Below, piece by piece: positions 1 to 42,154 of a stretch of 42,154 nt of DNA (position 1 is the stretch's first letter; each line of letters opens with the position of its first letter). The stretch is from an uncultured Cryomorphaceae bacterium (GTDB lineage Bacteria > Bacteroidota > Bacteroidia > Flavobacteriales > UBA7430): positions 1-42,154 of the forward strand of contig CACDER010000007.1 in NCBI GenBank assembly GCA_902551855.1. Reading direction: 5' to 3'. The position numbers and the translations under genes are program-made. The notes under the pieces are model-generated. The model ran no database searches. It had not been told where the DNA came from and worked only from the letters and a program-made list of their open reading frames with translations.

Positions 1-120
1 TTAAATTTAAATGTAAATCTCATAATATTAACCAATGGAATTTCACATTATTACATAAATATTGACTATGATAAAAATAAATTTATATTTTTAGATAATA
101 TTCCTATTTTTAAATTATGA
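1..120 (+). CDS. C-terminal end of an HsdR N-terminal-domain-like protein (partial)
   Basis: The first 120 bases are an open frame that ends at TGA (118-120) and translates to a 39-residue tail; the rest of the gene lies to the left of the window. The tail contains ILTNGISHYY followed by a short strand and FLDNIPIF. This resembles the end of the small Bacteroidota proteins annotated as type I restriction enzyme HsdR N-terminal domain proteins (typical tail: VTNGL-HY, then a strand, then FL--IP). Those are stand-alone PD-(D/E)xK-type nuclease-fold proteins and not part of a restriction system. The catalytic part is outside the window, so the family call rests on this short tail only. The next gene starts 24 nt downstream on the same strand. 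Confidence 0.6.
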   Translation, partial: LNLNVNLIILTNGISHYYINIDYDKNKFIFLDNIPIFKL

Positions 121-144
121 ATAAATGCAAATAAATTAGAGTAT

Positions 145-936
145 ATGTTATACTTTTTAAAACATTTTAACAAAAAAAACAAAAATTGGGTAACTTTCAT
201 TCATGGTGCTGGAGGAAGCAGTTCAATCTGGTATAAACAGGTTAAAGAATTTTCAAAAACTTTTAATGTTCTTCTTGTTGACTTAAGAGGACATGGTAAA
301 TCAAAAAATCATGTATACCATAGACTTAAATCATATACATTTGAGAAAATTAGCGATGATATAATAGAAGTTCTTGATTATCTAAAAATAAAAAAAACTC
401 ATTTTGTTGGAATTTCGCTGGGGACTATTTTAATTAGAGAAATATCTGAAAGATATCCAAATAGAAGTTTAAGTATGATAATGGGTGGTGCAATCATGAA
501 ATTAAATATTAGAAGTCAAATTTTAATGAATATTGGATTTTTACTCAGATCAATAATTCCATACTTATTAGTCTACAAATTCTTTGCATTAATTATAATG
601 CCAAAAAAAACTCATAAAAAATCTAGAATACTATTTATTAATGAAGCAAAAAAATTATATCAAAAAGAGTATAAGAGATGGTTTAGCCTTATATCTGAGA
701 TTAACCCATTGTTGAGACTTTTCAGAATTAGAGATACTGGAATCCCTACTCTATACATCATGGGTTCTGAGGATTACATGTTCCTTCCTTCTATAAAAAA
801 ATTAGTTAAAAATCATAGTTCAGCTTTGTTGAAAATAATACCTAAGTGTGGTCACGTTGTTAATGTTGAAAAACCAAACATATTCAATAAAGTTTCAATA
901 AATTTTCTGACTAATTTAGAAAAAAAAATTACTTAA
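145..936 (+). CDS. alpha/beta hydrolase
   Basis: This 263-residue protein has the alpha/beta-hydrolase fold signature. The oxyanion HG lies at residues 20-21 (FIHGAGG), with the LRGHGKS loop at 48-53. The nucleophile elbow is GISLG with Ser91, the acid is probably Asp210 (MGSEDYMF), and His237 (CGHVVN) completes the triad. No signal peptide is visible, so it is probably cytoplasmic. A helical cap spans about residues 115-190 and carries a hydrophobic stretch at 128-152. The substrate cannot be inferred; hydrolases of this type include esterases, haloperoxidase-like enzymes and C-C hydrolases. It follows the upstream gene by 24 nt, and its last 8 bases overlap the convergent LysM gene. Confidence 0.85.
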   Translation: MLYFLKHFNKKNKNWVTFIHGAGGSSSIWYKQVKEFSKTFNVLLVDLRGHGKSKNHVYHRLKSYTFEKISDDIIEVLDYLKIKKTHFVGISLGTILIREISERYPNRSLSMIMGGAIMKLNIRSQILMNIGFLLRSIIPYLLVYKFFALIIMPKKTHKKSRILFINEAKKLYQKEYKRWFSLISEINPLLRLFRIRDTGIPTLYIMGSEDYMFLPSIKKLVKNHSSALLKIIPKCGHVVNVEKPNIFNKVSINFLTNLEKKIT

Positions 937-943
937 TTTTTTT
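922..943. terminator. A/T-only inverted repeat at convergent gene ends
   Basis: A perfect 9-bp inverted repeat (AAAAAAATT / AATTTTTTT, 4-nt loop ACTT) sits exactly where the hydrolase and the LysM gene end. It has A and T tracts on both sides, so it could act as a weak bidirectional terminator. The stem has no G-C pair, and A-rich lysine codons contribute to it, so this is tentative. Confidence 0.3.
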
Positions 944-2461
944 AATTTCAAAATCCTCATATTTAATAATCTGAACGAATTGATTCCTAGACCCATGTTC
1001 ATAATTCCTAATATAATTAAAATCAAAATTATTACTTGTCAAGTTCATAGGTTCGAGATAATTTAAATTAGATACACCGCCATTTTCAATTAAATTAGAT
1101 AAAAAATAGAAAGTTACATCAAACCCAGAATAAGCAAATCTAATTGAAGGAGATGACTCATAATTAGTAAAAAATTTTGATTCAAAATATTTGGTTAGTT
1201 TGTCGTTATATGAAATCATCCCAGTATTAGGTATATGAACATTTAAATTCATCAAATAATTAATATCTAAGTTTTCAAATAAATACCAATTTGAGAGTCC
1301 AAATACAGTTATTTTTGGGTCTCTAATTGCGTTAAGTTTAGTTAGTATATCAGTTACAAAGTCAATTTCTTTTGATGAAACTATAATAGTATTTTCACAA
1401 AGGGTATCTATTTCATGATGAATAGAATCAATTACGTTAGACTGAACAATGATTTCTTTGAAATATATGGAATCAAAATTAAAGGATGAAATAAACCAAT
1501 CTCTTAAATTAAAGTCATCATTTTTTCTTCTAATTAGTGTGATATTGTTGTTTTTATAATGTTTAAAAATATATTCAGATAAGAAAGTGAGCTGTCTTTT
1601 TTGAGATGTCAGAGTTTGAAAGGTATTTGGTAAATCTTTTAATAAATCAGATTTAGTTGAAAAAGGTGAAATTAATGGAATTTTTTTTCTATTCAGTACT
1701 CTAGCTGCAACTTTAAAATTTGAAGAGTAAAAAGGCCCAATAACTAAATCAAAATCAAGAAATTTTTTATCAGAGACTATTTCAAATGTTTTTTTAGTAC
1801 TATTTTCTGTGTCAAAAACATGTATATTAATGTTTTTGTGAATTTTTGAAAGTGAGTCTATAGCAATTTTAGCTCCAGCATAAAAATCCAAAGCATAAAT
1901 AGATTTTTGATAAATTTCTGGAAATTCTGTAAAATTAGATGATAATTTTAAGGAGTCATTTATTTGATAATACAGGGGAAGTAAAAAAGCTATATTATAA
2001 AAATCTTTCTTTTTAAAATTTTTACCATTTTTTTTAAAATTAAATTCATTATAATTATCTTTAATTTCCTCAGTTACAAAGCCTGGCACGTCTAGTTTTG
2101 GTATTTTTATATATTTTCCAGCTCTAAATCCATCATTAAGTTGTGGATTTAATTTTAATAAATCCTGTTGAGATACACCAAATTTATTTTTGATCGAATA
2201 AAAAGATTCTAATGGTCTGACCCTATGCATTGAATAAACAACAGTATCAATATTTTCATATTGTATAGGAATAACTAGATTCATACCTTGTCTTAAACCT
2301 GAATTACATTCAGGATTAATATCAATTAATTTTTTAATTGATATATTATATTTTTTTGATAAACTGTAAAGTGTTTCATTTTTACTTACTACATGTAATT
2401 TTTGAGCATTGGATGTAATACTAAAAATTAACAAAGTGAATAAAAATAAAAAAGATCGCAT
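929..2461 (-). CDS. secreted LysM protein with a periplasmic-binding-protein-like domain
   Basis: This 510-residue protein has a signal peptide (residues 1-20, ending SNAQ). Two LysM domains follow, at about 22-66 and 78-122, each with the YSLSKKYN/FYSIKNKF helix and an NP--N-GLR/GFR-G turn. From about residue 155 it has a domain resembling type 1 periplasmic binding proteins (IAFLLPLYY; LDFYAGAKIAID; DLVIGPFYSS; IPLISPFS). The architecture suggests a periplasmic peptidoglycan-bound protein. The C-terminal fold is the same general fold as the LpoA activator of penicillin-binding proteins, but a role in wall synthesis is inference. It is the last gene of a three-gene minus-strand unit, 35 nt after the beta-barrel gene. 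The ligand is unknown. Confidence 0.8.
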   Translation of the reverse strand: MRSFLFLFTLLIFSITSNAQKLHVVSKNETLYSLSKKYNISIKKLIDINPECNSGLRQGMNLVIPIQYENIDTVVYSMHRVRPLESFYSIKNKFGVSQQDLLKLNPQLNDGFRAGKYIKIPKLDVPGFVTEEIKDNYNEFNFKKNGKNFKKKDFYNIAFLLPLYYQINDSLKLSSNFTEFPEIYQKSIYALDFYAGAKIAIDSLSKIHKNINIHVFDTENSTKKTFEIVSDKKFLDFDLVIGPFYSSNFKVAARVLNRKKIPLISPFSTKSDLLKDLPNTFQTLTSQKRQLTFLSEYIFKHYKNNNITLIRRKNDDFNLRDWFISSFNFDSIYFKEIIVQSNVIDSIHHEIDTLCENTIIVSSKEIDFVTDILTKLNAIRDPKITVFGLSNWYLFENLDINYLMNLNVHIPNTGMISYNDKLTKYFESKFFTNYESSPSIRFAYSGFDVTFYFLSNLIENGGVSNLNYLEPMNLTSNNFDFNYIRNYEHGSRNQFVQIIKYEDFEIKKIK

Positions 2462-2496
2462 TTTAAGTTTTAGTTTTATGTAAACAAGTTTAATTA

Positions 2497-4068
2497 CTAA
2501 TTAAAAAAATAATCAATACCAAAATTTAAATTTCTTTTTAAAATTGGATTTTCCTGCCAAATTAATATATTTTTGTTTAATATGTTATTTAGTTCCAAAT
2601 AAAATATCAACTTTTGACTTTTATTAAAACTAACTCTTGAATTTATATTTAGAATTCCATCTAGTTGATCCCAATTATTTTTTGAATCAAAATAATCAAC
2701 TAATATATCTCTTTTTGACAGATAAGTTGAATTTGTACTTAAATAGAACTTATCAAAAATTTCATAGTTTATAAAAAATCCAAATTCATACTTTGGGACA
2801 TAAGATACTCTTTTCATTAATCTTATGTCTGAAATAAATAGTATTTGAAGTTTTTCATCAATATTATAGTCTAATTCACTTCTAATATTCAACCAATTAA
2901 GTTTGGTGTAATTAAAATCAGTATTAAAATTGGATGAACTATAATTGTGAACGAAAAAAAGATAATTATTGTGAAAATTAGCTTGTGTTGAGATGTTATA
3001 TGATAAATTTTTGATAAAAACTCCTTGCAAACCAAATCTAAAATTATAAACATTATTTAATCTCAAATTAGTTAGTGAATTTAATTTCTCATAATTATAT
3101 GGATTAATAATAAATATATCTGAGAAATTATATAATTGCCTTTCACCCTTTAAATTTAAATAAGCATATAAATTGTTTTCTAGAACTTCATAGGTAAGGT
3201 TCAAAAATGGGAATACTTTTAAAGAATTTAAATAATTAAGACTGATACCATAAGTGATTTTAGTATTTGAACTTACAATTTTAGATTTAAAATTAGATGT
3301 TAGATTAGTGAAATCTCTGTCATTACTTCTCTGAAAAGATATATTAGAATCAAAAAAAATATTTTGATTATAAATTTTAAAATTAATTTTAGAGATTAAA
3401 AAGTTAAAATTATATTCTTTAACGTTATTGTAATGATTGAAATAATATGAATTAAATTTCAAACTCAAGGGTTTATTTTTTATAGATTTATATATGTTTA
3501 TCCCCGAATTAAAAGTTATTTTTTTGTTATCAATAATTTTATTTTCATCATTGAATCTATATATGTCTTTGATAAATAAATTTGAATAAAAATCATTTTC
3601 TATATTTTTTTTCAAATAAGTTGTTCCAATTAAAAAATTACTGAACTTATTCGATTTATCATTCATAATTAATGCATTTTTAAAATCAATTATATAATCA
3701 AAATAGGAGTTTGATTTGCTATTATTTTGATAATTAAGAGAAAAATTTGAATTTACAAAATTACCAATTCTAATAGATGCAACATTTTCAAGATTTTCAA
3801 ATTTATCAACATTTAAATTATTATCAAATGTATTTTCTTCAAAAAAAACATCCTGATTAACGTAAAAATTTTTTGTTATTATATCATAAATAAAATTTGT
3901 ATCAATTTTAGTTGAATCAATAAAAAGAGGTTGAAAATTAATTTTATTAGCATATGAAATAATTGGATTGAAATTTTTAATAATATCAATTTCATAATTT
4001 TTAAAATCTTGACTACATAAGAAAATTGAATGGAATAACATTAGTACTAAAGTTATATTTTTCCTCAT
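2497..4068 (-). CDS. outer-membrane beta-barrel protein (TonB-receptor-like, no plug)
   Basis: I start this gene at the ATG at 4068, giving 523 residues. That Met begins a clean signal peptide (MRKNITLVLML, ending FLCSQ), whereas an in-frame upstream Met at 4104 would lie inside the TPR gene and put 12 charged residues in front of it. The mature protein is rich in alternating polar/aromatic strands with many Asn/Tyr/Phe and ends in an aromatic strand (FGIDYFFN), as expected of an outer-membrane barrel. There is no plug or carboxypeptidase-regulatory domain. Its N-terminus resembles the roughly 500-600-residue proteins annotated as TonB-dependent receptors that sit beside long TPR proteins in flavobacteria. 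It starts 10 nt after the TPR gene stop, which suggests co-translation. The cargo is unknown. Confidence 0.65.
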   Translation of the reverse strand: MRKNITLVLMLFHSIFLCSQDFKNYEIDIIKNFNPIISYANKINFQPLFIDSTKIDTNFIYDIITKNFYVNQDVFFEENTFDNNLNVDKFENLENVASIRIGNFVNSNFSLNYQNNSKSNSYFDYIIDFKNALIMNDKSNKFSNFLIGTTYLKKNIENDFYSNLFIKDIYRFNDENKIIDNKKITFNSGINIYKSIKNKPLSLKFNSYYFNHYNNVKEYNFNFLISKINFKIYNQNIFFDSNISFQRSNDRDFTNLTSNFKSKIVSSNTKITYGISLNYLNSLKVFPFLNLTYEVLENNLYAYLNLKGERQLYNFSDIFIINPYNYEKLNSLTNLRLNNVYNFRFGLQGVFIKNLSYNISTQANFHNNYLFFVHNYSSSNFNTDFNYTKLNWLNIRSELDYNIDEKLQILFISDIRLMKRVSYVPKYEFGFFINYEIFDKFYLSTNSTYLSKRDILVDYFDSKNNWDQLDGILNINSRVSFNKSQKLIFYLELNNILNKNILIWQENPILKRNLNFGIDYFFN

Positions 4069-4078
4069 TGACTTAAAA

Positions 4079-7072
4079 TTATAAAGAGTCATTTTGAATT
4101 TCATTTAAATTAATATTAAAATTATTTTGATCAATAATTAATTTAACTTCATTAATTATTTCTAATTCGTTTGAAGTTTCTAAAATTTGATTTAAAATAT
4201 ATTCTGATTGAAACAAATCTTTTTCAGATAAATAATTTTTAGATAAAACAATAAGTGACTTAGAAAGCCAATATTTGTAATTTGGGAGTAACCTTGATTG
4301 ATCAAAAATAATTTCTTTAGACTTTGAAATATTTTTTTCTAGGTAATTAAATAGTGACAAATGATACATTGCTTCAGCTTTCATTTCTCCCTGAGATTTT
4401 TGATTTAGTAATTCATATATTTTTTTGGATGATTTAAAATCATTAATTAAATAATAGGCTCTAGCAATTTTTAAATTCAATTGTTGATTTAATTGTTCAT
4501 CAATTTTACCTGAGTTTATTAATTCTTTTGACTCTTGTATAACTTTTTCAAGATTATTAAGTAATTCGTAACAATTAATTAAACCTTTCTTAGCCTCAAT
4601 TTGCTCGTTAACTGATGATGAAAGTGAATCCATAACTAAGAAATTTTTAATAGACTTTTGATATTCCTTTTTATTAAAAAACTCGATAGCTAATTGATGA
4701 TGAGAATATAGCAAATAAGAATTATTCTTAGATTTACTCAATATTTCTAAAGATTTAATTGCTCTATCAATACTATCAATAATTTTGGAAGATTTTGCTA
4801 AATAATAATGCGCTGATAAAGAAAAAAGACCTCCAGGAAAATTAGTAATATATTGGTTAAGTTTTTTGAAGGCAATATCATAATTACCTTTTAAATATTG
4901 TAATTCAGCAGATTCAAAAGATAATGAATCAATAGAATTATTTGATATGTCGTAGAAATCTAATTTTTCTACCCATTTAAAAAAATTATTAATTTCACCA
5001 ATTTCTACATAAGCTCTTTTTGCATTATTAACTGCTTCTGTTGCAATTCTTTTTGAAGGAAATTCATTTACTATCTCTTGAAATAACTCTATTGACTTAT
5101 TATTATTATTATTATTATAAAAAACTAGAGCTAATTTCATTTTAGCTTCGTAAAATATGGTACTACCAGAAAAATTACTAATAATCTTTTTAAAATATTT
5201 TATAGAATTTAAATTATCTTTAAGATGAAAATATGATTCACCAATTTTAAATAAAACTTTATCTAAATATTTTGAATCACTAAATTTTATTTCAAAATCT
5301 TTAAAATTACTTATCACTGAATTATAATCTTCAACTAAATACTGGCATAGTCCAACTTGATATAAACAATAGTCTGAATTAATTAAATTTAAATTATATG
5401 ATTGCATATAATTTTCAATGGATGCATCATAATTTTTTAATAGAAAATTAATATCACCGATTCTAGTATATGAGTCACTAATTAAACTCTTATCTTTTGA
5501 AATAGAAACGTATAATTTGAAATATTTTATTGATTCTTTATAATCCTTAAGTTTCAATTTTGAATAACCCATATTATAGATTGATAATTTATATTCATCT
5601 GAAAAAAAGTTTAAAGTATTATTTCTGTAAGTTTCAAAATTTTTGAATGCTTCTTCATAATCACCGATTCTATAAAATGCTTCAGCTTTCCAATACGTTG
5701 AAAAGGAATAAAAATTGTTATCAATATCGTACTCTAGAGAAATATTAAAATATTTAATCGATTCATTATATTTTTGATCATTAAAAAGTTGAACTCCTCT
5801 AAAATATGCAATTCTCTGATATTTAATTTTATTTTTTAAATCATTATTGTTGTGCAAATCAATAATCTTAAGAGCATTTTCATAATCTTTGTTATCCAAA
5901 GAAATATCAATCAAAAGATCATATGCTTCATCCATATACTCTGAATTTGGATAACTAATAATAAAGTCCTCAAGAATTTTAGATGAATTCTCAAAGTGAT
6001 TTCCAATTTCATAAGAAATTTTTGCATAGTTAAAATATGAAAGTTCTTTTATTGTACTATCATAGTTAAAACTTGAGGCGGATTCAAATGCATTTTTAGC
6101 TGATTCTTTATCTCCCAACTTGAGATAACAATTAGCTAAATAATAATTAGTGTTCTGATCAAGGCTATCATTAGTATTTACAACTTTATTGAATAAAACT
6201 AATGCATTTTCATATTTAGATAACTCATAATAATTTCTTCCTAATAAATAGTTACCAATAGGATCTAATTTCCCTTTATTTTTGATATAATTGTCAAAAT
6301 AATCTATGGATTTGTTATATTTCTTAAGATAATGATAAGCTTCACCCATTAATTTATTTATTTCAATATTTTGATTTTTACTAATATATTTTGCTTCAAT
6401 AAAAATCATTTTTTCATATTCTTTTTGATAACAAAGTATATCCAAAATTGGAAAAATTAAACTATTAATATTCCATTCTGCATCAATTAACTGTAACAAA
6501 TATTTTTTAGCTGATGAAAGATTTCCAATTTTATATGATAATATTGCAAACATATATTTTGAAAAATTTTGATAATCAGAATCAATATCTAATAATTCAT
6601 AAAATAATTTTAGTGACTCATCGTATTTACCTATTTTATATTTTGAAAATGCATTATTAAATTTCAAACTGTATATATTTTCAATGGTTAATTTATCCAA
6701 CAAAATATCATCATAAATTTCTGAGGACTCTGAATATTTTTTTTCATAAAAAAAAATATCCCCAAGATTTATTTTTGCATTATCTAATAATGGGAAGTTT
6801 GAATTTTCTTCGATAAAATTTATTAATCGTAATTTATTATCAAATTCATTTTGTTTAATATTTGAGAGTATATTATAATATTCAGTGTATGAATAATATA
6901 GGCTGTTATTATTTTTTAAATTATTTTTTAGATTTTTAAAGCCTAACTCAGACTTAAAAAAGGATTTTTTTTGAAATTCAAATATAGCATCATCAAACTT
7001 AAAAATATTATCATTTAAATTTTGAGAAAAAGATATTTTTGAAATTAAAATTATTATAAATAAAATTCTCAT
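4079..7072 (-). CDS. secreted long tetratricopeptide repeat protein
   Basis: This 997-residue protein has a signal peptide (MRILFIIILI, ending SFSQ) followed by tetratricopeptide or TPR-like helical repeats along nearly its whole length. Recurring YxxAxxxF and YxLGxxYYxLxxYxxAxxxF patterns are visible, for example around residues 240-330, 430-560 and 600-680. No enzymatic domain is seen. It is first in an operon with the outer-membrane barrel and the LysM protein, so a periplasmic scaffold working with the barrel is plausible; that role is inferred from context. A run of six Asn is encoded by a trinucleotide repeat at 5097-5117. It is divergent from the TSUP permease across 126 bp. Confidence 0.8.
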   Translation of the reverse strand: MRILFIIILISKISFSQNLNDNIFKFDDAIFEFQKKSFFKSELGFKNLKNNLKNNNSLYYSYTEYYNILSNIKQNEFDNKLRLINFIEENSNFPLLDNAKINLGDIFFYEKKYSESSEIYDDILLDKLTIENIYSLKFNNAFSKYKIGKYDESLKLFYELLDIDSDYQNFSKYMFAILSYKIGNLSSAKKYLLQLIDAEWNINSLIFPILDILCYQKEYEKMIFIEAKYISKNQNIEINKLMGEAYHYLKKYNKSIDYFDNYIKNKGKLDPIGNYLLGRNYYELSKYENALVLFNKVVNTNDSLDQNTNYYLANCYLKLGDKESAKNAFESASSFNYDSTIKELSYFNYAKISYEIGNHFENSSKILEDFIISYPNSEYMDEAYDLLIDISLDNKDYENALKIIDLHNNNDLKNKIKYQRIAYFRGVQLFNDQKYNESIKYFNISLEYDIDNNFYSFSTYWKAEAFYRIGDYEEAFKNFETYRNNTLNFFSDEYKLSIYNMGYSKLKLKDYKESIKYFKLYVSISKDKSLISDSYTRIGDINFLLKNYDASIENYMQSYNLNLINSDYCLYQVGLCQYLVEDYNSVISNFKDFEIKFSDSKYLDKVLFKIGESYFHLKDNLNSIKYFKKIISNFSGSTIFYEAKMKLALVFYNNNNNNKSIELFQEIVNEFPSKRIATEAVNNAKRAYVEIGEINNFFKWVEKLDFYDISNNSIDSLSFESAELQYLKGNYDIAFKKLNQYITNFPGGLFSLSAHYYLAKSSKIIDSIDRAIKSLEILSKSKNNSYLLYSHHQLAIEFFNKKEYQKSIKNFLVMDSLSSSVNEQIEAKKGLINCYELLNNLEKVIQESKELINSGKIDEQLNQQLNLKIARAYYLINDFKSSKKIYELLNQKSQGEMKAEAMYHLSLFNYLEKNISKSKEIIFDQSRLLPNYKYWLSKSLIVLSKNYLSEKDLFQSEYILNQILETSNELEIINEVKLIIDQNNFNINLNEIQNDSL
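5097..5117. repeat. (TTA)7 trinucleotide microsatellite inside the TPR gene
   Basis: Seven perfect TTA units encode, on the minus strand, a run of six Asn between two TPR helices. Unit gain or loss would keep the frame and only lengthen a loop. Confidence 0.85.
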
Positions 7073-7198
7073 AAAATAATTTTACTAAAAATAAAAAAAC
7101 TTATAACTTAAATTTTTAATGACAAATTAACTTATTAACCATATATAGTTAATTTAAATCTTCTAATTTTTAAGGAACGTTAAACATTTAGATTAAAT
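7073..7198. other. divergent intergenic region, no clear motif
   Basis: These 126 bp separate the TPR gene (-) from the TSUP gene (+) and should hold both promoters. I see no exact TAnnTTTG box on either strand, only AT-rich sequence and an AAGGA at 7172-7176 that is too far from the start codon to act as a ribosome binding site. Confidence 0.5.
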
Positions 7199-7969
7199 AT
7201 GAATTTTAATTATTATGAATATATTATTTTAGTTATATCAGGAATATTTGCTGGTTATATTAATATTTTAGCTGGTAATGGATCTATATTTACTCTTAGT
7301 TCACAGATTTTACTCGGAATTCCTATAAATATAGCTAATGGTACTAATAGAGTTGGAACAGTAATTCAATGCCTTGTGGGTATTTATCACATGAAAAAAC
7401 ATAATAAATTTAAAAATTTACTTAAACAAAGTTTATTTTACGTTATTCCCACTTTGATTGGAGGAATTATTGGAGCAAAAATTGCTACAGAAATTGATAC
7501 AAATTATTTTGAAAAAATAGTATGTTTTATTATGATAATTTTACTTATTATTATCTTAACTAAACCTAAAATTTGGTTAAGAGTAGAATCATTAGAAAGA
7601 AAAAAAAATATCCTTTTGAATCTTTTTATTTTTTTTATTATTGGTATTCATGCGGGATTTATTCAAATTGGTATGGGAATATTATTAATATCGAACCTAG
7701 TTATAGTGAATAAATACAATTTAACTGAAAGTAATATCATAAAAATTTTAATTACAACTTTTTTATTAATTCCAATAACTGTATACTATGCAATAAATAA
7801 ACAAATATTTTATTTTCCAGCACTATTTTTATCTTTTGGTCAAGGAATTGGATCTTGGTTGGCTTCAAAATATGCATTCGGAAATTCTAAAAAACAAAAT
7901 ATTTGGATAAGACGAATATTAATAATAATGATTTTATTAACTATTTTACAAATATTTAAATTTATGTAA
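7199..7969 (+). CDS. TSUP-family membrane permease (TauE/SafE-like)
   Basis: This 256-residue integral membrane protein has about eight hydrophobic segments. The family motif appears in its first half: SGIFAGYINILAGNGSIFTL, then NGTNRVGTVIQ. The second half-repeat is weaker, at HAGFIQIGMGILLISNL. This is the TSUP (sulfite exporter TauE/SafE, DUF81) pattern of two inverted halves. Family members move small anions such as sulfite or sulfoacetate across the inner membrane; the substrate here cannot be told. Its stop codon is immediately followed by the ATG of the methyltransferase gene, so the two are almost certainly co-transcribed. Confidence 0.85.
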   Translation: MNFNYYEYIILVISGIFAGYINILAGNGSIFTLSSQILLGIPINIANGTNRVGTVIQCLVGIYHMKKHNKFKNLLKQSLFYVIPTLIGGIIGAKIATEIDTNYFEKIVCFIMIILLIIILTKPKIWLRVESLERKKNILLNLFIFFIIGIHAGFIQIGMGILLISNLVIVNKYNLTESNIIKILITTFLLIPITVYYAINKQIFYFPALFLSFGQGIGSWLASKYAFGNSKKQNIWIRRILIIMILLTILQIFKFM

Positions 7970-8716
7970 ATGGAAAAATTTTGGTACGAAAATTGGTTTG
8001 ACTCGGAGTATTATGAAATCTTGTATAAAAAAAGAAATTACTCAGAAGCAAAAATATTTATAACTAATATTTTCAACCATCTTAATATTAAGTTGAACTC
8101 TAAAATTTTAGATATCGGTTGTGGAAAAGGAAGACATTGTTTTATTTTATCTAAAAAAGGATTAAAAGTTGATGGAATTGACCTATCATCAAGAAATATT
8201 AATTATGCAAAAAAAAAAGAAAATAAAAATTGTAGTTTTTATGTACATAATATGATTAATTCATTTAAAAAAATGGAATATGACTATGTATTCAATATTT
8301 TCACAAGTTTTGGATATTTTAAAACATTTCAAGATAACGAGAAAGTATTCAAATCATGTGTAAAAAACTTAAAAGATGATGGAATATTTATATTAGATTT
8401 TCTTAATTCTGAATATATAGTCAAAAATTTAATTAAATCTGAAACAAAAAAAGTAAGCAAAATTGAGTTTAATATTAAAAGAGAAATAACAAAAGATCAA
8501 ATTATTAAATATATAAACATTAGAGATTGTGATAAAGTTTTTAACTTCAAAGAAGAAGTTTTTAAATTATATCTTAAAGACTTTAAAGAAATGGCAACAC
8601 GACAGGGACTCAAAATACATAATATATTTGGAGATTATAAATTAAATAAATTTAAACCTGAAGAATCGAAAAGGCTTATTTTGATAATGAAGAAACTGAA
8701 TCAATCAATCTTATAA
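7970..8716 (+). CDS. class I SAM-dependent methyltransferase
   Basis: This 248-residue protein has the SAM-binding motif I ILDIGCGKGRH (residues 46-56). Motif II follows at VDGIDLS, then a YDYVFNIFTSFGYF segment that is usual in the Methyltransf_11/25-type small-molecule enzymes. The C-terminal half is lysine-rich and carries no recognisable target domain, so the substrate is unknown. The start ATG directly follows the TAA of the TSUP gene with no intervening base. Its last 16 bases overlap the convergent lipoprotein gene. Confidence 0.8.
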   Translation: MEKFWYENWFDSEYYEILYKKRNYSEAKIFITNIFNHLNIKLNSKILDIGCGKGRHCFILSKKGLKVDGIDLSSRNINYAKKKENKNCSFYVHNMINSFKKMEYDYVFNIFTSFGYFKTFQDNEKVFKSCVKNLKDDGIFILDFLNSEYIVKNLIKSETKKVSKIEFNIKREITKDQIIKYINIRDCDKVFNFKEEVFKLYLKDFKEMATRQGLKIHNIFGDYKLNKFKPEESKRLILIMKKLNQSIL

Positions 8717-9054
8717 TATTTTAGAAGATATCTTTTATCTTTAACGGATAAATTTGATTTTAATATTTGAAGTTTTAAAATATTAGACTTACTTTCATTA
8801 TCAAAATTATATTTATCCATAAATTCGTCAATTTTTAAAATAATTTTTTCATTGTTATCTTCTACTATCAAAGCTTTTTTAATTAAATTTTCCAAAAGTA
8901 ATAATTCCTTACCAGCTTTAATTTTTTTAAATTGATCATTTTTTTTGGAAAAATTTAAAGAATCTTCGATGTCAATTTTGATTTTGCTTCTGCTATTTTT
9001 CTGGCAAGATAGAAGAAAATTAAAACAAAAAAATGTTAAAAATACTATTCTCAC
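8701..9054 (-). CDS. small lipoprotein downstream of dnaK, GTG start
   Basis: This 117-residue protein has a lipoprotein signal (FNFLLSC, lipid-modified Cys17), so it should be membrane-anchored. The mature part is charged and predicted helical (KELLLLENLIKKAL; IDEFMDKYNF) with no family I recognise. The only possible start is GTG at 9052-9054; no in-frame ATG precedes the signal peptide. That GTG lies 3 nt after the dnaK stop TAG and in the same frame as dnaK. It is therefore likely expressed by re-initiation after dnaK, since there is no room for its own promoter. The tail overlaps the convergent methyltransferase gene by 16 bp. I am confident it is a gene; its function is unknown. Confidence 0.65.
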   Translation of the reverse strand: MRIVFLTFFCFNFLLSCQKNSRSKIKIDIEDSLNFSKKNDQFKKIKAGKELLLLENLIKKALIVEDNNEKIILKIDEFMDKYNFDNESKSNILKLQILKSNLSVKDKRYLLKYYKID

Positions 9055-9057
9055 AAA

Positions 9058-10953
9058 CTATTCTTTAACTTCTTCAAAATCAACATCTGTTACATCCTCA
9101 GAATTATCTTTTTCATCTGCATGTTTTTTTTCAGCTTCATCTTTTGGTTGACTGTTTTTTGAGTACATATCTTGACTGGCAGCTTGAAAAATAGTATTTA
9201 GCTTATTCATTGCAGAATCTATAGATTTAATATCTTCAGATTTCTGAGCACTTTTTAATTCTGCTAGAGCATCTTCAATAGGTTTTTTCTTATCAGAAGG
9301 AAGTTTATCACCAAATTCTTTAAGTTGTTTTTCTGTTTGAAAAATTGTTTGATCAGCTAAATTTAACTTATCTACTTTTTCTTTTGATTCTTTATCTTTG
9401 TCTTCATTTGCTTTTGCTTCATCTTTCATTTTTTTAATTTCTTCATCAGTTAATCCTGAAGATGATTCAATTTTAATGTGTTGTTCTTTTCCTGTGGATT
9501 TATCTTTTGCAGACACTTTCATTATTCCATTTGCATCTATGTCAAAAGTAACTTCAATCTGAGGAACTCCTCTCTGAGCTGGTGGAATATCTGTCAACTG
9601 AAATCGACCGATAGTTTTATTATCCTTAGCCATTGATCTTTCTCCTTGAAGAACATGGATATCAACTGCTGGTTGATTATCTGCAGCAGTAGAAAAAATC
9701 TGGGATTTATTAGTTGGAATTGTGGTATTGGAATCGATTAGTTTAGTAAAAACACCTCCCATTGTTTCAATTCCTAATGACAAAGGTGTAACATCTAAAA
9801 GTAATACATCTTTAACTTCTCCCGTTAAGACTCCTCCTTGAATTGCTGCTCCTATTGCAACAACTTCATCAGGATTGACTCCTTTGGATGGTTTTTTTCC
9901 AAAAAATTCTTCCACTATTTTTTGAATAGCAGGAATCCTTGTTGATCCACCAACTAAAATAACCTCATCTATATCAGATTTATCTAAACCAGAGTCACTC
10001 AAGGCTTTTTTACAAGGTTCAATTGATCTTTGAATTAACGAATCTGAAATCTGTTCAAATTTTGATCTAGTTAATGTTCTGACTAAATGTTTAGGCCCAG
10101 AATCAGTAGCTGTAATATAGGGAAGATTTATTTCAGTTTGTGTTGATGAGGATAACTCCACTTTAGCTTTCTCTGCAGCCTCCTTAAGTCTTTGCAATGC
10201 CATTGAATCACTTCGAAGATCTATGTTCTCCTGATTCTTGAACTCAGAAGCTAACCAATCAATTATAACTTTATCGAAATCATCACCTCCTAAATGTGTG
10301 TCACCATTCGTAGATTTAACTTCAAAAACTCCATCACCTAATTCCAAAATAGAAATATCAAATGTTCCTCCACCCAGATCAAATACTGCAACATTGATAT
10401 CTTTATTTTTTTTATCTAAACCGTATGCCAATGCAGCAGCAGTTGGCTCATTAATAATTCTCTTGACTTTTAAACCAGCAATCTCTCCTGCCTCTTTTGT
10501 GGCTTGCCTTTGCGAATCATTGAAATAAGCTGGAACCGTCACAACAGCTTCAGAGATTTCTTGACCAAGATATTCTTCGGCTGTTTTTTTCATTTTTTGT
10601 AAAACCATAGCTGAAATCTCTTGTGGGGTATATAACCTACCATTTATATCTACTCTGGGAGTGTTATTATCTCCTTTTGTGACAGAATATGGTATGCTAC
10701 TTATATCATTTTTACAATTATCAAAATTTTCTCCCATAAATCTCTTAATGGAATATATTGTTTTTTTTGGATTTGTAATTGCTTGTCTCTTAGCAGGATC
10801 TCCTACTTTTCTTTCACCTCCCTCTACAAATGCAACAATCGAAGGTGTTGTTCTCTTCCCTTCAGCATTAGATATTACTACAGGCTCGTTACCTTCCATA
10901 ACAGAGACGCAAGAGTTTGTAGTACCTAAATCTATTCCTATTATTTTACTCAT
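9058..10953 (-). CDS. dnaK: molecular chaperone DnaK (Hsp70)
   Basis: This 631-residue protein matches DnaK along its whole length. The N-terminal phosphate-binding motif is [10 protein letters not shown] (residues 5-14), followed by [11 protein letters not shown], the second phosphate loop FDLGGGTFD and the adenosine motif [12 protein letters not shown]. The linker [13 protein letters not shown] leads to the substrate domain, and the C-terminal tail ends in the usual acidic EEVKE motif. It is the ATP-dependent Hsp70 for folding and stress recovery in the cytoplasm, working with DnaJ and GrpE, neither of which is in this window. A good promoter lies just upstream (10980-11008). The stop TAG is followed after TTT by the GTG of the lipoprotein gene. 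Confidence 0.98.
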
Positions 10954-10979
10954 AATTAAATTTTTAAGTTTTTATTATT

Positions 10980-11008
10980 CAAACTTAATTAAGCAATTTT
11001 TGTGCCAA
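10980..11008 (-). promoter_or_regulatory. dnaK promoter (Bacteroidota type)
   Basis: On the minus strand, TAAGTTTG (10987-10980) matches the Bacteroidota -7 consensus TAnnTTTG. A TTG within TTTTGG (11008-11006) lies 18 nt upstream, close to the expected -33 spacing. Transcription would start near 10975, giving a leader of roughly 20 nt before the dnaK ATG. Confidence 0.55.
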
Positions 11009-11033
11009 AATAATTTTACTAGTATAATAACAT

Positions 11034-11084
11034 AAAATGACATTTTTTTTATGATTATTTGTGACAACATAATGACAAAATGTC
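11034..11084 (-). promoter_or_regulatory. TGACA repeat cluster upstream of dnaK (candidate operator)
   Basis: The plus strand carries TGACA at 11038-11042, 11062-11066 and 11073-11077. The first is embedded in the palindrome AAAATG-A-CATTTT (11034-11046) and the last in GACA-AAA-TGTC (11074-11084). The cluster lies entirely between the upstream lipoprotein stop and the dnaK promoter, about 25-75 bp behind the -33 element. No CIRCE sequence is present. Confidence 0.35.
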
Positions 11085-11090
11085 TTAAAA

Positions 11091-12209
11091 TTAATTGTAA
11101 CTTATTAAAATTTCACCTTGATCATTTAATCTAAAATAACCAAAATTGAGGGGCTTAGTGATTGAATTCAGTGAAATTGAATCGTTAGTAACATTGTTGA
11201 TTTTAACATTTTCAACTATATCATAATTTCTAGATGAAAAAATCCCAAGACCATTTTGAATATTTGAATATTCAATTTTTTCAAGAACAAATGAGTTTGA
11301 ATTTTGATTTGATAAAATCAGAGTTGACAAATCAACTCCGGCAGATAGTAATTCAAAGGTCATACATGAATGAGATATTACAACTGACCCTGTTCCAGAA
11401 TTGACTGCCTGTGTTCCATAAACATATCTTCTTAAATTTGGATCAACATCTATATTTGAAATTAAAAAAGAGTAGAATTGACTAGGATCAATAATATATG
11501 ACATATTTTCATTGCCATTCAAATTTGACGATTGAAAAAATGGAAATTTCCACTCTAATTCTTTATGAATTGTATCAGACTCGTTAAAAATAGAAAATTC
11601 AACATATTTGAAAATGACCTTTAACTCGAATAAATTTGATCCTGGGGAAGTTATCCATTCAGCTTTGGAATTAAATGAGTTATTGATAATATTTAATGCT
11701 GAAAAACTATTGGGTTGTATTAATATACTGGGCATAATAATATCGATAGGATCCGAATAAGCAAGAATTGTGTCATTTTCATTATCAATAATTTCAATTG
11801 AGTATTTGACAGAAGAATTTAATTCTGAATTTAAAGCATATAGTATTTGATTTGGACTATGAAAAAATCCTTCAGGTTTATTAATATTGAATACTGGCTC
11901 GAGAAAATGAGTATTTTGAGTTATCCAACCTTGAGTAAAAGTATTATTGTCAAATTCCCAGGTTTTTTCATGAACCATAACTGATATCGATTCAGGATTA
12001 TAATGAATTGAATCAAAATTTGATGCAAAAGTCATTACATCACCTTGACCCAAAAATACCTTGTTGACTTTAAGATAATTTATAGAATCTTTTTCATTAA
12101 AAATCCCAAAAACTACTGGGATACTCTTCCAATCTGATAGTATATTTAATTCATTTTCACAAGAGAAAAATGAAAGAAATAATATAGTTAAAACAATAGT
12201 TTTTTTCAT
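11091..12209 (-). CDS. lipoprotein, possibly DUF4249-like
   Basis: This 372-residue protein has a lipoprotein signal (LSFFSC, Cys17). The mature part is beta-rich. Segments such as IPVVFGIFNEKDSINYLKV, then FLGQGD and a Y-IEIIDNENDTILAYS strand, resemble the DUF4249 lipoproteins of Bacteroidota, which often accompany TonB-dependent receptors. None is adjacent here, so the family call is tentative. The gene is upstream of dnaK on the same strand but separated from it by 137 bp containing the dnaK promoter, so dnaK need not depend on it. It is divergent from the coiled-coil protein gene across 53 bp. Confidence 0.65.
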   Translation of the reverse strand: MKKTIVLTILFLSFFSCENELNILSDWKSIPVVFGIFNEKDSINYLKVNKVFLGQGDVMTFASNFDSIHYNPESISVMVHEKTWEFDNNTFTQGWITQNTHFLEPVFNINKPEGFFHSPNQILYALNSELNSSVKYSIEIIDNENDTILAYSDPIDIIMPSILIQPNSFSALNIINNSFNSKAEWITSPGSNLFELKVIFKYVEFSIFNESDTIHKELEWKFPFFQSSNLNGNENMSYIIDPSQFYSFLISNIDVDPNLRRYVYGTQAVNSGTGSVVISHSCMTFELLSAGVDLSTLILSNQNSNSFVLEKIEYSNIQNGLGIFSSRNYDIVENVKINNVTNDSISLNSITKPLNFGYFRLNDQGEILISYN

Positions 12210-12216
12210 GATTGGA

Positions 12217-12224
12217 CAAAGGTA
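12217..12224 (-). promoter_or_regulatory. -7 box for the 372-residue lipoprotein gene
   Basis: TACCTTTG on the minus strand matches TAnnTTTG and ends 7 nt before the ATG at 12209, implying a leaderless or nearly leaderless mRNA. No good TTG -33 element is seen at the usual distance. Confidence 0.3.
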
Positions 12225-12249
12225 TAATATTTTATTACTTTTACAGAAT

Positions 12250-12257
12250 TATATTTG
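12250..12257 (+). promoter_or_regulatory. -7 box for the coiled-coil protein gene
   Basis: TATATTTG matches TAnnTTTG and ends 5 nt before the chosen ATG at 12263. This supports that start over the in-frame ATG at 12212, and again implies an almost leaderless transcript. A -33 TTG is not evident. Confidence 0.3.
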
Positions 12258-12262
12258 ATGTT

Positions 12263-13429
12263 ATGTATAAAGTTTGTTTGAACCTATTTCTTTTTTGCCA
12301 TTTTTTTTCATTTGGTCAATCTACATTAAAAACTAATCTTAATCAGATTATGATTAATGAAGAATTTGATTCCGTTTCAAATTATTGGCCAATTGAAACT
12401 AATGATGATAATTTTTTTGTTTTTGATGAAGGAGAATATTTCATGAATAGAGCAAAGGATCAGCCATTTGCTGTTATGCTTAATTATAACAATACTTTAG
12501 ATACATTTAGTATTTATTCATCAATGATGCTTGGACCGACAGAAAATATTAATCAAAGTATTGGAATAATATTTAGAGCAAGTAAAAATGGTCAAGTTGC
12601 CTTCATATTTGAAGTGAACAAATTCCGAAGATTCAGAATTAGAAAAATAATAAATAAAGAAAATATAATTATAAGTAATGAAGGTAAAGATGGATGGATC
12701 AAAAATGAAAAAATTAAAGGAATAAACTACTTTAACACACTCAACATTAGATCTAATGGTCAAGAACATGATTTTTTTATAAATAACGATTATGTTTACT
12801 CATTTAAATTAGATTCAATTAATGTTGGTAATTTTGGAATATATATCGGTCCAAAAACAAAAGCAAAAATTGATTATTATAAAATCTATACACATGAATT
12901 ATATAGAGATAAATCAAAAATTTATCTATCTGATTCTGAAATTAAAAAATTAATAAATGAAAATAAATATTTAACAAAACAACTAGAGCTATCACTTGAT
13001 GCAAAAACACTTGAGTATCAAAATGCAATTAAAATATTAGAAAATCAAATTAATAACTTAAATAAAATTAATCTAAAATTAGATAATGAAAATATTAATT
13101 ATGCAGTAATTAAAAATGCTATAGATACTAACCAGTTAGATATTTTAATTAATTTGAGTAAAAAAGTTATTTCTAAAACTTTGGAAAATAGACAACTTCA
13201 AATTGAAAAAAAATTGTTCAAAGATTCTTTAATCAAGTTAAAAAACGAATATGAAAATTTTGAAATTGAATTACTAAATAAGGTAATAGAAAAAAAAATT
13301 CATGAAGAACAATTTATCGACTCCATACTTAATAAATATTGCGTCATTGATTCTAACTTCAATAAAAATATCAATAGTTTAAGTGACACAATAAATCGTT
13401 ATCACAAACCAATAAAAAATGAATACTAA
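12263..13429 (+). CDS. secreted beta-sandwich plus coiled-coil protein
   Basis: I choose the ATG at 12263 (388 residues) because it opens a signal peptide ([11 protein letters not shown], ending FSFGQS) and lies just after a -7 box. The ATG at 12212 would add 17 residues and begin 2 nt from the divergent gene. Mature residues up to about 210 are beta-rich with a concanavalin/LamG-like pattern ([36 protein letters not shown]), as in DUF1080-type domains. The remainder is a long Asn/Lys/Glu-rich coiled coil. It is presumably periplasmic or surface-exposed; the ligand is unknown. Its end overlaps panB by 11 bp, so it is probably co-transcribed with panB and the pseudouridine synthase. Confidence 0.7.
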
Positions 13430-14240
13430 CAATAAAAAAAAATTTAAAAAAATTACTACTAATGCTCTTCTTGAAATGAAAATTCAAAAAGAAAAAATTT
13501 CTATGTTAACAGCTTACGATTTCACAATGGCTAAAATAATTGATTCTTCAGGAATTGATATAATATTGGTTGGAGATTCGGCATCAAACATTATGGCAGG
13601 TCATGAAACAACATTACCAATAACTTTAGATCAAATGATTTATCATGCAAGTTCTGTTGTCAGAGCCGTTAAAAGATCTCTTGTAGTAGTTGATCTTCCA
13701 TTTGGAAGTTACCAGGGAAATTCTAAAAGAGCTCTAGATTCAGCGATTAGAGTTATGAAAGAATCTGGTGCCCATTCTGTAAAATTGGAAGGTGGAACAG
13801 AAATTATTGAGTCAATTAGCAGAATACTTAAAGCCGGTATACCAGTTATGGGTCACTTGGGCTTAACACCCCAATCAATTTATAAATTTGGTACATATTC
13901 TGTTAGAGCAAATAATAGTGATGAAGCTCAAAAATTGATTCATGATGCTATAAAACTCGAAGAATGTGGCTGTTTTGCAATTGTTCTTGAAAAAATTCCA
14001 GCAGAATTAGGAAAAAAAGTCGCTGAAAAAGTTAAAATTCCCATCATTGGAATTGGAGCAGGTTCAGGAGTCGATGGTCAAGTTCTAGTCACACATGACT
14101 TAATTGGAATGAATAATGAATTTAACCCAAGATTTATAAGAAGATATCTTTCACTTTATGATGATATTTCAAATGCTGTCAAGCATTACATTGAAGATAT
14201 TAAAAATCTAAATTTTCCAAACAACAAAGAGCAATATTAA
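13419..14240 (+). CDS. panB: 3-methyl-2-oxobutanoate hydroxymethyltransferase
   Basis: PanB, 273 residues, catalyses the first committed step of pantothenate (coenzyme A) synthesis: transfer of hydroxymethyl from 5,10-methylene-tetrahydrofolate to 2-oxoisovalerate. The family motifs are intact: [12 protein letters not shown], the metal ligands LVGDSASN (Asp53), VDLPFGSYQ (Asp92) and VKLEGG (Glu124), and the catalytic Glu191 in [11 protein letters not shown]. The C-terminal [20 protein letters not shown] is also present. It overlaps the upstream gene by 11 bp and shares one base (TAATG) with the downstream pseudouridine synthase. panC and panD are not in this window. Confidence 0.97.
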
Positions 14241-14902
14241 TGATTGATATTCTTTATGAAGATAATCACCTAATAGCAATTAACAAAAAATCTGGTTATT
14301 TAGTTCAAGGTGATAAAACAAAAGATAAACCTTTATCAGAATTTGTTAAAGATTATATAAAAATTAAGTACAATAAACCTGGTAAAGTATTTTGTGGAGT
14401 TATTCACAGAATTGACAGACCAGTTAGCGGAGTTGTTCTATTCGCAAAAACAAGTAAATCTCTCGCTAGAATGAATCTTTTATTTAAAGAAAAATTAGTA
14501 AAAAAAGTTTATTGGGCTTTGACTGAAAAAAATAAAATAAATGATTATGGTGAATTAAAAAATTATTTATTCAAGAAAGAAAAAATTAATAAATCATTTA
14601 TTTGCAAAAAAAATTTTAAAAATTCTAAAATAGCAATCCTAAATTATAAAATTTTAAAAAGACTAAATAATTATTTTTTGATGGAAATAACCCCTGTAAC
14701 GGGAAGACATCATCAAATTAGAGTTCAGTTATCAAATATTAATTGCCCAATAAAAGGTGATGTGAAATATAATTCTAAAAGACCAAATAAAGATAAATCA
14801 ATTTGTTTGCATGCAAAAAAAATAAGTTTTATTCATCCAATTAAGAAGATAAATGTAGTAATTGACACTCCCTATCCAAAAAATTTTTCAATTTTAAATT
14901 AA
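14240..14902 (+). CDS. RluA-family pseudouridine synthase
   Basis: This 220-residue protein belongs to the RluA family. The catalytic motif HRIDRPVSG contains the nucleophilic Asp59, followed by LFAKTSKSLARMN, a KVYWALTE strand and the GRHHQIRVQL motif. It isomerises uridine to pseudouridine in rRNA or tRNA; the exact site cannot be told. There is no N-terminal S4 domain, so it is a short RluA/RluC-type enzyme. The ATG overlaps the panB stop by one base, indicating translational coupling. It converges with the epimerase gene, overlapping 4 bp. Confidence 0.9.
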   Translation: MIDILYEDNHLIAINKKSGYLVQGDKTKDKPLSEFVKDYIKIKYNKPGKVFCGVIHRIDRPVSGVVLFAKTSKSLARMNLLFKEKLVKKVYWALTEKNKINDYGELKNYLFKKEKINKSFICKKNFKNSKIAILNYKILKRLNNYFLMEITPVTGRHHQIRVQLSNINCPIKGDVKYNSKRPNKDKSICLHAKKISFIHPIKKINVVIDTPYPKNFSILN

Positions 14903-14912
14903 TTATTTAAAA
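14892..14912. terminator. A/T-only inverted repeat spanning two convergent stops
   Basis: TTTTAAAT (14892-14899) and ATTTAAAA (14905-14912) form a perfect 8-bp inverted repeat with a 5-nt loop. It spans the 4-bp overlap of the two convergent stop codons. It is a weak candidate for a bidirectional terminator, since there is no G-C pair. Confidence 0.3.
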
Positions 14913-15879
14913 AAAAATTATTTAAAAAATTTTCAAAAGTTTCCTGAGTTGATTCAACAGGAGAATATCCTAATTCAGTCTTTATTTTTGTTATGTCAAG
15001 ACTTACAGAAAAATACAAAACTGCTATACTATAGGTCATTAAAGTTGGTTCATTTGATTTTTTTGAAGTAATAATTTCATTAAGTTTAGCAAATGAATAT
15101 GCAAGAAAATATGGTACACTTTTTAGTTTAGGGTTATAACCTAATTTAGTGAGAATCCATATGATTTTATCCCATAAATTAACAGTCTCATCATTAGTAA
15201 TGTTGTAGATTTTTTTATTAGCAATTTCCTTTTTAATTATACATAGACTAATTGCATGACATAAATTTTTGATTGAAGTAAAATCAATGATATTTTTTCC
15301 ATTTCCAATAATTTTTAATCTTTTTTGTTTAAAGGCCTTGATTAATCTTGGGAACACAACTGTATCATTTTTACCAATTATTGCCCTAGGTCTCAAAACA
15401 GTCACATATTTGTCTTTAGATTGATTTAAAACTAATTTTTCAGAATCATATTTTGTTTTAGAATAAAAATTACTAAAATTTTTAGTATTTACATTTTGTT
15501 CTTTGATATTAAGTTGATTTTTATAGTTAAAATAAATATTTGCTGAAGAAATATATATAATTTGACTTTGGTCACTTAAAACATTTAATATATTTTTAGT
15601 TGCTAAGACATTTGCTCTATAAAAAGAATTATATGTCCCCCATATTGATGATTTAGCTGCACAATGAATAATTAAATCATGTCCTTTTAAATTATTATTT
15701 ACAAAATTCAAATCCTCAAGATCTCCAACAAATATATTAAATCCTTCTTGAATTAATTTTTTGGATTTTAAATAATTCCTTCCAGTGCCGTGAACATTTG
15801 ATTTGCCAAATTTTAGTGACAAAAATCTTAAAATCTCTCCCCCAACAAAACCAGTTGCACCTGTAATTAGAATTTTCAT
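14899..15879 (-). CDS. NAD-dependent epimerase/dehydratase family protein (extended SDR)
   Basis: This 326-residue protein has the extended short-chain dehydrogenase pattern. The Rossmann motif is GATGFVGG (residues 7-14), and the segment LIIHCAAKSS follows. A catalytic Ser lies in YISSANIY, and YxxxK is Tyr139/Lys143 (YSKTK). The later pattern LRPRAIIGKND and ITNDETVNLW is typical of 3-beta-hydroxysteroid dehydrogenase-like or sugar-nucleotide epimerases. The substrate cannot be named. It begins 9 nt after the priA stop and is the last gene of that minus-strand unit. Its C-terminus is encoded in a low-complexity Asn/Phe/Leu tail. Confidence 0.85.
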   Translation of the reverse strand: MKILITGATGFVGGEILRFLSLKFGKSNVHGTGRNYLKSKKLIQEGFNIFVGDLEDLNFVNNNLKGHDLIIHCAAKSSIWGTYNSFYRANVLATKNILNVLSDQSQIIYISSANIYFNYKNQLNIKEQNVNTKNFSNFYSKTKYDSEKLVLNQSKDKYVTVLRPRAIIGKNDTVVFPRLIKAFKQKRLKIIGNGKNIIDFTSIKNLCHAISLCIIKKEIANKKIYNITNDETVNLWDKIIWILTKLGYNPKLKSVPYFLAYSFAKLNEIITSKKSNEPTLMTYSIAVLYFSVSLDITKIKTELGYSPVESTQETFENFLNNFFLNN

Positions 15880-15888
15880 TTTATATTT

Positions 15889-18315
15889 TTAAAAAGGGTC
15901 CACATCAACTTTAATTTTTAAGCCTCCAAATTTATTGCTTTTAATACATAATTTAATGATTTTCTTTAAATTTATTTTAATTTTAGTTAAAGATATCTTA
16001 TCATTGATTTTTATTAAAACTTGTTTGTGGTATTCCCCCTTTAATCTCTCGATTAATGGATACTCAGGACCAAGAAAATCCTCTAAAATATTCTTAAGTT
16101 TATCTTTAAAATAATTTGAAGCCAGATCTAATTTATCTTTCCTTTTATGTATAAGAAAAATATGGATCAATTTATAATATGGAGGATATTTGAATAATCT
16201 CCTTTCAGTTAATTGATTTACAATAAACTGTTTATGATTATTATTTAGAAAATTTAAAATTACTTTATGATTAGGTTGAAATGTTTGAATTATCACTTTA
16301 CTTCCATTAACTCTTCTACCAGCTCTTCCTGCAACTTGAGTTAACATTTGATAAGCTCTTTCATTTGATCTAAAATTAGGATAATTAATTAATTGATCAG
16401 AATCAATAATACCTACTAAACCAATATTTGTAAAATCTAATCCCTTTATTATCATCTGTGTTCCAACTAATATATCTATTTGGTTAGCTTGAAACTTAGT
16501 GAAAATTTTGTCAAATGAATTTTTTTTTCTAGTAGTATCATAATCCATTCTTTGAATATTTTTTGTAGGAAAAAGCAGTTTTAAATTTTCTTCAATTTTT
16601 TCTGTACCATAACCAAAAAATTCAATATTTGAACTTTTACAATCATAACAAATTTCAGAACAATTTTCTTCAAAGCCACAGTAGTGACATCTTAGGATAT
16701 TTTTGTATTTATGATAAGTCATTGAAACACTACAAAACCTACATTCAGTGATTTTTCCACATGAATTACATCTTTGATTTAAAGCAAATCCTCTTCTATT
16801 TTTAAATAAAAGTACTTTTTGATTTTTTTTTAAAATTTTGTTTATTTCATCGATTAATTTTTTCGAAAAAATTCCAATCATATTGTTTTTTCTTAAACTA
16901 TCTACTAAATTGATAATTTTGACTTGCGGAAATTTAAAATCACCATATCTTTTATTCAAATAAAAGATATCATATTTATTTTTATTTGAATTATACAAAC
17001 TTTCAATAGATGGAGTTGCTGAACCTAAAATGACTTTTGCTCGATAAATTTTACCCATATAAACAGCTAAATCTCTTGCATTATATCGAGGTGAGGGAGA
17101 TTGTTGCTTATACGATGTTTCATGTTCTTCATCAACAATTATGAGTTTTAAATTTGAGAAGGGAAGAAATAATGATGATCTTGCTCCAACTACTATCTTA
17201 ATATTATTATTTTTAATTAAATCAATCCATAAAATTTTTTTTTCATGCAAACTTTGCTTTGAATGAAAAACACCAATTTTATCGCCGAACATACTCATTA
17301 ATCTGGATACTAAATGAGTTGTTAATGCGATTTCAGGAACGAGAAATAGAACTTGGTTATCATTTTTAATTTGTTTATCAATAAGATGAGAATACAACTC
17401 TGTTTTACCACTTGAGGTTACTCCAAAAATTAATGAAACATTTTTTTTTGATTGAATTATTTTATCAAAAACAGATTTTTGTTCATAGTTTAATTTATAT
17501 AATGGTTGTTTTTTAAGTTTAAATGAATTGAGGTTATTGTAATCTTTAAATTTAATATTTATAATATTTTTTTTTACTAGAGATTTAACAATAATTATAT
17601 TAAAATTATATTTTCTTAGGAATTCTCTCAAAATCACATCTTTATTTAAATTCTGTTGAAAAAAAATATCTAAAAATTTTTTTTGTTTAGGTGAATTGTG
17701 AAATTTATTAAGACTATCGTATGCACTTTTATTATCCAAATTATCTGATAACTCAATTATTTCTCTCTTATTAGATTCATTAAAACTTATAAAATTATCT
17801 TCAATATTTATATGACCTTTTTCTAATAATCTAATTGAAGTTGAAAATGCATTTGAATTTATTTTTTCAAGTAATTTTATTTTAACCCACCCATTATTTA
17901 TTAGAAAACTTATGATTTTTTTTTCATCTTTAGTGAAATTAAATCTATCAAAATTAGATTTATTATATTCAATTTTAGTCTCACTTGATAATTTTAAAAA
18001 TGATGGTACTGCACAATTCATAACTTCCCCAATTTCACATAAATAATATTCAGAAATCCAATTCCAAATTTCTAATTGAGTTTTGAGTATTAATGGTTTG
18101 TCGTCAATGACACTAATAATTGATTTTACATTAAAACTGGGTATTTCATTATGAATCTTATAAATAATAGCAGTATAGAATTTTTTTTTTCCTAGTTTAA
18201 CTATTACTCTTTTTCCAATAGAAATGTCATTAATTAACTCACCTTCAACAGAATAAGTTAATTTACCAATGGTAATAGGTAAAATTACTTCTACGAATAT
18301 TTTTTGTTTTTTCAA
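15889..18315 (-). CDS. priA: primosomal protein N' (replication restart helicase PriA)
   Basis: This 808-residue superfamily 2 helicase reloads the replisome at collapsed forks. The N-terminal 3'-DNA-binding domain is visible (residues 1-105). Walker A is GVTSSGKTE (298-306), the DEEH box is at 395-398, and GSATPSIES is helicase motif III. Eight Cys in paired CxxC motifs (RCNSCGKITECRFC, then CHYCGFEENC and CYDCKSS) form the two zinc sites. The helicase C-terminal motifs VGTQMIIKGLDF and QVAGRAGR are present. It is longer than E. coli PriA, as is usual in Bacteroidota. Its start overlaps the rlmL-like stop by 4 bp. Confidence 0.97.
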   Translation of the reverse strand: MKKQKIFVEVILPITIGKLTYSVEGELINDISIGKRVIVKLGKKKFYTAIIYKIHNEIPSFNVKSIISVIDDKPLILKTQLEIWNWISEYYLCEIGEVMNCAVPSFLKLSSETKIEYNKSNFDRFNFTKDEKKIISFLINNGWVKIKLLEKINSNAFSTSIRLLEKGHINIEDNFISFNESNKREIIELSDNLDNKSAYDSLNKFHNSPKQKKFLDIFFQQNLNKDVILREFLRKYNFNIIIVKSLVKKNIINIKFKDYNNLNSFKLKKQPLYKLNYEQKSVFDKIIQSKKNVSLIFGVTSSGKTELYSHLIDKQIKNDNQVLFLVPEIALTTHLVSRLMSMFGDKIGVFHSKQSLHEKKILWIDLIKNNNIKIVVGARSSLFLPFSNLKLIIVDEEHETSYKQQSPSPRYNARDLAVYMGKIYRAKVILGSATPSIESLYNSNKNKYDIFYLNKRYGDFKFPQVKIINLVDSLRKNNMIGIFSKKLIDEINKILKKNQKVLLFKNRRGFALNQRCNSCGKITECRFCSVSMTYHKYKNILRCHYCGFEENCSEICYDCKSSNIEFFGYGTEKIEENLKLLFPTKNIQRMDYDTTRKKNSFDKIFTKFQANQIDILVGTQMIIKGLDFTNIGLVGIIDSDQLINYPNFRSNERAYQMLTQVAGRAGRRVNGSKVIIQTFQPNHKVILNFLNNNHKQFIVNQLTERRLFKYPPYYKLIHIFLIHKRKDKLDLASNYFKDKLKNILEDFLGPEYPLIERLKGEYHKQVLIKINDKISLTKIKINLKKIIKLCIKSNKFGGLKIKVDVDPF

Positions 18316-19469
18316 TTAATTTTTGAGCCTTTATATATTTTATAATTTAAATATCTACATTCTAATTTTCCTTGGTAAAGCTTTATTTTTTTTGAAGGTT
18401 TTAATCTAATTTTTTTAATTGATTCTAAGTTAGAACTAATTATCCAGACATCTGAACCAATAAATTTATTTTTTATTAAATCCCCAATATTTTTATAAAA
18501 ATTATCAATATTTTCTTTTAATCTAATTCCATAAGGAGGATTAATTATGATATGTTTTTTTATAATTGAACTTGAATTAAAAAAATTTTTGTTTGATATT
18601 TTTATTATTGAATTTAATCCGGCATTGAGAATATTTTTTTTTGCTATTTCAAAAATTTTATTATTGATTTCATAGCCAGTAATTTCAATTTCACTTTTCC
18701 TAATTTTATTATTTTGACTTTTGACGATTAAGTTCCATAAGTTCTCATCAAAATCTATCCAATTTTGAAAAGCAAATTTTTTCCTATTAATTTGAGGAGG
18801 AATATTCAAGGCAATCATAGCAGCTTCAATTAACACTGTTCCTGAACCACACATACCATCAAATAATGGTTTTTTTTTATCCCATCCACTAATTAAAACT
18901 AATCCAGCAGCTAAAACCTCAGACAAAGGAGCTAGGCCTGTATTTAATCGATATCCTCTTTTATGAAGGGAATCTCCTGAACTATCTAATGAAATAGTGC
19001 AGGTATTTTCGTGTAAGTATACATCAAAAACTATTGTTGGATTTGCTAAATTTATATCTGGTCTCATTCCATACTTTTTTTTATAAAAATCAACAATTCC
19101 ATCTTTAAATTTGTAGGTTAAAAAAAGAGAATTTTTAAAAATATTTGAATTTGAATTTGAATTAATCATAAATTTATCGTCAATTGTCATGAAAGAATCC
19201 CAGTTAATTGACAATATGTTTTTATAAAAATCATCCTGATCTTTAATTTTAAAAACTTTAACAGGCTTGAGTATTTTAATTGCGGTCCTTAAAGAATAAT
19301 TTGCTTTGTATAAAAAACCATTATCACCAACAAATTTTATTGCTCGATTTAAAATTTTTATATTTTTTGCGCCTAACTGTTTTAATTCATTTGCTAATAA
19401 GGGCTCTAACCCAAAATATGTTTTGGCAATCATCACAAAATTACTCGTATCTAATTTATTTTTTTTCAT
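18312..19469 (-). CDS. THUMP-domain rRNA methyltransferase (RlmL N-terminal-like)
   Basis: This 385-residue protein has an N-terminal THUMP RNA-binding region (about residues 50-165) and a Rossmann methyltransferase domain. SAM motif I is LFDGMCGSGT (202-211) and the catalytic motif is NPPYG (310-314), used for exocyclic-amine methylation. The sequence HKRGYRLNTGLAPLSEVLAAGL is characteristic of the RlmL/YcbY N-terminal half and the Gram-positive YpsC family, which act on guanine of 23S rRNA (m2G2445 in E. coli). The RlmK half is absent. It overlaps the upstream unknown gene and downstream priA by 4 bp each. A hexamer repeat in the THUMP region encodes SNSNSN. Confidence 0.9.
   Translation of the reverse strand: MKKNKLDTSNFVMIAKTYFGLEPLLANELKQLGAKNIKILNRAIKFVGDNGFLYKANYSLRTAIKILKPVKVFKIKDQDDFYKNILSINWDSFMTIDDKFMINSNSNSNIFKNSLFLTYKFKDGIVDFYKKKYGMRPDINLANPTIVFDVYLHENTCTISLDSSGDSLHKRGYRLNTGLAPLSEVLAAGLVLISGWDKKKPLFDGMCGSGTVLIEAAMIALNIPPQINRKKFAFQNWIDFDENLWNLIVKSQNNKIRKSEIEITGYEINNKIFEIAKKNILNAGLNSIIKISNKNFFNSSSIIKKHIIINPPYGIRLKENIDNFYKNIGDLIKNKFIGSDVWIISSNLESIKKIRLKPSKKIKLYQGKLECRYLNYKIYKGSKIN
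19144..19161. repeat. three tandem TTTGAA hexamers in the rlmL-like gene
   Basis: Three perfect hexamers encode the alternating Ser/Asn stretch at about residues 104-109. Copy-number change would keep the frame. Confidence 0.8.
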
Positions 19470-20920
19470 TTTTGATAATTTAAATCAATGACTCTCCATT
19501 TAGAAGATGAATTATTAGATTTAGGAAGCTTTATTGCTTTGATTTTAATTTTATCATTAATTTGAAACTTATTTTTTCTCACCACTTTATGATCAATTTC
19601 AACTTTACCTAAATAATATTTTTTATTTTTAAAAACCAAATTGTCAATTGACACTTTATAAATTGATCTTTTAGGTCTCTTATTTGACTTAACAACATGT
19701 AAAACGTTGTATTTAATTTTTTTAAAACCTACAACCTTTTGAATCTTTAAACTCAAAAATTCTCCAACTTTAAATTTTTTTAAATTAAATGCTTTATATA
19801 CTCCATGTATTTTATCGGATACTACGTACTGAATTAAATCCTTGTCTCTATTAACTCCATAAACAATTCCTATGTTTTCACTCCATTCTTCAAAAATATT
19901 TGATAATAATGGTAGAGATTTTTCATAACAAAAACCATGAATATTTTTATTAAATTTTATATTATCATTTTTCAAAATATCAATTATTTTGATATTTTTA
20001 TTTCGAAAACTGAGTGGTAATTTCAAACTAAGTGATTTTGCCTCACTTAAATATTTATTTTTGATGAGCAACTTAATTAATTCAATTTTTATGTTAACTA
20101 ACTCACTCTCATCAATATTGGAAATGTAACTTTTACAAAGTGCTTGTATTTTTTTTATTTCATCGTTTACTATTAAAGAATATAATTCCCAACCTAAAAA
20201 ATCTTTACTTCTTTTTTGAAGATATTTTAACAATATTTTTTCTGCTTTTTGATTTTGATTTATAAGAAAATAGGATTTCGAAATTAAATAATTTGTAAAT
20301 GGAATATTTTTATATTTGTCCTCTACGTAAATCAAATCTTCTATAAATAATTTCAATAATTTAATTTTTTTTAACTCAAATATTTTTCCTGAAATATTTT
20401 TTAAAATTATTTCAGCAACTGAAGGTTTTTTTTCTCCCTTATCATCAATGGCTTTGAACAATTCTTCAGGAAGTTTACTAATTTTTAAATTTAGAAGTAT
20501 TTCGAGATGTTTATGGTCAAAAATATTTAAATCATATACATTTAAATAAATAAATTTAAATAGGATAGAATGTTTTGGAATTTCAAACTTCAGTAGCATA
20601 TCCATAATTTCACTTAAATCGTTTGGGTCATGTTCATCAGATTTAATTATCTTATTTAATAGTTTTCCTATTTGCCAAATTACCTCTTGTTCCAAGACCG
20701 AATCAGAAAAATATTCTTTTAACTTAACTATCTCATGCAAATATTTTTTAAAAAAAATAATATTTGAAATTTCATTATTGTACCTTAAAAGACTTGTCAA
20801 TGATTTAAAATAATCTTTTTTGAAGATTATATTATCTTTATTAGAAGTAAATTTAAGTTTAATATCATTAAGTGTTTGTTTTAAAACTTCTTCATGATTA
20901 TTATTTCTATTTGTTGACAT
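19466..20920 (-). CDS. unrecognised helical protein with two C-terminal OB-like domains
   Basis: This 484-residue protein is one I do not firmly recognise. No signal peptide is visible, so it is probably cytoplasmic. Residues 1 to about 330 are alpha-helical and repeat-like (for example NQNQKAEKILLKYLQKRSKD, then NKYLSEAKSLSLKL), suggesting TPR-type helices. From about 350 to 412 a beta-rich segment (IGIVYGVNRDKDLIQYVVSD, then GVYKAFNL and GEFLSLKIQKV) resembles a cold-shock/S1-like OB fold. A second one follows at about 419-484 (YLGKVEIDHKV, KFQINDKIKIKAIKL, WRVIDLN). This suggests nucleic-acid binding. It is first in an operon with the rRNA methyltransferase and PriA, overlapping the former by 4 bp. 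Confidence 0.6.
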   Translation of the reverse strand: MSTNRNNNHEEVLKQTLNDIKLKFTSNKDNIIFKKDYFKSLTSLLRYNNEISNIIFFKKYLHEIVKLKEYFSDSVLEQEVIWQIGKLLNKIIKSDEHDPNDLSEIMDMLLKFEIPKHSILFKFIYLNVYDLNIFDHKHLEILLNLKISKLPEELFKAIDDKGEKKPSVAEIILKNISGKIFELKKIKLLKLFIEDLIYVEDKYKNIPFTNYLISKSYFLINQNQKAEKILLKYLQKRSKDFLGWELYSLIVNDEIKKIQALCKSYISNIDESELVNIKIELIKLLIKNKYLSEAKSLSLKLPLSFRNKNIKIIDILKNDNIKFNKNIHGFCYEKSLPLLSNIFEEWSENIGIVYGVNRDKDLIQYVVSDKIHGVYKAFNLKKFKVGEFLSLKIQKVVGFKKIKYNVLHVVKSNKRPKRSIYKVSIDNLVFKNKKYYLGKVEIDHKVVRKNKFQINDKIKIKAIKLPKSNNSSSKWRVIDLNYQK

Positions 20921-20939
20921 AATCTAATTTATTATAATT

Positions 20940-20947
20940 CAAACTTA
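20940..20947 (-). promoter_or_regulatory. -7 box for the 484-residue protein/priA operon
   Basis: TAAGTTTG on the minus strand is identical to the dnaK -7 box and ends 19 nt before the ATG at 20920. No clear -33 TTG is present at the usual spacing, so the call is tentative. Confidence 0.35.
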
Positions 20948-21016
20948 CATTTATTTAATTAATGATCTATATAAAACTCCTAAATTATTATATTTACTTA
21001 AACATGAAAAAAAATT

Positions 21017-22780
21017 ATGATTTGTGAAAATAAAACTTCTGAAATAAATAATTATAGTTTGAATGAAAAATTAAATATAAATTATAATATTCATGAATTA
21101 TCAAAAATGAGTATTGAAGATTTAATTAAAAATTTAAAATACACAATTAAAAATAACCCCATACCTGATATCAGTAAACTAGTTCATGAATTTGAAAAAA
21201 ATTTCCATATAAAAAACAATATAAATTTCAAAAATGAGAACATAAAATTTGATGAATCACATTACAAGGATTTTAAAAGAATTCTTCTCCAATATAAAAA
21301 ACTAAAAAAAGAATATGTTGAAAAATTAGAATCCAAATTTAAATATAATCTTTATTTGAGAGAAGAAGTGATTAATGAACTTAAAATACTTATTCAATCA
21401 AATCATAACAATAATTCATTATTTGAAAAATTTAGTTTATTGAGAGATAAATGGAAAAAAATCGGACCAATAAAAAGAAATTTGACAGACAAAATATGGA
21501 AAACATATTATCATCATGTTGAAAAATTTTATGATTATGTAAAAATTAGTGATGACATTCGAAATATTGAATACCAAAGAAATTACAAAATTAAAATTGA
21601 TATTTGTATAAAAAGTGAAAATCTATACAAAACAAAAGATCTTAACAAATCATTCAAAAAATTACAGGATCTTCACGAAGATTGGAAACAAATAGGACCA
21701 GTTAAAAATGAATATAAAGAGCAAATATGGAACAGATTTAAAGAAGCAACAAAAAAAATTCATAAAAAAAGGAATGATTATTATGAACAAAGAAATCTCA
21801 TTTACAAATTAAATTTTGAAAAAAGAAATAAACTATCTGATAAAATAAATCAAATTAATTACGATAATTTAAAAAAACATAATGATTGGAAAAAGATTAA
21901 TCATAAGATAGAAATGATAAAAAAAGAATGGAATGAAAAACTCCCAATAAATAAAAGTCAAAATAAACAATCATGGGATAAACTAACTGAATCACTAAAA
22001 AATTTTAAAAATAAACAAAACCAATTCTATAAAAATCAAAAAATCATTCTAAAGGAAAACGAACAAAAAAAAGTTAAACTTGTTGAAGAACTAAATAAAA
22101 TCAAAGATAATTACAACTGCAATGAAACATACAAAAAATTTATTAATTCACACCTAAGATGGAAGGAAATTGGAGAAATAAATTATAAAAAATCAAAAAA
22201 ATTATGGATTAAATATAATAATTTATGTAACTATTTTTTTGAAAATCATAAGATAAATAAACAAAAAATTACAAACGAAAGAAAAGTGATTTTTGACCTG
22301 AAAAAAAATATAATAAAGAAAATTAAAAAAAGTATATATGAAAATACTTTTAAACTAAAAAAAATAGAGTATTACATTAATATGTGGATTAAAATTTCCG
22401 AAAATAAGGAAAATATTTACCAAAAAATAGATGATATTTTTTTAAATATAATTGAAGATAATATTGAAAAATTAAAGATTACTAATCAAGAAAAAAAAAA
22501 TTTAAAATTTAAATATTTCACAAAAATATCCAAGTTAAACATGAGTAAACCCTCAATTCAAAATAAAATAATATTACTTGAGAAAAAAATAAGATCTATT
22601 TCTAAAAATCTTGATTTGTTAGAAAACAATATTATTTTGTTTAAATCAAAAAATAAGAATAATTCAATTATATTAAATATTAAAGAAAAAATAAAAGAAA
22701 TAAAAAATGAATTAAATATCAATAAAAGTAAAATGAATATTTTGATTAATTACAGAAAAAATATAGTTAATGAAATTTAA
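21017..22780 (+). CDS. DUF349 domain protein
   Basis: This 587-residue, very Lys/Asn-rich helical protein contains DUF349 repeats. Each is marked by a W(K/R)xIGxI or W-KIGP core followed by K-x-IW-x-Y/F: around residues 150-175 (WKKIGPIKR), 225-250 (WKQIGPVKN) and 390-410 (WKEIGEI). Weaker copies lie between them (WKKINHK; WNEKLPINK). DUF349 proteins are widespread in Bacteroidota and have no settled function; coiled-coil structure is expected. The start at 21017 overlaps a 7-codon ORF beginning at 21004. Its end overlaps uvrB by 11 bp, so the two are translationally coupled. Confidence 0.85.
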   Translation: MICENKTSEINNYSLNEKLNINYNIHELSKMSIEDLIKNLKYTIKNNPIPDISKLVHEFEKNFHIKNNINFKNENIKFDESHYKDFKRILLQYKKLKKEYVEKLESKFKYNLYLREEVINELKILIQSNHNNNSLFEKFSLLRDKWKKIGPIKRNLTDKIWKTYYHHVEKFYDYVKISDDIRNIEYQRNYKIKIDICIKSENLYKTKDLNKSFKKLQDLHEDWKQIGPVKNEYKEQIWNRFKEATKKIHKKRNDYYEQRNLIYKLNFEKRNKLSDKINQINYDNLKKHNDWKKINHKIEMIKKEWNEKLPINKSQNKQSWDKLTESLKNFKNKQNQFYKNQKIILKENEQKKVKLVEELNKIKDNYNCNETYKKFINSHLRWKEIGEINYKKSKKLWIKYNNLCNYFFENHKINKQKITNERKVIFDLKKNIIKKIKKSIYENTFKLKKIEYYINMWIKISENKENIYQKIDDIFLNIIEDNIEKLKITNQEKKNLKFKYFTKISKLNMSKPSIQNKIILLEKKIRSISKNLDLLENNIILFKSKNKNNSIILNIKEKIKEIKNELNINKSKMNILINYRKNIVNEI

Positions 22781-24761
22781 ATTAGTTTCAAAATTTAAAC
22801 CAACAGGAGATCAACCTGAGGCAATTAAAAAAATTCTGCTTGGATTAGATCAAAATTTTCAACATCAATGCTTGTTGGGAGTAACAGGGTCAGGAAAAAC
22901 ATTTACTATGGCTAATGTTATAAATAACTCCAACAGACCAGCACTTATATTATGCCATAACAAAACTCTTGCAGCTCAACTTTACAGTGAATTTAAATTA
23001 TTTTTTCCAGATAATGCCGTTGAGTATTTTGTCTCTTACTATGATTATTATCAACCTGAAGCCTATATACCTCAATCAGGACTCTATATTGAAAAAGATT
23101 TATCTATTAATGAAGAAATTGAAAAATTAAGATTAAGTACCACTACCTCTCTATTGTCAGGAAGAAATGATGTAATTGTTGTATCATCTGTTTCATGTAT
23201 TTATGGTATTGGAAATCCAGAAGAATTTCATAAAAAAAAAATTATTTTAAAGGTTGGACAAAACATTAAAATTGAATTTCTACTCCTGAAATTAGTTGAG
23301 TCCTTGTACTCTAGGACAGAAACGGAAATTAAAAGAGGTCAATACAGAATAAAGGGTGATTGTCTGGATATTTTTCCAGCATACTCTGATATTTGTCTAA
23401 GAATTTATTTTTGGGATGAAGAAATTGAATCAATAGAAACATTCAACCCAGAAAATGGATTTAAAATAGATGAATTAAATACTGTAAATATTTTTCCTGC
23501 AAATCAATTTGTAACATCAAAAGAAAAACATGATGCTGCAATAAAATCAATAAGAAAAGATTTGATTAATCAAATTGAATATTTTAAAGTAGATAAAAAA
23601 AATACTGAAGCTAATAGGATTAAAGAAAGGGTTAATTTTGACTTAGAAATGATACAAGAACTTGGATATTGTTCTGGTATAGAAAATTATTCAAGATATT
23701 TTGATGGAAGAGCTCCAGGTAAAAGACCGTTTTGTTTAATAGATTACTTTCCAAATAATTTTTTAACCTTTATTGATGAAAGTCATGTGACTTTGCCTCA
23801 GATCAGAGCAATGTATGGTGGAGATAGATCTAGGAAAGAAAATTTGGTCGAATACGGATTTAGATTGCCTTCTGCAATGGATAATAGACCACTAAAGTTT
23901 AATGAGTTTGAATCAATTGTTTCTAACTTGATATATGTTAGTGCTACTCCAGGAAAATATGAGTATTTAAAATCTGATGGAATAGTAATTGAACAGATTA
24001 TTAGACCAACTGGAATATTAGATCCTGTAATTGAGATTAAGCCCTCAAAAAATCAAATTGATGACCTGTTTGAAGAGATATCTTCAAGAGTTGAGAAAAA
24101 TGAAAGAATATTGATAACAACTCTAACTAAAAGAATGTCTGAAGATTTATCTAAATACCTTACAAAAAATGGAGTATTATGCAAATATATCCACTCAGAT
24201 ATTGATACAATCGAACGGGTTGAAATAATGAGAGATTTAAGATTGGGTAAATTTGATGTTTTAGTTGGAGTAAATTTATTGAGAGAGGGACTCGATTTAC
24301 CTGAGGTCTCTTTAGTTTCCATTTTAGATGCAGATAAAGAGGGATTCTTAAGATCAAAAAGTTCCCTTATTCAAACTGTTGGAAGATGCGCAAGAAATAT
24401 TAACGGTAAAGCAATTTTTTACGCTGATAAAATAACAAAGTCTATGAGAGATACAATTAATGACAATGAATATAAAAGAAAAATACAAAAAAAATATAAT
24501 CAAATAAATAAAATTACTCCATATTATGATAGTTCAAATAAAAGTAATTTAACTGAAAATTCTATTATTAAAAAAATCGAAACAAATAAAGAAACAGAAA
24601 AAAATATTAGTTCTCTTGAATTTAAAAAACTGAGTAAAATTGAAAAAATAAAAACATTAAAATTAATTAAAACTAAAATGGTTAAAGCATCAAAAAATTT
24701 TAACTTTGTTGAAGCAGCAAATTTGAGAGATCAGATTAAACAATTTGAAAAAATTAAATAA
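22770..24761 (+). CDS. uvrB: excinuclease ABC subunit B
   Basis: UvrB, 663 residues, is the damage-verifying helicase-like subunit of nucleotide excision repair. Walker A is GVTGSGKT (residues 37-44). The beta-hairpin region YDYYQPEAYIPQSG, the RGQYRIKGDCLDIFPA strand, the DESHVT box and the helicase motifs GVNLLREGLDLPEVSL and QTVGRCARN are all intact. The C-terminal UVR motif (about residues 625-660, NFVEAANLRDQIK) is where UvrC binds. Length is normal for the family. It overlaps the DUF349 gene by 11 bp and is followed after 11 nt by sppA. Confidence 0.98.
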   Translation: MKFKLVSKFKPTGDQPEAIKKILLGLDQNFQHQCLLGVTGSGKTFTMANVINNSNRPALILCHNKTLAAQLYSEFKLFFPDNAVEYFVSYYDYYQPEAYIPQSGLYIEKDLSINEEIEKLRLSTTTSLLSGRNDVIVVSSVSCIYGIGNPEEFHKKKIILKVGQNIKIEFLLLKLVESLYSRTETEIKRGQYRIKGDCLDIFPAYSDICLRIYFWDEEIESIETFNPENGFKIDELNTVNIFPANQFVTSKEKHDAAIKSIRKDLINQIEYFKVDKKNTEANRIKERVNFDLEMIQELGYCSGIENYSRYFDGRAPGKRPFCLIDYFPNNFLTFIDESHVTLPQIRAMYGGDRSRKENLVEYGFRLPSAMDNRPLKFNEFESIVSNLIYVSATPGKYEYLKSDGIVIEQIIRPTGILDPVIEIKPSKNQIDDLFEEISSRVEKNERILITTLTKRMSEDLSKYLTKNGVLCKYIHSDIDTIERVEIMRDLRLGKFDVLVGVNLLREGLDLPEVSLVSILDADKEGFLRSKSSLIQTVGRCARNINGKAIFYADKITKSMRDTINDNEYKRKIQKKYNQINKITPYYDSSNKSNLTENSIIKKIETNKETEKNISSLEFKKLSKIEKIKTLKLIKTKMVKASKNFNFVEAANLRDQIKQFEKIK

Positions 24762-24772
24762 AAAACACAGAA

Positions 24773-26524
24773 ATGATCAATTTTATTAAAAATATTTTAT
24801 CCACAATCATTGGAATTATAATTTCAATTATTATTGTAGTATCCATATTTGCACTAATATCTATCAAAAATAATGATACTAAAAAAGATTTAGATGAACC
24901 TCATACTTTGATAATTAAGTTAGATAAACTAATTCAAGACAGATCATTTGAGTCACCTTTTAATATTGATTTCTTAAATCAAGGCACTAATTCTTTAAGT
25001 TTGAATAGTCTATTAGAATTTATAGAAAAGGCATCAAAAGATCCAAATATTAATGGTATTCATTTAGACTTCAATAATAGTGGTTTAAATGCTGGATTTG
25101 CATCACTTGAAGAAATTAGGAACTCTTTAATTAAATTCAAAAATTCAGGAAAGTTCATTAATTCTTATTCAAAGAATTATTCTCAAAAAGAATATTACAT
25201 TGCATCAATTTGTGATAATATTTTTCTTTATCCCTCTGGTTCAATAAGTTTAACTGGTTTAAATTCCTCAATACTTTTTCTCAAAAAATTTTTAGAAAAA
25301 ATTGGAATTCAACCACAAATAATTAGACATGGAAAATTTAAAAGTGCAATTGAACCTCTCATCAAAGAAGAAATGAGTAAAGAAAGTAAAAAACAAAATC
25401 AAAGATTAATTAATACTATTTGGAAAGAGATAGCTAATGAGATATCTATATCAAGGAATATACCTATTAAAAAATTTAACAGTATAATTAATAACTTTAA
25501 AATACAATCAGCCAATGACGCAATTTCATTTGACTTAGTTGATAGTTTATTCTATAAAGATGAATTAGAAAAATTTTACACCATTTTTTTTAATAAAGAA
25601 GAAATCAATGAAGTTAATTTTATATCCTTTAAAGATTATAAAAAAATTCCGATCAAAAATTTAAGTAAAAAGTACAAAAAAAATAAAGTTGCTGTCATTT
25701 ATGCTCAAGGAGATATAACTGATGGTAAAGGAAATTTTGATCAAATTGGTTCAGAGTCAATAGTCAAGGATATAAGAAAGGCTTACAAAGATGAAAAAAC
25801 AAAAGCTATTGTTTTAAGAATAAATTCCCCTGGTGGAAGTGCACTAGCCTCAGATGTAATTTTAAGAGAATTAAATATTGCAAAAAGAAATAAACCACTA
25901 ATTGTTTCATTTGGTGATGTAGCTGCATCAGGTGGCTATTACATTGCTTGTAATGCTGATAAAATATTTTCATCAAAAAATACTATAACAGGTTCCATTG
26001 GAGTATTTGGTGTTCTTATGAATCTAGAAAAATTTAATCAAAATATTGGCCTAAGTTATGATAATGTGAAAACTAGTAAATATTCAGATTTTGCTGACCC
26101 TTCTAGACCTCTAAATGAAGAGGAAAAAATTATTCTTCAATCTCAAATTGAAAGAACCTATGATCTTTTTTTATCTCATGTTTCAAATGGAAGAGATTTA
26201 TCAAAAAATAAAGTTGATGAAATTGGACAAGGAAGAGTTTGGTCTGGGGTTGATGCTCTACAAAATAATTTAATTGATGAATTTGGTGGTCTCAATGATG
26301 CAATTTTAGAAGCCTCCAAGATGTCAGGTTTGGATGAATTTAGAGTATGGGAATTACCTGAAAACAAAGATAAATTTCTTGAAGTATTTACCTCTTTTAA
26401 AACAGTTTTGTATAGTCATTTTATTAATATAAATTCAGATTATAATCTTGTAAATACTATAGATAAAGTAAATAAATTAGAAAAAATTCAAACTAGAATT
26501 CCTTTTGATATAATTTTAAACTAA
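24773..26524 (+). CDS. sppA: signal peptide peptidase SppA (67K type)
   Basis: This 583-residue membrane-anchored serine protease degrades signal peptides left in the inner membrane. One N-terminal transmembrane helix (about residues 8-30) is followed by two tandem SppA (S49) domains, as in the long E. coli form. The catalytic Lys is Lys190 in GKFKSAIEP of the first domain and the nucleophile is Ser386 in AASGGYYIA of the second. LRINSPGGSALASD and the TGSIGVFG segment flank the active site. It starts 11 nt after uvrB and shares one base with the downstream transporter gene. Confidence 0.95.
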   Translation: MINFIKNILSTIIGIIISIIIVVSIFALISIKNNDTKKDLDEPHTLIIKLDKLIQDRSFESPFNIDFLNQGTNSLSLNSLLEFIEKASKDPNINGIHLDFNNSGLNAGFASLEEIRNSLIKFKNSGKFINSYSKNYSQKEYYIASICDNIFLYPSGSISLTGLNSSILFLKKFLEKIGIQPQIIRHGKFKSAIEPLIKEEMSKESKKQNQRLINTIWKEIANEISISRNIPIKKFNSIINNFKIQSANDAISFDLVDSLFYKDELEKFYTIFFNKEEINEVNFISFKDYKKIPIKNLSKKYKKNKVAVIYAQGDITDGKGNFDQIGSESIVKDIRKAYKDEKTKAIVLRINSPGGSALASDVILRELNIAKRNKPLIVSFGDVAASGGYYIACNADKIFSSKNTITGSIGVFGVLMNLEKFNQNIGLSYDNVKTSKYSDFADPSRPLNEEEKIILQSQIERTYDLFLSHVSNGRDLSKNKVDEIGQGRVWSGVDALQNNLIDEFGGLNDAILEASKMSGLDEFRVWELPENKDKFLEVFTSFKTVLYSHFININSDYNLVNTIDKVNKLEKIQTRIPFDIILN

Positions 26525-27189
26525 TGACAAAAGGATTTAAAATTTATATATACCTTGCTGGACTTTTCATTGCCTCATTGATAATATGTAATTTGATTGC
26601 TAATAAATTTATAACTATAGATCTTGGTTTTAAAACTTTTACAATTTCAGCAGGAATATTACCTTATCCAATAACTTTTCTTATTACAGATTTACTTTCA
26701 GAAATCTATGGAATTAAATCTACTAGAAATATTGTTTGGTCTGGTTTTTTCGCATCTACATTTGTATTAATAGTTATATTTATATCTAAAAAATTTAATT
26801 CAGTTCCCAATTCCCCAGTTGATAATGAAACTTTTAATATTGTTTTTGGAAATTCATGGAGAATAATATTTGGATCAATGACTGCATATTTATTTGCTCA
26901 ATTCATTGACATTAAAATTTATCATTTTTGGAAAAAATTAACAAATGGAAATCATTTGTGGTTAAGAAATAATTTTTCTACCATATTCTCACAACTTATA
27001 GATACTTCTATAGTTGTAACTATACTCTTCATAAATGTAATGTCAGGTAAAGAAATATTTTATTTAATAATTGATGGATGGATCTTTAAAATGATAATTG
27101 CATTAATTGACACACCAATTTTATATCTTTCAAATTCAATAATAAAAAAATATATTGGTTTAAAGTTTTCTCAAGAATTTAAATTGTAA
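26524..27189 (+). CDS. queuosine precursor transporter (YhhQ family)
   Basis: This 221-residue membrane protein has about six hydrophobic segments. It carries the YhhQ/DUF165 hallmarks: an ICNLIANK N-terminal motif, the PYPITFLITDLLSEIYG motif, FGSMTAYLFAQFIDIKIYHFWKK (Asp in the membrane segment) and the SQLIDTSIVV helix. The family imports queuosine precursors such as preQ0/preQ1 for tRNA modification. This suggests salvage, although no queuosine biosynthesis gene is in the window. Its ATG overlaps the sppA stop (TAATG). The C1 peptidase gene starts 4 nt downstream. Confidence 0.85.
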   Translation: MTKGFKIYIYLAGLFIASLIICNLIANKFITIDLGFKTFTISAGILPYPITFLITDLLSEIYGIKSTRNIVWSGFFASTFVLIVIFISKKFNSVPNSPVDNETFNIVFGNSWRIIFGSMTAYLFAQFIDIKIYHFWKKLTNGNHLWLRNNFSTIFSQLIDTSIVVTILFINVMSGKEIFYLIIDGWIFKMIIALIDTPILYLSNSIIKKYIGLKFSQEFKL

Positions 27190-27193
27190 TAAA

Positions 27194-28357
27194 ATGAAAA
27201 TTAAAAAATTAATCCTAATTTATACATCACTGATAAATGTAAGCTTGTTTAGTCAATCATTTATAACTAATTCAAAAAATAGTAACTATCAATTTTCTAT
27301 AATAAATAATATTGAAGCAAACAATGTTGATGATCAAGGAAGAACCAGTACATGTTGGAGCTTTTCTGCTTTATCTTTTTTTGAATCTGAAATAATGAGG
27401 ATTAAAGGTGAGAAAATTGAATTATCAGAAATGTTTATTGTGAGAAATACTTTATTAAAAAAAGCTGAAAAATATGTTAGAATGCATGGAAAAATTAATT
27501 TTGGTCCTGGTGGGGCTTTTCATGATGTTATTGATATATTTAAATCTCACGGAATTGTACCTAATTCTGTCTATAACGGTAATCCAAACACGGACTTTCA
27601 ACTAAATCATGCAGAGTTAGATAATCTTTTACTCGCAATGGTTAATTCAATTATAAAAGCAAAACAAAAATCCCTAACACCACTATGGAAAGATGCCTTT
27701 AGTAAAGTACTTGACGTATATCTAGGAGAATTACCAAATACATTTGAATATAATGGTAAAAAATATAATTCAAAATCATTCTTTAATTACCTGAATATCA
27801 ATTCAAGTGATTATGTTTCACTTACTTCATTCACACATCACCCTTATTATGAAAAATTTATAATTGAGGTTCCAGATAATTGGTTGTTAAAATCATCTTA
27901 TAATTTAACATTAAATGAACTAATTGAAACTATGTATTTTTCATTAGAAAATGGATTTTCAATTGCATGGGGTGCTGATGTCTCAGAAAATGGATTTTCA
28001 TTTAAAAATGGATTAGCAATTGTTCCTGACGAAAAAAGTATCTTAGAGTCTGAAAATAATATTCAATCAATTTTTGAATCACCATGTATTGAACTTTCAA
28101 TTACTCCCGAAATCAGACAACTTGGATTTGATAATTATGAAACAACAGACGATCATGGAATGCACATAACAGGTGTAGTAAAAGATCAAAAAAATAATAA
28201 ATACTTTATAGTTAAAAATTCATGGGGAATAACATCCAACGAATGTGATGGTTATTTTTATGCTTCAGAAGAGTATATTAAATATAAAACTATCAATATA
28301 TTACTACATAAAGAGGGTATTCCAAAAAAAATAAAAGAGAAGCTTAAATTAAAATAG
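27194..28357 (+). CDS. secreted C1-family cysteine peptidase (bleomycin hydrolase/PepC-like)
   Basis: This 387-residue protein has a signal peptide (residues 1 to about 21, ending SLFSQ), unlike cytoplasmic PepC. The papain-like catalytic set is complete: Gln48 and Cys54 in DQGRTSTCWSFSA, His321 in DDHGMHITGV, and Asn342 in VKNSWG. FGPGGAFHDVIDIFKSHG and the SFTHHPYYEKFIIEVPDNW region match the bleomycin hydrolase branch. It probably acts as an aminopeptidase on peptides in the periplasm. It starts 4 nt after the transporter gene and its 3' end overlaps the convergent ndk gene by 9 bp. Confidence 0.88.
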   Translation: MKIKKLILIYTSLINVSLFSQSFITNSKNSNYQFSIINNIEANNVDDQGRTSTCWSFSALSFFESEIMRIKGEKIELSEMFIVRNTLLKKAEKYVRMHGKINFGPGGAFHDVIDIFKSHGIVPNSVYNGNPNTDFQLNHAELDNLLLAMVNSIIKAKQKSLTPLWKDAFSKVLDVYLGELPNTFEYNGKKYNSKSFFNYLNINSSDYVSLTSFTHHPYYEKFIIEVPDNWLLKSSYNLTLNELIETMYFSLENGFSIAWGADVSENGFSFKNGLAIVPDEKSILESENNIQSIFESPCIELSITPEIRQLGFDNYETTDDHGMHITGVVKDQKNNKYFIVKNSWGITSNECDGYFYASEEYIKYKTINILLHKEGIPKKIKEKLKLK

Positions 28358-28768
28358 TTCTTTATTAGAAAAATGAAAGTTTATTTCATTGATTGCATTT
28401 TTATCTGAGTCAGATCCATGTATTACATTTTCTGATATTGACTCAGCAAATAAGTTTCTGATTGATCCAGGTCTTGCTAATTTTGGATCTGTAGAGCCTA
28501 TTAATGACCTAAAATCCTCTACTGCATTTTCCTTTTCAAGAGAAATAACAACAACTGGACCTGATGTGATGTAGTTTATCAATTCCTTATAAAATTCACG
28601 TTTCTCATGAATTTTATAAAACAATTTAGCTTCAAAAATAGATAATCTAATCATTTTCATTGAAATAATTTTAAACCCATTGTCACATATAATTTTCAAA
28701 ATTGAACCAATGTGACCTTTTTTTACTCCGTCAGGCTTAATCATTGTAAAAGTTCTGTTTCCTTTCAT
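28349..28768 (-). CDS. ndk: nucleoside diphosphate kinase
   Basis: Ndk, 139 residues, balances nucleoside triphosphate pools by phosphate transfer through a phospho-His. The family pattern is complete: TFTMIKPDGV at the N-terminus, the LARPGSIRNLFAES segment, and the catalytic His117 in NVIHGSDS. Length is normal. It is a single-gene minus-strand unit whose 3' end overlaps the C1 peptidase gene, with a candidate promoter just upstream. Confidence 0.98.
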   Translation of the reverse strand: MKGNRTFTMIKPDGVKKGHIGSILKIICDNGFKIISMKMIRLSIFEAKLFYKIHEKREFYKELINYITSGPVVVISLEKENAVEDFRSLIGSTDPKLARPGSIRNLFAESISENVIHGSDSDKNAINEINFHFSNKELF

Positions 28769-28781
28769 TTTATTTTTTTTT

Positions 28782-28807
28782 CAAAAATAATTAAAAAGTT
28801 TATACAA
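28782..28807 (-). promoter_or_regulatory. candidate ndk promoter
   Basis: TATTTTTG on the minus strand (28789-28782) matches TAnnTTTG and ends 13 nt before the ATG at 28768. A TTG (28807-28805) lies 15 nt upstream, a few bases short of the usual spacing. Confidence 0.3.
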
Positions 28808-28848
28808 ATAAACTATTGAATTATTAATTTTACAATAATAATAAGATC

Positions 28849-29865
28849 ATGATTAAAGTGATAAAAAAAATACATAGACTTCTAAAATCCTCTTCCAAAG
28901 TTATCATTACTACTCATAAAAATCCTGACGGAGATGCAATGGGTTCATCATTGGCTTTAAATTCAATTTTAAATAAAATTGGAATAGATTCTATTATCAT
29001 AATTCCAAATACTTATCCCTCAAATTTGAATTGGATGGATGGGGTAAAAAATGTCGTTAATTATGATTTAGACTCTAAAAACGCTATAAAACTAATTGAT
29101 AATGCTGAATTAATATTTTGTCTTGATTTTAACTCACTCAAAAGAGTTGGAGACATGTCTACATATATTAAAAATTCTAAAGCAAAAACCATTTTGATAG
29201 ACCATCACGAAGATCCAGAACTTATTTTTGATTTTAGTTATTCTTTTCCAAAAATATCTTCTACCTGTCAATTAATATATGAATTTCTGATTGAATTAAA
29301 CTTGATTGAATACATTGACATTAAAATTGCAGAGAATTTATATGCAGGAATAGTGACAGATACAGGCTCTTTTAAATACTCATCTGTTGACATTAGAACC
29401 CATCAGATAGTATCAAATTTGTTATTGATAGGATTAAAACAAGATCAAATTCATAATAAACTTCATAATAATCAAAAGGAAAAAAGATTAAAATTATTAG
29501 GATATGCAATAAATAAAAAACTAAAAATATACTACAATTTTAACACTGCAATTATTGACTTATCTATCAATGAACTAAACATGTTTGATTATGAAAGAGG
29601 AGATACTGATGGAATAATTAATTATGCATTATCAATTGAAAAAATATCTTTAGCAGTTATATTTATTGAAGAAAAAGATAAAATTAAAATTTCATTTAGA
29701 AGTAAGAATGACTTTAAAACAAACATTCTATCAAAAAAATATTTTAATGGTGGTGGACATATTAATGCTTCTGGAGGTATTTACTATGGAAAAATTGAGG
29801 ATGGAATTAAGAAACTAATATCAATACTTCCAAATTATAAGACCGAACTGTCAAAAAACACCTAA
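28849..29865 (+). CDS. DHH-family phosphoesterase (NrnA-like)
   Basis: This 338-residue protein carries the DHH/DHHA1 phosphoesterase signature: the metal ligands THKNPDGDA (residues 22-30), ELIFCLDFNS, the DHH motif (118-120, LIDHHEDPE) and VTDTGSFKY, then a C-terminal DHHA1 segment with NGGGHINASGG. NrnA-type members degrade nanoRNAs, pAp or cyclic-dinucleotide breakdown products in the cytoplasm; which of these applies here cannot be told from sequence. It is divergent from ndk across 80 bp and heads a plus-strand run. Confidence 0.9.
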   Translation: MIKVIKKIHRLLKSSSKVIITTHKNPDGDAMGSSLALNSILNKIGIDSIIIIPNTYPSNLNWMDGVKNVVNYDLDSKNAIKLIDNAELIFCLDFNSLKRVGDMSTYIKNSKAKTILIDHHEDPELIFDFSYSFPKISSTCQLIYEFLIELNLIEYIDIKIAENLYAGIVTDTGSFKYSSVDIRTHQIVSNLLLIGLKQDQIHNKLHNNQKEKRLKLLGYAINKKLKIYYNFNTAIIDLSINELNMFDYERGDTDGIINYALSIEKISLAVIFIEEKDKIKISFRSKNDFKTNILSKKYFNGGGHINASGGIYYGKIEDGIKKLISILPNYKTELSKNT

Positions 29866-29928
29866 TTTTATTCAAAAAACTAATTAATAATTTTTAAATA
29901 AGTATATTAGTAAATTAAAATATCAAAA

Positions 29929-31005
29929 ATGAAAAACTTTAAAAATTTTATAACATTTCTATTAATAATTATTGTAACCTCTTGTACACCTCAAACTACT
30001 AATATGGAAAATACTAAAAATAGTTTAATTGATCCAACATCAATTAATGATGATGGAATTTTTGCCGAAATTAAAACTAATAAAGGAATAATAAACTTAG
30101 TTCTAGAATTTCAGAGAGCACCACTCACAGTTGCAAATTTTATAACTCTTAGTGAGGGCCTAATTAAAAATAAAATTAAAGACAAAAATGAACCTTTTTA
30201 TAATGGTTTAAAATTTCATAGAGTTATTAAAGATTTTATGATTCAAGGAGGATGTCCTAATGGAAATGGATCTGGAGGACCAGGTTACTCTTTTCCTGAT
30301 GAATTTCATCCTGACTTAAAACATTCTGGTCCAGGAGTCTTATCGATGGCTAATTCTGGTAAAAATACAAATGGTTCTCAATTTTTTATTACACATAAAG
30401 AAACTCCTTGGCTGGATAATAAACACTCAGTTTTCGGGCATGTCTTAAATGAATCTTCTCAAGATATTGTTAATCTTATTGAAACTGACGATCAAATTAT
30501 TTCTGTTAGAATAATTCGAAATGGAAAAATAGCAAAGAAATTTGATGCTTTGGATGTTTTTAATGTAAAAAAAGATGAATTTGAAAAGAAATTAGCTGAA
30601 GAAAAAAAATTAGAGAAAGAAAAATTTGAAAAACAAATTACAGAAATTAAAAATTCATATCCAAATCTAATTTCAACGCAAAGCGGCTTGATGTATCTAA
30701 TTTTAAATGAAGGTAATGGTATAAAACCAAAAAAGTCAGAAACTGTAAGCGTTCATTATACTGGAACTTTAATAGATGGTACTAAATTTGATTCCTCATA
30801 TGATAGAAAAACTCCAATTGAATTTAAGCTTGGTATGGGGCAAGTAATCAAAGGTTGGGACGAAGGCATTGAATTACTTTCAATTGGTGGAAAAGCTAAA
30901 TTATTTATCCCACCAAATCTGGCGTATGGAGAAAGGGGAGCTGGTGGAGTAATACCCCCTAACGCAACCTTAATTTTCGATGTTGAATTAATTGACATAA
31001 AATAA
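29929..31005 (+). CDS. cyclophilin-FKBP dual immunophilin lipoprotein
   Basis: This 358-residue protein joins both families of peptidyl-prolyl cis-trans isomerase. A lipoprotein signal comes first (IIVTSC, Cys19). A cyclophilin domain spans about residues 42-200 with Arg98/Phe103/Gln106 ([13 protein letters not shown]), SQFFITHKE and Trp161/His166 ([12 protein letters not shown]). A charged Lys/Glu helix (about 213-242) links it to an FKBP domain at about 265-358 ([44 protein letters not shown]). Both active sites look intact. It should be membrane-anchored facing the periplasm or outer membrane and assist folding of secreted proteins. It lies 63 nt after the DHH gene. Confidence 0.93.
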
Positions 31006-31044
31006 TTTCAAAAATCTAAGTAACTAAATTTTAAAAGTATTTTT

Positions 31045-32352
31045 ATGAAAAAATCGTTTATTACTTTATTTTTTTTAATAAAAATTTCCACATATTCATT
31101 TTCTCAAATTTATAATTATGATTCAAAAAAACTTTTATGTGGTCCAATGCTATCTTACATTGATAATTATCATACTCAAATGTGGATGCTTGTTTCAAGC
31201 GATTGTAAAAAAATTAGATTAGAATTAGAAAATTTTGATGAAGAAATAACTAAAATAATTAATTACGATATTACAAAGCCTAATGTTTTAAATAACTCAA
31301 AATGGTATGATTTTTCAATATCAAAATATAATTATGGTAATGAAATTCCAATAACAATTAATTTGGACGAATTAATTCCAGACACTGAATACCATGTTGA
31401 TTTATTCATTGATAATAATTTAATTGTTGATGACATGGAAATTTATACACCAAGAAATTATTTAAACGATATTCATTTTATTCTTGGTCACGATTTAGAT
31501 ATCAATGATGACAATGATAATGGTGATGAAATTTTGGAAGTTATGATTGAAAAAAAATCTGATTTTATGGTCTGGTTGGGAAATAACGTAAATATAACTA
31601 CAAACAATAATTCATTTAAAGAAGTTATTGAAAAATACAAATATATAAGAAAAAGACCTTTAGTTAATCAATTCATGAAATCATTACCCCATATAGCTAT
31701 TTGGGATTATAAAGATTATGGAATCAACACTTCAGATAATAGACAAGCATTTAAAGATTCTTCATTATTAGCATTTAATCTTTTTTGGCCAAATGCTCCA
31801 AAAAAAACCTACAATTACACTTATAACGATTACGGTGTCTACAAAAAGTATGATTATGAAGATATTGAATTATTTTTACTTGATAATAGATTTTTTAAAT
31901 CTTCTATTGAAATAAAAAATCCAAAATTACTAGGGGAAAAACAACTTGCAAGATTTCTAAATGAAATTATGAGCTCAGGTGCAACATTTAAATTTATAAT
32001 TTGTGGAAATAGTTTTCTAACTGAAGGATCAAAAAATAATGGATTTAAAAATTATGAAAATGAATTTAATGAATTTATTGAGAGGTTACATTTATCAAGA
32101 ATTAACGGTGTTATAATAATTACATCAGATACAAAGAAAGCGTCTGTAACAAAGTTACTCAGAGATAATGCATACCCTCTATATCAATTTTCGTTTAATA
32201 GTTTATCAAATGATGGAAAGAATAATGGTGAGTTCGCCAGAATTAAAATTGAAGGTGGATATAATAAAAGAACACTGAAATATGAAGTATTTGATCATAA
32301 CAATAATATCGTTATTAATAAAAATATACATGAATCGGAAATTAAATATTGA
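31045..32352 (+). CDS. secreted PhoD-like protein, probable pseudoenzyme
   Basis: This 435-residue protein has a signal peptide (ending SFSQ). An N-terminal Fn3-like domain (GPMLSYID, then LIPDTEYHVDLFID) and a metallophosphatase domain follow the PhoD alkaline phosphatase/phosphodiesterase D layout. The scaffold is recognisable (DFMVWLG, AIWDYKDYGINTSDNR, LGEKQLARFLNEI, ATFKFIICG), but the metal-site motifs are altered. WLGDN is WLGNN (Asn180), WDDHDYG is WDYKDYG (Tyr222, Lys223), and the late GDRHH is SDTKK (361-365). Family knowledge says these residues bind metals, so catalysis is unlikely. The frame is intact with no stop. It is followed 14 nt later by the T9SS propeller protein gene. 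Confidence 0.75.
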   Translation: MKKSFITLFFLIKISTYSFSQIYNYDSKKLLCGPMLSYIDNYHTQMWMLVSSDCKKIRLELENFDEEITKIINYDITKPNVLNNSKWYDFSISKYNYGNEIPITINLDELIPDTEYHVDLFIDNNLIVDDMEIYTPRNYLNDIHFILGHDLDINDDNDNGDEILEVMIEKKSDFMVWLGNNVNITTNNNSFKEVIEKYKYIRKRPLVNQFMKSLPHIAIWDYKDYGINTSDNRQAFKDSSLLAFNLFWPNAPKKTYNYTYNDYGVYKKYDYEDIELFLLDNRFFKSSIEIKNPKLLGEKQLARFLNEIMSSGATFKFIICGNSFLTEGSKNNGFKNYENEFNEFIERLHLSRINGVIIITSDTKKASVTKLLRDNAYPLYQFSFNSLSNDGKNNGEFARIKIEGGYNKRTLKYEVFDHNNNIVINKNIHESEIKY

Positions 32353-32366
32353 TTGAATTTAAGCGT

Positions 32367-35198
32367 ATGACATTTAAAACAAACAAAAATTTAATTTTAC
32401 TAGTAATCTCAACCTTATTCATGATATTTTACTTAAATAAAAAAATTGAAAAATTAAATCTTGAAAAAAATATCAAAATTGCATTAGATAAGAAGAAACT
32501 CAAAAGAAAAATTCGATATGGAGGTGCACTTGGTATTGGATTAACTAATTCTCAAAATAATCAAGCTAGCTGGTATTTCAAAAGACTTTTAAATCCAATA
32601 ACTAGAAAAATTCCAACTAATATAAGATCAAGAGAATTAAAATTTTCAGAATCTATTCCTAAAAATAAAACTATTAATTCTGATTGGATCGAAAGGGGGC
32701 CTTTCAATGTGGGGGGGAGAACAAGAGCAATAGCTATTGATGTAAATAATGAAAATATTATTATGGCAGGTGGAGTGTCTGGAGGAATTTTTAGATCAGA
32801 AAATCAAGGTCAAACATGGGAGAAAATTACCAGTTCTCAAATGTTACACAGTGTAACTACATTAAAACAGGATACAAGAGTTGGAAAAACAAATATATGG
32901 TATTATGGAACAGGAGAAGGTAGAGGTAATAGTGCCTCTGGAAATCCCAGCTATATATATGCTGGGGCATACTTTTATGGTAATGGATTATATAAATCCA
33001 CTGATAATGGTCTTACTTGGAATTCTGTTTCGTCTACTGCCTCCAATACGCCAGTAGTTTTTGATATGCTGTGGGATATAATTTGGGACTTTGAAATAAA
33101 TACATCTAAAGATTCAATCGATGAAATTTATACTGCTACATGTGGAGCAATATTCAAAAGCTCTGATGGAGGTTTAAATTGGAATCTTGAATTAGGGTCA
33201 AATTCAAACCCTTCACTATATACTGAGATTGAAATTTCAAATCATGGTGTTATTTATGCAGCATTAAGTAGTGATGGAGATGATAAAGGAATTTGGAGAA
33301 GTGAAGATGGTAATACCTGGCAAAATATTTTACCTAGTAATTGGCCTGCAAACTATGACAGAATCAAAATATCGATCAACCCTAATAATGAAAATGAAGT
33401 ATATTTTCTAGCTGTTACCCCTGATTTTGGACAAGAAAATTTAGATTTTTATGAAGAAAGTGAATGGTGTAGCCTTTGGAAATATACGTTTATTGACGGT
33501 GACTCATTATTTGAAAATGGAATATGGGAAGATAAATCAAATTTCATTCCTCATGGATACGAAAGTGTTTTTGATAATTTTTATGCTCAAGGGGGATATG
33601 ATCTTTCGCTAAATGTTAGCCCATTTGACGAAAATCATATTTTTATCGGAGGAACAAATTTATATGTTTCAACTGATGGATTCAGTAGTTTAGATAACAT
33701 AAACCAAATTGGAGGATATAAAAAAGGAACAAATTTTCCAGATTTCCAAATATGGGAAAATCACCATCCAGATCAACATGAGGTTATCTTTATACCATCT
33801 AAACCAAATTCAATTTTAAGTGCAAATGACGGAGGTGTCTATCTAACAAATAATTATTTAAATTCTGATGTTAGTTGGATTTCTTTAAATAATGGGTACA
33901 ATACAACTCAATTATATACTGTAACAATAAATGAAAAACAACCTACTAATACTATTATAGGAGGATTTCAGGATAATGGGAATTTCTTCACCAACTCTAC
34001 TGACCCAAATGCTAATTGGGTTATGCCTTTAAATGGAGATGGTTCATTCAATCACTTGTCTTTAAATGAGGATTATAACTATATTTCTAAACAAAATGGA
34101 AAGGTTTATAAATTAAAAATGGATGAGAATGGTAACAGACTTCAACTAGCTAAAATTGATCCTGACACTTCAACTACACTTGGAGAAAATTCTTTAGATG
34201 TAAATTTTATTCACCCATATGTAGTTGATCATACTGATAATGTGATGTATTTTCCTGATGGCTCAAAAATTTGGAGAAATTCAAATCTAGATGATATTGA
34301 ATTAACAAATCAATGGGATACACTAAATAATGGTTGGGAAGAAGCTATAGATTTAAATCTTAGTAATACAGATATTACTGCTATTAGCATATCCAAAACC
34401 AACCCCCTAAATAGACTTTATGTTGGAACTGATGATAGAAAAGTTTTTAGAATTGATAATTCTCACTTAAATAATCCAATAATTAGAGATATTACTCTTT
34501 ATTATGGTCCAGGTATGGTAAATGGCGATTTCTTTCATGGTAATTCCTATGTAAATAATATAGCAATTCATCCAAAAGATGCAGATGTTGCAATGGTAGT
34601 ATTTTCAAATTATGAAGTTTATAGTTTATATTATACAACAAATGGAGGTAATAATTGGATAAAAGCAAGTGGAAATCTCGAGGAACAACCAAATGGCTTT
34701 GGAAGTGGACCTTCATGTAGATGGGTTTCAATAATGCCATTTAATGATGATACACTATATTTTGCTGCAACTAGTACTGGTTTATATGCTACTGATTTAA
34801 TAAATGGTGATTCAACTATTTGGTCTCAAATGGGTTATAACTCGATTGGAAACGTAGTTTGTGAACAAGTAAAAACTAGAGAAGAAGATAGTTTAATTGT
34901 TCTTGCTACTCATGGGAATGGAATTTATACAACAAAAATAAATAGTATAGAAAATTTTTTAAATATAGAATTTAATAATTCAACAGATATCAGTATATAT
35001 CCTAATCCAGCCAATGATATAATTAATGTATCAACAAACAAAATTGGTGAAAATATTAATATATTTGATATCAGAGGAAAAATAATTTCCTCAAATAAAA
35101 TCAATAACTACAATACAGTAATTAACATATCATCATTTCCTAGAGGAATTTATTTTATAGATATTAACGGAAATTCAAAAAAATTCATCAAAAACTAA
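32367..35198 (+). CDS. T9SS-exported sortilin-like (VPS10/BNR) beta-propeller protein
   Basis: I start at the ATG at 32367 (943 residues). An upstream in-frame TTG at 32349 overlaps the previous stop and adds only six residues. An N-terminal hydrophobic segment (LILLVISTLFMIFYL) is the export signal. The body has many Asp-box/BNR-type repeats, for example GIFRSENQGQTW, GLYKSTDNGLTW, IFKSSDGGLNW, IWRSEDGNTW and YYTTNGGNNWI, giving a VPS10/sortilin-like propeller. The C-terminal 75 residues or so are a type A T9SS sorting domain (ISIYPNPANDIINVS, then FDIRGKII and SSFPRGIYFIDI). It should be released or anchored at the cell surface. The ligand is unknown. It ends one base from the convergent prfC. 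Confidence 0.85.
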   Translation: MTFKTNKNLILLVISTLFMIFYLNKKIEKLNLEKNIKIALDKKKLKRKIRYGGALGIGLTNSQNNQASWYFKRLLNPITRKIPTNIRSRELKFSESIPKNKTINSDWIERGPFNVGGRTRAIAIDVNNENIIMAGGVSGGIFRSENQGQTWEKITSSQMLHSVTTLKQDTRVGKTNIWYYGTGEGRGNSASGNPSYIYAGAYFYGNGLYKSTDNGLTWNSVSSTASNTPVVFDMLWDIIWDFEINTSKDSIDEIYTATCGAIFKSSDGGLNWNLELGSNSNPSLYTEIEISNHGVIYAALSSDGDDKGIWRSEDGNTWQNILPSNWPANYDRIKISINPNNENEVYFLAVTPDFGQENLDFYEESEWCSLWKYTFIDGDSLFENGIWEDKSNFIPHGYESVFDNFYAQGGYDLSLNVSPFDENHIFIGGTNLYVSTDGFSSLDNINQIGGYKKGTNFPDFQIWENHHPDQHEVIFIPSKPNSILSANDGGVYLTNNYLNSDVSWISLNNGYNTTQLYTVTINEKQPTNTIIGGFQDNGNFFTNSTDPNANWVMPLNGDGSFNHLSLNEDYNYISKQNGKVYKLKMDENGNRLQLAKIDPDTSTTLGENSLDVNFIHPYVVDHTDNVMYFPDGSKIWRNSNLDDIELTNQWDTLNNGWEEAIDLNLSNTDITAISISKTNPLNRLYVGTDDRKVFRIDNSHLNNPIIRDITLYYGPGMVNGDFFHGNSYVNNIAIHPKDADVAMVVFSNYEVYSLYYTTNGGNNWIKASGNLEEQPNGFGSGPSCRWVSIMPFNDDTLYFAATSTGLYATDLINGDSTIWSQMGYNSIGNVVCEQVKTREEDSLIVLATHGNGIYTTKINSIENFLNIEFNNSTDISIYPNPANDIINVSTNKIGENINIFDIRGKIISSNKINNYNTVINISSFPRGIYFIDINGNSKKFIKN

Positions 35199-35199
35199 T

Positions 35200-36783
35200 T
35201 TAAAATTCTGAAGTAAAATGAAAATTAATATCTTCAAATTTATCCCTAGCTATTCTAATAGCAAATTCAGAATCTGCCATAAAAACTAATCTTCCAAATT
35301 TATCCTCCGCTATTGATCTATATTTAAACTTCTTGAATTCCTCAATAGTATTTTTATTTTTTGATGATACCCAACAAGCTTTGTATATATCAAAATTTTC
35401 ATAATCACATGCTGCTCCATATTCATGTTTTAATCTAAATTGTATTACATCGAACTGAAGTGGACCAACTGTTCCAATTAATTTACGACCACTGGATACC
35501 ATAGTAAAAAGTTGAGCAACCCCTTCATCCATAAGTTGAGAAATACCTTTTGAAAGCTGTTTACTTTTCATTGGATCAGTATTTACAATAAATCTAAACA
35601 ATTCTGGAGAAAATGATGGAATACCTCTAAATTTTATGAATTCACCCTCTGTTACACTATCACCAATTTTAAAATTACCTGTATCGTGAATTCCAACAAT
35701 ATCTCCTGGATATGCATATTCAATAATTGATTTTTTTGAAGACATAAAAGCTGTTGGAGTTGAAAATTTGATATTTTTATTTAATCTAACATGCTTATAG
35801 GAATAGTTTCTTTTAAATATTCCTGAAACAACTTTTAAAAACGCTATCCTATCTCTATGTTTTGGATCCATATTAGCATGAATTTTAAATATAAAACCTG
35901 AAAATTTTTCTTCATTAGGATAAACTTTTCTATTTTGAGATTCCCTAGGTAAAGGATATGGAGAAATTTTAATAAAAGAATCTAGTAATTCTTGAACACC
36001 AAATGTATTTAATGCTGACCCAAAAAATATTGGCGATAAATCACCAGATAGATATTTTTTTGAATCAAATTTATCATAAACTGACTCAATCAATTCAATA
36101 TCTTCTCTCAATATATTTATCTGCTCTTTATCAATTTTTATTTTTAAATCCTTATCAAATAAATTTTTTATAGTTATTGAATTATTTACTTTTTTTGTAA
36201 AATTAGGATCGTAAAATAGTAGTGATTTATTATATATATTGTATATCCCCTTAAAGTTATTTCCAATTCCAATAGGCCATGACATCGGTTTAACGTTGAT
36301 TTCTAATTTTTGTTCTATTTCATCTAATAGATCAAAGGGATCTTTTCCCTCTCTGTCTAATTTATTTATAAAAACAATTATTGGAGTATTTCTCATTTTA
36401 CAAACTCTAACTAATTTTTCTGTTTGAATTTCTACTCCTTTAGCAACATCAATTACTACGATTACTGAATCAGCTGCGGTTAATGTTCTATACGTGTCCT
36501 CTGCAAAATCTTTATGTCCAGGTGTATCCAAAATATTAATTTTTTTTCCTAAATATTCAAATCCCATTACAGACGTTGCAACAGAAATACCTCTTTGTCT
36601 TTCAATTTCCATAAAATCTGATACGGTTGATTTTTTTATTTTATTAGATTTTACAGCACCAGCCTGATTAATTGCACCACCATAAAGCAAAAGTTTTTCA
36701 GTCAAAGTAGTTTTACCAGCATCGGGATGAGAAATAATAGCAAATGTTCTCCTTCTTTTAATTTCGGTATCAATTTTTTTCAC
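35200..36783 (-). CDS. prfC: peptide chain release factor 3
   Basis: RF3, 527 residues, is the translational GTPase that recycles RF1/RF2 from the ribosome. The GTP-binding motifs are complete: G1 SHPDAGKTT (residues 18-26), switch region ERQRGISVATSVM, G3 DTPGHKDF and G4 FINKLDRE. The RF3-specific C-terminal half is present (MDEGVAQLF, VGPLQFDVIQFRLKHEYG), distinguishing it from EF-G. Length is normal. It overlaps the upstream S4-domain gene by 4 bp, suggesting coupled translation, and its 3' end is one base from the convergent propeller gene. Confidence 0.97.
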   Translation of the reverse strand: MKKIDTEIKRRRTFAIISHPDAGKTTLTEKLLLYGGAINQAGAVKSNKIKKSTVSDFMEIERQRGISVATSVMGFEYLGKKINILDTPGHKDFAEDTYRTLTAADSVIVVIDVAKGVEIQTEKLVRVCKMRNTPIIVFINKLDREGKDPFDLLDEIEQKLEINVKPMSWPIGIGNNFKGIYNIYNKSLLFYDPNFTKKVNNSITIKNLFDKDLKIKIDKEQINILREDIELIESVYDKFDSKKYLSGDLSPIFFGSALNTFGVQELLDSFIKISPYPLPRESQNRKVYPNEEKFSGFIFKIHANMDPKHRDRIAFLKVVSGIFKRNYSYKHVRLNKNIKFSTPTAFMSSKKSIIEYAYPGDIVGIHDTGNFKIGDSVTEGEFIKFRGIPSFSPELFRFIVNTDPMKSKQLSKGISQLMDEGVAQLFTMVSSGRKLIGTVGPLQFDVIQFRLKHEYGAACDYENFDIYKACWVSSKNKNTIEEFKKFKYRSIAEDKFGRLVFMADSEFAIRIARDKFEDINFHFTSEF

Positions 36784-36995
36784 AATACAGATATGATTAC
36801 ATTACCAAAAATAATATTATCTCCTTTTTTTACTTTTAATCTCTTTCTAGTTTCAATTTTACCATTATATTCCACTAAGCCTTCACTTATCATTTTATTT
36901 GCTTGCCCCCCTGTTTCAACAAGAGATAAAACTTTTAATAATTTATTTAACTCAATAAATTTGTTTTGTAAATTAAATGAAATTGTCTTATTCAT
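36780..36995 (-). CDS. small S4-domain RNA-binding protein
   Basis: This 71-residue protein is essentially a single S4 domain of the YbcJ type. The conserved pattern is FIELNKLLKVLSLVETGGQANKMIS..G.V..NG.IETRKRLKVKKGD, that is, helix-loop-helix then a short strand with the NG turn and KGD. Such proteins bind structured RNA, usually at or near the ribosome. It heads a two-gene unit with prfC (4-bp overlap), which fits a role in translation. No enzymatic domain is attached. It is divergent from the thioredoxin-like gene across 71 bp. Confidence 0.85.
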   Translation of the reverse strand: MNKTISFNLQNKFIELNKLLKVLSLVETGGQANKMISEGLVEYNGKIETRKRLKVKKGDNIIFGNVIISVL

Positions 36996-37047
36996 AAATA
37001 TTAAAAATAATAATAAATATAAGTAAAGTAATATTATTAAAATATTA

Positions 37048-37055
37048 TATTTTTG
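37048..37055 (+). promoter_or_regulatory. -7 box for the thioredoxin-like gene
   Basis: TATTTTTG matches TAnnTTTG and ends 11 nt before the ATG at 37067. No TTG is visible at the usual -33 spacing. Confidence 0.3.
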
Positions 37056-37066
37056 TAATAAACATT

Positions 37067-38434
37067 ATGAGATTAGCATTAATTACATTTTTTTTCATTT
37101 CACAAAATATTTTTTCACAACAATTAAAAATTTCGGGAGAAATTGTTGGTTTAGAAAATAGCGACGTAATATTTGGATATTACTATGGAGAAAAACAATA
37201 TATAAAAGATACTATTTCTTGCATTAATGGAAAGTTTGTTATTTCATCCAGAGATAATGTTGACAAGGGAGTTTATTTTATTCTTTTAAATGACAATCAA
37301 AATTTTCAAATTTTGATAAATGAAGATCTAATATTTAGTTTTAAAACAAATATAAGTGAAATAATTTCTGAGATGAAATTTATAAATTCCGATGAAAATT
37401 CAAAGTTTTATGAGTTTCAAAAATTTACATCTAAAAAAAATTATGAAGTTTTACCATTAAAAAATAAACTAGAAGCTATTACAAAAGATGATTCAGAATA
37501 TTCAGAAATTTTTGATAAAATTGAAAAAATTAATCTAGAAGTTATTAATTTTAAAAACAATTTTATTGAAAAAAACTTAAATAGTTTTTTTGTAAAACTA
37601 CTCAAATCAAACGAACAAATAACAATACCTCAAGATTTTCAAACTGATGAAAAATCAAAATATTTCTATTTTATAAATAATTTTTGGAATAACTTTGATC
37701 TTTCAGATTCTAGAATGTTATTTACTCCAATTTTTCATAGTCGATTAGAAGATTATATCAGTAAATACACTCCTCAAATTCCTGACTCAATTAATAAATA
37801 TCTAGATATTTTATTGTCAAAAGTTCGAGCTTCAGACAAATTATTTGAATACATAATTAACTGGTCAACATATAAATATGAGTCATCAAAAATCATGGGA
37901 CATGATGCAATTTTTGTCCATATTGTATATAAATACTTTATGACAGGACAGGTCAATTGGATAGACGATGTGAAGCTAACAAATATAATTGATAAAGCGA
38001 TGAGATTAAATCCAAATTTAATTGGAAAAAAAGCTCCATTTTTAAAATTAAAAAATGAATATGATGAATATAAAGACTTACACAAAATCACTTCTGATTA
38101 TACAGTACTATCTTTTTATGATCCAGATTGTGGGCATTGTAAAAAAGAAATTCCTAAAATTAAAAAAATAACTGATAAATTCAGCAGAAAAGTAGTTCAA
38201 GTTTATGCTGTTTGTACAGAATTTGATTCTACAATATGGAGGCAATTCATAAAAAAAAATGAACTTGAAAAATGGATAAATGTAATCGATATTGAAAATC
38301 AATCAAATTTTAGAAGAAAGTATAATATTATGGGAACGCCAAGGTTATATTTATTGGATAAAAATAAAGTTATAATAGCAAAGCAGATAGATTCATCAAC
38401 TCTTGAAGAAATTCTAAATAAAAGAATTAACTAA
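37067..38434 (+). CDS. secreted TlpA-like thioredoxin-fold protein
   Basis: This 455-residue protein has a signal peptide (residues 1-17, ending NIFSQ) and an N-terminal beta domain resembling DUF4369 (LKISGEIVGLENSDVIFGYY). A helical middle region of DUF5106 type (about residues 110-310) follows, then a C-terminal thioredoxin fold with the redox motif DCGHC (Cys355/Cys358) and a cis-Pro in MGTPRLYL. It should act in the periplasm in thiol-disulfide exchange. The CGHC motif is the one seen in protein disulfide isomerase, but direction and partner are unknown. A single-gene plus unit; it ends one base from the convergent ferritin gene. Confidence 0.85.
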   Translation: MRLALITFFFISQNIFSQQLKISGEIVGLENSDVIFGYYYGEKQYIKDTISCINGKFVISSRDNVDKGVYFILLNDNQNFQILINEDLIFSFKTNISEIISEMKFINSDENSKFYEFQKFTSKKNYEVLPLKNKLEAITKDDSEYSEIFDKIEKINLEVINFKNNFIEKNLNSFFVKLLKSNEQITIPQDFQTDEKSKYFYFINNFWNNFDLSDSRMLFTPIFHSRLEDYISKYTPQIPDSINKYLDILLSKVRASDKLFEYIINWSTYKYESSKIMGHDAIFVHIVYKYFMTGQVNWIDDVKLTNIIDKAMRLNPNLIGKKAPFLKLKNEYDEYKDLHKITSDYTVLSFYDPDCGHCKKEIPKIKKITDKFSRKVVQVYAVCTEFDSTIWRQFIKKNELEKWINVIDIENQSNFRRKYNIMGTPRLYLLDKNKVIIAKQIDSSTLEEILNKRIN

Positions 38435-38435
38435 A

Positions 38436-38933
38436 TCATTCATCAGAAGGAAATTTCTCTAGATCGCGATCAAATAAATACAGTCCACCTTTATCATCTC
38501 CAATTAATTTTAACTTGTCTAATATAGTTCTTGCAAGAGCTTCTTCTTCAATTTGCTCAGCAACATACCATTGAAGAAAATTATGCGTAGTATAATCCTT
38601 GTGTTTTAAACATATATCAACAAGACTATTTATCATATTACTGATTTCAACTTCGTGATCTAAGAAATCTTTAAAAACATGAGCTAGACAATCAAAAACC
38701 TTTAAAGGCTGGGGTATTGAAGGTATCAAGGCATGACCACCTCTTTCGTTAATATATTTAATTAATTTTAACATGTGTTCACGTTCTTCATCAGAATGAA
38801 GGTAAAAAAACTTAGCAACACCAGCGTAACCTTTAGTTTCAGCCCAAGAGGCCATTGAGAGATATAAATGAGAGGATTTTGCTTCTGCAAAAATCTGTTC
38901 ATTTATTTTTATTTCAATTTCTTTTAAAATCAT
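38436..38933 (-). CDS. ftnA: non-heme ferritin
   Basis: This 165-residue ferritin stores iron in a 24-mer shell. All ferroxidase residues of the bacterial FtnA type are present at the same numbering: Glu17, Glu50, His53, Glu94, Glu126, Gln127 and Glu130. LHSDEEREHMLKLI and QWYVAEQIEEEA are the diagnostic segments. No Met ligand for haem is evident, so it is not a bacterioferritin. It has 75 bp upstream before the aminotransferase stop, enough for its own promoter, but I find no exact TAnnTTTG there. I see no Fur-like box. Confidence 0.95.
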   Translation of the reverse strand: MILKEIEIKINEQIFAEAKSSHLYLSMASWAETKGYAGVAKFFYLHSDEEREHMLKLIKYINERGGHALIPSIPQPLKVFDCLAHVFKDFLDHEVEISNMINSLVDICLKHKDYTTHNFLQWYVAEQIEEEALARTILDKLKLIGDDKGGLYLFDRDLEKFPSDE

Positions 38934-39008
38934 TTTTTTCAGTAAAATTAACTAATAAATTCCTAAAATTTTAGCAAAAATGTAATTTATAGGTAGTTTA
39001 TATTTAGA

Positions 39009-40196
39009 CTAATTATAATTAAGATCATTCAATATTTGTTTAATTATTAAAATTGATTTTTTAATCTCTAAAATCGAAATAGTAAGTGGCGGAGAAATTC
39101 TTACAGATGTTTTGTTCATTAAAAAGAAGAAAGTAATAATTCCTTTCTCTAAACCCATTTTAACAAATTTTCTACATAAAATTTCACTTTCTAGTTCAAT
39201 AGCCAACATTAATCCCTTTCCTCGAATTTTTTTTATTAAAGGATGTTTTAAACCTTCTCTATATATTTTCTCTTTTTCAGGAATTTGGGAAATTATATTT
39301 GAATTCACTAATTCTTTGACTGTAGCTAAGGCTGCAACACACCCAATTGGATGACCTCCAAATGTAGTAATATGTCCTAATTGAGGATTATTGCTCAAAG
39401 ATTTCATAATTTTTTTTGACGAGCAAAATGCACCAATAGACATTCCACCACCCATACCTTTTGAAATACAAAGAATATCAGGTATTACATTATAAGATTC
39501 AAAACCAAAAAAATTTCCAGTTCTTCCAAAACCAGTTTGAATTTCATCAAATATTAACAAAGTTTTTGTTTCATTACATTTATTTCTAATTGCATTTAAA
39601 TAATCATCTTTGGGAGTTATAAAACCAGAAGCTCCCTGTATTGGCTCAATAACAACTGCAGCAGTTTTTTTTGAAATTTTTGAAATTGATGTAAAATCAT
39701 TATAGTTAATTTGGTTACAATCAGATATTAGAGGTTTATATTTTTTTTTAAAATTTTCGTCACCCATGATACTTAGTGCTCCACTTGTACTCCCATAATA
39801 AGAATTTTTAAATGATATAATTTCTGATCTACCAGTATATCTTTTAGCTAGTTTGATAGATGCTTCAATCGACTCTACTCCAGAATTAACAAAATAAATG
39901 TTATCAAAATTTGATGGTAATAAACTTAATATACTCTTAGCTAAATATATTTGAGGGTCTTGAATGAATTCGCCATAAACCATTACATGAAGATATTTAT
40001 CACATTGTTTTTTAATAGCACTTATAACTTTTGGGTGACAATGACCAAGAGTACATGCAGAAACCCCGGCAACTAAATCAAGGTATTTTTTACCATTTTT
40101 GTCTTTAATGTAGGAACCTTTTGCAGATTTTACATGAATTGACAACGGATTTGTATTTGTTTGAGCTATATGATTTAAAAAAAAACTCTTGAGCAT
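39009..40196 (-). CDS. class III PLP-dependent aminotransferase
   Basis: This 395-residue protein belongs to the acetylornithine/ornithine/4-aminobutyrate aminotransferase group. YLDLVAGVSACTLGHCHPKV at the N-terminus, FVNSGVESIEASIKLA (phosphate-binding), the cofactor Asp217 in LLIFDEIQTGFGRTG, and the PLP-binding Lys246 in ISKGMGGGMSIGAF are all present. The amino donor cannot be told. ArgD-like lysine/ornithine activity is possible, but no arginine gene is nearby, so I give no symbol. It starts 7 nt after the deoxynucleoside kinase stop and is probably co-transcribed with it. Confidence 0.9.
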   Translation of the reverse strand: MLKSFFLNHIAQTNTNPLSIHVKSAKGSYIKDKNGKKYLDLVAGVSACTLGHCHPKVISAIKKQCDKYLHVMVYGEFIQDPQIYLAKSILSLLPSNFDNIYFVNSGVESIEASIKLAKRYTGRSEIISFKNSYYGSTSGALSIMGDENFKKKYKPLISDCNQINYNDFTSISKISKKTAAVVIEPIQGASGFITPKDDYLNAIRNKCNETKTLLIFDEIQTGFGRTGNFFGFESYNVIPDILCISKGMGGGMSIGAFCSSKKIMKSLSNNPQLGHITTFGGHPIGCVAALATVKELVNSNIISQIPEKEKIYREGLKHPLIKKIRGKGLMLAIELESEILCRKFVKMGLEKGIITFFFLMNKTSVRISPPLTISILEIKKSILIIKQILNDLNYN

Positions 40197-40203
40197 CTAA
40201 AGA

Positions 40204-40818
40204 TTAAAATAAACCATTAATTTCAGTATTAACTTTATTAACTATAAAACTCACATCATCTTCATTTTTGGTGAAATCAATATTATCTGTATCAATAATT
40301 AATAATTTCCCTAGAGAATATTCCGATATCCATGCTTCATATCTCTCATTTAATCTATTTAAATAGTCAATTCTTATACTTGACTCATAATCCCTTCCTC
40401 TTGTTTGGATTTGCTTTACTAAAGTAGGAACTGAAGCTCTAAGATATATTAATAAATCAGGTGGGTTAACAAATGATGCCATTAGTTGAAACAAACTTGA
40501 ATAGTTATTAAAATCCCTTGCATTCATTAAACCCATAGAATGTAAATTAGGTGCAAAAATATGGGCATCTTCATAGATGGTTCTATCTTGAATTATATTT
40601 TTTCCGCTGTTTTGAATCTCTTTTAACTGACCAAATCTGCTATTCAAAAAATAAATTTGAAGATTAAAAGCCCATCTTTGCATGTCAGTATAAAAATTAT
40701 CCAAATATGGATTATCTTCAACTGATTCATAATGAGGTTGCCAATTGAAGTTTTTTGCCAAAACTTTTGTCAAAGTAGTTTTTCCAACTCCAATATTTCC
40801 TGATACTGCTATATGCAT
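40204..40818 (-). CDS. deoxynucleoside kinase
   Basis: This 204-residue protein is a dNK/dGK-dAK-type deoxyribonucleoside kinase, which salvages deoxynucleosides to monophosphates. The P-loop is GNIGVGKTT (residues 7-15), the probable catalytic base is Glu31 (HYESVEDNPYLD) and the DRTIYED motif is at 78-84. The lid motif RGRDYE and the helix YLNRLNERYEAWI complete the family pattern. Substrate preference is not clear. Adjacent genes (aminotransferase 7 nt downstream, GH3-like gene 54 nt upstream) share the strand. Confidence 0.93.
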   Translation of the reverse strand: MHIAVSGNIGVGKTTLTKVLAKNFNWQPHYESVEDNPYLDNFYTDMQRWAFNLQIYFLNSRFGQLKEIQNSGKNIIQDRTIYEDAHIFAPNLHSMGLMNARDFNNYSSLFQLMASFVNPPDLLIYLRASVPTLVKQIQTRGRDYESSIRIDYLNRLNERYEAWISEYSLGKLLIIDTDNIDFTKNEDDVSFIVNKVNTEINGLF

Positions 40819-40872
40819 TTTTTTTATTTTAATCCAACTAATTTACAATTTTAGATCATTAATATCAAAATT

Positions 40873-42154
40873 TTATTTACTGTTCAATTTAATTAATTGA
40901 TCTATATAATTTCTGTTTGATGATAATCTTGGAATTTTATTCTGACCGCCTAATTTATTCTTAGATTTTAACCAATCAAAAAAAAGATTTTTTCTTGCTA
41001 AATGAACTTTAGGTAATGATATTATCAAATTTTTACTCCTTTTTGCTTCATAATCTGAATTTAGACTTTTTAATTTATTATCCAGATACCTGGTAAAAGC
41101 ATCTAAATTTTCCGGATTATCAGAGAATTCAATAATCCATTCATGATATCCATTTGTTTTTTCAAAACTAAAATTTGGAGCTACAGTGTAATCTAAAACA
41201 TTAAGATTAAATTTTTTAGATGATAACTCAACAGCTTTATCAGTATTGTGAACCATTAATTCTTCACCAAAAGTGTTAATAAACTGTCTTGTTCTACCCT
41301 TAATGATAAATCTGAAAGGATTTAGTTTAGTAAACTCAATTATATCTCCAATAATATATCTCCACAATCCAGAATTTGTTGTTATAACCAAAACATAATC
41401 AATACCTCTTCTAACCTCTGACAAATCAATAGTGTAATTTAATAAATTTTGATTATTTAGATACATAAAATAATGTTCCATAGAAATAAATTCATAAAAG
41501 ATACCATGATTAGTTAATAAAACCATATCATTAAATAATTTTTTATCTTGAAAACCAAAAAAACCCTCTGAGGCATTATATGTATTAACATATTTCAACT
41601 TATAATTTGATAAATAATCAAACTGTTTTTTATACGGAGCAAATTCAATTCCACCATGAATAAATAGTTCAAGGTTAGGCCATATTTCAGTAATTTTCTT
41701 TTTATTGGTTTTCTGAAGTACTTTATTAAAAAAAAATAAAATCCATGACGGCACTCCAACAACTGAAGTTATATTTTTATTTATTGAACTTTCAATCATT
41801 TTATCTACTTTAATTTCCCAATCTTTGATTAACATTATATTATTTTTCGGTAATTTGAATAATGAGGTCCACAATGGTAAATTTTTTGCTAATATTGCTG
41901 ATAAATCTCCTTCAATAAAATTTCTTTCTATTACATTTAAACTACCTACAAATATTAAACATTTTCCAAAAAATAATTTTTTAAAATTCATATTTTTGAA
42001 AATTGTAATTATAAGATCTTTACTTGCTTTTTTATGACAATCATTGATTGCCTCATAACTCAACGGAATATATTTACTTTTAGAATCTGTAGTTCCAGAC
42101 GAAATTGCAAAATTATTAATATTTGAATACCATAATACTCTCTGTTTTCCATTT
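40873..42154 (-). CDS. GH3-family acyl-adenylating protein (partial, N-terminus outside window)
   Basis: The frame stays open to the right edge, so the gene is truncated at its 5' end; 426 codons are visible. An apparent TTG start at 42063 is internal: further upstream codons read WYSNINNFAISSGTTDSKSK, the GH3 ATP-binding signature (SSGTT). Later GH3 segments are HGGIEFAPYKKQF, NTYNASEGFFGFQD, LLTNHGIFYEFI and a glycine/aromatic SGLWRYIIGDIIEF motif. Plant GH3 enzymes link amino acids to hormone acids through an acyl-adenylate. The bacterial members are common in Bacteroidota and their substrates are largely unknown. The stop lies 54 nt before the deoxynucleoside kinase gene. Confidence 0.88.
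   Translation of the reverse strand, partial: NGKQRVLWYSNINNFAISSGTTDSKSKYIPLSYEAINDCHKKASKDLIITIFKNMNFKKLFFGKCLIFVGSLNVIERNFIEGDLSAILAKNLPLWTSLFKLPKNNIMLIKDWEIKVDKMIESSINKNITSVVGVPSWILFFFNKVLQKTNKKKITEIWPNLELFIHGGIEFAPYKKQFDYLSNYKLKYVNTYNASEGFFGFQDKKLFNDMVLLTNHGIFYEFISMEHYFMYLNNQNLLNYTIDLSEVRRGIDYVLVITTNSGLWRYIIGDIIEFTKLNPFRFIIKGRTRQFINTFGEELMVHNTDKAVELSSKKFNLNVLDYTVAPNFSFEKTNGYHEWIIEFSDNPENLDAFTRYLDNKLKSLNSDYEAKRSKNLIISLPKVHLARKNLFFDWLKSKNKLGGQNKIPRLSSNRNYIDQLIKLNSK

Follow-up and report, generated by a model that had tools for sequence, protein, structure and literature searches.

A secreted PhoD-fold protein of Flavobacteriales without a usable Fe/Ca site, probably a maintained pseudoenzyme with a binding or scaffold role

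The window (the whole 42,154-nucleotide stretch of DNA that was analysed) encodes a secreted PhoD-fold protein that is old and conserved, has no usable Fe/Ca site and belongs to a clade in which sequence constraint has moved to a new loop. We consider it probable, at roughly 60%, that this is an old PhoD pseudoenzyme under purifying selection that serves the biogenesis of envelope proteins by binding a partner or acting as a scaffold. Gene order and the shifted constraint point to partner binding and to a link with envelope protein folding. The 'binding or structural role' proposed in an earlier sequence-only reading would thereby be narrowed to the binding of a partner linked to envelope foldases.

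The gene and the N-terminal features of its product were placed as follows.

31045..32352, + strand: PhoD-fold pseudoenzyme gene, 435 aa (open reading frame, Pfam match, structure model and fold search)
31045..31104, + strand: Sec signal peptide, residues 1-20 (sequence; the next residue is Gln21)
31126..31449, + strand: N-terminal beta domain, DUF7800-like / Fn3-like, residues 28-135 (domain matches and modelled strands)

The reading frame at 31045-32352 runs without interruption and opens with the Sec signal peptide, as the sequence-only reading had stated. Gln21 is near-invariant in 43 homologues; in Bacteroidota the residue that follows a cleaved signal peptide is usually Gln. Comparison with Pfam PhoD (PF09423) gave 34.7 bits (E = 1.4e-8) against a cut-off of 27, which places the protein in the PhoD family by sequence, and 16 of the 17 members of its clade matched the same model (E up to 1). 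DUF7800 was matched by 13 of the 17 (best 1.5e-4), with a value of 0.016 for the N-terminal domain of the window protein. A phmmer search of the PDB with the lone window sequence returned chance matches only, and B. subtilis PhoD (2YEQ) was reached by sequence only via a profile built from active homologues. Structure modelling, suggested earlier as a check, recovered a PhoD-like fold (AlphaFold2 with 43 homologues; pTM 0.85, mean pLDDT 84). In the fold search 2YEQ ranked first among PDB entries (VIA Z 29.8 over 375 aligned residues), and a Z of 28.6 was obtained for kidney bean purple acid phosphatase; model and fold search together indicate the two-domain fold of PhoD and purple acid phosphatases. 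The motifs also occur in the same order as in PhoD, in agreement with the claim that the fold-level motifs are kept.

The metal site of B. subtilis PhoD (BsPhoD) holds one Fe3+ and two Ca2+ ions; substituting C180, D265, N271, N272 or D436 singly abolishes the enzyme's activity, and substituting D207 or D266 strongly reduces it (PMC4223295). When the profile of active Bacteroidota homologues was aligned to 2YEQ, the BsPhoD ligands fell on window residues 150, 180, 221, 222, 228/229 and 362, and the alignment placed the iron Tyr and His at 183 and 364. The sequence at these sites, read from the alignment to 2YEQ and homologues, is listed here.

31492..31494, + strand: Asp150 at the iron-Cys position (BsPhoD Cys180)
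31582..31593, + strand: N180 N181 V182 N183, with the Asp207 ligand replaced by Asn and the iron Tyr by Asn
31705..31713, + strand: D221 Y222 K223 instead of D-D-H (Asp265, Asp266, His)
31726..31731, + strand: N228 T229 at the CaB Asn pair (Asn271/272; register uncertain by one residue)
32125..32139, + strand: S361 D362 T363 K364 K365 instead of G-D-R-H-H, with the Asp kept and the iron His gone

The nine ligand columns of the window protein thus read D150, N180, N183, D221, Y222, N228, T229, D362 and K364. The Fe3+ site, composed of Cys or Asp, Asp, Tyr and His, is represented by D150, N180, N183 and K364; the Ca site, composed of Asp-Asp and the Asn pair, is represented by D221 Y222 and N228 T229, where BsPhoD has ENN and Bacteroidota GPND and a one-residue shift of the alignment is possible. 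Neither set is intact. Non-ligand residues occupy five of the nine columns, which upholds the loss of the metal site claimed earlier, but the loss is partial in this member, with ligand-type residues kept at three columns (Asp221, Asn228 and Asp362). The substitutions WLGNN (Asn180), WDYKDYG (Tyr222/Lys223) and SDTKK (361-365) are present exactly as first described. Three further changes had been missed: the iron Cys (GSC) to Asp150, the iron Tyr to Asn183 and a Ca-site position to Thr229. Among the residues critical for BsPhoD activity, the equivalents of C180, D207 and D266 are changed, as are the iron Tyr and His. The window protein therefore resembles the B. subtilis alkaline phosphatase/phosphodiesterase in its whole two-domain fold, secretion and motif order, but in it three Fe ligands (Cys, Tyr and His), two Asp and one Ca-site residue are replaced and a loop insertion is present; judged from these residues, PhoD-type catalysis would not be expected.

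To place the gene among its relatives, homologues were drawn from 12 genomes of its own family, 296 plus 396 of its order and 395 of its class. Matches to the clade profile (E <= 1e-55) were found in 20 genomes from exactly three Flavobacteriales families, code-named f1 (that of the window; 10/12 genomes), f7 (8/12) and f14 (2/2), or 20/26 in total. Completeness is 59% and 62% for the two f1 genomes in which none was found. The profile search did not find the gene in one f7 genome of 95% completeness, so it is not essential everywhere. Viral contigs held no relative of the protein, a scan of genome contigs gave two loci only, and a search of the window's own genome (assembly about 80% complete) found no second, active PhoD. 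Two named MAG records and the small AT-rich genomes suggest that the lineages are marine.

The 17 members formed a single clade with 100/100 support in a tree built without the ligand motifs and the new loop, and with 100/99 support in another tree. The ligand set is broken in 17/17 complete relatives of the clade, and the same kind of loss in all three families answers the earlier question of whether the substitutions are fixed in a clade. In contrast, active-type homologues are invariant at the nine columns except for a conservative N/D exchange at 228-229, which excludes chance. The loss is seen both in the 97% identical copy of genome G001 and in relatives of 55-32% identity; a sequencing error or a peculiarity of this one genome is thus excluded. 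The Cys is gone in all members and, by the alignment used, so is the iron His: locus L023 (f14) has a His in that column, but within an unrelated MNSHGN motif. The D207 equivalent is still present in L021 (f7) and L023, and the loss was therefore stepwise. The nearest sequence homologues of the window protein are active Bacteroidota DUF7800-PhoD proteins (e.g. L029 and L083), which share its length, N-terminal domain and signal peptide but have intact ligands, unrelated gene surroundings and no insertion of this kind. One exception on the active side, outside the clade, is L108 (genome G649, family f20), a separate partial loss in which D207 is Asn, DDH is DDS and GDRHH is GDRQH.

Selection was assessed as dN/dS by NG86, with values at dS > 1 taken as rough only. 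The window gene compared with that of G001 gave 0.099 (neighbour genes 0.08-0.14), three species of genus g5 gave 0.027-0.039 (neighbour genes 0.015-0.054) and two further f1 pairs gave 0.065-0.066. Across f1, dN/dS was thus about 0.03-0.10 and similar to that of the neighbours, as purifying selection predicts. Selection is weaker in f7, where the pair G017/G064 gave 0.28 compared with 0.13 for the neighbouring isomerase. All complete relatives have open frames, and 42 residues are invariant over the whole clade.

Site rates, estimated separately for 52 active homologues and the 17 clade members, revealed a shift of constraint. The mean rate percentile of the nine ligand columns rose from 0.065 in the active set to 0.69 in the clade, compared with 0.33 in the clade for the 60 other slowest active-set columns (Mann-Whitney p = 0.0014, indicative only because sites are not independent draws). 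Newly invariant in the clade are K254, Y256, N257, Y258, E115, D40 and D142, and the first four form a K-x-Y-N-Y motif in or beside a clade-specific four-residue insertion that has no counterpart in active homologues.

31786..31863, + strand: new conserved segment, residues 248-273, W-P-N-A-P-K-K-T-Y-N-Y-T... (alignment, site rates and two models)

In both monomer models part of this loop has pLDDT < 50 (residues 258-261 in one, 254-260 in the other, which is also low at residues 80-95). A loop that is invariant yet not ordered alone is what would be expected of a partner-binding loop, although the low confidence in these models may have other causes. The gene combines lost catalytic residues with an open frame, fixation of the loss throughout a clade and purifying selection, and its constraint has moved to new positions; the description of a maintained pseudoenzyme rather than a decaying gene fits these results.

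An alternative is that a small ligand (a phosphoester, glycan or lipid head group) occupies the remodelled pocket without being hydrolysed, which would make the protein a sensor or carrier instead of a protein scaffold. In f1 conserved polar residues make up the rebuilt pocket (H149, N180, N181, D224, T229, D280, D362 and T363), H149 and N181 being retained beside the altered columns, so a polar pocket of some kind persists in that family; the invariant loop is also Tyr-rich, like sugar-binding sites. However, over the clade as a whole the former ligand positions change at an above-average rate, and in f7 they are occupied by Gly or Ser or fall in gaps, making a common pocket ligand unlikely, and we regard this reading as improbable. 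Continued hydrolysis by other metals or by a metal-free mechanism is more doubtful still. Three ligand-type residues are left, and one PhoD subfamily with Asp at the Cys position exists (PMC4223295); but relatives carry Asn, Gly, Ser or Gln at residue 150, so the Asp there is not conserved in the clade, and the equivalents of D207 and H438 are gone in every f1 member. A search of the alignment and site rates for an alternative His/Asp/Cys ligand set conserved across the clade found none, which makes it unlikely that other residues supply the ligands, a possibility named earlier as grounds for refutation. Relaxed selection on a decaying gene awaiting loss, which would suit the genomes without the gene and the faster evolution in f7, is largely refuted by the open frames, the dN/dS in f1, and the old and new invariant residues of a fully supported three-family clade. 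A broken copy in genome G004 was rejected as a sign of decay, since the genes beside it in that assembly are disrupted likewise. Frameshifts or stops interrupt most genes at this locus (L069, G004:C4:60000-76000) and suggest a noisy long-read assembly.

The preferred reading, a maintained pseudoenzyme that binds a partner, has parallels among non-catalytic proteins of the same superfamily. GAP50 of Plasmodium (3TGH) and Vps29 have metallophosphatase folds, are used mainly as anchor or scaffold, and both turned up in the fold search of the window protein. The parallel is one of analogy: they come from unrelated lineages and have different partners, and GAP50 resembles purple acid phosphatase, not PhoD. 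Searches of the literature turned up neither a PhoD pseudoenzyme nor any description of such a PhoD branch.

The gene neighbourhood suggests a link to envelope protein folding.

28349..28768, - strand: nucleoside-diphosphate kinase (ndk), conserved neighbour (gene order and family models)
28849..29865, + strand: NrnA-like DHH phosphoesterase, conserved neighbour (gene order and family models)
29929..31005, + strand: cyclophilin + FKBP dual peptidyl-prolyl isomerase, conserved neighbour, 39 bp upstream (domain search and gene order)
32367..35198, + strand: protein with BNR repeats and a T9SS type A sorting domain, 14 bp downstream (open reading frame and domain search); an alternative TTG start at 32349 overlaps the pseudoenzyme gene

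One or two isomerase genes lie immediately upstream of the pseudoenzyme gene in the f1 genera g1, g2, g3 and g5, in f7 and in the f14 genome G035. In those lineages the isomerase genes are preceded by the NrnA-like DHH gene and the divergent ndk, with some contigs showing the order only partly and ndk not seen at the G035 locus. In genus g4 and in genome G024 the gene is relocated yet retained. We rejected the idea that the protein works through the BNR/T9SS product encoded downstream, as that gene is adjacent only in genera g1 and g3. The small isomerases of f7 and f14 have GldI as best NCBIfam match (63-84 bits, below the cut-off of 157.6), and the large ones fuse cyclophilin to FKBP and score below the BamJ threshold. 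The isomerase encoded in the window reached 92.5 bits with the BamJ model, whose cut-off is 100, and is a possible BAM surface isomerase of this lineage. The window's own genome encodes SprA (2542 bits), and hence a T9SS. In F. johnsoniae, GldI is needed for gliding and for GldJ/GldK stability (PMC9127263), a review places dual isomerases at the same locus (PMC6316441), and surface isomerases are part of Bacteroidota BAM complexes (PMC12611786, PMC12578637). The word 'phosphatase' does not occur in the main text of these two BAM structure papers. The conserved gene order may also reflect co-expression without contact.

A scenario that would accommodate these observations begins with a PhoD phosphatase gene in the ancestor of the three marine families, which would have come to adjoin genes for envelope peptidyl-prolyl isomerases. 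Its descendant lost the Fe3+/Ca2+ site and gained the Lys-x-Tyr-Asn-Tyr insertion, which became invariant; these two steps are shown by the comparisons above. The protein would most likely bind a partner through the new loop and the N-terminal beta domain, and may serve, together with GldI/BamJ-like isomerases, as a scaffold or accessory factor that helps outer-membrane and surface proteins to fold or assemble. More tentatively, this clade-specific, metal-free pseudoenzyme could be an accessory subunit of the outer-membrane assembly or gliding/secretion machinery that works with those isomerases via the K-x-Y-N-Y loop. The short new motif is open to mutational testing.

Surveys of sea and soil count PhoD genes to gauge phosphorus acquisition, and a whole branch that exceeds the Pfam cut-off but has no metal site would be miscounted in them. 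The branch would also represent a case in which an iron- and calcium-dependent secreted phosphatase became a conserved non-enzyme in lineages with 1-3 Mb genomes. Three f1 genomes (G010, G009 and G011) carry, besides the clade gene, a distant PhoD lipoprotein with intact ligands (L014, L015 and L016). Its dS between species is 0.34-0.53 compared with 0.9-2.2 for other genes, which suggests recent horizontal spread.
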